The notes beneath the pieces were generated by a model. It had not been told where the DNA came from. It was given only the letters and a program-made list of their open reading frames with translations, and did no database searches. DNA of 64,000 nucleotides from Antedon mediterranea. Taxonomy: Eukaryota > Echinodermata > Crinoidea > Comatulida > Antedonidae. Location of the stretch: contig NC_092676.1 in the NCBI RefSeq assembly GCF_964355755.1, forward strand, positions 5,500,288 to 5,564,287, given 5' to 3'. This document shows positions 1-64,000 of the stretch, piece after piece. How positions within the stretch are numbered: position 1 is the first letter of the stretch; each line of letters starts with the position of its first letter. A program made the position numbers and the translations under genes.

Positions 1-110
1 TTGACTGAAATAATATAAAAATAATTTAAAATGTATAAAAAAAATAAAAATTGATGTATCGAACATCTTGAATATTGTAATTGTTACTGTACATTGTTTT
101 TACTTTGAAG

Positions 111-182
111 GGGTTTGAGTTATAACCAAATAAGTACATTGCCAGCCAATGTATTTGATAGATTGACAGCACTGACAACACT
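111..182 (+). CDS. LRR exon a (72 nt)
   Basis: Acceptor TTTGAAG before 111 and donor GTAAGT after 182. Reads L-G-L-S-Y-N-Q-I-S-T then LPANVFDRLTAL-TTL: 24 residues in the LxLxxNxIxxLPxxxFxxLxxLxxL pattern. It is identical in sequence to the next exon at 572-643, and the flanking intron is nearly identical too (tandem period 461 bp). Confidence 0.75.
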
Positions 183-3100
183 GTAAGTATTTTGATCATA
201 TTAATTTTTTTGTTTAATTTGGTTTAAAAATAAAAATTAAAAATAATGAATATAATAATGTATATTATTCTTTGTATCATTTAATAAAACCTCTTATAAG
301 AATTAGTAAAATATTTAATATTAACAAATTATGATACCAATTATTTAGACTTTGCTTTAGAAATTATGTCTATGAGAATAGCACTTTCTTATTAGTACAA
401 TAAATTTTTGCCTAATTAAGTATACTCATCAGCATTCACTATGTTGATAATGTCCCTATCATTGACTGAAATAATATAAAAATAATTTAAAATGTATAAA
501 AAAAATAAAAATTGATGTATCGAACATCTTGAATATTGTAATTGTTATTGTACATTGTTTTTACTTTGAAGGGGTTTGAGTTATAACCAAATAAGTACAT
601 TGCCAGCCAATGTATTTGATAGATTGACAGCACTGACAACACTGTAAGTATTTTGATCATATTAATTTTTTTGTTTAATTTGGTTTAAAAATAAAAATTA
701 AAAATAATGAATATAATAATGTATATTATTCTTTGTATCATTTAATAAAACCTCTTATAAGAATTAGTAAAATATTTAATATTAACAAATTATGATACCA
801 ATTATTTAGACTTTGCTTTAGAAATTATATCTATGAGAATAGCACTTTCTTATTAATATAATTTATTTTTGCCTGATTAAAGTATACTCATCAGCATTTA
901 CAATGTAATGTCCCTATCATTGACTGAAATACTATAAAAATAATTTAAAATGTATAAAAAAAATAAAAATTGATGTATCGAACACCTTGAATATTGTAAT
1001 TGTTACTGTACATTGATTTTACTTTGAAGGTATTTGGGGGTGGGGGAGTGGGAGGCCACGAAGGAACAAAATAAGTACATTGGCAGCCAATGTATTTGAT
1101 AGATTGACAGCACTGACAGAACTTTAATTATTCTTGCTCTTTTAATTTGTTTAATTAGTTATTAAAAATAATTAATAAAATAATGTATAATAATAAATAT
1201 TATACATTGTATCATTGTATAATGTAATCAATACATACAGAGTTTAAAAACCACTTAGCATTAGTAAAATATTCAATCATTAGGCCGATCAATAAATTAT
1301 TAAAAAAAATATTTAATACTGTTTTTCAGTCAGTACACCTATACAGTTTTCATCAATTTCTTAATGAAAAATGTGAATGTTCAATGTTTACCAAACAGCT
1401 TGAATATTGTAATTTTACTGTATTGTAGTTTTTACTTTGAGGGGATTCGTACAAAAACCGAATAAGTATTTGATAGTAGTTTGACAGTATTAAACCTGTT
1501 GTTCTGAAGTTTAAACGCTGAAAAAACGACAGAAGAATAGATTCTCTTTCTTGAGCTATACTCGTTCACTTTATTTCTATCCATCCGTTCATCCGGTAAA
1601 CTAAAATACAAACAGAGAAACAATTGACACGGCGCAATGAAGCATGTCCCTAACGTATACTATACGGCCTAACATACATAAATCGCCGTTAACATGGGCA
1701 TACTATCATCATTATGTATATCAAACATAACTAACTCAAAAATAATTAATAAATACAAATTATATAATGTAAGTACCTGATACTAGGGCTCACTTAACAA
1801 GATTATGTCTCCACACTGAGCATTAAAGGTGTACAACAACGTTAATACAACGTATCGCCTATTGTGTACAACTTTGATACCATGAACAGAGACTACAACA
1901 AACCGTAGCCTAAATTACTTATCAAGGTATAAAGGTGCGATGTACATACATAACACCTGGATCTTGATCATAATAATTGTGTTGTTTAATTTGTTTGAAA
2001 ATAAACAATGTTTGGTAGTAAAAGTTGACATATCGAACAGCTTGAATATTGTAATTGCTACTGTACATTGTTTTTACTTTGAAGGGATTTGGGCCGTGAC
2101 GAAATAAGTAAATTGCCAGCCAATGTATTTGATAGATTGACAGCACTGACAGAACTGTAAGTATTTTACTCATATTAATTTCTTTGTTTAATTTGGTTTA
2201 AAAATAAAAATTAAAAATAATGAATATCATAATGTATATTATGCTTTGTATCATTTAATAAAACCACTTATAAGAATTAGTAAAATATTTAATATTAACA
2301 AATTATGATACCAAATATTTAGAATTTTCTTTAGAAATTATGTCTATGAGAATAGCACTTTCTATTAATATAATTTATTTTTGCCTGATTAAAATATACT
2401 GATCAGCATTTACAATGTAATGTCCCTATCATTGACTTAAATACTATAAAAATAATTTAAAATGTATAAAAAAAATAAAAATTGATGTATCGAACATCTT
2501 GAATATTGTGTACAACTTTGATACCATGAACAGAGACTACAACAAACTGTAAATAGCCTAAATTACTTACCAAGGTATAAAGGTGCGATGTACATACATA
2601 ACACCTGGATCTTGATCATAATAATTATGTTGTTTAATTTGTTTGAAAATAAACAATGTTTGGTAGTAAAAGTTGACATATCGAACAGCTTCAATATTGT
2701 AATTGCTACTGTACATTGTTTTTACTTTGAAGGCATTTGTACGATAACCAAATAACTAAATTGCCAGCCAATGTATTTGATAGATTGACAGCACTGACAA
2801 CATTGTAAGTATTTTACTCATATTAATTTCTTTGTTTAATTTTGTTTAAAAATAAATAATAAAAATACTGAATATAATAATGTATATTATGCTTTGTATC
2901 ATTTAATAAAACCACTTATAAGCATTAGTAAAATATTTAATATTAACAAATTATGATACCAAATATTTAGAATTTTCTTTAGAAATTATATCAATGAGAA
3001 TAGCACTTTCTATTAATATAATTTATTTTTGCTTAATTAAAGTATACTGATCAGCATTTACTATAAAAATATTTCAAAATGTATATGAAAAATACAAGTT

Positions 3101-6100
3101 TACATATCAAACAGCTTGAATATTGTAATTTCTACTGTACATTGTTCTTACTTTGAAGGGTTTTGAGCGGGAACGACATCCGTACATTGCCAGCCAATGT
3201 ATTTGATAGATTGACAGCACTGAGAGAACTGTAAGTATTTAGATCATATAAATTTCTTTGTTTAATTTGGTTTAAAAATAAAAATTAAAATAATGAATAA
3301 AATAATGTATAGCACTGTAAGTATGCATTTCTTTGTTTAATTAGTTATTAAAAATAAATAATAAAATAATTTATAACAATAAATATTATACATTGTATTA
3401 TTTTGTAATGTAATCAATACATACAGATTTTAAAAACAACTTAGCGTTAGTAAAATATTTATTCATTATCAATACATTCATTTAATTAAAATATTATTAC
3501 TGTAATTGATAGTTTTTAAAGATATTTAATGATAGGCCTAATGGTAATAAATACACAAACATTTTCAAATATATTTTGTCTATAAATATTCCCTAATTAA
3601 AGTACTCATCAGTATTTACTATGTAGATAATTCATTGACTAAACGATTATAAAAAAATTAAATAATAATATAATATAATCAAGATGATGCTCATTTCTTT
3701 CACAAATGCTTTATGGAAATATATTATTAATGTTTATACCTTAACCGTATAATATAAGTTTGTTAATATTATACAGAGGTCTAAATTGTATGTTACTGTT
3801 GTACAAAAACAATAGGAGCTTAATTGTTTAAAGATCCATTATTCATTCATATGATTTATTCATGGTCAAAAAGAGTAAAATAAAGTATTTGAAATTATTT
3901 TCTATTGTTCAAAGTTAAAAATTCACAAACAAATATAAAAATAATTTAAATATTATTAATTAGTCTTAATTTAAACAGGTTAAAAATTATTATATTACTA
4001 AAAATATTAAGATGCACTGCACTCATTGTTAAAATATGCTATAGAAATTGTGTCTATGAGACTTTCCTATTTTAACATTATAAGTATCAAACAGCTTGAA
4101 TATTGACGTTTTACTCTACATGTTTTATACTTTGAAGGTACTTATTTGGTAACCAACTAAGTACATTGCCAACCAATGCCTTTAATGGTTTGACATCGTT
4201 GACAAAACTGTGAGTGTTTTTTGTATGTTTACAATAAAGTTGTTTATAATGTAGATCCAGCAGGGTAATCTATACATTTTACAAGGTGCCTTTTTGTCAT
4301 CTCAGGTATAGGCCTGTTAAGCCAACTCAGTCTGGGCCAAATCGGTTCGACAGACATGATTTTAAAGGCTGGACTAGTTTTGTATAGTCAGACCTGTTTT
4401 GGCCCTGGATCAACTTTGCGTTTTTGCGCAATTATGCATACTTACACTTCATTCACCACTGTACTGTTAAGCAGAATACATTTTACTTACCCGTTTTGGT
4501 ACTTTTTAAAATTATTTGTTCATCGCTATGTACATGTGGAAACTAAATACTTTTCAATAGTTGCAAATATTATCAAATTTGATCATGACAATTTATTAAG
4601 TTGATAATAATATAAAAACATTAGTTATATATAAATACAAATAAAAACAGACCATTATTAACATGGGTCCTAGTTAAAAGTAATACTTGCCTCATTAAAT
4701 TCAATATGAAAAATAAAGTTGATTTATCTATCAAACAGAATGGATATTTTAATTCACTTTCTATGCATTTTCTTTAAAGGATATTTCACTGTGAACAAGA
4801 TATTACCGGGGCTAGTTGCCAGTAAGTATTTTGTGCATACATTTATGAATTTTTCGATTAATATGTGACTATAATGTAAATATCCATGAAATTATTATAT
4901 CATACAGTTGTTTAAAATTCAATTCAATTGTGATATTGGTACTAATCAACTGTTAGCTTTCTCTAAAAGTTTGTATATTTTTATACCAATTTAAACACAG
5001 GGCTATAAATAATGTCACCAAAAAATAAACTTATAGATTTTGCACCCAAGCGCCACACTCTGCATCCGCCCCTGCCAATACATTGTTAGTATTATTTTTG
5101 TTAATAATAACAAATGATAATACAGTACAGTATGCAACAGGAATCGGATTATAAACATTGTCACGATATTTTAAATAATCATGTTTTTAGGATGTTCACT
5201 TAATTTGTATTTTTGATTGCAAAAATATAGTTTATAATTTACTTCATACTGTGCATTCTTTTTCAAGTGAAACAAATCAAATAAGTACATTGGAAGCCAA
5301 TGCATTTAATGGTTTGAAAGCATTGCAAAAGCTGTGAGTATTTGTTCTTTCAATTTGTTTTTACTGGTATACACACTTTTATTTCAGAATGTTTGTGAAA
5401 TAATTTTCCAGATCAAAAATACACTTTTATCATTCATCAACTTGGTGTAGTACTGTAAATCTCAGTTCTCCAAATATAAATCAGTCAATATTTGTTTTAT
5501 AATATACAGATACCTAATACATAGATTATAGTATGTGGCTTATTTTGTCTCATAAAACTTGCTTCATCCATTAACTCAAAGTAACCTACAGTACTTCAGT
5601 CATGTCTGTTTATCTTGTGCTCTTTGAATTATAAATGTAGTCAAATGGCCAATCTTAGCTGTTTTATAAATTGCAGTTACCTTTTATATACACACAGCAC
5701 CAGCAAAGTAACAGGCCTAGAAAACAAAACAAAACAAATTAAAAATAAAAGATCTTTTTTCCTGGAAGATTTATGAATTCTCAATTATGTTTATGTCCCA
5801 TAATGATAGTTGAACTATCATCTGCTTTTGACCAATCAGAAGACTTGAATCTTTGAATGTGATATATAATAAATAAATAAAATAAGCAGAAAATATATTT
5901 CTACATTCTTTCCTTCTTCGGAGTGACACAAGTGAAACCAATAGATTGTGATAATTTGATCTTGAGAATAGTTATTTAAAAGAAAAAAATCAATTTTGTA
6001 ATTATTTTATAATACTTTCATTGATTTACCTTGAAGGTGGTTGACCGATTTCAAGATAAGTACATTGCCAACCAATGCCTTTAATGGTTTGACATCGTTG

Positions 6101-9100
6101 AAAGAATTGTGAGTGTTTTTATGTTCATGTTTATACCGTAAAGTTTTCCATAATTTAGATTTAGCAGTGTTCAGCTAGCTTTTAAAAACATATTGTGCCC
6201 ATGAGGATAACTCTTTCCTTATTTTAACATATCAAACAGTTGAATTTTGAATTTTTACTGTACATGTTCTATACTTTAAAGGCGTTTAGATGGTAACCAA
6301 CTAAGTACATTGTCAACTAATGTCTTTAATGGTTTGACATCGTTGACAGAACTGTGAGTGTTTTTTCATGTTTACCATAAAGTTGTTTATAATGCACATC
6401 CAGTAGAGTAATCTATACATCTTTTTACCTTTTTTTAGTCGCGTGCAAACGTGACTCTACAGCTCACTATGTCAGTGGGTCAAATTTGAGTACGTGAAAG
6501 GCCTTTTGGGAGGTTCGTGTGATCTCCAGTTAGCCTATCATTTCCAAAATTACTGTAAAAATTATATTCATTGTCATTTAGGTAGTTGGTTATGGGATTA
6601 TAAATACAAAAAAGATACCTTTATTGTCAAATAATGTGCATCTGTTTATGGACGATGTATTTGTGTTTGACACTGCTTAAATTTAAAAGCATTCAGGCTT
6701 TTGACAATAATTTAAAGTTATATAAAAAAGAAAGTAGGAAGTGACAGTTTGGCTTCTGTAACTATAAATTTAAAATTACCAGGATTTTAACATTGTTAAT
6801 GGTTTCTGTAAATGTTTAGATATAGAAATTTGAACATATATTATAATTATGTCTAAATGGATGTGGAAATTGCATAATTTAACTTTTGAAAATTATTTAT
6901 AAGGTCTATTTCGTAGTGTCATCTCCATATACTTTCAGTACGTCTACTATCTACTTAGAAGCAGGAATGCTTATTTATTTTGAATGTCAATTATGTTGCA
7001 AATACAATGTATCCATTCATAAAGTGATTTTGTATTACTAACGGTAGTTATTTATTTTCAATAAAGCTAATATCTAATTTATCTTTTTTACAGGAATTTA
7101 GATAACAACATTATAACTACCATAGACCCAGATGCATTTTCTTCTGTTGCTTCATCACTTTCAATTTTGTAAGTTAACATTATGTTATTTTGCATGTCTA
7201 TAACACATACTTAGGCTTAAAAAAATGTTCCTTTGCTGTCATCCGCCCTCCCCTTAATTATCGAAAAAAAAAAATTAGAGACGGACAAAAAAGGAGTTAT
7301 TTTTTTCGTTGAGGGCGCTTACGCAATAAAATCTTTACTACTAGTTATCGATCCGTACCTGAGGATACTTGACTCCATTACAATTGCAATATAGTGCAAT
7401 GTGTATTTATTAAGAAATGCTAGTGTTAGTGGTTATTAAATATTAAATAATGAAGGAAAGGGTGAAACAAACATTAAGTTCTAGAAAAAAAGTTGATGAA
7501 TGGAAAACCACCTTACAGTTAAAAGATGATATTGTTGGCAACTCTGATAATTCTTGTACATTTGTGCTATGTTAACAATGTTTAACTTATTTTGAATTTG
7601 TTGTTTTTTAGAAAGCTAAGAGGCAACAAGTTACAGGTGTACAGAGATAGAACATTTCAGCAACTCATAGGCTTAAAAGAATTGTAAGTAATGATAGATC
7701 CCACACAATTTTACATAGTTTAGGTTCAAGACTGTGTTTCGGCTTAATATTAGTAAAAAGAGAAATATTTTGGCACATATAGCATTTCATAGGCATACTA
7801 GTTGAGCTTAAAACACCGACTGGTGGGCTGACATAAAAAAAGACAAGACTAACAGACTTTAGACAAGTCTAAATTTTACAGATACGTCTGTGTAAAGTAT
7901 GAATGTGATTTTCTGCAACTCCAGTGATTTATTAACTTAATAGGCATTTTGATAATGATGATATAGTTGGAGGTATAATTTTTGTTGATTATGTTTAATT
8001 AGAAATATCCTAATATTTCATTAAATTTCAATTAAACAGAATTAACTGAATAAGATAACTAAGTGATTCTGGTAAATATTTTATTTATATAAATTATTGG
8101 TATTTTTTTTATCTGTGTAATATTTTAATGATGAATTATATCAAACACATATCTTTAAATTAGTTGATTATTATCATTGATAAAGTGAAAAATTAGCAAG
8201 GACAAGTTTACTGATTTTATTTATTTTAAGATATGTTTTAAGCTCTGTCTATATACTATCAAACTGATTTGACGAAAAAGTGTGATTTGCCCAAATATGG
8301 TGGTGATATTCCCAAATATGGTAGTGATATTCCCAAATATGGTAGTGATATTCCCAAATATGGTAGTGATATTCCCAAATATGGTAGTGATATTCCCAAA
8401 TATGGTAGTGATATGACATCATCATGACCATATATGAGCATATCACATTTTTTGTCACATAAAGTTTGATACATGCAGACGGAGCTTTAAAATAGTCAGA
8501 TACCTTCTTGAAATACACAAATGCGCTACTAGATTTCTGTTTAAGTAACAAGAGCACCTGCTAAGTCCCGCCCGTATGAATTTTATAATTTTTTTGAACA
8601 TAAAAATCAAAAGAAATTAGAAAAGGTTTCATCTTAGAACTTAATAATAACAATTCACACTGTGTTGTTCAAGATCAATCAAATCACATCATGATCAGTA
8701 AGGGCAATTAATAACAATTTTATTTTTCTATTTGATTATAATTTTCACCAAAGAAAGTGTAAATATTGCCTTTAATTTTTAATGAGATACACCCAACTTA
8801 TACTTATTTTGCATTTATTTCCTTTTGTGTTTATTCATTCGTTAAATTAGTTTAGTTGCCAGCGGGTATTTCAAGAAACGCATTGAAGGGTAACATGTAA
8901 TTCTAATTTCTGAATGTTGGTACAGGACTATTTAAAACCTATCCCAAAATATAATAATAGTGTCCTTTAAGATACAACAAAAATAATAACTAAACAGTAA
9001 TTATTATGTTGCTTTATTTACTTTGACTCTTACAGGTACTCTGATTTCTCAAGTCTCTGTTGCCTCGTGGGCGCCATCGATGTCTGCGAGCCTTCAGATG

Positions 9101-10050
9101 CATTTTCATCGTGTGAAGACTTGCTAAAAAATGAACTTCTCCGTGTGTTGATGATGATTATCGGGTTATCTTCGGTCATTGGGAATGTTGTTGTTATCGT
9201 TTCACGAAAGTTTAAAAAGGATAATGATTCAGGTAACAATGTTAATAAGGTCCAAACCACACTAATTACTAATCTTGCCGTGTCTGACTTGCTAATGGCA
9301 GTCTACCTGATCATCATTGCGAGTGCGGATATACACTTTCGTGGACGGTACGCGACAGCTGCAAGGAATTGGAAGAGCAGTTTTCTTTGCAGCTTTGCCG
9401 GGGCAATTTCTACTATCTCTGGGCAATGCTCAGTGTTTACACTGATGCTGCTGAGTGTGGATAGAGCTATTAACATTGTTAATCCATTTAGTACGAAACG
9501 CCTCAATCGTACAAAATGTAGAATCATTATCGGCTTGGCATGGCTATTTTGGATTGTGCTGAGTTTTCTTCCAATAACAGATATTTCATATTTTGGGGAT
9601 AATTACTATGGCAAAGAGAGTGTGTGCCTCGCTCTGCCGCTGACAAAGAGTCATTGGCAAGGCTGGGAGTATGCAGTCGCCATGTTTGTTGTATTTAACA
9701 GCATCGGGTTCATTGTAATAACAGTGAGCTACCTCGTAATCTTCTTATCGGTAAAGAGATCGGGGGCCACTGTCAATAGACGACAGATGAGGAAGGAACA
9801 GTTGAAAATGGCGAGGAAACTAGGCTTAATAGTTTTCACAGATTTCTGTTGCTGGGGTCCGATTATAGTAATGGCAATTGGTTCTGAGATGGGTTGGATG
9901 ACGATTCCTGATGAAATATATGTTTGGGCAGCGACATTCATCATCCCCATCAACTCCGCAGTCAATCCTTATCTTTACACAATTGCTTATATGTTTAAGT
10001 GCAAAGTTCGTCAACCGGCAGTTGTACAGATTCCACTTAATACATTGTGA
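111..10050 (+). CDS. LRR-containing GPCR, relaxin-receptor/LGR type (5'-partial)
   Basis: Rhodopsin-family receptor with a leucine-rich-repeat ectodomain, acting at the plasma membrane. Supported coding exons: 111-182, 572-643, 2085-2156, 2733-2804, 3159-3230, 4138-4209, 5268-5333 (short, doubtful), 6037-6108, 6282-6353, 7094-7168, 7612-7683 and 9036-10050. Every LRR exon is entered and left in phase 2 with an AG acceptor and GTAAGT or GTGAGT donor, and together they translate as consecutive 24-residue LRRs. The last exon carries a cysteine-rich hinge and seven transmembrane helices ending in NPYLYT. The FTDF at TM6 and the LRR-hinge-7TM order are typical of LGR/RXFP receptors. The 5' end (signal peptide, any LDLa module, earlier LRRs) lies outside the window. 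Ligand unknown. That all array exons belong to the same transcript is inferred from strand, phase and order. Confidence 0.85.
572..643 (+). CDS. LRR exon b (72 nt), duplicate of exon a
   Basis: Same 72-nt exon as 111-182, with the same acceptor and donor, 461 bp downstream. Very recent tandem duplication. Phase 2 on both sides, so its presence or absence keeps the frame. Confidence 0.75.
1030..1123 (+). pseudogene. Decayed LRR exon c
   Basis: Matches the 3' half of the LRR exons (AATGTATTTGATAGATTGAC) and the acceptor side. A 22-nt G-rich insertion (TGGGGGTGGGGGAG...) breaks the frame, and the donor GTAAGT is changed to TTAATT. It cannot be spliced as a normal LRR exon. Confidence 0.7.
1440..1510 (+). 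pseudogene. Decayed LRR exon d
   Basis: Residual match to the cassette (ACTTTGAGG...AATAAGTATTTGATAG). The acceptor AAG is changed to GAG, the segment encoding LPANV is deleted, and there is no donor at the expected place. Confidence 0.5.
2085..2156 (+). CDS. LRR exon e (72 nt)
   Basis: Acceptor TTTGAAG, donor GTAAGT. Reads L-D-L-G-R-D-E-I-S-K then LPANVFDRLTAL-TEL. The upstream intron from about 1861 is nearly identical to that of exon f from about 2509 (period 648 bp), but the first 28 nt of the two exons differ strongly. Confidence 0.78.
2733..2804 (+). CDS. LRR exon f (72 nt)
   Basis: Acceptor TTTGAAG, donor GTAAGT. Reads L-H-L-Y-D-N-Q-I-T-K then LPANVFDRLTAL-TTL. It is the 648-bp duplicate partner of exon e. 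Confidence 0.78.
3159..3230 (+). CDS. LRR exon g (72 nt)
   Basis: Acceptor TTTGAAG, donor GTAAGT. Reads L-V-L-S-G-N-D-I-R-T then LPANVFDRLTAL-REL. The 3' half is identical at DNA level to exons a, b, e and f. Confidence 0.78.
4138..4209 (+). CDS. LRR exon h (72 nt)
   Basis: Acceptor TTTGAAG, donor GTGAGT. Reads L-Y-L-F-G-N-Q-L-S-T then LPTNAFNGLTSL-TKL. It belongs to a second sub-family of cassettes shared with the exons at 6037 and 6282. Confidence 0.78.
4780..4813 (+). pseudogene. Truncated LRR exon remnant i
   Basis: Preceded by the cassette's intron end (ACAGAATGGATATTTTAATT...TTTAAAG). The sequence then diverges and reaches a GTAAGT-like site near 4813 without an LRR core. Probably an internally deleted exon. 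Confidence 0.4.
5268..5333 (+). CDS. Short LRR exon j (66 nt)
   Basis: Acceptor TTTTTCAAG, donor GTGAGT, phase 2 kept. Encodes T-N-Q-I-S-T-L-E-A-N-A-F-N-G-L-K-A-L-Q-K-L but is two residues short in the beta-strand segment (22 instead of 24). It may still be used or may be decaying. Confidence 0.5.
6037..6108 (+). CDS. LRR exon k (72 nt)
   Basis: Acceptor CTTGAAG, donor GTGAGT. Reads L-W-L-T-D-F-K-I-S-T then LPTNAFNGLTSL-KEL. The next exon starts only 245 bp downstream. Confidence 0.78.
6282..6353 (+). CDS. LRR exon l (72 nt)
   Basis: Acceptor TTTAAAG, donor GTGAGT. Reads L-R-L-D-G-N-Q-L-S-T then LSTNVFNGLTSL-TEL. Confidence 0.78.
7094..7168 (+). CDS. LRR exon m (75 nt), single copy
   Basis: Acceptor TTTTTTACAG, donor GTAAGT. 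A 25-residue LRR (L-N-L-D-N-N-I-I-T-T-I-D-P-D-A-F...LSIL) that does not share DNA identity with the amplified cassettes, so it belongs to the stable membrane-proximal part of the ectodomain. Confidence 0.82.
7612..7683 (+). CDS. LRR exon n (72 nt), single copy
   Basis: Acceptor TTGTTTTTTAG, donor GTAAGT. Reads L-K-L-R-G-N-K-L-Q-V-Y then RDRTFQQLIGL-KEL and splices in phase to the 7TM exon at 9036. Confidence 0.83.
8239..8489. mobile_element. Palindromic MITE, family M1, with internal 21-bp array
   Basis: Ends are inverted copies of AAGCTCTGTCTACACTATC. The inner part is a tandem array of about six CCCAAATATGGTAGTGATATT units (8290-8412). Non-autonomous DNA element in the last GPCR intron. 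The two long open frames across it on the minus strand come from the repeat and are not a gene. Confidence 0.85.
9036..10050 (+). CDS. Terminal 7TM exon of the LRR GPCR
   Basis: One 1015-nt exon after acceptor CTCTTACAG. It completes a Leu codon split in phase 2, then encodes a Cys-rich hinge (CCLVGAIDVCEPSDAFSSCEDLL, spaced cysteines) and seven hydrophobic helices. TM1 has GN (IGNVVVIV), TM2 has NLAVSDLLMA, TM3 ends SVDRAINIVNPF, TM4 has the conserved W, TM6 has FTDFCCWGP and TM7 has NSAVNPYLYT. The C-tail after NPYLYT is only about 24 residues. The E/DRY motif reads DRA. TGA is at 10048-10050. Two Cys (after TM2 and in ECL2) can form the usual disulfide. The GTG at 9067 is inside the exon and is not a start. 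Confidence 0.93.
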
Positions 10051-11005
10051 TTTAATTATTTATTGTGCAAATCTATATTTTAGCGTTTTGCTTATGACAT
10101 TTTCATCTATAGTATTCATGTGATCTTTTGCATTTAAATAGAAGTATTATATATTTGATAACAGTGATTTCACTTTAAATTGTTACATTAGTAGATTAAG
10201 TTTATCTTATAATAGTTTAGTTCCTCCCCATATCGACATTTTTTATTTCCAGTCGTCCTCTTTTTTGTCGTAGTTGATGTGTTTGTGTTGTAATTGTCTT
10301 ATGTTTCTGTTAACCATGCTAAGTGGCTGGCGGGTTTGTTTCTGCTGTTGTTTTTCGTTTAAAAGTTAAAAATAAATAAATTGTAGTTCATATTTTTGTT
10401 AGCCGGTCTACATAGACTAATCTGTGTCAAATCTATAGGTCAGTTTGCTTATTATATATTGACTGTTTCATACATAATTATGATAAGTTATTCATTATCT
10501 TTCTCAATCCTGTCGATTTGACATCTGTTAGCAAACGATATTTTGTAACGTTACATTTCAATCTTATATTCATATCTAAAGTTACGGAGAATAACATATA
10601 ATGTATAGCATAGTATCAACCAATTTTGTTGTCAAAAATAGGCCTTCATTTAATTGTTTTGACCAAAAAAAATCCTTATATCATTTCAACAAAATAATAT
10701 TCGTTAAAACTGCATTTTGTATATATTATTTCTGTAACCAATTTCTATTTTAAACATTTTTTTTAACGAAATGGCTAATTTACAGAATGAAAAAGCACAT
10801 GGAAAGTTGATGTGTGAAAAAGATTTAATAGCTATATTTAGATATAACTTTCAATGCAATTTATTAATGTTTTAAATATTAAATGATTATCATTACGTAA
10901 CGATTTAGTGAAGTTTGAAGAATGTAGTTTGATAATGCTATATTATATGTTAAGATTTTGTATTCATTATTCATTATGCTGTTTGACTTTTGTATCAAAT
11001 TTTCA
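10051..11005 (+). other. GPCR 3' UTR and AT-rich spacer
   Basis: No gene seen. AATAAATAAA at 10371-10380 is a possible polyadenylation signal for the receptor, about 320 bp after its stop. Confidence 0.4.
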
Positions 11006-11360
11006 TGGAAAAATCTATTGTCTCCTAAAAACATGCAAAATGAAAAAAAAATAATCAGACTTTGTAATGGGCCATTTGGTAGTTTTAATAACGTTATTCA
11101 CTTCTGTAGAAAAAAATAAATAAACATAATTATTTAACTTTTCACTATTTCACAATAAAAAGCAACGGTTAATTTTAACCAAAAACCATTGTCTGGCAGA
11201 CAATTTAGGTGTTTTTTTGCTTTAAATTACATTTTTTCAGGTAAAATTTTTTTTGATCCAATTTTTGGTCAAATAAATGGCTATTATAGGATATTAAAAT
11301 GGCATAGACCTATTCAACAAAAATTTAAAAAAAATTTTTTCATTGGTGCTATTTTAGATA
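11006..11360. mobile_element. Degenerate copy of TTAA-flanked MITE family M3
   Basis: Shares the blocks ATTGTCTCC-TAAAAACATG, TAATGGGCCATTT, GTAGAAAAAAAT and AACCATTGTCTGGCAG with the better copies at 27549, 34528 and 41085. The ends are decayed here. Confidence 0.5.
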
Positions 11361-11619
11361 AAAACAATTCATAAATGTAGTTTTGTGTATGATAAATTAA
11401 TTAGTTGACGATTTAGTCAATTTAAAAAAGAATTTATTAGTATAGTTTGTTAATGTTTATTATTGTTTTAATTATCTGAAGGTTTTAATAGATTTAAACA
11501 ATTCATAAATGTATAGTTTTTGTTGGTAATCGGTAAATATTTTAGTAGATTTCGAGATTGTTGTTTGGTAATGTTTTTTGTCATACTTTTGTAACAGATT
11601 TTCTAATGCAAACATCTTG

Positions 11620-11764
11620 TTAAGGCCAATTTACACAGACTAGCGGTTACGGTAAGCGGAAAAGCGGGTAGATTGTCCAACCTGTATCTATCCTGTGGGC
11701 GTTTCCGCTCATAGTTTTGTTCACTGCTTTCCGTTATCGCTCGTCTGTGTAAAATTGGCCTTAA
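11620..11764. mobile_element. Short MITE with TTAA flanks
   Basis: Inverted ends AAGGCCAATTTACACAGAC and its complement (GTCTGTGTAAAATTGGCCTT) flanked on both sides by TTAA, 145 bp in all. The TTAA flanks suggest piggyBac-type mobilisation. Confidence 0.7.
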
Positions 11765-12011
11765 GGAAGTAATCACCCTTAAGATTAATGTCAATCCTCT
11801 ATTAAAAAGATAATTTGAAAATAAGTGTTATTATGTGTGTGTTATAATTTGAGTATTCAAACAAAAGGACATCATTTTATCATTCGTGTTACACCGTTCG
11901 GCACTGGAATTATAAAAGACTCTACACAAATATATTTTTAAACTAGCAAATTTTTTAACATACTGTTATTCTTCAAGTCATCTTTCCCGCGATCATGTTC
12001 ATTTTAATCGT

Positions 12012-12286
12012 TTAAGCTTGGTTCCCATTAGGACGCAACGCAAACTTGGAGTGGAGCTGTGGCTTGGTGGTTATGATGCTTGGCTACCAATCTAAGGGTC
12101 CTGGGTTCAAGTCCTGTCATATGTCAGGGTTTTTTTCTCATGACAATTTACAACTCCACTCCCAAAGACCTAATAATAAGTCTTTGTTTATGTAGAGCAT
12201 CTTGTGTATGTGTTTGTCTTGTGAAATTATTAAATAGTTTATCCATCCTGTAATTGGCGGGTTACTCGCTGTTGGATGAGTATGAA

Positions 12287-12317
<31 letters not shown>

Positions 12318-12430
12318 CGAGTTGACCAATGACAAGCAAAAGATTGAATAAACCCTTCGCTTTTGATTGGTCAAACCCCTTGCGTTGCGTTACGCCGTTG
12401 TGTTGTTGCGTCTCTAGTGGAACCAATCAT
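12012..12430. mobile_element. MITE family M4 interrupted by a SINE
   Basis: Outer arms GCTTGGTTCCCATTAGGACG (left) and GTCTCTAGTGGAACCAATC (right) match the arms of the M4 copies at 31249, 51035 and 52527. The middle is occupied by a tRNA-derived SINE. Confidence 0.75.
12047..12316 (+). mobile_element. tRNA-derived SINE with poly(A) tail
   Basis: tRNA-like head with box A-like GTGGCTTGGTGGTTATGATG and box B-like GGGTTCAAGTCC, a tRNA-unrelated body, and a run of about 28 A at 12289-12316. A related copy lies inverted at 53690-53850. Pol III-transcribed, non-coding. Confidence 0.75.
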
Positions 12431-12521
12431 TAGTAATTGTTATACGGTAGAGTAGTGTATGTGCTGCGGCCTATGAGCAATTTTATTCAATATAGATTGT
12501 ATGCCGAGTATTAACATATTT

Positions 12522-12563
12522 AAAGACCACTACAGTAGGCCTACTGTAACTGTGGTCTTTTCT
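12522..12563. repeat. Short hairpin
   Basis: AAAGACCACTACAGTAGG and CCTACTGTAACTGTGGTCTTT form a near-perfect stem. Probably a MITE remnant. Confidence 0.5.
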
Positions 12564-12788
12564 TCAATTATACACGACAGACAACCGGAGCCACACTTCT
12601 CACCGTTTATATGCGTGCCTGTGTGTAGATCTAATAGCAAACGTAATTTATGAAAGCCAAGTACATTTTAATATATTCAGTCTCATAATTCATTTAATGC
12701 AATGTTTAAACAGAGAGGATATAACAATATCCAGGCTTTAAACTTACACATTTTGTTCCACTTTATCTGATATGAGCCATATATGTGG

Positions 12789-14419
12789 CTGGGGCGGATC
12801 CAGAAAATTTTGAGAGGGGGGGTCCGCCGATAAAAAGGGCACATCAGATATTGAGTATTTGAGCCACAGCCCCCCCATGGTGGGGGTTGTGGCGAAGCGA
12901 ATTTTGTTACAGGACACACTTAGATGGCCGGAAATGGCACTCTCGCACGCAAAATCCATGATAAATGGCACCTTTCTAGTTCGCCGGAAATGACACTTTA
13001 TTAGCAGGGATAACGATGCAAAATTAAAAGTTGTTATTTTTCAACCAATTTAAACATTATCTGTTGGTATTTTGTTTCAATATTCCAATAAAGAAAGAAT
13101 TACGAAAATCTGACTTGTAGTTTTCGAAATATAGGGTCTAAAACATTGCCGAAAATGATCGTTTTTAGCCACGAACGTTGTAAACAAATTGCGCCATTTT
13201 TCGCTAAAATAATTACATATAATTACGTTTTATAGTAATTTCTTTTATATATCAACATTGGAAATATCAATAAAATATGTTATTAAATGTTTATAAAATA
13301 TATAGAGTTGTTTATTTAACGGAATTCGTACAAATTCATTGCTCTAAATTTGTGTAGAGTACCGTTCAGTACAGAGAGATCACGTGACTTCTTGGTACAC
13401 GCGCACGAGAGAAAACATTCCGCTGTGGGTGTGATTCGTGTCCACCCACCAATCCAAAATAGCCAGAATCCAAAATCTTTCAACCGTGAGCTCTGCCGAT
13501 CGCGGGAAAGCTCAGCTTTGATTGGCTTACGATGAAATCATATCACAAAATGGTGGTTTTGTAGTTGAGCCTCACGTAATTTTCACAAATATTGTTTCAA
13601 AAATGAAATAAATGAACCTTCTTTATGGTATGTGTGATTTTTCTTTAAAAGATTTGAATAATAAAGGCTTCATGTCGAGAAAAAAACATTTTTTTGGCAC
13701 TTATAATAAATATTTCTCAGAGAAAAAAGCACATGGCTTGTAGAACTATATTATCTTGGCGTAGGAAGACAAACAAATCCCAGGTCATGAGAGGCTCAAC
13801 TATAAAAACAAGGTTGAATAGTATAGAAGTGTAAGGACCGTTCGATGATTTTTGAGTAAACAATCTACCGTGTATCATGGTCGTACGCGGTAGATAGTAC
13901 GATATTTTAACTACATTTTTTACATGTTTGGTTGGATGTAATGGAAATAAAAAATAGTTGATCTGATGGAATGATATGTGAATAAACAAATACTCAAAAG
14001 AATTATGTTTACAGTTCAATTATTTTCAGAATAATAATACATAAAAATGTGTTTACCAATGGACAAATAATCGCGTCAATGACAGAGCGCGCATGGTAAC
14101 GTACGCGGAGTTGAATCGTAAAAAGTTTACATGCGCCCTCTGTAGTATGCGAAACGATCTATTTTTAGAAGTTTAAGTAGAGATCATCACGCATCACCAC
14201 CTCTCACAATGCTCTTTGATCGGCCGCCGTAACTTAACATCGCGCTCATTGTGATAAATTTCTGTTTTTATTTTTGGGGTTAGTGTAGCTTACTCTGTGC
14301 ATACTAATATACACACAAATATGTCACACGAATTAAATATTGAACCTCTAAAAAAAGGGCACCCTTAAAATTTAGGGGGGGTCCGGACCCCGTGGACCCC
14401 CCCTCTGGATCCGCCCCAG
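12789..14419. mobile_element. Non-autonomous hAT-like element (1.63 kb)
   Basis: Terminal inverted repeats CTGGGGCGGATCCAG at 12789 and CTGGATCCGCCCCAG at 14405, with subterminal GGGGGGTCC(G) runs on each side and TGTGG directly outside both ends. The termini resemble the widespread CAGGGGCGGATCCA hAT ends. No transposase is seen inside, so it depends on another element. Confidence 0.75.
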
Positions 14420-15175
14420 TGTGGATGATGCGCGTCAAAAAATTGTTTCTGATTGGTCAGTAGTTCATTGTAACGACGACGGACTTTTACCACGCACGTA
14501 CGTCCACACACGCGTATTAAAAAGAACCTATTTTGGTATTACCCCACCTAGAGTCGAAGAAATGTCATGTGTACTGTATTGAAATGTGGTACGTATATTT
14601 TGTATTGATTGTGCAACAGCATGTTGTGTGTTGTTTAACTTGTTCTTTTATTTATGCTAGTAAATTTATTATATGCACGTTTTTATCTGTTAGTTATATT
14701 TATAAGGACCAGGCCCTAGGCCTATTTTCGATATTGTTTTGTGTGTTTACCTAGTCGTAAGCCGCAAGCTAGGCCTAGGCCGGAGAGAGGGAGGAGGATT
14801 ATTGTTGTAAATGTCAATGAGGAAAGTAGGCTGTCGTATACGTTATCATAATTTAAAGTCATTTCGCCTCTAGCCTTGGCCTATTCCCTTTTGTAGCTCT
14901 TTGACCTTAATCGGATGTTGTCGATTGCTCTAAATAATATTATAATTGTAATCAAAGGAGATTTGTTATTAACTAAATATTCGCTGGGATAGAGATATCG
15001 CATAGTATACATACTAGGCCTACTAGTAGGCTAGTCATAATAAATAATTTTTTGTTTAGTTTAGGCCTATATTGTAAGCTTACCCCGTGGCCCATACATA
15101 AAGATACGTTATCATAACTTTGCTGCTACTGTGGCTGCTAAGTACGATATATTTAATATTTATGCCTATGGGAAG
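14420..15175. other. Spacer, no gene seen
   Basis: Rich in AGGCCTA words. ORFs are short and without codon or homology support. Confidence 0.4.
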
Positions 15176-15184
15176 ATCAGTTTT

Positions 15185-15315
15185 CCATTCCTCTTTCTTG
15201 CTCCGCCAATAGAGGATAGATATGAGTGAGTGGCCAAGCGGTTAAGACAGTGGAACTATATTACCCTGCCCTATTAATATCTGCGAGGGTTCGAGCCTCA
15301 CTCTCTCCATGGTTC
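15185..15315 (+). mobile_element. tRNA-derived SINE (copy 1)
   Basis: GTGGCCAAGCGGTTAAGAC (D-arm/box A) and GGGTTCGAGCCTC (T-arm/box B), preceded by the non-tRNA leader CTTTCTTGCTCCGCCAATAG. A second copy with the same leader is at 17508, so this is a retroposon and not a functional tRNA gene. The head looks like tRNA-Leu or tRNA-Ser. Confidence 0.7.
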
Positions 15316-15429
15316 TGGTGGTAGAACGAGTCTTCTCGTATAAGGACAATAAACTGTGTAGGTACACATCTGGCTCATGTGAACCTAGTTTTGAAGGGGT
15401 TACCCTGGTGTACTAGTATGCAATCAGCC

Positions 15430-15796
15430 ACTGTCACACACAGACACTGTCACACACAGACACTGTCACACACAGACACTGTCACACACATACACTGTCA
15501 CACATAGACACTGTCACACACAGACACTGTCACACACAGACACTGTCACACACAGACACTCACACACACACTGTCACACACATACACTGTCACACATAGA
15601 CACTGTCACACATAGACACTGTCACACACAGACACTGTCACACACAGACACTGTCACACACAGACACTGTCACACACAGACACTGTCACACACATACACT
15701 GTCACACATAGACACTGTCACACATAGACACTGTCACACATAGACACTGTCACACACAGACACTGTCACACACAGACACTGTCACACACAGACACT
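15430..15796. repeat. 16-bp minisatellite
   Basis: About 22 units of CACTGTCACACACAGA, with T variants (ACATAGA, ACATACA). Confidence 0.95.
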
Positions 15797-16244
15797 TATC
15801 ATAATTGATCAAGAGGGCCCCTTGCTTGTCAGCATACGCTGTTTAGGGTCAGCCTCTATAAATAATAAGGTGAAATTAAAATAATTAACTATATTCTAGT
15901 AGTAGTTATAGTACAAGCATGGTTTTTCTTTCCATTACCACTCGTATGTGTACATTTTCCGTAAAACTGATAGGTGTTTTATTACTACTAGAGTAATTTT
16001 AATTTACCTATAATAGTAATAAATAGTGTCATTTTTAACCATATTTATAATTCAATTGTGGACATTTTAATCTGATATATTATTATATTTTAAAATTGAA
16101 ACATTGTAAAGCTTAATTTATAAATTTTAATAACCACAGCTTTGATGTACAGTAGTTTCATTAGGAAAACACATGTGAAACTACTGCTAGTGTCCTACTG
16201 TATAACTATAATTGTGTTGGTAACGTGAGGGATAAACAAACAAC

Positions 16245-19200
16245 ATGGGTGGCAAGCAGCGAACAAAAGGAAATGCACGGGTAAGTTTAAAATAATTGTA
16301 TTATATTCAAATCTACAAATCACTCACGGTTTAAAGGATTTTTCAACTTTTATTTGGAGACACTTTGGTACAATACAGTACAAAACAGGGGCAGATCCAA
16401 GGTTGGAGAGGTGCCAGCCGGCCCGGACCCCCCTAAATTTCACAAATTGTAATGCAAAAGATAGAACATCAAATTAAGCTCAGCCCTTCATCATTAATTA
16501 ATTAATTAAATCGATGCGATCAGTTGATACAGTTGGGCGGCTGCCGAGACTAAACAGCGTTTTAATCTGGCGGCTCGGCATTGTGTTTGTAGATTGGAGA
16601 ATGTTGTGTAATTGATACGTGACGTAACAACTCGCGAAACATGGTCAAATTACTGATATTTTTGCCTTTTTTTTGTGTTTATCCTTAAAATTCAGGAAAG
16701 TGACATAGTCTATCGTGTGCGTCCCATCAATAAACATCAGTGTGCCAAATGTGAACATGTACCGTTCAGTATTTTTGAAGGTGATACGTAAAATACGTAA
16801 TAATATATATATGTAGGCTGAGCATTTTTTGAACCCCATATCATCAATACTTGTCCAATAGCTTTTTGAATGTTAAAACTGTTGGTGTGCGCTGAAACAA
16901 ATTTACAATATTTAAACCATTGTTCGACCATCTGCGGTCATAATTTTTAAATTATTTTCTGAACGGAAAGGGGATTCCCCTACATAGCAACCACTGTGTT
17001 ACCACTTGTGACGTCACACACTGCACGCCTACCTCTTGATAATATATAGAGGGTGCTGTTGACCAAAAAAAAAACACTCACCTCTCGTTTTTTTAACTTC
17101 AGATGTTGGCATGTATGAAATGTTAAGAAATAAATAGCAGTTATCTGTTGATAACCAACTTCTATAAATAAAATTCCTATCAACCATTTTTTTTCCTCCT
17201 CAGCCTTCAAGCAGTGGAAGAGCAGCTGAATTATTAGAACGATCCAATCAAGGAACAGGTTTTGTAGGGTTTGGCACAATGTCAGGTGACCTGGGTTACG
17301 TGCCTACTGCTGTTGGTGCTGACGATTTTGATTCATGCCTTGACCCTGAAATTCGACTTGCTTTGCGTAAATTAACCAAACGGGACGCTATTACCAAGTT
17401 AAAGGTAAAGTGATTAACAACGTGAGTTGGTTTCCCGAATGATCGTAAAATCAAAACTCAATTCACTAATTTTACGGAACTTGGTCACCACCTATCCGAA
17501 GATCGGTTTTCCATTCCTCTTTCTTGCTCCGCCAATAGAGAATAGATATGAGTGCGTGGCCAAGCGGTTAAGACAGTGGTACCGTATTACCCTCCCTGCC
17601 ATATTAACATCTGCGACGATGGTTCGAGCCTTACCATGTCACCATGCCAATCCATACATGTAATTATGCATCCAAAATTTGAAATTAAATTACAAAAAAG
17701 TTGATCAAAAGTTTGTCTCATTTTTTTTTCTCATCCAGGCAATGCAAGAACTTGCAAGTCTATGCAAGGAGAAGGAGGAAGATTCTGTAGGAGGAATATT
17801 ACCTCACTGGCCTAGACTATACAGCAAACTGGCATTGGTAACAATGTTAATGTTATTAAGTCATTTTTTCATTGCTTTTCATTCTAAATTACTATTATCT
17901 CCCAAAATTTGCAGTAAAGCAAAATTGAAAAGCTAATTTATTTTTTTAAACATAACGCACAATGTACTGATTTCACAGCAAATGTATGATTTTTTATATA
18001 TAAACACAACAGGCACAGAATAAATTCTAAAACCACCTAGTGAAACACTGAAATTTAATTAATTTGAAACGATAAAGGCAAAGAAATCTGTAAGAATGAG
18101 AAAATATCTATTTATATATAGTGCCGTCTATTTCAATGATTGGTGTTACGATTAAAAAGAAAACATTATATCACCCTCTATTGTTTGATCACACTTTCAT
18201 AAAATGTTCAATTCTCTTCAATTTTGACCTTATCTGCAAAGACATCTGTATTCTACAGTCCAGATATCTGGTAACATAAAATTTCACAACATGAGAAAAT
18301 AAGTTTGTGATAGAAAGGTAGAATCAATAAAAAAAAATGTATATTTAGAATTTTTATTGGAAACCAATAAATAAAACAAAATTAATATTTAATTATTTTT
18401 ATTTACAGGATTATGATAAAAGAGTTCGTGAAGCAACCCAGTACGCATTTGAACAGATTTGTTTAAGGGTTGGACGAAAGTTAGCACCTCATTTGCGCTC
18501 TTTAATGGGCGTTTGGATCGTATCGCAATGTGACACGTACGCCCCAGCATCCTCTGCGGCCAAGTCGGCATTTCAAAAAGCATTTTCAACTGTGAAGCAG
18601 AGAGAAGCAGTCGCCTATTGCAAAGCAGAAGTTTTGGAGGTAAACAATAGTAATAATAAATAAATATTTCTGAAAATAATATATAAATATGATAAATAAT
18701 TTTCTTTTATTATTTTATTCCATATTGATATTACAACAATTAGTAGTATGATGTACTAGATAATATCTTTTCCTATAGACAGGTGTCGTTGACCTCGCTA
18801 TGACCTGAATGTGTGACGTTTAAACATGGCTATTGCTCTGTCTGCACTATCAAAGTTGTTTGACAAAAAAAGTGTGCCCAAATATGGTAGTGATATTCTT
18901 AAATATGGTAGTGATATGATATGGGCACATCACATTTTTTTATCACATAAAGTTTGATAGTGCAGACAGAGCTTTAGAATCCCCCTTTTAAAAACAAAAT
19001 TGGCTAAAAAAAAACAAGTTTATTGGACAATTACTTAAATTAGGTAATTAGAGGACAGCAGATAAATAGATGCTGAAATTTACTTAAATTATTAGTTTGT
19101 TAAACAATATCTAATAATATAAAATGAACTACAATTACTGCATTATTTATGCCAACTCTTTGTTTAAAATCACAGCATCTTCAGGATAACCTTTTTAACC

Positions 19201-22200
19201 AAACAGCAAGCACACTCAGTGAGGCAAAGTAAGTTAAACAAAGTTAGTTTTGATACTGGATCCTAAGGTCAAATAAAAATCGTTTTTAAATACATTGCCT
19301 TTCTGAAATGAAAACGATAACTGTATATATATAAAATAAACTGTGCCTATTTTAAAAATTATCACCAAGCAGAAAATGTAGCTCAAACATGAATAGTCTG
19401 CCCCTCCTAGTTTTGTTCTAATGAAATTTATTTTTAATTTATTGTAATTTATTATTTGTCTGAGTCATACAAAATCGTTTTTTGTCTTTTGACGGCTTAG
19501 AAATCCAAACAGCATTCAAACTTTCTGTAAAGCTCTGTCTACACTAGTAGTTTGACAAAAAAAAAATGTGATGTGCCCAAATATGGTGGTGATATGCCTA
19601 AATATGTAGTGATATGACATCATCATGTCCATATATGGCCACATCACATTTTTTGTCACATAAAGTTTGATAGTGGAGACAGAACTTAAGGTCTCAGTAT
19701 TCAATTTTTACAAGTTCAAATGTCTTAAATTTTTTTTAACGGATGTTTTATTTTCTCCATTAGATCGACTCCAGTTGAAGAATTGGAGGAGAAATATACA
19801 AGGAATCTAACATCGTCTTTACTGGCCTTGAGGGAACTAATTACAATGTTATCTCCTGAAGAACTACCAAAGATATCAGAGCAATTGGAAAACATCCTCA
19901 TAAATAACAAATTCTGGAAATTTGTGAAACATCAAAAACCATCGGTAAGGACTTCAAAAGTTTTACTCGTAAAACCCACTTTTCAAACCCTTCCCCTTTC
20001 CAAATTATATTCCCCAATAACAAAATCTAACAAAAGAATGATGTTGGTATAGGCCAAACTTAGAACAAATTTTATTTACATTTTAACAATTATTTTATAC
20101 AGAAATTTAAATTTCAATATCTGCATAAAGTATTCTGATAAGACAGATTTTAACATATGACAGATTATAACCTACGACCTATGACATGTGCAGGGTGAAA
20201 GGTCATAATTATTTAACAGGTCATTTTATTTGTCATTAGATTCGTAGTGCATTTTACACAGTCATTGGAGCATACTGTGAACACATACCAGAAACCCTTG
20301 AGATATACCTCATGCGTTCATCTGTGAACGTTCTAGGCAACCTTGATGAGTCGGACCCTACAGTTGTGAGCTCCCTCTGGCATGCGGCCCTGCTTATCAT
20401 CACCACCTATCCGGTAAGTAAACCATTTGTTGGGCTTAGATGGTTTCTATAAATACTAATTATTTTGTCAGGAGTGATTTGTGATTCAACATCTTTTATT
20501 TATGTTCAATAGAATAAGTTTTTTATCTTTCAATCTTCCTCATTTTCAAGGAAGTCTTTATTAATGTTGATATAAGTTTGCGGTACACCACGTATGTTAG
20601 TTCTGAAAAGAACTGTTGAGTTTCTCAACGTTTCGATCAATATGCTTTGATAGTCCTCAGGAGTTCATTCTCACTCCTGAGGACGATCAAAGCATTGATC
20701 GAAACATCAAGAAACTCAACAGTTCTTTTCAAAACTAACATATGTGGTGTACCGCAAACTTATATCAACATTTGATTTCGCCATGCAAACCTTCCAACAA
20801 TATAAGTCTTTATTAAGTTATTTAAATTCAGAGTTATAATATAAACTAGATTTAATTCGTCACTATGACGAATTATAGGTTATATGCATTGATTTAAATA
20901 AAGATAATTGATTGATTTAAGATATTTTGATTGATTGATTTTCTCAGAATCTTTAGTTATTTATAATATATGATAGGATCTTGCTAACGCAAATACAATA
21001 GCCGGTATCATAATCCGATCAAAGATCCTTCTGCGTATATAATGTCATAAACCACATTTTGTGTTTTTAAATAAATTTCATTATAAATCATCTGTATAAT
21101 CTATACACTAAGAAATACAATTGAACAAACAATACGGATAATAAAAAAAAATCTTATTTTGTTTCGTTTCCCAAGGTGAGACTCGAACTCGTTACCTTAA
21201 ATGCTATAGACACGAGCAAAGACCACCGAGCCAGACACAACTGACTAAAAAATATGGAAATATTCCTCCGTGTATTTACTATGCAGTAACCACTTTGGTG
21301 CAGATAGATTATTACATACCGCAATGAATTATAATGTTTTACTATGATGACATCTTTAAAGATTTTTAAAAATGATGCACTGTCAAACTATATACTTTTA
21401 ACTTTAATATATGAACTTCTTAAGGAAGAAAGTTAATGTTAAGTTTGTTATTTCGGCCTAAGAAAATTGTATAATTTGTTTGATTGTCGAAATAAATTGT
21501 TGTAAATTTAATATGCCATTAATGATGACTTAATCAACTTTTGTTCTCTTAATTTCATAATAAATCATACATATGATACATACACTTCAAGAAAATGAAA
21601 TAAAAAATCGGTGTTCCCGAGCATTCTAACGATATATATTAATTTTAAAATTTAGCATATTTTCACCATTTTGTTAACTTACACGTGCGTAGCCTGTCAC
21701 TTTTGACGTACTCGTATAACGCTGTTTGGCGTTGAAAAGTTAATACAATATGATGATATTGTTAAAGAAAGGTTATACAACAGTAATTGGACAAAAACAG
21801 TGCGCAATAACGTTTGACGCGCAGTGCGCGTGCAAAAATCTGCGCACTTATGGCCATTTTTAAACGCTTAAAATTGCCTGAAACGTACTCTAATTTCATC
21901 GAAAATAAATTCTGACAATTTTGAACATTTTAAGCGCGCGTACGCATGCGTTATATGCGCTACGCACGTAATTGTATTGCCATATGATGAAATATGACCT
22001 GAAATTTATGAGTACCAAATTTTGTTTAAAAGTGATTCATGCTTGTGAAGATATGATTACAAACGGGATTTCGTTAAATTGCGCGTAGACCGCGTAATGT
22101 TTGATTGCGCACCGTGAAAACATAACCACATCGATTCCTGGCCATAAGGAATATACTCTGAAAAATTGACTTAGTTAGATGAAACTGATATCAAGATAAT

Positions 22201-25200
22201 TGACGGACAAATAGTGCTAAGGAAAGAATAAATAAATAAACTAGATTTAATTCGTCACTATGACGAATTATAGGTTATATGCATTGATTTAAATCAAGAT
22301 AATTGATTTTTAAAAGATATATTGATTGATTGATTTTCTCAGAATCTTTAATTATTTATAATATATGATAGGACCTTGCTAACGCGAACACCATAGCCGG
22401 TATCACAATCCGATCAAAGATCCATATGCGTATAATGTCATAAACCACATTTGTTGTTACATAATAATAAAGACATAAGTTAATTTTTATCTAGATTTCA
22501 TTATAAATCATGTGTATAATCTATACACTAAGAAATAAATTTGAACAAACAATACGGATAATAAAAAAAAAAATCTTATTTCGTTTCCCAAGGTGAGACT
22601 CGATCTCGGTACCTTGAATGCCATAGACACGAGCACAGACCACCGAGCCGTACACAACTGACTAAAAGTTGTAGACAAATTCCTCCGTGTATTTACTATG
22701 CAGTAACCACTTTGATGCAAATAGATTATTACATACCGAAATGAATTATAATTTTTTACTATGATGACATCTTTAAAATGTATACAAATGATGCACTGTC
22801 AAACTACATACTTTTAACTTTAATATATGAATTTTTGAAGGAAGAAAGTTAATGTTAAGTTTGTTATTTTGGCATAAGAAAATGTCATAATTTGTTTGAT
22901 TGTCGAAATTATTTTTTTAAAATTTAATATGCAATTAATGATGACTTAATCAACTTTTGTTCTCTTTATTTGATAATAAATCATACATATGATACATACA
23001 CTTCAAGAAAATGAAATAAAAAATAGGTGTTCCCCTGCATTCTGACGATATATATTAATTTTAAAATTTAGCATATTTTCACCATTTTGTTAACTTATAC
23101 GTGCGTAGCCAGTCACTTTTGACGTGCTCGTATAACGCAATTTCGAGTTGAAACCTGAATCAAATATGATGATATTATTAAAGAAAGATTGTAAAACAGA
23201 AATCGGGCAAAAAGAGTGCGCATTAACGTTTAACGCGCAGTGCGCGTGCAAAAATCTGCGCACTCATGGCATTTTTTTAAACGCTTAAAATTGCCTGAAA
23301 CGTACTCTAATTTCATCGAAAATAAATTTTGACAATTTTGAACATTTTAAGCGCGCGTACGCAAGCGTTATATGCGCTACGCACGTAATTTCATTGCCAT
23401 ATGATGAAATATGACCTGAAATTTATGAGTACCAAATTTTGTTTAATTGTGATTCATGCTTGTGAAGATATGATTACAAACGTGATTTCGTAAAATCGCG
23501 CGTAGACCGCGTAATTTTTGATTACGCATCGTGAAAATATAACGACATCGATTCCTGGCCATGAGGAATATACTCTGAAAACTTGACTTAGCTAGATTAA
23601 ACTGATGCCAAGATAATGCACGGACAAAATAGTGCTAAGGAAAGAATAAATAAACTAGATTTAATTCGTCACTATGACGAATTATAGGTTATATGCATTG
23701 ATTTAAATCAAGATAATTGATTTTTAAAAGATATATTGATTGATTGATTTTCTCAGAATCTTTAATTATTTATAATATATGATAGGACCTTGCTAACGCG
23801 AACACCATAGCCGGTATCACAATCCGATCAAAGATCCATATGCGTATAATGTCATAAACCACATTTGTTGTTACATAATAATAAAGACATAAGTTAATTT
23901 TTATCTAGATTTCATTATAAATCATGTGTATAATCTATACACTAAGAAATAAATTTGAACAAACAATACGGATAATAAAAAAAAAAATCTTATTTCGTTT
24001 CCCAAGGTGAGACTCGATCTCGGTACCTTGAATGCCATAGACACGAGCAAAGACCACCGAGCCGTACACAACTGACTAAAAGTTGTAGACAAATTCCTCC
24101 GTGTATTTACTATGCAGTAACCACTTTGATGCAAATAGATTATTACATACCGAAATGAATTATAATTTTTTACTATGATGACATCTTTAAAATGTATACA
24201 AATGATGCACTGTCAAACTACATACTTTTAACTTTAATATATGAATTTTTGAAGGAAGAAAGTTAATGTTAAGTTTGTTATTTTGGCATAAGAAAATGTC
24301 ATAATTTGTTTGATTGTCAAAATTATTTTTTTAAAATTTAATATGCAATTAATGATGACTTAATCAACTTTTGTTCTCTTTATTTGATAATAAATCATAC
24401 ATATGATACATACACTTCAAGAAAATGAAATAAAAAATAGGTGTTCCCCTGCATTCTGACGATATATATTAATTTTAAAATTTAGCATATTTTCACCATT
24501 TTGTTAACTTATACGTGCGTAGCCAGTCACTTTTGACGTGCTCGTATAACGCAATTTCGAGTTGAAACCTGAATCAAATATGATGATATTATTAAAGAAA
24601 GATTGTAAAACAGAAATCGGGCAAAAAGAGTGCGCATTAACGTTTAACGCGCAGTGCGCGTGCAAAAATCTGCGCACTCATGGCATTTTTTTAAACGCTT
24701 AAAATTGCCTGAAACGTACTCTAATTTCATCGAAAATAAATTTTGACAATTTTGAACATTTTAAGCGCGCGTACGCAAGCGTTATATGCGCTACGCACGT
24801 AATTTCATTGCCATATGATGAAATATGACCTGAAATTTATGAGTACCAAATTTTGTTTAATTGTGATTCATGCTTGTGAAGATATGATTACAAACGTGAT
24901 TTCGTAAAATCGCGCGTAGACCGCGTAATTTTTGATTACGCATCGTGAAAATATAACGACATCGATTCCTGGCCATGAGGAATATACTCTGAAAACTTGA
25001 CTTAGCTAGATTAAACTGATGCCAAGATAATGCACGGACAAAATAGTGCTAAGGAAAGAATAAATAAATAAATAAATAAATAAATAAAGATTTTGACAGA
25101 ATCAAGAGGTTATATGCATATCATGCATATAACCTAATAAACAAGATCTTCACTTACTATATTCAACAATCACCCTTATTGGTGGTAGGCAACGTGTTAT

Positions 25201-28200
25201 AACACATGGCATAGTAGGCCTATTTGTTTGTTGATACGATTATTTAATGGTTTGTATACGTCGAGATAACGTGTGATTATGACTATGAATGTTAAGAACA
25301 GTTAAAGAAGAAATACACCTAATGTGCTTTGTAATCATCATCACCATGCTTCAACATCAACAATACAAGCATCATCTCAATCTTTAATTTAACCGTCATA
25401 ATCATTCCAGATTCCAATTTAAAGAAATAACAATAATATACTGATAAACGCAATAATCTTTATCAAATATTTATTTCTTCATACAAAATCATTACGAATA
25501 ATGTGAGCATTGTTGTGACAGGATTAATTGATGTCACAAGAAACTGACAATTTTAACATTATTTTTACTTTTTTATTTGCCTCTGGGTAACAATGAAAAA
25601 CGTGGAAAAAAGTATGTTAACTAGGTTGAAAACGATAGAATCAAAATAATGGTTTTATTAAATAAAAATGTTATGTTGTTTTTTTCTTTATTTATTTAAT
25701 CACACTATTGTTTACAAGACCAGGCTTATGGATGAACAGATATATAAAATAACAATTGAAATACTAGATTTAATTCGTCACTATGACGAATTATAGGTTA
25801 TATGCATTGATTTTAATAAAGATAATTGATTTTTAAAAGATATTTTGATTCATTGATTTTCTCAGATTCTTTAATTATTTATAATATATGATAGGACCTT
25901 GCTAACGCGAATACAATAGCCGGTATCACAATCCGATCAAAGATCCCTCTGCGTATAATGTCATAAACCACATTTGCTGTTACATAATAATAAAGACATA
26001 AGTTATTTTTTATCTAGATTTCATTATAAATCATGTGTATAATATATACACTAAGAAATAAATTTGAACAAACAATACGGATAATAAAAAAAAATCTTAT
26101 TTCGTTTCCCAAGGTGAGACTCGATCTCGGTACCTTGAGTGCCATAGACACGAGCACACACCACCGAGCCATACACAACTGTCTAAAAATTGTAGAAAAA
26201 TTCCTCCGTGTATTTACTATGCAGTAACCACTTTGGTGCAGATAGATTATTACATACCGCAATGAATTATAATTTTTTACTATGATGACATCTCTAAAAA
26301 TGTACAAAAATGATGCACTGTCAAACTATATACTTTTAACTTTAATATATGAACTTTTGGAGGAAGAAAGTTAATGTTAAGTTTGTTATTTTGGCCTAAG
26401 AAAATGTCATAATTTGTTTGATTGTCGAAATGAATTTTTTTTAATTTAATATGCAATTAATTATGGCTTAATCAACTTTTGTTCCCTTAGTTTAATAATA
26501 AATCATACATAAGATACATACACTTCAAGAAAATGAAATAAAAAATATGTGTTCCCGAGCATTCTGACGATCTATATTAATTTTAAAATTTAGCATATTT
26601 TCACCATTTTGTTAACTTACACGTGCGTAGCCTGTCACTTTTGACGTGCTCGTATAAGGCAATTACGCGTTGAAAAGTGAATAAAATATGATGATATTAT
26701 TAAAGAAAGGTTGTACAACCGAAATCGGACAAAAAGAGTGCGCATTAACGTATAACGCGCAGTGCGCGTGCAAAAATCTGCGCACTCATGGCAATTTTTT
26801 AAACGCTTAAAATTGCCTGAAACGTACTCTAATTTCATCGAAAATAAATTTTGACAATTTTGAACATTTTAAGCGCGCGTACGCAAGCGTTATATGCGCT
26901 ACGCACGTAATAGTATTGCCATATGATGAAATATGACCTGAAATTTATGAGTACCAAATTTTGTTTAATTGTGATTCATGCTTGTGAAGATATGATTACA
27001 AACGTGATTTCGTAAAATCGCGCGTAGACCGCGTAATTTTTGATTACGCATCGTGAAAATATAACCACATCGATTCCTGGCCATAAGGAATATACTCTAA
27101 AAAATTGACTTAGATAGATGAAACTGATATCAAGATAATTCACGGACAAAATAGTGCTAAGGAAAGAATAAATAAATAAATAAATAAAGATTTTGACAGA
27201 ATCAAGAGGTTATATGCATGATAATGCATATAACCTAATAATAATTTGTATCTATTCAGAAATGTTGGTCCCATGTTAATATGCGGAAGGCTGTCCTACC
27301 AAAGCTGTGGGTGTTACTAAAGTCTGGAGGTAAAGGTTCAGCGACGGTTATTTATCCTAACTTACTCCCCCTGCTGAGTCAACTACCTGCTGCTACTTTT
27401 GGACAAGGCATTGGGTTCTTCCAAGAGTTCTTTGGAAATATGAAAACAGGGTATGTTGTATTATTAGTAGGCGTGTTGCCGTATTCACCAATTACACTTA
27501 AGTGAAATATTTCCCTTAAGTACAAATTATAAATATTTTGGATTTCACTTAAAGATGTATTGTCCCTCAAAAACATGAAAAATGAAGATTAATAAAATCG
27601 GACTTTAATTAGGCCATTTTGCAGTTTTAATAAAGTTATTCACAAAAAAAAACAAAATAATTATTTCACATCATTTTTTTCCCGATATAGTGTTTGGTCA
27701 AAGTGAGTAACTATTACTATTAAAATGGCATATTAAAAAAAAAAATCGAAAAAATATTTTTAGGAGGACAATATATCTTTAAGTGGTATTTACTTTTTAA
27801 GTTTTAAATTGTTTTCCTATATACTTTTAAATCATTGTTTTTCAGTTTGATATTGGAGACTGTCCGTAGAAGTTCTTGTGAAACGTCCAGTATCGTACAA
27901 GCCTTAATGGAATGTGTGCGTTATTGCATCATCCAAAACTTGGGAAACTCCGAAAATTGCATAGCCATTCAAGACTATCTAGTCAACGAACAGGTACGGT
28001 ATATTCCGTCGCATCCAATCTGGGAAAATATTACATAGCCTATGTAAATACGCGAACGTGATTGGTTAAAACTGCATCACATGACTACCGCTGCGAGGAT
28101 CGTAAATCGTATATATCCTCGAGAACGATGATATTGACTGTGTAATTTTCGCGTAATTATCGTGTCCCCTGTCATTAATCATATAAATTCTCGAGTACGA

Positions 28201-31200
28201 TGATATTGATTGTGTAATTTTCGTGTGCAACATAGCGCCCTCATTTGTTATTAGTCCACCCTAAATGTGATGAAACACCGTTTGTGATTGGTCAATACTC
28301 ACGGTAGTAACCTAGTAACTAGTACGCGCTGAACATCCTGTGATTCTTCGGCTTCTCGAAGAGAAGAAAACGAATTGTTTATTCGGCCTACCTGATTATA
28401 ATATTATTATTAATAGGCTTATTGATGGAAATTCTTCTGTTAATTTAAACGACCTACGCCTAAGTGAATATTTTATTGCCAAGGAATCATTAATTAGTAA
28501 TTATCTGTATATTATTCTTCGCAAGGTAAGGTGTCTAGGCAGGCTTGTTTAAATACAATACAAATACTATAGGAGGCCTAGCCTAGCTTCACCCAACCCA
28601 GCAGACTTGTTCTTGGCTATATAATATAACAGATATTGCCTTTTATATCGGTTAAATATAAGATTTGACATCCCCTCGGGAATGATATTAAGTTCTCGGG
28701 GAATATATATTTCCCTCAGCTGGCGCTTCTTATCTTATATTTAACCTCTAAGCAGTCAATATCTGTATAATAACAATTCTAGTAATTCTATGTGCACTAT
28801 ACTTATCTTTATTCTTCAATGTAAGCGGGAAAAAATATAAAATAGACTTATTTATGTACCCGAATAAGTTTTCTAAATTAATTTCTCCATTTTTGTTTTC
28901 AAGTCACGATTATGGCGCTTAAAGTAAAAATGTCAATATTTGGCAATAATAGTTTCTAGTGAATAGTCATATCTGGTACCAAGGTTTTTAAAATTTTACC
29001 TCCACTCACAATAGGTAATGCTTGAGGCTACAAGTCGGAATCCTTTTTAATAGTAATTATTTATTTAATAATAATTTTCCTGTTTTAGGTCATGCCACTG
29101 CTAGAGGAGTCAATGACACAAAGTACCAAACTCGCATCCACCTCACTTTACCCACAAACCTCTAGTCTAATCCACCGTTTGCATAAATCCAACGAAGACA
29201 AACACATTAACGACTCTTGCAAGCGTATTCTGAATTCGGTTTGGGGAAAACTCGCTGAATGCTGTCTAAAGCAGATATGCTCCGAGGATCCGTCTTTGAA
29301 AAACTTAGAAAACATCTCAACCGTCCTATCACAAATTCGGTCTCCTCTCGAAAGAAAGACATCTGAAAAGCGGAAAATACATGTTACGTTTTCAGATTCT
29401 ACAACGTCGTTGGAATCGTCAGATGTTACACAAGTAGATGATGAATTAACTGAGAAAGACTTAAAAGCACAGAAGGATGAAACAGACTCGAAAATCGCAA
29501 ATTCAACATCAAATGAAAAAATGGAAGATGACCAAATGAATGAGTTAGTCGCGAAATTATGTTCTGCGAGTTATAAACTTGCTAAAGAACAGAATTCCGC
29601 CGAACATTGTTTTTTCTTCTCTAAAATCCTTTCTGAATTTTCAAGCCCCGATTTATTTAAAACTCTTACGCATTTGGTACCTTGCGACGATAGTAGTACT
29701 AAAAGCAAAGCGTACCAGTTTATAGACAAAGCCATTCTTCCGTGGATAAACGATGTTCTTGCCGTCACGGGGAAATGCAACCTTTGTCAAAACTTGGTAG
29801 ATGCTCTGTTTTCTGTGATGAAACTTTGCTCATGTGAAGAACAGAGAGAGGTGTTGGGTAACTTGTGTTGCCTGGATAAGAGTATAGTGCCATTGTATTT
29901 GGCTGTGAAGAAGGTAGGTGAAGCTGTTGGATAGGTTTACTTTAAGGCTTCCTGTCTATCTATGTGCAATTCAAAGAGTACTTTTGGCATAAAATGTGTG
30001 CATTTATACATGCCATAAGATTCTATTGATGACCAAGAGATCTTTAATCAAATTCAAAAACCGTTATTGTCCAATATTCCTAAACACAGAAATAAAATTG
30101 GAAATGTGTTGTTTGATACATTACTAAAGCTCTGTATACACTATCAAACTAGTTCGACAAAAAAAGTGTGCCCAAATATGGTAGTGATATGCTTAAATAT
30201 GGTAGTGATATGACATCATCATGTCCATATATATACATACACTTTTTTTGTCACACAAATTTTATAGTGTAGACAGAGCTTTAAACCTGTTTATACAATT
30301 ATTTAGTAAGTTTTTTTTGTAATCATACACACTGTTTATTGCAGAGACTGCCTCATAAGCTGCTATGAAACAAACTAAAATCATATTGCAGTTTAAAAAT
30401 ATAGTTACTGCAGTAACTACAGTAGAATAATGATCCCTAATGCAGAATAGGTTTTGTGTTTAATATACACAAGTATTTTTCACATTATTTTTAGATTGTT
30501 ATTAGTAAGGATGTACACATCCAATCATGGACAAGAAGTACTGTATTTGGTGATAAGTTAACATCACTTGCTGGCAGCCTATGTGGTGATAGCAAAGTGA
30601 TAACGAAAGAGGAAGAAATTTCTGATGGCTGGAAATTAATATCACTTGGGCTATCAACAAATAAGAATCGAGGTAAAAGGTGTTGTTTGGTTTGCACACA
30701 GTCATTCAAAAATAAATGATGTATATTCTAGTTCTTTTATTCACATAAAAAATTACATATAAACAAAAATATAGATTCATAACGTATGACCCCAACAATT
30801 TTGAAAAGTTGGACGTTGAATAGAACCATTGAATAGTTTTTTTTATGTATGAAAAAATGCCATGTGATACAAAATCAACCAATCAAATACAAGTTGAATC
30901 ATTATCGCATCATTATTTTTTTAGATCCAATACTTGATGATCTTTATACTGATCGACTAATTAAAGTGATTTGTAAGCTGTTACAGGATTTGATCACCAC
31001 CCCATCTGATGTTACTACACCCTTACAAGACGATCCGTCTACCTCCTCTGCTGTCGAACGTGAATCTGAAGATATTGTTCATCTAAAAAATATGCCGCAT
31101 TCTCTTACCTATATATGTGAAACAATCTTTAATTTCTTCAAATCCTCAAAGGTATGTGTATAAAATGTAACAGCTATTGATACTCATTATTTATGATGTA

Positions 31201-34200
31201 TATTTGTGTCATATAATGGAAATGATTTGATTTCTTTAGGAACTTGTTTAAACTTGGTTCCCACTAGCGACGCAACCTTTACGCAACATAAGAAGATTCC
31301 CGTCCAATAATCATTCTTTCCCCCACCTGTGTGGAATCAAACCAGCGATATTTGCAGCACTGTTGCGTCGTCGGTTCCCACTTGTGATTACGCAATACAA
31401 CACTTTGTGTCAATAGGTCGTTGCGTTACTAGTGGGAACCACACTTTAGATAAATTGACTGCTTTTTTTTGTGTAAGTTTTGTTATCTACATTAAACTTT
31501 CCAAAAAATGTTTTTATCAAACCAGGGAAGAGTTAAATTTAATTTAATTTAACTCTTCCCTGATGTAACATTTGTAGACAAGAAGGAGACACACCATCAA
31601 ATGTCAACGTTTTTGTGACAAAAAAATATGATGTGGCCATATATGGACATGATAATGTCATATCACTACCATATTTGGGTACATCACATTACTTTTTTTG
31701 TCAAACTAGTTTGATAGTGTGGACAGAGTTTTAGACAAGGATTTTATATTTCAAATTGCTTTTTTTTAAACATTTTGCAGAACTGTTTTCTGGTCTCAGC
31801 TTCAGAAGATGTGCTCTTAAAAGTGTTCCAAATTAGCTGTCTGAAAGGGGATGATTTGTCTGGTATATAATTCATTTTGTGTTATTTGATTTCTCATATT
31901 TAAGATGTATTGCCCACAAAAGCATGGACAAAAATGAATATTAATTTAAACAAATTTTAAATAGGAAAATTTGCAGTTTTAATTATTTTAACCACTTCCG
32001 TAGAAAAAAAGATTAAAACATTTTGTTTTCACTTATAAAAAGAGAAAATAAATGGTTAAAAATCTAACTGAAAAACCATTGACTCCAGTCAATTTGACTA
32101 TTTTTGCATTTTATTACAGTTTTTTCAGGTACTTTTTTTTTTTTTATCCATTTTATTTTTAAATCTATATTAAAAATATGTGACATCTGCACCCCAATGA
32201 TTATGATAATATTGATTTTAAAAAAACATTGCAGAGTATAATGTATAATGCTCAGTAATGGTTGTCGTATTTCTAACTTTCTGAATTTCATAATTTATTT
32301 GATTTGATAGGTGATTTGATGGAGAAAGTTCAAAATACATGGATGTATGGAATCACATCTTTAGTTGAAAATAAAAAGTACTTCTCAAATGCCCAAAACT
32401 TTCTACACAAGCTCGCAGGGTGGATAAAAGTTAATCTCATGAAATCTTCATCGCTAGTAGACAGGTAATGTTAGTCATACAAAATAAGCTTACTACCTCC
32501 AAATAAAGACCAATTTAATGTCCAGGATTTTAGTTGTTTTATCAACGGGTAATGTTTACACTATAGAATAAGCTTACTATTTCCAAATAAAGACCAGCTA
32601 GTGCTTTAGTTGTTTTTGGACAGGTAAAGTTTACACTATAAAATAGTCTTACTACCTCCAAATAAAGACCAGTTTAAAGCTAGTGTTTTGGTTTTTGGAC
32701 AGGAAATTGTTGCAATATGCAATGCACTTTCAATGTAGACGCACTATGAAATACACTTACTACCTCCAAATAAAGACCATGTTTAGAATAAGGGTTTTAC
32801 TGGTTTCATGTGCTAAAAAAAAAAAAATAGAAACTCTGGGTTTTTTTATGGTTTTTTCTTGGACCACACCGCATATTGTGAGTGCCACCGATTCAATAAA
32901 TAAATAAACAATATTTCTCTTTTTGGCACTATTCCAATTAAATCTCAAAAGTAAAATAAAGATCTTCTTTAGATCTACTACAATAGCCAATGCAACCAGT
33001 CTTGTTTATCAAGTTCTTAACGAGAACATAAACCAGGATTGTGAAGACATACAGATGACTGGTGGTGAGTTCTTGCAGCTTATACTGCCAACTAAAGAAG
33101 AATGGAATGGTTGTAGAAGAAGTCTTCCTCTTCAGGTATGGCAATAATGTCATTTAAAAATGTTTTTTTTTGTCATTTATGGGCTTGTCCTACTTTTATT
33201 TAAAATATATCTCTCTATATAAACATCACAGGCACAGAATATGTATATTCTGATGTATTATTAAAATTAAAAGACTGTATCTGATTAAAATTGTGAAAAA
33301 CTAAAATGATCAGCATTTTTGTGCTATGTTCGATTTTAACTCAATATTACCGTCTCACAGTGGAAAGAAAATTTGACAATGCAAGGAGATTTGATGCTAA
33401 TAAACGCCAACGAAAAACTACCAGAAACATTCCAAGATGATGTCCCAAACCAAATTATGCTGTCCGTATTCCTGGCAACACTTTTAACCATTCAGCCGCA
33501 GCTAGAAGAGGACAACGTACTGGAATATGAGGAAGTACGCGTTGACAGAATTCCGTCAAAGAAAGATGCAGATGAAACAATTAGTAAAGAAAGATCTGAA
33601 AGTAAATTGCCAGAACAAGAGACTCTTTCAAAAGAAGATTCAGAAGCAGTTACTGCTGGAGAGTCTTCTGGAAATGTACAGCCAAAGAAAGATGTCAGTG
33701 AAAGAGAAGATCCTATTTCTGCAGAGTCTTCCAACAATGGGCAGTCTTCTGACAATAGAGAGTCTTCTGACAATGTACAGCCAAAGAACGATGTCAGTGA
33801 AAGAGAAGATGCTATTTCTGCAGAGTCTTCTAACAATGGGCAGTCTTCTGACAATGGAGAGTCTTCTGACAATGTACAGCCAAAAAATGAAAGAGAAGAT
33901 GCTATTTCTGCAGAGTCTTCTAAAAGTATGCTTCCTTGGAATTTTGACAAAATGGAAGATTACATACTAGAAGTTGTCTACTCAATGCAGTGGAGTTTGG
34001 CTATAAGCAATAGTGAACAACTGGTTTGTATATTCCTTCAGGATAGTATCAATTTTAATCCATTTTTTTCTGTTGAGGATTTGAGTCGTTTTGAGCAAAC
34101 TGTCTAGATATACTCTTTAAATTATAGAAGTTATATGATGTAATGGTATACAAATAATGAAGGTTTATGAATGCGATAGTGCAGATAATTTCATGAGGTG

Positions 34201-37200
34201 AAAGATGGAAGGTTATATTTTCACTCGGCATTGCCAGTGGTTATGTAGAGGGCCTAATCCTAACAGTCTCTGTTTCAAGTTAAACTGAGGATGATTAATA
34301 ACACATTTACGTTTGCTACAAATTGGTGGAAATTTTGATTATTTTTGACAGAATGAGGAGGAGGTAATGTTGCCAGGATATTTAAAGCAATCTAGCCCAA
34401 TAATTTCAGCTGCTATGGATACTGTCTGGGCTGTGCTGACCATCAACCAATGGGACAGCTTAATCAGTAAATCATGTGAGAGGTAAGACGGAAATTTCCA
34501 TACTTGTAAATATACAGTAGAACCATATTAAAGATGTATTGTCACCATGAAAAAATAATTCTAAACATTTTTAATATGGCATTTTAATATCACATGATAG
34601 TTATCCACTTTGATAAAAAATTATTTGCCTGAAAAAACTGTAATTTAAAGCAAAAAATTGTCGAATTGCCTGCCAACCAATTGGTTTTTGGTGGAATTTC
34701 CATTTATTTTGTCATTTTTTAAGTGAAAACACTCTTTTTTTTCATTTTTTTTTCTATGGAAGTGATTAACTTTATTAAAACTACAAAATTACCTATCCTT
34801 CATTTTTCATGTATTTGGAGGACAATACACCTTTAAGGGAATACCTTTGTGACCTGATAAAGTGTCTCCTTAATAGGGCATCTCCTGAATTGGAGGGTGG
34901 CTCCAAATGAGAAGTTTTACTGTATAGCTATAGGATTATACCAAATTGTTGGTTTCTTCTTTCATATTTTTAAAATCTATTTTTTGTTAAAAACTAAATA
35001 TATTTAGGTCTATGGAATTTGGTGAACTATGGGCAATGACCTTAAAGTGTTTGATTGAAAAGTTCAAAGAGTATGAGGCAGGTCAAGAGTTAAAGGTCAT
35101 ACATATATGTAAAACTGACAGGTCAGAAAATTAATTTTTTGAACAATTAAAAAAAAAATGTTTAGCTATGGGATCTTGTTGAAAACTTTTGTTTTGGCCA
35201 CACTAATATAATTTGATATAATATTTAATTTAATTTTAAATAGTCAAACAATACCTTGTACTATATAATTTACTCAATTCTCAGTGCTGTCCACATACAA
35301 TATTTGCCCAGTATCATAGGAACATTTCTTAATACAGCATCTCATGTATATCACATGTGATGCGGTTAGGTTATGGTCTATAGGTGATACATGTGAAAAC
35401 ACATGTATTGGGAATTTTCCTATGATACTGGGGAAATCTTGATACCGTATCGAGAATTGGAATTAATAATAATATATTAATGTATTTTGTAGGTTTGACA
35501 TTTTAACAGAGGAGTCAGTTGGAACTTTAAAGGTGCTAATCCCTTACCTACAGCAGAACGACATATCCATGATTCTTGACATTCACACAGCGAAACTTAT
35601 TACGAGTCCGCAAGAAAACATTACAGAAATACATGGTAAGCATTTTATATGCCACCGAGTATAGTCTTGGACTTGGAAAATTTGGCGAAAATAGGGTGTG
35701 GGATTATACTTGAGCATGGGCTTATACTAAAATAAGCCTGAAGTAGGGAATGGGATTAAACTTGAACATGGGATTATACTAAGTTAAGCCTGAATTAGGA
35801 GGTGGGATTATACTTCAACATGGGGACTATGCTAATTATACCTGAATTAGGAGGTGGGATTATACATGAACATGGGATTATACTATTAAAATGAAGCCCG
35901 AATTAGTGGGTGGGATTATACTAAATTAAGCCTGAATTAGGAGGTGGGATTATACTAAATTAAGCCTGAATTAGGAGGTGGGATTAAACTTAAACATGGG
36001 ATTATACTATTAAAATGAAGCCCGAATTAGTGGGTGGGATTATACTAAATGAAGCCCGAATTAGTGGGTGGGATTATACTAAATTAAGCCTGAATTAGGA
36101 GGTGGGATTAAACTTAAACATGGGATTATACTAAGTTCAGCCTGAATTAAGGGATGGGATTATACTTGAACATGGGATTATACTAAATTTGGTTTGATTT
36201 TGTTTCTAGGCTGTCTGGGAGCTCTCTGTGTAATCCACACGTGCTTATTGAGTTTGACTAAAGTCACAGAAGTTGCTATTCTTGAAGCAATATCCGATTG
36301 GAAAGATTTTGACATTTTTCTGTTTAGCAGGTAAAATTTGTGTATATTTCTAATAGTGCAAATACATTTTATTCACCTACTGTGAACCCTAATTTTCTCC
36401 ATTTCAAATTAAACAAATTATTACATTATTTACATTTTACCGTTGAACTAGTTATTTTAAAATATGTTTAATTTTTAATGTACAACAGGAAAGTTGAAGA
36501 TGTTGGCTGTAAAGTGTTATTTCTAAATGTAGAGGTTATACGATTTCTCAGCGTTACTGTTCAAAAGATCCCAAGATCCTTATCAGCACAGACCTGGGAT
36601 TTCATACTATGCAGCTTGGTAGAATGGATTCAGGTAAATATTTCTTTGCTATGATGAAGTTTAATATGTTGTGTTTTTTTAAATGAAAAAAGAAGTTTAG
36701 TCTGTTGCAATAAAATATATAGTAGAACTCCTCAGCGAAACTTTCTTAAGCTGTTTTTATTGATGACCAAAGAGATCTTTAATCAAATTCAAAAACTGTT
36801 ATTGTCCAATATTCCTAACCACAGAAATAAAATTGGAAATGTGTTGTTTGATACATTACTAAAGCTCTGTCTACATTATCAAACTAGTTTGACAAAAAAA
36901 GAGTGATGGGTACCAAATATGGTAGTGATGTGCTTAAATATGGTAGTGGTATGACATCATCATGTCCATATATAGGCACATCACTTTTTTTTTTCACATA
37001 AAGACGCTTTAAATGAACAAGGGGCAATATTTGTCATTTTATTATGATTCATTATAGACTTACATTCTCATACTTAGTATTATATATTTTGCTTACTATA
37101 ATCTTACTTAATTAACTAAATCGCACTCCTTATCTTTATACATCTTAAAATCAATAAATTTCACTGATAAATCCCATTGTATATACTGTATGTTAATATT

Positions 37201-40200
37201 TTTTAAATTGTTTCCTCTGTCTACGCTATTTTATTTTACAACAAAATGTGATGTGCCCATGGACATGATGATGTCATTTCACTACCATATTTGGTACCCA
37301 TCACACTTTTTTTGTCGAACTAGTTTGATAGTGTAGACAGAGCTTTAGTAATGTATCAAGCAACACATTTCAAATTCTATTTCTGTGTTTGAATATTGGA
37401 CAATAAACTTTTTTGAATTTTATTAATGATCTCTTTGGTCATCAATAGAATCTTACATCATGCATGAGCACACACATTTTTATGCCAAAAGTACTCTTTA
37501 AATTGCACATAGACAGGTTTCTTTTTTGTTTCCATATAAAATCTTTTTTGGTTCGGGAATTATGCACTTGTCAATTGTATGACCCACTATACGACCCCCG
37601 GGAGAGGTGCGTCATGGGTGCGTCATTTACAAATAATTACTGACGCAGGGGTGCATCAAAAAACCTAGATGGTACGTCACATCAATGAACAAGGTGTGTC
37701 AATGTCCGTCACTTTACCACCCACCATATCATAAACAACATGGTCACAGTGCGTCAAAATGGGTGCGTCATGGTCACCTAAAGGTAAGTCTCCTTTTTGA
37801 CACACGGGTGCGTCATGGTATTCAAAAGTATGACGCACATCGGACAAATGATGCACCTCTCCCGGGGGTCGTATAGTGGGTCATACAATTGACAAGTGCA
37901 TTAATTTTAGTTGAAAATTACAAAATATTTGACGTTTTCCCCAGAGTATCACCGATAGTATAACAGATGAAGGCAACAGCATTTATTTCAAAGTCTTTTG
38001 TGCCGAGATCAGTAATCTCATACACGCCATTGTAACGTTACTTGAGGATGAGAATGCATCAAAGGCAGCACTCATTTCACCCGATCTCATCTCAGAGTGG
38101 AAAGAGTTTTTTAGCCCTGGTATATTTACTGCTTTTCTACCCTTGTTTTTTAAATTTACAAGTAAGTATTATTATCGATATAATGTACAGTAGTTATGAA
38201 AACCCATGATTGTACACAAAGCTGGTGAATAGTATACAAATAATGAATGTTCATGAGTGAAATGGTACAAATAATTGCATGAGGTGAATGATGAAAGATT
38301 ATATTTCAACGAAACGAAGCCGAGTTGAAATATAAACTTTCATCATTCACCAAATGCCATTATTTGTACCATTACATGAATATAAACATTCATTAATTGT
38401 TTTATATAACATCTAAATACATTCTAGGTCGAATCATTGCGGCGAAAGTACAAAATACTGTAGGTGGCGCTGTTGTACCTACTTTTAAAGTAATGGTATT
38501 AACAAAATATTTTCCAAACGCGAAAAGATTTTTTTTTGTACACAAAAAAAGTGTTGTTGAATGACCATTCAATATTGTGTCCTATTGCACGCAATGTGAC
38601 CCACAATTTTCCATCAAATGACAGGAATTTATTTAAGTGTTATATAAAAGTAAATAATTAACTTTATTGAAGCTGCAAAAAAACTGTATTAAAGTATTTT
38701 TTTTGGGAGGGGGAGGCGGGGAGGGAGACAATACATCTTGAAACAACATCTCTTCATCTTTTTTTTTTTTTTTCAGATTCTCTGGACCAGAATTTAATCA
38801 GTGTATCTGACCACCTACTCCTTCAGTCAGTGTGTAGAGCAGCCTGCTGTGCTCCTTGTGAACTCTTACAACAAGTAGAGTTAAAGCCTAGGCTGGTTCC
38901 ATCTTGTACCATCCCAGATGTCCTACAGACAGTGATGAATCACCTTATGGGAATGCTACAATCAAAAGTTAGGCCGATACAGCTAGCTGCCTACAAGATT
39001 TTAGCCAAGTATGTTTTTTTTTACATTTTTTAGAATGTTCTCACTATTTTGCAGACATAGAAAATTCAATTTTGTGACTATTTTCTTAATGTGTGGAATA
39101 GCATAGAATACTTGATTCAGTCAGTTGTCCTGACAATTTCATAATGACCTAAAGACAATAAAAGCCCTCTTTTAGGAGACCCCTCTTAAAGGGACCCCTC
39201 CATGAAACAAACGTAGTTAGTATAGTATGCCATTTACGTATATGTTATGTTAGACATTGTATTTTGCAGACATAGGAAATTCAATTTTGTATTTTCTTAA
39301 TGTGTGGAATAGCATAGAATACTTAAACCCCATTTGTCCTGACAATTTCATGATGACCTAAATACAATAGAATCCCTCTTTTAGGAGACCTCTCTTAAGG
39401 GGACACTTCCATGAATATTTTTGATTGTGTATAAACAAATGAAATAATATCTTTTTTTTTCTTTTTGTATTCTAATATTACAGAAGAATACTTTTCAAAT
39501 AGTGAAAATATGTTTTAACACTATGGTAACTCCTATTCAAACATAAGGAGACGATTTATTGGGTCCCTAAGGTGGCAGGGAGCAGCTAGAGATCTTTCAC
39601 TATGACAGAAACATGCTAAGGTTTTCGTCCAGCAGTGGACTGACAATGGCTGATGATGATATGTTAACATATTGTATTGTTTTCATTATAGGCTGATGTC
39701 CCTTCTTCCAGAATATGACAAAGGTCGCAGTGATGTTGCTAATACTGATGAAACTGGAGAGACTAATTTGTAAGCTCATTTCTAGGTTAATTAAGAATTA
39801 TTCAATTTTTACATTTGAGCTTTTCAGAAAATCCCTTTTCTTTTAATGCTAAATAAATATTGAAAAACTCTTTTAGACCTCTTCCTGAAATGTTAAAGGA
39901 GGCAATCATCTCGTCAACCTTCTACTTGGAGTCTGTGCTAGAGGATGTGCCTGTTGGTGAGTGCATCACAGTGGAGTCTGGAACTGAAGTCTATCAAACC
40001 ACTATGACTTACCTTCTGGCATGGAGGCTAGCATTAATATTTTTCAAGGCAGCTCCAGTTGAGGTATTACAGTACAGTATTTTCAAATAAATTTCAGATA
40101 ACTGATTTCTACAGTATTTTTTTAAAAAAGTTTTTTCATGTTATTCTCCCTATTCAAAGCAGGCAAGTCAATTAAAATGTTTTTAATTTTTTCAGTTGAG

Positions 40201-43200
40201 GGCTCAATATGCAAATTTCTTCAGGCAGAGTGGTCTTGTTGATAGTCTGCTGATTAACCTGTTCAGACTAATGCCAATTGTGCCACTCCTCTCTGATAAA
40301 GACGCTAAAAGTCCCTTTAAAGGAGTGCAACCCAGCATGTTCACACAGGAACCAGCATTGGAAATTAAAGGTATTTATTTTATAATCGTAAATTATAAGT
40401 ACCATTTTTTTAGCAAGATAAAGTGACTTGCCAGATCTGAAACTGGTACCTTATTTCACTAGGCAAGTCTTTCAGTGTAGCTAGGAAATTAATGCCATAT
40501 GATATATTTTTAATGTGATGGATATGTGTCACTGTATCAAGGAACTTTCCTAAAGATATTGATAAATTAAAGATACACTACAAAGAATCTGGTGCTTTTA
40601 CTAACATTTTGTTCAAGCATGATTGTGGTAACCAAAAAGCACCATGGTGATGTTATTATTGTTCTCTACCAATTATCATTTTGTTTACAGGTTGTGGTAG
40701 CAGTCCAATAGAATTACAGCACCATGGTGATGTTTGCACCATCTTTCTCAACTAATTCCTTTGTTTGTATTACAGGTTGTGGTAGCAGTCCAATAGAACC
40801 ACAACACCTGGCGTGTAGTGTATACAACAACACACTAGAGGATCTGCCTGCAATGGTTAGACAATGGTGGAATAGTCAAAATAAAAGGATAAAAGAACAT
40901 ATAGACAGGTATGGGATGGGAAAAAAAAATATTTAAAGCCAGTTTATGACAATACATCACATTATTGTAACAGTAATAATCCCCATTTAAAATTCTCCTA
41001 TTCAGAGAACACCCCTTTTTAAGAATCCTTTAATTTAAAACGGACAAGGGTCAATTTATATTTTAACACTACAGCCAACCCCTATTAAAGATGTATTATC
41101 CCCCTGAAAAATATTTTTTTTTTTCATTTTTTGTTGTTGAATATTTCAATTTAATGTCACAAAAATTGGATCTAAACAAAATTTATTTATCTCAAAAAAA
41201 ATATAATTTAAAGTAAAAAATTGTCAAATTGGCTGCCAGCCAATGAATTTTTGGTTTGATTTAACCATTTATTATGTTATTATTTTTTTTCTATGGAAGT
41301 GATTAACTTTATTAAAACTACAAAATGACCTATTCAAAGTCTGATTTAATTAATCTTCATTTTTCATGTTTTTGGGGGACAATACATTTACATACACTTT
41401 AAGGAGTTTGTTTGATCCTGAAAGTCTTCCCTTAATAGAAGTTCTACTCTACTTGGAGATGTTTAAAAAGAATACTGATTAATTCTTCAGGTTAAAATTT
41501 TTGATGGTGTTGATTTCTATAACACTTTTCAGATTCACTACCAAGTTTACAAGCCCCATTCTCTGTGCAAAAGAAATACAAGGTGTTCAAAAGTCCACCA
41601 CAAAGATGGACAACATGACCATAAAGGCACGGTCAAAGACACGAGAGGTCATCGCAACTTACCGAATGGATGACATGTCAATGGATTTGGTCATCAAACT
41701 GGCCGTCAACCACCCCCTAGGGGTGATCGTCGTAGACAGTGGCAAACGGGTGGGCGTGTCGGCCGCACAGTGGCGGAACTGGATGCTACAAATGACTACC
41801 TTCCTTGTTCATCAGGTAATGGTATAATATTAACAGAAGATATACTGTAACTAGTTTTATAGTATAAAGTACTTATTCGAATAAGACAAGTACTTGTTCA
41901 ACATGAGTACTTGTTCAACCTGAGTACTTATTTGACACAAGTACTTATTCAATCCAAGTACTTAATCAACCCAAGTTTAAAAATTATAATGTAACTAGTT
42001 TTAGTGTAAAGTACTAAATAAGACACTTATTTAAGTACTTGTTCAACGAAAATACATTCAACCCAAGTACTTTTTCAACCCAAGTGCTAATATGTAACCT
42101 ACTGTAAGTACATAGTTGCCCTTAGAAAGTACTTATTCAACTTAAATACTTATTCAACCCAAGTATTTATTTGACCCAAGTACTTATTTGACTTAAGTGC
42201 TTATTTAAATTTCATACTTATTCGACTAACTTAAGAAAGTAGTTATTCAACTTTAGTACTGTACTTATTCAATCCAAGTACTTATTCAACCCAAGTACTT
42301 ATTCAACCCAAGTACCTATTTGGTCTTGAGTAGTGTTCTGACTTATTTGTTTTAAGTACTTATTTGACAGAGGTGCTTATACAGCACCGACTTATCCATT
42401 TACAGTACTGTACTGTATGTCTAATTATTCCTTTGTCAATTAAAAATAATTAATTCTATAAATGTGATAAGGAAATTACATTGTGTATAATTTTAGTCTT
42501 TAGTAATAAGAATCTGGGTCATTTCAAAATATTATATTAATATCATAATTATAAAGAAAAGTACAAACAGTGATTTCATAATCGTCTATTTCAGAAAGCA
42601 ATAAAGCGCACAAATTGGATTCTAAATTTATGTAATAAGTTTTTATATTATTATGCCTAATGGGATTTTTCATTTGATAAGAAAATTTAATTATTGATTT
42701 CTATAAATCTGTCTTTGTAATAAGTAATTAATTAGATGTACATTGAATATTTGCAGAATGGAACGATAGTTGACGGTTTGAAGGTATGGAAAAGTAACAT
42801 TGATAAACGGTTTGAGGGGACGGATGATTGTATGATATGTTACTCGGTAATACACGGATCTAATTACTCGCTGCCTCAACTTACGTGCAAAACCTGTAAA
42901 AAGAAATTCCATTCTGCTTGTCTGGTAGGATATTTTTATATTTCTTGTACGACAACAGAATAAAATATGATAATAAGATGATGAAAAAATTATGACATCA
43001 GCATTATGATATCAGCATAAAATTATGACATCAGAATTATGAAATCAGCATTATAGCATCAGTAATGACATCAGCATTATGACATCAGTATAAAATTATG
43101 ACATCAGCATAAACTGTGACATCAGCATAAAAAAAATGTGATAGAAAATTTTAACAGCAAAAATGAGGATATCAGCATAAAATGTGACATCAGCATAAAC

Positions 43201-43715
43201 TGTGACATCAGCATAAAACTTGACATCTCCATAAAACTTGACATCTGCATAAAATGATGTCAGCATAAAATGTGACATCAGAAAAAAAGGGTAAAACGTG
43301 ACATCAGTATAAAACATAACATCAGAATAAAATTATGACATCAGCATAAAATGATGTCAGCATAAAATGTGACTTCAGAATAAAATTATGACAGCGTATA
43401 ACATGACATCAGCATCAAATTATGACATCAGCATCAAAGTACTGTAAATCATCACAGATATTATGACAGCATAAATATTTTATGCTCTATCAGATTAAAA
43501 TACATATTACATCTAAAATGACAACACACTAAAAAAATGACACCAGAAATTATGGAATGACATCATTATGAAATATGTCATCTGCAAGAAATATAATTAC
43601 AAAATAAATATTGGCATTATATGTAGTAACACACTTTTCATTTTAATTTTCTCAGTACAAGTGGTTTAATACAAGCAACCAATCATCTTGCCCTCTATGC
43701 AGAAACCTGTTCTGA
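16245..43715 (+). CDS. LTN1: E3 ubiquitin-protein ligase listerin (complete, 30 exons)
   Basis: Listerin ubiquitinates stalled nascent chains on 60S subunits in ribosome-associated quality control, in the cytosol. Exons: 16245-16280, 17204-17404, 17739-17837, 18409-18639, 19176-19228, 19764-19944, 20240-20413, 27260-27450, 27846-27993, 29089-29913, 30495-30672, 30925-31151, 31781-31862, 32311-32464, 32973-33135, 33361-~34023 (donor uncertain), 34352-34482, 35008-35121, 35493-35635, 36210-36330, 36489-36633, 37945-38161, 38777-39008, 39692-39769, 39877-40063, 40196-40370, 40776-40908, 41533-41815, 42757-42924, 43656-43715. All junctions are GT-AG and phases agree throughout. The protein is about 1,930-1,956 aa (human 1,766). 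It starts [10 protein letters not shown], has the conserved N-terminal FxGFGxxxxDLGYVP region, long HEAT-like helices, [13 protein letters not shown] and QWRNWML of the RWD region, and a final RING (DDCMIC...[13 protein letters not shown]...CPLC). Odd features: acidic Ser-rich repeats in exon 16 and a duplicated acceptor before exon 27. Confidence 0.96.
16385..16440. mobile_element. hAT-like terminal fragment
   Basis: GGGGCAGATCCAAGG followed by CCCGGACCCCCCTAAATTT resembles the ends and subterminal part of the element at 12789-14419. In LTN1 intron 1. Confidence 0.4.
17495..17640 (+). mobile_element. tRNA-derived SINE (copy 2)
   Basis: Same leader as at 15185, then GTGGCCAAGCGGTTAAGAC and GGTTCGAGCC. 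In LTN1 intron 2, sense orientation. Confidence 0.65.
18834..18975. mobile_element. MITE M1 copy
   Basis: Ends GCTCTGTCTGCACTATCAAA and the complement (GATAGTGCAGACAGAGC). Inner CCAAATATGGTAGTGATATT. LTN1 intron 4. Confidence 0.8.
19529..19689. mobile_element. MITE M1 copy
   Basis: AAAGCTCTGTCTACACTA at the left; TTTGATAGTGGAGACAGAAC at the right. 75 bp upstream of LTN1 exon 6. Confidence 0.8.
20565..20770. mobile_element. Long-arm palindromic MITE (~95-bp arms)
   Basis: TGTTGATATAAGTTTGCGGT at the left and the complement at the right, with arms matching almost to the centre (CTCAGGAGTTCATTCTCACT... ). No internal coding space. Confidence 0.8.
20846..25135. repeat. Tandem ~1.4-kb Helitron/HINE-like repeats R1-R3
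   Basis: Three head-to-tail units starting at 20846, 22241 and 23655 (periods 1395 and 1414 bp). Each starts CTAGATTTAATTCGTCA with a small hairpin (ATTCGTCA/TGACGAAT), then AGGTTATATGCAT, and ends in an (AATA)n run. Only the third carries the 3' end: GATTTTGACAGAATCAAG followed by the perfect stem-loop GGTTATATGCAT-loop-ATGCATATAACC (25107-25135). R2 and R3 are almost identical. Each unit contains a tRNA-like segment on the minus strand (CGAGTCTCACC complement as box B). The minus-strand 70-aa ORFs repeated at 22508 and 23922 are in this segment and are not supported as genes. Confidence 0.8.
25136..25763. other. Intron sequence between repeat copies, nothing recognised
   Basis: AT-rich LTN1 intron 7 sequence. 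No exon signal or repeat identified. Confidence 0.4.
25764..27236. repeat. Fourth ~1.4-kb Helitron/HINE-like copy R4
   Basis: Separate full copy with both ends: CTAGATTTAATTCGTCA at 25764 and the terminal stem-loop GGTTATATGCAT/ATGCATATAACC ending at 27236, only 24 bp before LTN1 exon 8. Same internal GCGCAGTGCGCGTGCAAAAA block and minus-strand tRNA-like segment as R1-R3. Confidence 0.8.
27549..27782. mobile_element. TTAA-flanked MITE family M3
   Basis: TTAA-AGATGTATTGTCC at the left and GGACAATATATCTTTAA at the right. TTAA is directly repeated as the target site, which suggests piggyBac-type mobilisation. LTN1 intron 8. Confidence 0.8.
27994..29088. other. LTN1 intron 9 with a decayed palindrome
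   Basis: Contains an inverted pair around 28630-28765 (ATATTGCCTTTTATATCGGTTAAATATAAG versus CTTATATTTAACC...). The plus ORF at 28340-28552 has no homology or splice support. Confidence 0.4.
29936..30125. mobile_element. Arm of composite element M2
   Basis: Matches, inverted, 37350-37520 (TCTATGTGCAATTCAAAGAG, ACTTTTGGCATAAAA, ATTGATGACCAAGAGATC). It abuts an M1 copy, as do both M2 arms near 37 kb. Confidence 0.7.
30126..30283. mobile_element. MITE M1 copy
   Basis: AAAGCTCTGTATACACTATC ... TATAGTGTAGACAGAGCTTT. LTN1 intron 10. Confidence 0.8.
31249..31449. mobile_element. MITE M4 copy
   Basis: TTGGTTCCCACTAGCGACGC ... GTTGCGTTACTAGTGGGAAC. LTN1 intron 12. Confidence 0.75.
31520..31562. repeat. 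Perfect short palindrome
   Basis: AGGGAAGAGTTAAATT and AATTTAACTCTTCCCT face each other across a few bases. Confidence 0.7.
31572..31733. mobile_element. MITE M1 copy (inverted)
   Basis: CATATCACTACCATATTTGG core and GTTTGATAGTGTGGACAGAG right end. The left end is decayed. Confidence 0.75.
31900..32130. mobile_element. MITE M3 copy with decayed right end
   Basis: TTTAAGATGTATTGCCCAC at the left, then the family blocks GTAGAAAAAAAG, AACCATTGACTCCAG and TTTTTTCAGG. LTN1 intron 13. Confidence 0.6.
32476..32785 (+). repeat. Four ~80-110-bp intron repeats
   Basis: AATAAGCTTACTACCTCCAA or a close variant followed by ATAAAGACCA recurs four times between exons 14 and 15 of LTN1. Confidence 0.75.
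33661..33920 (+). repeat. LTN1: In-frame acidic Ser-rich repeats in listerin
   Basis: Coding minisatellite inside exon 16. The unit is 99 nt (33 aa; starts at 33691 and 33790), and a third copy is 9 nt shorter. Motifs: SEREDxISAESS, [17 protein letters not shown]. Length changes are in multiples of three, so the frame is kept. Likely a disordered, phosphorylatable loop between HEAT repeats. Confidence 0.85.
34514..34923. mobile_element. CTATTAAGGGG-type MITE split by an M3 element
   Basis: Outer ends ACAGTAGAACCATATTAA and GAAGTTTTACTGTA. Inside lies an M3 copy (34528-34836) inserted at TTAA, with TTAA repeated on both sides, AAGATGTATTGTCACC at its left and GGACAATACACCTTTAA at its right. 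Confidence 0.75.
35276..35461. mobile_element. MITE family M9
   Basis: CAATTCTC...CAGTATCATAGGAA and TTCCTATGATACTGG...GAGAATTG are inverted. It ends 31 bp before LTN1 exon 19. Relative at 49362-49600. Confidence 0.65.
35690..36190 (+). repeat. Minisatellite in LTN1 intron 19
   Basis: Variable units built from GGGATTATACTAAATTAAGC and CTGAATTAGGAGGT, about 14 GGGATTA blocks. Confidence 0.9.
36755..37520. mobile_element. Composite palindrome: M2 arms each carrying an M1 copy
   Basis: Left arm 36755-36859 (TGATGACCAAAGAGATCTTT...), M1 copy 36860-37012, centre, inverted M1 copy 37212-37347, right M2 arm 37348-37520. The arms are reverse complements. LTN1 intron 21. Confidence 0.75.
37558..37906. 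mobile_element. MITE M6 with ~49-bp near-perfect arms
   Basis: Starts ATGCACTTGTCAATTGTATG and contains CCCCCGGGAGAGGTGC near the inner edge of the arm; the right arm (37853-37906) is its complement. The centre is rich in GGTGCGTCA. The ORF inside (37685-37876) is a by-product. It lies 38 bp before LTN1 exon 22. Confidence 0.85.
38225..38650. mobile_element. MITE M8
   Basis: Palindromic part 38232-38397 (GGTACAAATAATTGCATGAG / CCATTATTTGTACC), then a body (AAAGTACAAAATA, GACCATTCAATA) shared with 43790-44110. A partial head is at 34135-34225. Confidence 0.65.
39045..39420 (+). repeat. Two-copy direct repeat in LTN1 intron 23
   Basis: GCAGACATAGAAAATTCAAT...GGAATAGCATAGAATACTT...CCTCTTTTAGGAGACC occurs twice, about 215 bp apart. 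Confidence 0.7.
40640..40798 (+). repeat. LTN1: Tandem duplication of the exon 27 acceptor region
   Basis: GCACCATGGTGATGTT (40640 and 40720) and TTTACAG/ATTACAG followed by GTTGTGGTAGCAGTCCAATA (40691 and 40776) are repeated with 80-85 bp spacing. Only the downstream copy continues the listerin frame. Confidence 0.85.
41085..41402. mobile_element. TTAA-flanked MITE M3 nested in a CTATTAAGGGG-type MITE
   Basis: TTAAAGATGTATTATCC at the left, GGGGACAATACATTTA and CTTTAA at the right. The surrounding 40975-41455 is the same host MITE type as at 34514. Confidence 0.75.
41862..42390 (+). repeat. Minisatellite of AAGTACTTATTCAACCC units
   Basis: Degenerate 15-18-bp units in LTN1 intron 28. Confidence 0.9.
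42757..43715 (+). CDS. LTN1: Listerin RING-domain exons 29-30
   Basis: The two last exons (42757-42924 and 43656-43715) encode the catalytic RING: C-x2-C, C-x2-C, H-x2-C, C-x2-C zinc ligands, all present, followed by NLF and TGA at 43713-43715. The preceding [11 protein letters not shown] is the conserved link from the RWD domain. The intron between them carries a TGACATCAGCATAAA minisatellite. Confidence 0.95.
42975..43455 (+). repeat. Minisatellite of TGACATCAGCATAAA units
   Basis: About 25 degenerate 14-17-bp units in the last LTN1 intron. The minus-strand Tyr/Phe-rich ORF at 43096-43317 is its translation. Confidence 0.9.
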
Positions 43716-43789
43716 TTCAAGAATACTGTGTTAATTTTAAAGGTCTGTAAATAGTGAATGCAAATATAATTTAGATTGATATAATAGTG

Positions 43790-44110
43790 TTCACATAATG
43801 AATGTTTATGCGTGTAATGATACAAATAATGGCATGAGGTGAATGATGAAAATGTCTAAATTAGTACATATATCTTTCCAAAAATGTACCTCCGTCGCGA
43901 TACACTCGTATCATTTTGGTGAAAGTACAAAATAGGGCGGCGCTGTTGGATTTATAAATGGTCTAAACAAAATATTTTTCAAACGTGAAAAGATTTTTTT
44001 TTCATACATGAAAAAAAGGTACTATTGAATGACCATTCAATAGTCCGTACTATTGTATGCCGTATGACCTACAATCATCCAATCAAATGACAGGAATTTA
44101 TTTAGGTGTT
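43790..44110. mobile_element. MITE M8 copy
   Basis: Shares head (TACAAATAATGGCATGAGGT) and body (GAATGACCATTCAATAG) with 38225-38650. It starts about 75 bp after the LTN1 stop. Confidence 0.6.
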
Positions 44111-44528
44111 ATATATATATATATGACTTACTAATAAAAATGTACTTATTGTAAGTATATACTGTATTAGTACATGACACTGATTTTGAGAACGAGGGAT
44201 GAACGTGTTAAGAAAGTCATGCGGTCAAAGGCTTATTGATTGACCTGCCATATTTATACTTGGAGTGGGGTGGGGGAGGGGGGAATTTCATGATGAAATG
44301 AGAAATATTTACCGATCTGGACTAAATTTTACAAATGCCACTCAAAATTATGGTATATCATTATGATTTTTAAGTTACATTACAATTACAATAATTTTTT
44401 TATTATGATTTTTTTAATTAGCATATCATTAGCATATGTCAGGAAATTAGGTCAATAATTTGTATATGTAATACTTTATAGATTCATTCCCATTGTTGGT
44501 GTAATCTGGACATGAGCCATATTCTTAA

Positions 44529-44672
44529 CAGCTTTGTCTACACAAACTAGTTTGACAAAAAAAGTGTGATGTGCCCAAATATGGTAGTGATATGCTTAAT
44601 ATGGTAGTGATATGACGTCATCATAATATCTATATATGGGCACATGAAGTTTGATGGTGTAGACAGAGCTTT
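44529..44672. mobile_element. MITE M1 copy
   Basis: GCTTTGTCTACACAAACTAG ... TTGATGGTGTAGACAGAGCT. Confidence 0.8.
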
Positions 44673-45547
44673 TTAGTTTGAACTTGTTCATGCTTGACTA
44701 AAATGTGGAATAAGAATATAGGTGTAGGTAGAGACTCTTTCTGTATTAAAAGAAAATATGTATTTAAAATATAACATGGAGGTATTCTAATAATAATAAT
44801 AATAATTTAAAATGAATACTTTTTTTCTCTCTTTTGTGGTATAAACACCACTTTTATTCACATTATATTACTAATTCTGAAACTTTGATAATAGGAAATA
44901 TTTTGAAATAAATTTATCTAAAATAAACTTAAAATTGTATATACTTATACAGTAACATTTTATTTTTTGAATTTGTTTTATAAGTTAATTGATTTTGCCC
45001 TTTGGCTTAATTTTGTTAAATTAACTATTAATAATAAAAAAAAGACTGAAAAATTGCTGAATTATATTTCTTATTATAAACTACAAGTACAATTTGTGAA
45101 AGGTTTAAATGAAAAATGAAAATTTTACCTTAAATAAACTTTATAAAACCATTTTTTTAAATTATTATTATTTTTATAGAATATCAATATTTAGTTGACC
45201 TTTCACCTTTGAACTATGGCATTCACAAGTTAACAAATGTATAATAATACATAAACAGTAACAACATAAAAGTAAATATTCAAATCTTACGAATGTCTCA
45301 TACAAAAAAAAAAACAGCATAAAAGTAAAGTAATTTATGCGTGATAGCTATTTGAATAATAAATGTTTAATATGTACCTGCGACATTTATTTATTTAACA
45401 ACATATGTATACAGGATTATACACAATCAAGTAGAAATATATCTGTTTTGCCGCATTGTGGTCCTGTCGACAAAAACGGATACAAATTTAAAAACAATAC
45501 AAATACAGTTAATAAAAATAGCAAAAAAAAGTAATAACCGGAAGTTA
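44673..45547. other. AT-rich spacer
   Basis: No gene seen. The part after about 45240 may be the 3' UTR of the LINE fragment that follows on the minus strand. Confidence 0.35.
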
Positions 45548-45551
45548 AATG

Positions 45552-45745
45552 TTATGAGAAGAAATGAGATTTGTATCTAGCTTTAAAGGACATAATCGTG
45601 GGTGAATGTTTTATATCTGCTGGCAAGTCATTCCATAGTTTTCCGCCTGCAACTTTAAAAGACGAATCCATTTTGCTACGGGTATAACAATTTAAGTTGT
45701 CTACTCCACGCGTTGAATGGGTGTGTACATTCCCAATTAGTTCAT
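45552..45745 (-). pseudogene. Non-LTR retrotransposon (LINE) reverse-transcriptase C-terminus
   Basis: The minus strand reads HSTRGVDNLNCYTRSKM then FKVAGGKLWNDLPADIKHS and FKARYKSHFFS-stop. This is the familiar LWNxLPxxI...FKxxLKxxLF end of LINE polymerases. 5'-truncated; no upstream RT seen. Stop at 45552-45554. Confidence 0.75.
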
Positions 45746-47551
45746 TTTATAAAATTAGCATTTATATAGCATACAAGAATTGTCAATGTATAATACAGTA
45801 TACTTATATTGGCTTTAATAAGAGTAGACATGTAGACTGCCCCCAAGTCTGTAGTTATTTTGAGGCTTTTCGATGTCTGTGGAGTTTTACAAGCTCAAGT
45901 AGTTTACGTATGAAACGCCATATGTGCAAAAATATTTATCTCCGTTTAGCCTACATGGCAAGAGAAACGAAAATTGTTATCGTAAAAGTAAAAATCATAG
46001 AAAACAACCCAACAAAACACTCAATAATTACGTTCTCAATCAAAAATCAAAAGAAGTTCTTAATCATCATGCAGTACTAAGTTGTTTATATATAACTGAA
46101 ATGTTGATGGAATTTAAAATAAAAATTATGTATTGGCTGACGCAAACGTTTCATAAACTTCAACGCGTTAAACTCAATTGAATTCCGTTTAACTTGGGCA
46201 ACTTGTTCAACACATTCAGCGCGTTCGTTTATTATTCGTTGACAGCCGTTCAACGCAAAGCAAACACAACGCAACAACAATAACGTGTCATGTAGTGTAC
46301 TAAGTTGTTTATTATTAATATTGAAATATCACATTACAATGTAAAAAGAAGAAATCTCATATTTAAATATGTTTATATATTACTGTATATATTTTATAAA
46401 ACAGTCCCATATTGGCAGTCCATGTCTTCTTTATTATGTTTAAGCAAAACAAATATTTTTTTAACGATTTTAATCAACACAAGGAAGATGAAAGGTAGTA
46501 GAGTATACGTTTCGGTACCATTGTATTTAAATACGGTATTGCACAATTTTTCAGCAAAAGGAGTTGAATGTAAGCTTTATGACGCGTTTACGTTATCAGC
46601 GCAAGAATATGACGAATTTTACGTTTGGTACCATTCGGATATTGAACAGCTTTTTCGTGATTTAAATACAAGCATTATACAGAAGCATGTTTACAAATGT
46701 AATCATCAGCCTTAGGATTCATGACGCTATTGCGTTCCCAACGCAAGAAGATGACTCATTGTGTATACTATAACGTACAGAAATATTATTTAACATTTTA
46801 AATACAGTAGGCCTACCTCTCTTTATAATTTATTTAAAGTTCTAGACGAAATTTTATAAAATGCTTTTAAAGTTGAAATTCCTAGAACTTTATAGAGTAG
46901 AGGAATTTTATATTATATAATATTAGATTGCGTTTATACTGTAATACAATACGACTGCAGTTAGTCAAACCAGTTAGACGTGTTTACGCCGAGTGCAGGT
47001 GCTAAGCTTGGCTCAGTGCAAAAGCGCGTAGGAAAGTTTAAGTGAATAGACCTAATACTCATTAGTGCGGTTTCAAGTTGTATATTTCTATGTGCACATT
47101 CCGATGCGTGTAATTGATCTAGTGTGGACAGGTTCTTAGCGTGGCAAAACCTATAATAGAAATCGCTCATTCCTCTATCGGAGTTTAATTGCGGTTTAGC
47201 TTGCGTTCAGACGCAAAAAAAATAAAACGGTTAGACATCCGGTAATACACCCGATGGTAATCGCTTGTCTTGCATTCTGAAATAATATCGGGAGTTAAAC
47301 CGGATGTACTAAAATATAGCAGACTTGTATCGGAGTTAAATCGGAGTAAATGACACGACGGAGGTATAAGATAGTTAATCAGCGTGTATAGAACGCTAGT
47401 TCGTGGGAACACCGCTTAATATCAAGTCAAAAATATGATATAATACTAGGTCTGTCGATTTCGTTTTTGACAACCAGTTTGTGAGCAATGTATTAAGTAC
47501 AATCGGTGAATATAAGTCGTTCCTGAGTTAAATAATCCATCCCATAATGAT
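45746..47551. other. Spacer, includes likely ARRDC 3' UTR
   Basis: Several ORFs of 60-136 aa on both strands, none with recognisable motifs. The part near 47.5 kb is probably the 3' UTR of the minus-strand arrestin gene. Confidence 0.35.
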
Positions 47552-50500
47552 TCATGTATCCGGTAGTTCTACGTACAAATTGGTATCTTCTAAATAATAT
47601 GTATACATTGGTATATATGTGCTGTCATCATTGTTCATAATCGACTCGTCCATTTCAGTATCAGAGTCGTTAAGACCGAAGACACATTGCGAGTAACTAG
47701 GAGGTGGAGCTGTAAAAAATAAACATTGTATTTCGTTTAGACGATACCAATAAACGCATCAGGTTATACGCGTGCGTACAAAAGTCGTATAATTTATCAA
47801 CTTCTGAACGCACGTGTTAAATTTGTGTCTGTGGAAGCATTGATAGAGATCTTTGATAATTAAATGTTTTCCAGATAGGCCTACTGATTGGACACCCCCT
47901 ATTCAGTGAACACTTTCCCGTAAAAAGAATGAGGGAAATCTATGTTAACACTATATTCGTAGAAACCTTATTGAAGACTAAACAAAGTGTCTTAATATTG
48001 CCATTGTCCCTCGTTCATCGTTTGGAAACCCCTATTCAGGGAACACTTTCCCGTAAAAAAGAATGAGGGGACATCTCTTTTAACACTATGGTCAAACCCT
48101 TTAGTAGAACCCTTATTTAGGCGATACGTACATGTAGAACCAAACAAATAGGGCTGGCCATTGTCCGTCGTTCATCGCTCCTCCTCCCTCCATCCTCTCA
48201 ACATCATCCCAACATCCCACCTCAGGGGTGAACTCAATTGTCTTAGAACTTACCTTCATACGGAGGTGGCGAATCTGCCTCTGGGTCAACGAGCCGTGTA
48301 GCTTCTGATACTCCTTGGTTTCTTACTGGTCGGCTTCTTCGAAGACTAGGCCTTGGTGGCTGTTGGACGTTATTATTATTGTTACTGGTACTAGCTTCGC
48401 TTTGTTCACCAGGCCTACGTGGTATAGTTGCTATAACCACGGGAAGAGGAAGAGTTGCCGATGTACACTCGTCTTTAACCACAAGCTTTGAACAAAAAAA
48501 CGTAGTGATCGAACGTTACTACAATCGAAGAAAAGGCTTTGCGTTATTTGTTTCCCATCAGGATATGGCAAAGCGTGAGAATGATAGGAAAACAAACAAT
48601 GCTGCCGGATGGCACATAAATTGATGTCCTGTTTGCATTGCTTGCAAAAAGAAGCTCTTCTATCCTCCTTAAAGAAAGGTGGCAATCCTTCAAAAAACAA
48701 AACTTTGATATATTCGTGGGTTGTGATTTGTCATAATAAAACAATTCATTCAGCGGAAATGAGCGTTGGAAAGAGCATCGTCCTTCAGTGACGTAACGCA
48801 CAGTACAAAGACCCCTGGTAACTGGTTTAGTACTCCCCCAATGACACTCCAACGCTGGGTAGTTGCAGGAGACTGTTCATGCTCTGGGGCGCGCCCCTTG
48901 AGCTCTGGAGGCCCTGGGTTTAGCCAGTGAGCGCCCATAGCCGTTACGCCACCACTGCCGTCCTTACCTCAATGAAATATTCAACTTTGATCAAAGGACA
49001 TACTGACATTGTCGGAGGAACCATCGGCATTCTGACCCGTACGTCATCCCAATGCTCCGTAGTGAATGGGAATACACTGTTTAACTTGTGTTTCCAGACG
49101 GTTTTCGGACAAAGTTTGTGTTCGTTTCTGACGTTACTTCCGGTGGTACAGTCTGTCAATGTCGTCTGCTGGTAAAGCCTGACCACAACCTCCATTAAGT
49201 CCGGGGAACGATTGTTTATTTCGGCAGAAAATCTCACATATTCTCCTGAATAGAAAAACGTATACAAAAGTAAGCAGCAGAGATGTCTTTAACCATAACA
49301 TTAAAAATAGCATTAGAAGATTACAATTTGCGACCAGCTAAAGGCTAGAACGTATGCTTACTGATTCTCAGTACTGTAACTCTATATATGACAAGATGTC
49401 CAATGTCACACGGCGTGATACGGCGTTTCATGTGTTTCACCTTTGGTACGTGAATTCTATCATGGAAGGTTAGTGGGAAGTTGGGTTAAGGTTTATTACA
49501 GGCGTTACCTGAAAACACATGAAATGCTGTATCATGGAATTTACCTATGATGCGGGACACAGTATACAGTTGACCGAGAATCGACCAGGCCTACAGGTTT
49601 GATGATGAATTAACCATCGAGCAAAACAAAAACAAGATTACCTGGACAATATGCTTTGCGGTTGATTTCAAATGTCGCAGTAAATTGGCTTTTGCACACC
49701 CAGCAGCAACCGATCTGAAGTCCTTTAGTTTCCGTAGATGGGCTCTAGAAAATTGAGAGTTATTTACAGTAAATCACACATCGTACACATACAAATAAAT
49801 ATTATGTTGGTTAGGAGCGAACACATGGTGTAAGCTTGCAGGTACATTATGATCTTTCTGCTTCCGTGACGTGGAACAATGAACCAAGACGAGTTTCATA
49901 ATGAAACCAATTGATTAACATTGGGATACACTTTGAACGCACATTGACATACGGTAAAACTGACAGACATGACCAGAGAGAAAGAGAGAGAATTACTGCT
50001 GGTTAATCGCTCGTCAAAAGCTGTGTCTGTCGATGATGGATGCCAGCGGTCTTTCCAACATCTCTTTTCAATCGTTAAACTTGACAGGCCCAGTGACAAA
50101 ATATCTGAACTGCTCCTCTGACATCTTGTGCTCTTGTCATCTTGTGCATCGTGTGCTTCTGTCATCTTGTGCTTCTGTCATCCTTTGCTTCTGTGTCATC
50201 TTGTGCTTCTGCCGTCTTGTGTTTCTGTCATATTGTGCTTCTGTCATCTTGTGCTTCTGTCGTCTTTTGCTTCTGTCATCTTTTGCTTCTGCCATCTTGT
50301 GCCTCTGTCCTCTTGTGCTTCTGTCATCTTAATTTGCTTCTGTCATCTTAATTTGCTTCTGTCATCTTGTGCTTCTGTCGTCTTGTACTTCTGTCATCTT
50401 GTGCTTCTGTCATCTTGTGCCACTGCCACTGTCATATTGTGCTTCTGTCATCTTGTGCTTCTGTCATATTGTGTCTGTCATCTTGTGCTTCAGTCATCTC

Positions 50501-53500
50501 TTGCTTCTGTCATCTTGTGCTTCTATCATCTTCTACTTCTGTAATCTTGTGCTTCTGTCACCTTGTGCCACTGTCATATTGTGCTTCTGTCATCTTGTGC
50601 TTATGTCATCTTGTGTCTGTCATCTTGTGCCTCTGTCATCTTGTGTCTGTCATCTTGTGCTTCTGTCATCGTGTGCTTCTGTCATCGTGTGCTTCTGTCA
50701 TCTTCTGCTTCTATCATCTTCTACTTCTGTAATCTTGTGCTTCTGTCACCTTGTGCTACTTCGTGTAGGTGGATGACCAATAGAATATTGAAAATGTACT
50801 GTGATCGCGCAGCAGAGTTCAGATCACAGGAGTGGTCTTATGATCTGAAACTAGAAATACTCACCAGATAGCAAGGAGCGTTGACGTCAATGTCATCTAT
50901 GATGGTGAACACCTTTCTACATATCTTGTTCATTGATTGAGGTCCTGGATTCACAGTAGCTTCCACGTAATATCTAATGAAACCGAATTTTGCTTCAAAT
51001 GACGTTGGAAGATGGCTGAAATGAAATCGAACGTTTAAGCTTGGTTCCCACTAGAACGTAAACGCAAACGCAAGCGATGTTGACCAATTACAAGCGACAG
51101 TTCAAATAATCCATCGCTTGTGATTGATCAACTCACTTACATTGCGTTACGTCCTTGTGTGTCTTACTTCTGCTAGTGGGAACCAAACATTACTGATAAA
51201 ACATCATTCACCACGACAGGTTAAAGAGTAACCAGCCAGTAATACAGAAATGTCACCATAAATAAAGGTGAAAGCTAGTTTAGATATGGTAGGCCCTACC
51301 TTTGTGAAAGCTAGTTTAGATATGGTAGGCCCTACCTTTGTGGCAGTTTAAACTTGAACCTCATCACGGCATCGCCACCTGGTAGCTTCTGACTTGCAAA
51401 TTCTGGTTTTATAAGGAAAACAATCCATAGTTTCTCTAAAGCTCTGTCTACACTATCAAACTTTATGTTACAACAAAAATGTGATGTGCCCATATGTGGA
51501 CATGATGATTCCATATCACTACCATATTTGGGTATATCACTACCATATTTGGGCACACACTTTATTTGTCAAACTAGTTTGATAGTGTAGGAGACAGAGC
51601 TTCACTAAACGTATTTCTTTCATTCGTCAATTACACAATTTGTTCAACACTCCCTCCACTTACGGACTTCTACAAATCTCTCTGTAGGTAGCCTACTCTT
51701 GGAACGTTTAAATGGTCTTTCACACCGAGTAGCCGCGTGAAAACGAAACATTGACGTTCGATTTGATTTAACGGCACCAGAACTCTGTCGGAACAGGTGT
51801 GGAAGACTCTTAAGTCCTTCGTACCCCAACCTAACATTCTAATGAAACTTTTTCCCTCTCTCCACCAGCACGAGTCAAACTGGGCGCCCTGAAACTAGAT
51901 TAAAACCAGCAACTTACGTCCTCCCCAAAGTTCTTGTCGTAAATTAACGTATAACTTCTCCTCGCCAAAGTGCCTTGATGTCCTAACCGACCCTGCCTGC
52001 TGCCACCATACCTAGCAGTCAATAGATCGGGAAAAATGATGCCACAATCATCAAAATGTTATCAATAATATTACAATTATGGAGTATTTCAATTTCATTA
52101 TAGGCCTACTACAATATTTTCTGAACAAAGTTACTGCTGAGATTTTAAGAGCAAGATTTTCTGCTACAGTAACCGAAATATACCGCAGATAGAGATGATT
52201 CTTGTTTGTTTGTTTTCCCAATGCTAACCCTAAATGTCCATTTACACTAGGACGATAACGATCGACGATAAATAGATAACCATGCATTTTTCTTATATAA
52301 AATTAGACAGGTTTTCGTTCTAGAACTATATGATTAATCAGTTATGCTGTCTTTGATAAAAATAATATTTTTTTTAAACCCAATCAAATTACGTCATGAT
52401 TAATAAAAACAATAAAATCGTTGTATTGTCACGATATTATTTCTCTTACCAATCATGACGTCATGATGTCTTTGATTGGACGTGTGAAAATAACATTTTC
52501 ATCAAAGGAAGCGTAGATGGTTATCCTTAAGCGTGGTTCCCACTAGCGACGCAACGCAAGGACGTAACGCAACGCAAGTGAATTGACCAATCACAAGCGA
52601 TGGCTTATTCGCTTGTGATTGCTAACTGTCTATAACTTCGCTTGTCATTGGTTAAAACGCTTGCGTTGCGTTTACGTCCTTGCGTTACGTTCTAGCGGGA
52701 ACCAAGCCTTAGCGTGGTTCCCACTAGCGACGCAACGCAAGGACGTAACGTTACGTTCTAGTGGCAACCAAGCTTTAGTTATAGGATGAAATATTGTTAG
52801 ATTTCTTTTGTTTTATATATGAAAAATACATATTTATTATCTATTTATCGTCGATCGTTATAGTCCTGGTGTAAATGGGACTGTTCCTCTGTCACGCATG
52901 TCACTGAAACGTTTGTTTTTTTCATTAGGCCTATTTTTAATGAAAAAAATCCAAAAGAACGGTTTTCTTCAACACTGGTTCAGCTCACATTTGCTCCGAA
53001 AACCTTTTAAAAACCCTATTTACTCGAAAACTAAATCGAAAATATATTCTCTGAAAGCAAAACCCCTCATGCATTATACATTGTTTTTTTTTCTAAGAAG
53101 TATCATCTTTTATGACACCACGTTATTCTTGTGAGTCAAACGCCAACGCACATCAACCGTGTATAGTCAACCGTAACAACTAAGAAAAAATGCTAATAAT
53201 ATTATATATTATAATAATAAGTATGTTTGAAAACGTTGACGGAATATTCAGCCGATATCAAAAGAAATTTCACTACTCCGAATTAATCAATAAAAAATAA
53301 ATGATGAAAACAATGATAAATACATATTGACATCTATGGAAATTTAGTTTAGTCATGTGATATATGAAGACTCTCTAAGGCGTTACAACTTTTGTGCAAA
53401 TACGTGTCAATTGTAATCATTGTTGCCAATGATAATGACGTCATTTGAAAATAATCACCATGATGTTTTCTAAATTATTATCATTATCTCTTTAGTATCA

Positions 53501-54284
53501 TAATTTATGATATCTGTTTGATCATAAATGGGTTGTGTTTATCGTCATAAATTAATATTACTATCATAAATAATCATTTTGTTCATTTTAATTTTATATT
53601 CTGACAGATATGATATTCGGAGAGGCCAGATAGCTACATAGCCGTTAAGGCTAATGGCTAATAAAACGGCCTCCGGATCCTTAAAATAATTACGAAGACA
53701 TTATACACAAGATGCTCTACACAAACACAGTCTTTATTACACCGTACGTCTTTGGGAGTGGAATTGTTCTGTCATGACATCTGACAGGATTTGAACCCAG
53801 GACCCTGGGATTGGTAGCCGAGCCTCTTAACCACCAAGCTACAGTCCACAATAATTGATAGCATTATGAAGATACACAAATCTAATCTTTATTTGCATTT
53901 GTTATCGTTATCATCATTATCATCATCGTTATCTTATCATCATCGTCATCGCAATGTTCCTTAAATTTTCATCGCTGTCGTCATCATCAACAGCATCATT
54001 CTCATCATCACTACTACTGTCAGTCGGCGTGATGTCATTATCATTGTCGTTATGATCACAGACATGATCAGCGTATAATCATTGATTGTGTGCCAGTGAT
54101 TATGACGTAATAGCAATATTTTAAGAAACCTTACCTTAGCTTTACCTATCAACACCACCTTGACCAGTTCAAGCTGACATGGTTCCTTTAGGTTGGTCAC
54201 CACCTTCCCCTTCACGTACTCGCCACACCTATAAACAGGGTGTGTACTATCCAAAATGATGGTTAGCGACCGTATTCTACCCAT
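47552..54284 (-). CDS. Arrestin domain-containing protein (alpha-arrestin, complete, 8 exons)
   Basis: Adaptor that links membrane cargo to NEDD4-type ubiquitin ligases. Minus-strand exons in order: 54284-54135, 51996-51918, 51402-51336, 51015-50865, 49744-49642, 49245-48968, 48485-48254, 47709-47552. Phases agree at every junction and the total is 405 aa, normal for ARRDC1-4. The N-domain begins MGRIRSLTIILD and has the GEEKLYxNxxxxLWG motif, LPGGDAVMRFKFKLP and LPTSFEAKFGFIRYYVEA. The C-domain has GCCWVCKS, INNRSPDLMEVVVRL and MVPPTMSVCPLIKVEYFIE, then LPLPVVIATIP. The tail has PPPY at residues 349-352 and PPSY at 356-359. An in-frame ATG at 54344 would add 20 residues, but MGRIRSL fits the family start. 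Which ARRDC paralogue is not decided. Confidence 0.95.
47890..48140. repeat. Two-copy intron repeat
   Basis: CCCTATTCAGTGAACACTTTCCCGTAAAAAGAATGAGGG-like segments at about 47900 and 48030, in the last ARRDC intron. A relative is at 59225-59290. Confidence 0.65.
49362..49600. mobile_element. MITE M9 relative
   Basis: GATTCTCAGTACTGTA and the inverted end CAGTATACAGTTGACCGAGAATC, with the inner pair ACACATGAAATGCTGTATCA. ARRDC intron 5. Confidence 0.55.
50118..50760 (+). repeat. 16-bp minisatellite open in all three plus frames
   Basis: About 40 units of CTTCTGTCATCTTGTG with variants, in ARRDC intron 4. With a 16-nt period, the three frames read the same Cys/Leu/Ser-rich peptide in turn, giving long overlapping ORFs with no stops. 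Not a gene. Confidence 0.95.
51035..51190. mobile_element. MITE M4 copy in ARRDC intron 3
   Basis: TTAAGCTTGGTTCCCACTAG ... CTGCTAGTGGGAACCAA. It lies 19 bp upstream of the exon 4 acceptor. Confidence 0.8.
51240..51340 (+). repeat. 37-bp direct duplication overlapping the ARRDC exon 3 donor
   Basis: GTGAAAGCTAGTTTAGATATGGTAGGCCCTACCTTTGTG-like segment occurs twice, at about 51268 and 51304. The second copy contains the GTAGGG donor of the exon ending at 51336. Confidence 0.7.
51438..51602. mobile_element. MITE M1 copy in ARRDC intron 2
   Basis: AAAGCTCTGTCTACACTATC ... GATAGTGTAGGAGACAGAGC, 36 bp from exon 3. Confidence 0.85.
52236..52881. mobile_element. Element M5 with ~45-bp inverted ends, M4 copies nested
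   Basis: GTCCATTTACACTAGGACGA at 52236 and its inverted partner ending GTGTAAATGGGAC at 52881; the ATAACGATCGACGATAAATAG block is in both arms. M4 copies lie inside at 52527-52710 and 52709-52776. ARRDC intron 1. Confidence 0.8.
53690..53850 (-). mobile_element. tRNA-derived SINE (minus strand)
   Basis: The minus strand shows GTAGCTTGGTGGTTAAGAGG and GGGTTCAAATCCTG and is similar to the SINE at 12047. ARRDC intron 1. Confidence 0.7.
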
Positions 54285-54344
54285 CTTGCGAAACCATTCA
54301 GGGGTTAGAATCGACACCACAATCAAGCCATCTTGTAAATCCAA

Positions 54345-55832
54345 AATATCTCCTTCGACATCATTATATTATTATTATCCCTTTACGGTTGTTGAATCAT
54401 TAATGCACATAATGTTTACCATAATGAAAAATAGTCTACGGCTGACAGAATAGCACCATCGCGTTATGCTTTCTCGGTGACTCCTATGCTAATTCGACTT
54501 GTAATTTATTTTCCTTAACTATCTGAGAACGACGTACGACGTAGCAAACGTGCAATGTAATTACTACACGCACATTTAAGTACAGTTGTATTGAGTGCGT
54601 TTTATATATACTATTGATTATTGATGCGTACCGTATTTATTCTGTTGTTGCAAATGAGGTTAATCAAGTTAAATATTTAATTTTGTGTCCCCTCATCCTC
54701 TCATCGTCCTTATTCAATAATAATAATTGTCAGTGTTGGTGTTTATAAAAATGAGTTAGGAATCAATTTAAGACGAGTGGCACGTAGAGATGAATTTGAA
54801 TATGTATTTTATAAGCACATTATTTATAGCGTGGTATCTCAACCAATTGGATTTCGAGGCCCCCGCGGGTGTGAAACAGATTTTAGAAAAAATGTGAAAC
54901 TTATCAATTACTGGGTCTGTAGCAACTGTTAAATATTATTTTATGCATGTCATTGTTTTAAAATTAATATGTTCCACGTACCATTACTTTTTGTAAAAAT
55001 CGTATTAACTTTAATCCGAGATTTTTGCAACTCATCTATTAATCCTCAACCAACCATTGTGAAAACTGGTTGTCGCCCTCTATTTTCGCCAATATTCAAT
55101 TGATTGATCACATCATCATCGGCGGATATCAGGAGAAGTTTCGCTCAACTGCAAAAGCAAAATAAATACCTGCATTTAACTGTAAGTACAACCTAGCTTA
55201 GCAGGTATTTTACATTCTACCATTGTAGTCTGAAATGCTTTCTTGCTACCCATGGTACGACTAAGTGTCCGTTTTCTCTCTTACAAGAGGGCCTAGGCTA
55301 GGCTGTAGTAAGCTAGCTAGGCCCAGCTGTAACAGTATTGGAATAATTTCATCAGGCACCCAACAGCTTGTCCAGTATACCTGGATCTAGGCCCAGCACA
55401 CAAGGTCAATGGACTAAAAGAATAGTGACTTGCAGTTTCTGACTCGCCTATTGTAAAGTTAATGACGTGAAGACTTAAGCAGGGAGGAACTGGGCCCCAT
55501 TTATTCATTTGTTTATAGATATAAATTATTAAAGCAAATAATCTTTTTTAATTTTAGATTTTAAATTGATAATTTAGGCCTAGAGAGGCCAGGAGGCCCT
55601 AGCTAGCTAGAGGCCAAGTAGGTAGATTAATTGTTTGGAAAATGTCCACTTGTGTATTATGTAGATAGTGTTATCAATAAACCTCAATCTATAGTATAGT
55701 CAGAGTGCAAAGATATATTTTCAACTTACATTATTCTGCCATTTCTTTTATTTTAATTTTTTCCTACACATTGTAATGTATGTTTGTTAATGAAATGATA
55801 ATAAATATATTTTTTCCCTCAATTTTCTTAAG
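54345..55832. promoter_or_regulatory. Divergent intergenic region ARRDC / glutaredoxin
   Basis: Head-to-head start of two genes about 1.5 kb apart. AACTGTAAGTAC near 55180 could be the donor of a glutaredoxin 5' UTR exon that joins the acceptor TTTTCTTAAG at 55832. No promoter box identified with confidence. Confidence 0.35.
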
Positions 55833-55840
55833 GTATTTAC

Positions 55841-56873
55841 ATGGGATTGTCTGGATCAAAAGAAGATAACATGGCAGCCACAAACTTTGTAGAAACTGCA
55901 ATTCATGACAAGTGCGTGGTGGTATTCTCCAAAACGTACTGCCCATACTGCAAGATGGCAAAGGCCGCCCTCGATGAGGAGGGAGCTAAATACGAAGTGG
56001 TTGAGCTGGATAAACGCAGTGATGGCGATGCTATTCAGAATGCTCTTGCCCAAATTACTGGAGCAAGAACGGTAAGTACTAATCCATATAAAGTGCAACC
56101 CCTTAAACAATTGTTTGGTGTTGTGTATTCTAATTTAATAATAGCCGATTTCCCCCCTTAAATTAGTCCTATAATCTTATAGCTTATAATAATATGCAAA
56201 GATGCACGTGCAGAGTAATTTGACCAATCAGAAGTTACAGTTCAGATAATCTGTTGCTTGTGATTGGTCAGATAAATTACATTTTAGATTAATTGCATTG
56301 CAGGTCAGGGGAAAATTTCATTTTTAAATTTTGTTTAGCAATATTGCTAATCAAACTGATTTTTTAGTCGAGAAACATAGTTTTGTATTGTATTTTTTGC
56401 TACACAAATTTAAAAATCTGTAGCAAAAAGGTTGTTTTGTATAGCTTTTTGCTATGCTACACTGGCGAAATTATTCCCTGCAGGTACTATACTATCCTTT
56501 CCATTGCATCCTATTGGCAGCTTTCCTAGTACAGTCCATTTTAATTTGTTGATGGTTTCCTTCCCATAATCCCATAGTCCTAGGTTCAATGACACGACTT
56601 GCTAGCCATGACAAAACTAAAATCGCCACCCCCTTCCCAAAGACTGGAGATTTTTATGCAGTTTATTTGCTATTAACACTTTCCTGTTCTGTTAAATTCT
56701 GGCCTAAATTATGATATTAATAACAAACAAAGAATTTGTATGTATTTTATATGCAGGTTCCAAGAGTCTTCATCAAAGGAAAGTGTATTGGAGGCGGTTC
56801 GGAGACCAGGGATATGCAGGCATCCGGAGAGCTTAGGAAGCTCCTTGAGGAATGTGGCAATGCCCTGAAATAG
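55841..56873 (+). CDS. Dithiol glutaredoxin (complete, 2 exons)
   Basis: Glutathione-dependent thiol-disulfide oxidoreductase, GLRX/GLRX2 type. Exons 55841-56071 and 56757-56873 join in phase 0 and give 115 aa. Active site CPYC at residues 34-37 after VVVFSKTY; the cis-Pro is in T-V-P-R-V-F (Pro79, at the exon junction), and the glutathione-binding GGGSETRD is at 89-96. The start MGLSGSK fits the N-myristoylation pattern (Gly2, Ser6), and no mitochondrial leader is seen, so a membrane-attached cytosolic form is possible. A second in-frame Met at residue 11 could give a shorter, unacylated form. An AG acceptor 8 bp before the ATG implies an upstream 5' UTR exon. Confidence 0.94.
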
Positions 56874-57104
56874 ATATGCACAATGTTGATTTTGTATTTA
56901 TCATAATTTGATGAGAAATATTATTTTATATATGACCATAAATTTTGTTACTATACAAACCAAAAATATAACCATAATGCATATTAAAAACATACTATTT
57001 TGTATACAAAAGAGCGACTGGCTGGGATTGGTAGAGTTTATTAAAAAATGTAGTGATTATTTTGATTGCTGTAGAGGATAACAAAATACTATTAATATGG
57101 CAGT

Positions 57105-58125
57105 ATAATTTCAGTAATAATAGTAACAGAGGTAATTGAAATGTGATTACTGAGGTAATTGCAATGTAATTACTGAAGTAATTGCAATGCTATTACTGAG
57201 TGAATGTAATGTAATTACTGAGTGAATGTAATGTAATTACTGAAGTAATGTAATTACTGAGGTAAATTGTAATGTAATTACTGAGTGAATGTAATGTAAT
57301 TACTGAGGTAAATGCAATGTGATTACTGAAGTAATGTAATGTGATTACTGAGGTAATTGCAATGTAATTACTGAAGTAATTGCAATGCTATTACTGAAGT
57401 AAATGTAATGTAATTACTGAGTGAATGTAATGTAATTACTGAAGTAATGTAATTACTGAGGTAAATTGTAATGTAATTACTGAGTGAATGTAATGTAATT
57501 ACTGAGGTAAATGCAATGTGATTACTGAAGTAATGTAATGTGATTACTGAGGTAAATGCAATGTGATTACTGAAGTAAATGTAATGTGATTACTGAGGTA
57601 AATGCAATGTGATTACTGAGGTAAATGCAATGTGATTACTGAGGTAAATGTAATGTGATTACTGAGGTAAATGCAATATGATTACTGAAGTAAATGTAAT
57701 GTGATTACTGAGGTAAATGCAATGTGATTACTGAAGTAAATGTAATGTGATTACTGAGGTAAATGCAATGTGATTACTGAAGTTAATGTATTGCGATTAC
57801 TGAGGTAAATGCAATTTGATTACTGAGGTAAATGTATTGTGATTACTGAGGTAAATGCAATGTGATTACTGAAGTAAATGTATTGTGATTACTGAGGTAA
57901 ATGCAATTTGATTACTGAGGTAAATGCAATTTGATTACTGAGGTAAATGCAATGTGATTACTGAAGTAAATGTATTGTGATTACTGAGGTAAATGCAATT
58001 TGATTACTGAGGTAAATGCAATTTGATTACTGAAGTAATTGTAATGTGATTACTAAAGTAAATGTAATGTGGTTACTGAAGTAATTGCAATAGTACTGAA
58101 GTAATTGAAGTGTAATTACTGAAGT
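57105..58125 (+). repeat. 23-bp minisatellite (~1 kb)
   Basis: About 45 units of GTGATTACTGAGGTAAATGC-AAT and variants (GTAATTACTGAAGTAATT), starting about 230 bp after the glutaredoxin stop. Confidence 0.95.
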
Positions 58126-58234
58126 CTGTAACTAAAATATTACTGAAACAGATTTAAAAAGCTTGATTTACAGTACTTTTAAATGAGCCTTACTTTATTC
58201 TGTTATTGTATTTCACTAGACTAGGTATTTTATA

Positions 58235-58340
58235 TTACGGTAGAACCTCTATAAAGGGGACACATTCTTGACCAAATTAACTTCTTCTTAATTAAATATT
58301 CAGGAAACAAGTCCCCTTAATAGGAGGGTCCTACCATATT
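58235..58340. mobile_element. CTATTAAGGGG-type MITE
   Basis: ACGGTAGAACCTCTATAAAGG ... CCCCTTAATAGGAGGGTCCT, inverted. Confidence 0.6.
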
Positions 58341-58629
58341 TATAGATATTGCTGAGACTTATTTTGAATAAATTTGCATTAATTTGATTTTTTCGGTGTA
58401 GTATTATGGTAAATTTCTGTATTCACATTTTGTTTGTATTCGCACCACATAGAGTTATAGCTACACTTATAGTATGTAGTCTTGTGTGAATGGGAAATAA
58501 AAAATACAATAGATGATTTAGTGTGTGTGTGCTTTGTTTGTGTTTTAGTGGGGTGATAGAAGATTTGAACCTGTACGTTGGAAGTCAATAGGAACACATC
58601 TCACTACTTTAAATATTTGATTATGATGA

Positions 58630-58929
58630 TTATACAGTAGTGTGTTTATCGTCGTATGCCTTCTTTGATTTGACGGTTTGTAATTGTCCACGGCAATCTG
58701 GCAACAGGACATTGAACTCCCTGATCAACATAGAAACTCGTAAACACTCTTTGATCTTATGTCTGGCTGCGACAAGTACCAACAGTACTGTACTAAGTAC
58801 ATATTGTCCGCGGTGTCTGCTAAGGGGCGTGGAACTCTGAGTGTGTCGCAGCCACAGATAAACCCTTTGAAGATCACCGGAGCTCAGTATCCTGTCGATT
58901 GCCTTGGTTTGTCCAACATGTTTTTCCAT
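58630..58929 (-). CDS. Unrecognised 99-aa ORF
   Basis: ATG to stop without introns, in locally higher GC than its surroundings. Basic and leucine-rich (for example RQYVLSTVLLVLVAARHKIK-like helix), with no motif I recognise. An in-frame stop lies just upstream of the ATG. The other strand is also partly open here, so this may be a decayed mobile-element fragment rather than a gene. Confidence 0.2.
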   Translation of the reverse strand: MEKHVGQTKAIDRILSSGDLQRVYLWLRHTQSSTPLSRHRGQYVLSTVLLVLVAARHKIKECLRVSMLIREFNVLLPDCRGQLQTVKSKKAYDDKHTTV

Positions 58930-59569
58930 CCATATCTACAATCGTCTCTCTGGTGGGGCTCTCTTCCAGTGACCAGTGTAAGATGTTAGTAAGGTACTCT
59001 ACTCACCCACTATTCAATTGATGTTATCACACTCCATATATCTCATGTACATGATAATCTTGTTTTCTTCGTGTTTCTAAGTGCGCGCTCAATGTTATAC
59101 TCTAAATCGATTTTATTACACTAGGGTGAATAGCCTTTTCTTTTTGATTTACTGTGATAATGACGTGGCACTGATTTGGTAACTATTGTAGAGAATGAAC
59201 CTCTCCAGCCTTTGCGACACCCCAATTCATGGGAAACCCATAATATTCAGGGAGCACTTTCGACGAACGAAAAATAGGAGAAAATATGTTTTAACCACTT
59301 TTAACACAGTTACTGATGATACTGATATTATTTTATTGTCTATAGTAATATAAAATGGAAATACATTTTGAAACTGGCATAAAAATATAAAAAAAGATAT
59401 ACTATAGGCCTACAAATTCAGAAAATTACAACTAAATACACAAATATACATTAATACAGATTAAAATCTTTTATCATAAAATTATTAAAACAATTAAAAA
59501 TACAATATACAATACAAGAAGAATTGCACAATGATACGTTAACAGTTCCCTATCTTGCTGTGAGTTTAT

Positions 59570-59890
59570 CAAATGTATGACGTTGGCTATAAAGGTGTAA
59601 CGGGATCGGTTTATTCTAATTGTCTTAGGGACACAGAGCCTACCACTTCAGGTGATCGAATAAACTGATCATATGGGGATGACCGGCATCACCCATTATG
59701 GGCCCAAAGCAACCTGTATTGATCTGCTGTCATTATATAATTCATCCAGGCAGATTGGCATATCGCCTATAAGTTTACCAGCTCTTTTCACAATTTGATT
59801 TAGCCTTTTTTTATCTTTCTTACATAAATTACCATAGTTACAAATCAGACAGTATACACTTTGGATCATCGTCGTATTTATATGAGACAC
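59570..59890 (-). pseudogene. LINE reverse-transcriptase C-terminal remnant
   Basis: The minus strand reads YGNLCKKDKKRLNQIVKRAGKLIG then LDELYND, followed by a decayed HPxxxxF...NKPIPLHLYSQRH-like tail. This is the usual end of L2/CR1-like polymerases (YGNLxxKDKxRLNxIVKxASKxIG). Stops and frameshifts downstream. Confidence 0.75.
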
Positions 59891-59899
59891 TCCCTAATT

Positions 59900-60600
59900 A
59901 TTTGGGAGCCTTTTGTTCGGTCCCGAAGATTAAGGGCTCTTACGTACGTTAGGTCTTAACACTATCAAAATAGAAAATTTTGTTTATTTTATTTCTTTAT
60001 AATAAACCTGAAGCACGGTGATTAAACGGAATGATATTTTTTCCTTCGTTTCGAGTTTTTCCGTAGTACGGTATAACACTGATTTGCCAAAAGGGTCTAT
60101 AATTCCAGGTTTGATCGGCATACATCATCTCCATGTCTCATTTTTGTACATTTACTTTATTTTATTCTATTTGTTTTTTCACTATTTTAAACTGACAACA
60201 AATAATCTGTCCCTAATTAAAATCTATTTAGATTTAATTTGGACCCCGAAATAATTCATTCGAATTTTATTTTTGGCATCTTCAGGATATTGTTTTGAAG
60301 ATGGACAAAAGGAGTTGGAATATGCCTCACTTTTTTGGATTTGATTTTACGTTATCATATTTATTAAACTTTTAGTGGATGATTGTTTTATAATAAATTT
60401 GGAAACTTACTGGTACGTTCTCAGCTGAATACAGTTTAGTCAGCATGCAGAAAATTGTTGGAGTATAGAGGGCGCACTCTATGTTGTTGTCGTGGCCTCT
60501 CTCGCTTTTCGCGCATGCAATCTGTTATGATGAGCCAGCCAGCCGACTGACTTTTCTGGGTCTCATAAATACTTTTATTTTTGGGTGACAAAACAAACTT
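59900..60600. other. Spacer and TBC1D 5' flank
   Basis: No gene seen. Sequence from about 60430 is more GC-rich (CGCGCATGC) and is probably the promoter and 5' UTR of the next gene. Confidence 0.35.
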
Positions 60601-60631
60601 CTTGTTTGGTTTTTCAAGATACAAACGAAGA

Positions 60632-63282
60632 ATGTGGGTTCGACTTGAAGAAGTTCTTATTGCCAATGCTCTATGGTAACGTTTGCACATATTATAACCA
60701 TATATTTGTATCATAGATAGAATATTTAGGCCTATCTGCGAAGCTATTGTCTGACAATTGTCTAGGCCAGCCCTATTTATTTGGCTGAAAAAAAAAGTTA
60801 CAGGTCGATAGGAATTTGTTCAGGAGGAGTTGGCTTTGATTTAACTTATTTCCAGCCTAGGCTATAGCCATATAATAGATCGCCTAGCTAGAAAACTTAA
60901 AACCTAATAGTTTATGGTGGTAATGTATGTTAACATTTTTTGTTTTGTTTTTAAAACAGTGGAATGTCGCTTATTTTTTATTAAATTTAAATTTTAAAGT
61001 AAGGCATAATAGGCCTAGGCTACACTAAAGCACTATACATGCTACCGTTTATTGCTTTCCTAGTGTTACGCTTATATGACAACCGTTTATTTAAGGGTTG
61101 CGCTTATCCAAGTTTTGTGCTTAAATCCAAGTGTTGTGCTTATCCAAGTGTGGCGCTTACAATTATTTAAGTGTGGCATTTACAGTATCTAAGTGTGGCA
61201 CTTTTCCAAGTGTAGCGCGCTTATTATTTAAGTGTGCTGCTTCTCCAAGTGTGATGCTTATCCAACTTTTGCACTTATCCAAGTGTGGCGCTTCTGCACT
61301 TTATTACTGGTGTTTAGAGTCATTCAAGCATGACTTTCGTGTGCGCTTATACCAGTGCACATCGCAGGATATCTATCTATAACATTTTGACTATTCAAAC
61401 TCGGGGTTCACAATTTTATTTATGAAAAATATAATTAAAAACCCGGACATCAATCTAAAAAATAATAATATTTTTTTTACAATGAAGACAATAAAAGTGA
61501 AATTGCATTAAATATCTTTTAGCTTTTAATGGTTATTGTTCAATATTCTATAGGGGTACCTCTGTTAAATGGTTATTGTTATAATTAATTCCTGTTTTGT
61601 GTGGATTGTGGGATTATATCCCTAATTATGCACTCATGCATAATAAACCTATTGTCTATTTTGTAAAGTGCAGATAGTATTAAAATAATAGTATCATTAT
61701 TATGCAAATGAGCCTTATACACTGTATCTGAAGAAAACAAAATGTTTTTCATGAATTCATTAACTCTCTTGAAATCAGAATTCCCTAAATAAGAATTCTC
61801 ATCAGAATTCTCTAAATCAGAATTCCCTAAATCAGAATTTCCTAAAAGTCATGATTCAATGTTTCGTTCTTTATTAAATAATCTTCACAATGCCATTTCA
61901 GTATATTATTGTTGTATTGTATCCAGGATGTATAACGTTCAAACGTCACATTAACCTTCCCAGTCATTTTAGCACCCTAAAGCTCTGTCTACACTATCAA
62001 ACTAGTGTGATGTGACCAAATATGGTAGTGATATTCCCAAATTTGGTAGTGATATGACATCATGTCCATATATGGGCACATCACATTTGGTTGTCACAAG
62101 TTTCGCAGTTATTTTAGCATCCTAAAGCTTTGTCTACACTATCAAACTAGTTGACAAAAAAAGTGTGATATGCCCAAATATGGTAGTGATCACATTATCA
62201 TGTCCATATATGGGCACATCAAATTTATATGGAGGATAATGTTCAAACGTCACATCCCCAGTATGTTGTTTGGATTATGCAGTAGTAAAAATTATTTAAT
62301 TGTATAAAGAAATGCTCAAATGCTGTTTATAAAATTCATTTAATGAAACTGTGTGTTTAAAAAAAATAAAATTATTCATTTATTCATGGGGGACGTCACA
62401 TTTGTTGTCACAAGTTCAATAGTGTAGACAGACCTTAAGTGGGGCCAATATTTACCACTGTTATTATGGATCCATTGTCCAAGATGTCGGATAATGTTCA
62501 AACGTCACATGCACTGAAAGTAAACCTCCTCAGTATTTGTTTGGATGTACTGTATGCAGTGTAGTAACAATTTGTATAAAGAAATGCACAAATGCTCTTT
62601 ATAAAATTCATTTGATGAAACTGTGTTTTAAAAAATAAAATTATTCATTTATTCATGTAAAGTTTATTGATGTTATTGTAATACATTGCCTTCTACAATA
62701 GTTCAAATGTTTATAGTTTTCATAGGTTTAAAATCGATTGTAGTTAAATACTACTAGATTCATCTTAAATATGGTGTTCGTAATAAAAATATTTGAAAAA
62801 AAAAATATAAAGAAATTAAGGGTACGACATTATACGACTTTTTAAGCGTTTTATGCTTTTTATCGTATTTTACAGTAACTTTTAACTTCCAAAAATCTAC
62901 TTTTTAAACTTAAGTTTTTGTGCAATAATATGTGTGTATTCTATTTTTTAATTTTTTTTTATAGATAATTATATCTGTTTTTAATTGATACTATACTTGC
63001 CAATCTTTAAGAAGACTTTCTATTATTATAATATTATTTTATATAATAATGAACAAATAAAGCTATTCAGTATTATTACATCCATATTATAATTATGTTA
63101 TTAATTATTATAAATTAGGATAACAGAACGAGCAAATCCATTCTTCGTGATGCAGCGGCGCAAGGGTCACGGCGGTGGTGGTTTGACGTCGTTATTTATT
63201 GGCACCTTGGATACTGTTCTTGACACCAAGCCAGCGCCATACAGAATACTTCACCAAACGCCAAATTCAGAAGTTAGCTACA
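60632..63282 (+). CDS. TBC1 domain family member 8/9-like Rab GAP, first two exons (3'-partial)
   Basis: Exon 1 60632-60675 encodes [15 protein letters not shown]. Exon 2 63119-63282 continues in phase 2 with [41 protein letters not shown] and [10 protein letters not shown], then donor GTAAGG. This is the characteristic N-terminus of TBC1D8/8B/9/9B (ITERANPYF-LQRRKGH, GTLDxVLDS, APYRILxQTPxS). These proteins carry GRAM and TBC domains and act as Rab GTPase-activating proteins at membranes. The GRAM/TBC exons lie beyond the window. The paralogue is not decided. Confidence 0.92.
61088..61345 (+). repeat. 17-bp minisatellite
   Basis: TCCAAGTGTGGCGCTTA-type units, about 13, in TBC1D intron 1. 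The ORF at 61131-61382 is its translation. Confidence 0.85.
61978..62438. mobile_element. Cluster of two M1 copies and a fragment
   Basis: AAAGCTCTGTCTACACTATC at 61978, a second AAGCTTTGTCTACACTATC at 62126, and an isolated right end (GTTCAATAGTGTAGACAGAC) near 62430. CAAATATGGTAGTGAT cores. Confidence 0.7.
62225..62660 (+). repeat. Two-copy direct repeat
   Basis: GATAATGTTCAAACGTCACA followed by TATAAAGAAATGC-CAAATGC and TTCATTTAATGAAACTGTGT occurs at about 62235 and 62490. Confidence 0.7.
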
Positions 63283-63311
63283 GTAAGGACTTTTGTGTAC
63301 ATACTATATAG

Positions 63312-63395
63312 TACAGTAGAACCTCTATTAAAGGGACATCTTCAAAGTGTCCTTTAATAGGGGTGTCACAAAGGAGGAGTTCTACACTGTATACA
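63312..63395. mobile_element. Short CTATTAAGGGG-type MITE
   Basis: TACAGTAGAACCTCTATTAA ... TTTAATAGGGGTGTC...GGAGTTCTACACTGTA, inverted ends. Confidence 0.75.
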
Positions 63396-63409
63396 CACAT
63401 TTATATGTT

Positions 63410-63611
63410 AAAGCTCTGTCTACAAAAAATGTGATGTGCCCATATCAGCATGATAATGTCATATCACTACAATATTTGGGCATATCACTACCATATTTGG
63501 GCATATCACTACAATATTTGGGCATTTCACTACCATATTTGGGCATATCACTACCAGATTTGAGCACATCACACTTTGTTCACATGTTTGCTAGTGTAGA
63601 CAGAGCTTTAT
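63410..63611. mobile_element. MITE M1 copy with internal 21-bp array
   Basis: TTAAAGCTCTGTCTAC at the left, GTGTAGACAGAGCTTTA at the right, and about five GGGCATATCACTACCATATT units inside (63476-63565). TBC1D intron 2. Confidence 0.85.
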
Positions 63612-63918
63612 GGTTCTTGATAACACTGAAGTTCAAAAGTTTATCAGGTTAACATTTTCAAAAATTCATTAATTTTTACATAAATAGTTGTTACCACCAT
63701 TATTATTATTATTTTTGTAAGTACATTGCAATATAACATTAATGAGATATTCACAGTGATTATTTATTTAATTACTGTATGTGATACAAATCATAAAAAG
63801 ATGATTACTCCAGATATTCTCCATCAATTTTTCCATAACATTTTTTTTTTAAGTCAATCAATAATTTCAGACATGTAATATCATTTGCAATTTTTTATTT
63901 CTTATTTTCTTCTTTTTT

Positions 63919-63989
63919 TGAATTTCTTGATGTAATTGTTGAATTTCTTGATGTAATTGTTGAATTTCTTGATGTAATTGTTGAATTTC
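63919..63989 (+). repeat. 21-bp tandem repeat at window end
   Basis: Three copies of TGAATTTCTTGATGTAATTG-T. Confidence 0.9.
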
Positions 63990-64000
63990 GTAATTGTAAT

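Follow-up and report, generated by a model that had tools for sequence, protein, structure and literature searches.

Divergence of leucine-rich repeat cassettes at concave-strand codons in relaxin-receptor-like GPCR genes of Antedon mediterranea

Gene architecture and cassette family

The window analysed here is the 64,000-nucleotide stretch C7:5500288-5564287 (contig NC_092676.1) of the Antedon mediterranea genome, which comprises 354 Mb in 18 contigs. To judge by sequence likeness, it appears to carry the 3' part of a gene for a class A G protein-coupled receptor (GPCR) with a leucine-rich repeat (LRR) ectodomain, whose seven-transmembrane (7TM) region is nearest to that of relaxin receptor 1, RXFP1 (Table 1). 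Indeed, the 7TM stretch matches Pfam 7tm_1 (1.9e-33), its nearest PDB relative is 7tmw, relaxin receptor 1 (3.7e-47), and on the same strand it follows the last distal LRR exon at a distance of about 5.8 kb, in agreement with the initial annotation, which had assigned the LRR exons to a GPCR ectodomain. Each distal LRR is encoded by a single 72-nt exon (xLxxNxIxTLPANVFDRLTALTxL) that is bounded by AG/GT splice sites, is in phase 2 on both sides and belongs to a series of tandem cassettes. The exons starting at 4138, 6037 and 6282 have a backbone of another class than those starting at 111, 572, 2085, 2733 and 3159. Dead cassettes of a G-rich type occur in five copies across the window gene and a neighbouring gene, and two more cassettes are of a second broken type.

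Table 1. Features of the receptor gene in the window (positions within the window) and immediately upstream of it (contig coordinates)
Feature	Position	Strand	Remarks
Likely signal-peptide stretch, upstream of window	C7:5496460		read by eye
Exon with LRRNT-like cysteine motif, upstream of window	C7:5498245		by pattern only
Two further distal LRR exons, upstream of window	C7:5499131, C7:5499938		
LRR exon a, GLSYNQISTLPANVFDRLTALTT+L	111..182	+	72 nt, phase 2-2, AG/GT, open
LRR exon b, DNA identical to exon a	572..643	+	introns of a and b differ at 1/351 sites
Dead cassette c	1030..1117	+	G-rich insert in front, donor lost
LRR exon e, DLGRDEISKLPANVFDRLTALTE+L	2085..2156	+	exon scan, intron comparison
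LRR exon f, HLYDNQITKLPANVFDRLTALTT+L	2733..2804	+	duplicate of e at 648 bp
LRR exon g, VLSGNDIRTLPANVFDRLTALRE+L	3159..3230	+	partner C7:5476322 in neighbouring gene, introns 7/326
LRR exon h, YLFGNQLSTLPTNAFNGLTSLTK+L	4138..4209	+	different backbone class
Candidate 66-nt LRR exon, ETNQISTLEANAFNGLKALQK+L	5268..5333	+	read by eye; similar one in neighbouring gene
Membrane-proximal LRR exon, WLTDFKISTLPTNAFNGLTSLKE+L	6037..6108	+	resembles exons of paralogues
Membrane-proximal LRR exon, RLDGNQLSTLSTNVFNGLTSLTE+L	6282..6353	+	resembles exon of neighbouring gene
Last LRR exon, KLRGNKLQVYRDRTFQQLIGLKE+L	7612..7683	+	identical copy in neighbouring gene
7TM coding region	9001..10047	+	349-codon open stretch, putative exon start; RXFP1-like class A GPCR

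From the order and phase of these exons and their likeness to those of paralogues, the gene would successively encode a signal peptide, an LRRNT, the distal LRR array, the proximal LRRs and the 7TM domain, all joined in one transcript. The LDLa pattern was absent from the gene-strand open reading frames of regions A, B and C in a strict and then a relaxed scan, and a genome search with PF00057 (LDLa) placed none in C7:5.0-5.8 Mb among the 150 matches listed, of 956 candidates.

The genome search with the 7TM region gave at least 114 matches (116 of the 285 candidates scored). Among the matches listed, at least 70 reached an E-value of 1e-73 or lower; counted from the listing, 67 of these 70 align over at least 300 of the 349 residues, and some carry one or two internal stop codons. 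A strict 32-nt exon-core pattern was found at 71 genomic sites, all on contig C7, and the reversed control gave 0. Subfamilies of like layout were seen by eye at C7:18.04 Mb and C1:24.27 Mb. Among lineage markers sought in the genome, PF01341 (GH6, a tunicate marker), PF00115 and PF00029 (connexin) gave no match and PF00876 (innexin) two weak ones, which speaks weakly against a typical protostome and a tunicate; the GH6, innexin and connexin searches were silent in the control genomes too.

The cassette survey covered 266 kb of sequence around selected genes. The exon scan, which required AG/GT and the absence of a stop codon, so that intact frames and splice sites of the retained cassettes are given by construction, returned 100 exon-like matches, of which 83 passed a backbone filter and one was then dropped for its short flank. 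The 82 cassettes of the alignment set come from seven arrays, all on contig C7, and include a membrane-proximal exon passed by the filter (C7:5506569), which is a member of none of the nearest pairs described below.

Four codons, numbered 22, 0, 2 and 3 and hereafter called hypervariable (HV), concentrate the variation of these exons; the set was picked after viewing the exon list and then applied unchanged to a second subfamily on contig C8. We take them to be the x positions, four in number, of the xLxLxxN strand, which face the concave side in LRR proteins. The set agrees with the x positions of the initial annotation and with the LRR consensus. Among the 82 cassettes, per-base diversity is 0.47-0.75 at 11 of the 12 HV bases, the exception being the third position of codon 0 with 0.14, and only 0-0.07 in the codons interspersed with them (1, 4, 6, 8 and 9). 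Moderate values are found in codon 5, with a maximum of 0.36, and in codon 7, with a maximum of 0.28. Codon 20 has a value of 0.33 at its first base, a silent site, and codon 21 one of 0.20 at its second base; the mean is 0.040 over exon bases 29-65 and 0.106 over the last 60 intron bases. The commonest residues are Y, D and S at codon 0, S, G, Y and N at codon 2, S, G, Y and R at codon 3, and E, H, K and T at codon 22.

Divergence between close cassettes

Exons e and f had been placed by the initial annotation in a 648-bp duplication, and this is confirmed by the exon coordinates and by comparison of the repeat that holds them, whose copies lie 648 bp apart and are 95% identical over 300 bp. 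With up to 197 bases compared upstream and 154 downstream, splice sites excluded, the aligned introns of the pair show 10 differences at 347 sites, 4/193 on the upstream and 6/154 on the downstream side, and the sequence shows the one 4-base indel that had been reported upstream along with a few substitutions. The exons themselves differ at 11 of 72 bases. As first described, the front 28 nt hold eight differences in six codons, all of them replacements (D/H, G/Y, R/D, D/N, E/Q, S/T), the 35-nt core that follows is identical, and the E/T change near the C-terminal end lies in a concave codon, codon 22, where two bases differ; the sole silent change affects the last codon, which is split by the intron (CT/TT, L/L). 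At the concave codons 7 of 12 bases differ vs 10/347 in the introns (Fisher p 9e-8, odds ratio 47), in a test which, like the others below, treats bases as independent although conversion shifts several together. This pair therefore has neither equal divergence of introns and front nor frequent silent change. The further claim that its changes fall at ligand-facing x positions stands for the concave codons but not for D/N, which affects codon 4 of exon e, the conserved ladder Asn. The E/Q and S/T changes (codons 5 and 7) presumably sit just past the LRR strand, outside the x positions.

When all cassettes are considered, the proposed excess of exon fronts over introns is found between close cassettes only. 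Over all pairs the mean divergence of the 28-base front is 0.222, vs 0.200 in the upstream and 0.276 in the downstream introns, and within the window gene (B2) it is 0.283 vs 0.315 and 0.284. Fronts are no more diverse than introns at this scale because the four HV codons saturate. Indeed, the mean number of differing HV codons, out of four, is 0.83 at intron distances below 0.5% (6 pairs), 2.85 at 0.5-2% (20 pairs) and 3.37 at 2-5% (186 pairs), and about 3.6 beyond 5%, so that HV difference saturates by a few percent of intron divergence.

Rates were estimated on 23 cherries, i.e. non-overlapping nearest pairs taken from an intron-only UPGMA tree. HV bases differ at 90 of 276 positions and introns at 115 of 8019, the latter being understated by the picking of pairs with the lowest intron distance. 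Within HV codons, nonsynonymous differences amount to 83.7 over 230.7 sites (0.363) and silent ones to 6.3 over 45.3, the nonsynonymous rate being about 25 times the intron rate. The other 17 codons have rates of 0.018 (nonsynonymous) and 0.021 (silent), against 0.014 for introns, and show no visible constraint relative to introns in the cherries. Fifty of the 51 changed HV codons alter the amino acid, and HV codons are unchanged in 5 of the 23 cherries. The counted N/S within HV codons of the C7 cassettes is only 2.6, because codons hit several times add silent steps. When one intron served to pick the pairs and the other to rate them, the introns differed at 384/3618 and 273/4433 sites and the HV bases at 116/288 and 95/276, giving odds ratios of 5.7 and 8.0; these are smaller partly because the flanks are mosaic, upstream and downstream introns yielding different nearest pairs.

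Concerted evolution with relaxed constraint would also leave variable fronts between similar introns, if conversion homogenised introns and backbone and the unconstrained x codons retained old neutral differences. Such a history is in line with the array-specific backbones, the similarity of introns within arrays, the mosaic flanks and the absence of a front excess over all pairs. However, neutral codons should then match the intron rate instead of exceeding it some 25-fold in the cherries, and old fronts imply equally old silent sites interspersed in them, yet third positions of the conserved front codons are changed in only 1 of 115 comparisons. We consider this explanation improbable, also in view of the gene copies and proximal LRRs described below.

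The same count of 1/115 argues against a regional mutator. A mutator targeted to exon fronts, in the germline or the soma, could produce the pair with 10 exon differences and none at 349 intron sites (0/349), and the two or three base changes carried by 31 of the 51 changed HV codons. Nevertheless, it would be required to act codon by codon, since silent sites in the same 28 nt are not raised and codon 22 lies about 40 nt away, past a core that changes little; we regard it as very unlikely.

Gene copies, cassette turnover and exchange

The young copies C1 and C3, two genes of the family, differ in their 7TM regions at 0 of 227 silent and 2 of 775 nonsynonymous sites. Across 1301 bp of their 5' side, a stretch that spans the LRRNT-like exon and LRR exons one and two, we counted 32 substitutions; the 144 nt of the two LRR exons account for 24 of them and the remaining 1157 bases for 8, a contrast that speaks against relaxed constraint under concerted evolution. 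Sixteen of the 24 exon changes fall within the 24 HV bases; the remaining eight are spread over 120 non-HV bases, with codons 5 and 7 accounting for three. The second exon differs in its backbone too, which suits conversion from a different cassette. In nine other pairs among five genes, the 7TM region has a dN/dS of 0.09-0.16 and is under purifying selection.

Proximal LRR exons behave otherwise than the distal ones. In five hand-picked non-overlapping pairs, HV bases differ at 2/60 vs 134/1548 for the introns, although proximal x codons free of constraint should drift like introns. All 16 proximal pairs listed have at most 3 of 12 HV differences, the highest values (up to 3/12, with introns at about 2-5%) being those of the last LRR of genes C1-C4. 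Diversification is therefore concentrated in the distal array, and the proximal LRRs are affected much less, though not wholly free of it.

The C8 subfamily (C8:24.37-24.47 Mb), whose 7TM region is about 69% identical and whose LRR backbone is different, contributed 48 cassettes and also has an HV excess over introns, with weaker support. In the 13 of 14 cherries with less than 5% intron divergence, introns differ at 20/4041 sites and HV bases at 15/156 (p 3e-13), and the other 17 codons show no change. Per-site HV rates are 12.8/136.5 (nonsynonymous) vs 2.2/19.5 (silent), a ratio below 1; introns and protein are identical in nine of the 14 cherries, and codons 11, 13, 18 and 21 are variable too among the 48 cassettes.

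Cassettes visibly duplicate in blocks: in gene C3, two neighbouring exons recur at a spacing of 2932 bp and are identical, including the 351 flanking sites compared. Exons are intact in all HMM matches of region C (57/57), region A (11/11) and the C8 stretches (48/48), and in 25/35 of region B, which holds the window gene, 7/15 of region D and 10/22 of a decaying array at 8.27-8.31 Mb. The five G-rich dead cassettes differ at 22/450 sites in their fronts vs 162/3158 in their flanks, a control of low power because little difference is found among the live exons of these units as well (fronts 23/290; introns 375/1679 upstream and 64/1433 downstream). Near-identical repeat arrays are difficult to assemble, and collapsed haplotypes, sequencing errors or exon-like non-coding repeats could in principle mimic variable exons. 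Such an artefact is scarcely credible here: the differences follow the reading frame and the LRR positions, the exons of regions C and A are all intact, and the same layout is found on the second contig, C8.

One short conversion tract is visible. Over 932 bp, cassettes 5745444 and 5747839 are separated by 4 differences, which occupy positions 2, 3, 4 and 8 of the exon. The new three-codon word of this pair, RNS, recurs in cassettes 5745964, 5744507 and 5788137, which have differing introns; the tract is at most 68 bp long and falls between positions -44 and +25. More generally, identical three-codon words are shared by intron-distant cassettes in 14 cases vs 4.16 expected (500 permutations, maximum 11), and for 9 of the 17 cherries that differ in their words at least one of the two words is found elsewhere in the set. 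The idea that conversion limited to the exon front, an option already raised in the initial annotation, is the main source of difference, with tracts of tens of bases and little new mutation, is favoured by these data as well as by the joint change of backbone and front in the C1/C3 exon, and it overlaps with the explanation that we prefer. On the other hand, the 82 cassettes carry 61 distinct words, and for 8 of the 17 differing cherries the set offers no further example of either word, donors beyond the stretches covered being possible. Above all, conversion supplies variants and by itself fails to explain why they are retained mostly at x codons. The data support a larger part for conversion than point change alone would suggest, but as the main source we find it a doubtful, if possible, candidate.

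Probable selection on the concave surface and comparison with known systems

We consider it likely that diversifying selection acts on the concave LRR surface, drawing on variants that arise through cassette duplication and gene conversion in short tracts. The diversifying selection suggested for the concave strand by the initial annotation is supported by the 82 cassettes, by the C1/C3 comparison, by the much less changed proximal LRRs and, more weakly, by the C8 subfamily. Each gene would encode, in the germline, a receptor composed of a signal peptide, an LRRNT, a variable array of LRR cassettes, steadier proximal LRRs and an RXFP-like 7TM domain. Every distal LRR corresponds to one 72-nt phase-2 exon within a cassette that duplicates, and gain, loss or reshuffling of copies therefore leaves the reading frame unbroken. 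The backbone within each array would be kept alike, and the solvent-facing HV codons (22, 0, 2 and 3) would be pushed apart by strong recurrent selection, with variation supplied by new point changes and by short-tract conversion between cassettes; duplication and exchange would keep the introns young. Once expressed and folded as the LRR consensus predicts, the concave face may form a fast-changing binding surface feeding a conserved GPCR. The partners recognised are most likely diverse or antagonistically evolving ones, for example microbes, non-self or environmental cues.

By its class A 7TM domain the family resembles RXFP1/2 and the type C LGRs (RXFP/LGR3-type and LGR4/GRL101-type), RXFP1 being the closest. 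It shares with RXFP1/2 an LRR ectodomain, here with one LRR per 72-nt phase-2 exon; vertebrate RXFP genes also have one LRR per 72-nt phase-2 exon. It differs from them in that RXFP1/2 have LDLa, whereas none was found for the genes at C7:5.2-5.8 Mb, and in that the Antedon family has many copies in the genome, with distal LRRs that vary strongly between copies.

The variable lymphocyte receptors (VLRs) of lamprey and hagfish are alike in their LRRNT, identified here by pattern only, and in an LPxxVFDxLTxLT-type backbone. Six joined exons match VLRA 2o6q at 4.4e-55, the top match being the designed-looking LRRTM chain 5a5c. VLR variation lies on the concave x positions. The Antedon variation does likewise, with the x placement taken from the LRR consensus. 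VLRs, however, end in a stalk or GPI anchor, whereas the Antedon genes have a 7TM domain, assigned to one gene with the LRRs by order and phase. VLR genes are incomplete in the germline and are completed by somatic copying of flanking cassettes; the Antedon cassettes counted as intact are complete germline exons with splice sites, in which the diversity would reside. The parallel with VLRs made in the initial annotation applies to the working surface and not to membership. Plant NLRs are cytosolic and lack a 7TM domain. The highly variable NLRs are LRR immune receptors of high diversity (PMC8226289).

For the process itself, PRDM9 is the nearest analogue. Its zinc-finger array is reported to be under positive selection at the contact codons (PMC3890296), and the human repeats to have a mean dN/dS of 2.7 (PMC5120217). 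Both systems have tandem near-identical repeats that differ at the contact codons, here presumed ones with dN above a neutral yardstick. PRDM9 is nevertheless a DNA-binding protein with C2H2 zinc fingers and PR/SET, whereas here LRRs lie beside a 7TM domain in a predicted membrane receptor, and the repeats are separate exons, each with a neutral intron yardstick beside it. Since every cassette has its own adjacent intron, the effects of mutation, conversion and selection can be told apart inside a single genome. In its mode of operation the Antedon family, made up of RXFP-like LRR GPCRs, resembles a VLR or a PRDM9 array, but it belongs to neither.

Lamprey VLRs and the immune receptors of plants already provide examples of hypervariable LRR surfaces; in LRR GPCRs, known mainly as hormone receptors, such a pattern is unexpected. 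We found no description of hypervariable LRR cassettes in a GPCR in the literature searched, which consisted of titles and abstract openings and included few subscription papers. If our reading is true, a GPCR ectodomain evolves like an antigen receptor and would represent a new recognition class wired to G-protein signalling, with a possible immune, allorecognition or chemosensory role. More speculatively, such invertebrate GPCRs might constitute an anticipatory repertoire of dozens of germline genes, with VLR-like concave surfaces built from interchangeable, frame-neutral LRR cassettes and diversified by short-tract conversion and selection; we put this forward tentatively and hold it less probable than selection on the concave surface as such. 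Because the distal exons are 72 nt long and in phase 2-2, exon skipping could further multiply the surfaces encoded per gene, as in Dscam.

The available account of amphioxus GPCRs, as far as it goes, mentions no hypervariable LRR cassettes (PMC2246102). In Ciona, an expanded GPCR family with a relaxin-receptor-like 7TM domain includes 14 LDLRR-GPCRs with LDLa and without LRRs (PMC2396169). This is a similar lineage-specific invertebrate expansion around such a 7TM domain, but its members have LDLa repeats and lack LRRs, and the accessible description speaks of no hypervariability (PMC2396169). Finally, the starfish relaxin-like receptor is described as RXFP/LGR3-type (PMC11863921), and a GRL101-like receptor with six LDLa motifs is reported from the crown-of-thorns (PMC6267866).

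Related receptor genes on the same contig

Searching the genome with the 7TM sequence of the window recovered, on the contig that holds it (C7), a related gene at C7:8266068-8310300 whose 7TM match carries 12 stop codons. Of the 22 LRR cassette matches found by HMM in the stretches read, 10 looked intact (exon with splice sites and open frame) and lie upstream of this 7TM. Judged by its sequence, this array is a decaying one, and it could serve as a neutral control. The same search returned three 7TM copies with equal scores, spaced about 120-140 kb apart (C7:4084537, 4204508 and 4344741), which are apparently very young duplicates.

Reading frame within a cassette array

In array A, one of the cassette arrays of this contig, a 280-codon reading frame lies between two LRR cassettes at C7:5243012; by eye, it resembles the reverse transcriptase of a non-LTR retrotransposon.

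Additional features of the window

Further features of the window, within the receptor gene and elsewhere (window coordinates)
Feature	Position	Remarks
LRR exon-like stretch (receptor gene)	5268-5333	2 codons short of the 72-nt standard; similar stretch in neighbouring gene
21-bp tandem repeat (receptor gene)	8282-8407	between 7TM region and last LRR exon
Open frame with repeated units resembling one 13-residue motif	33340-34107	long open frames on both strands
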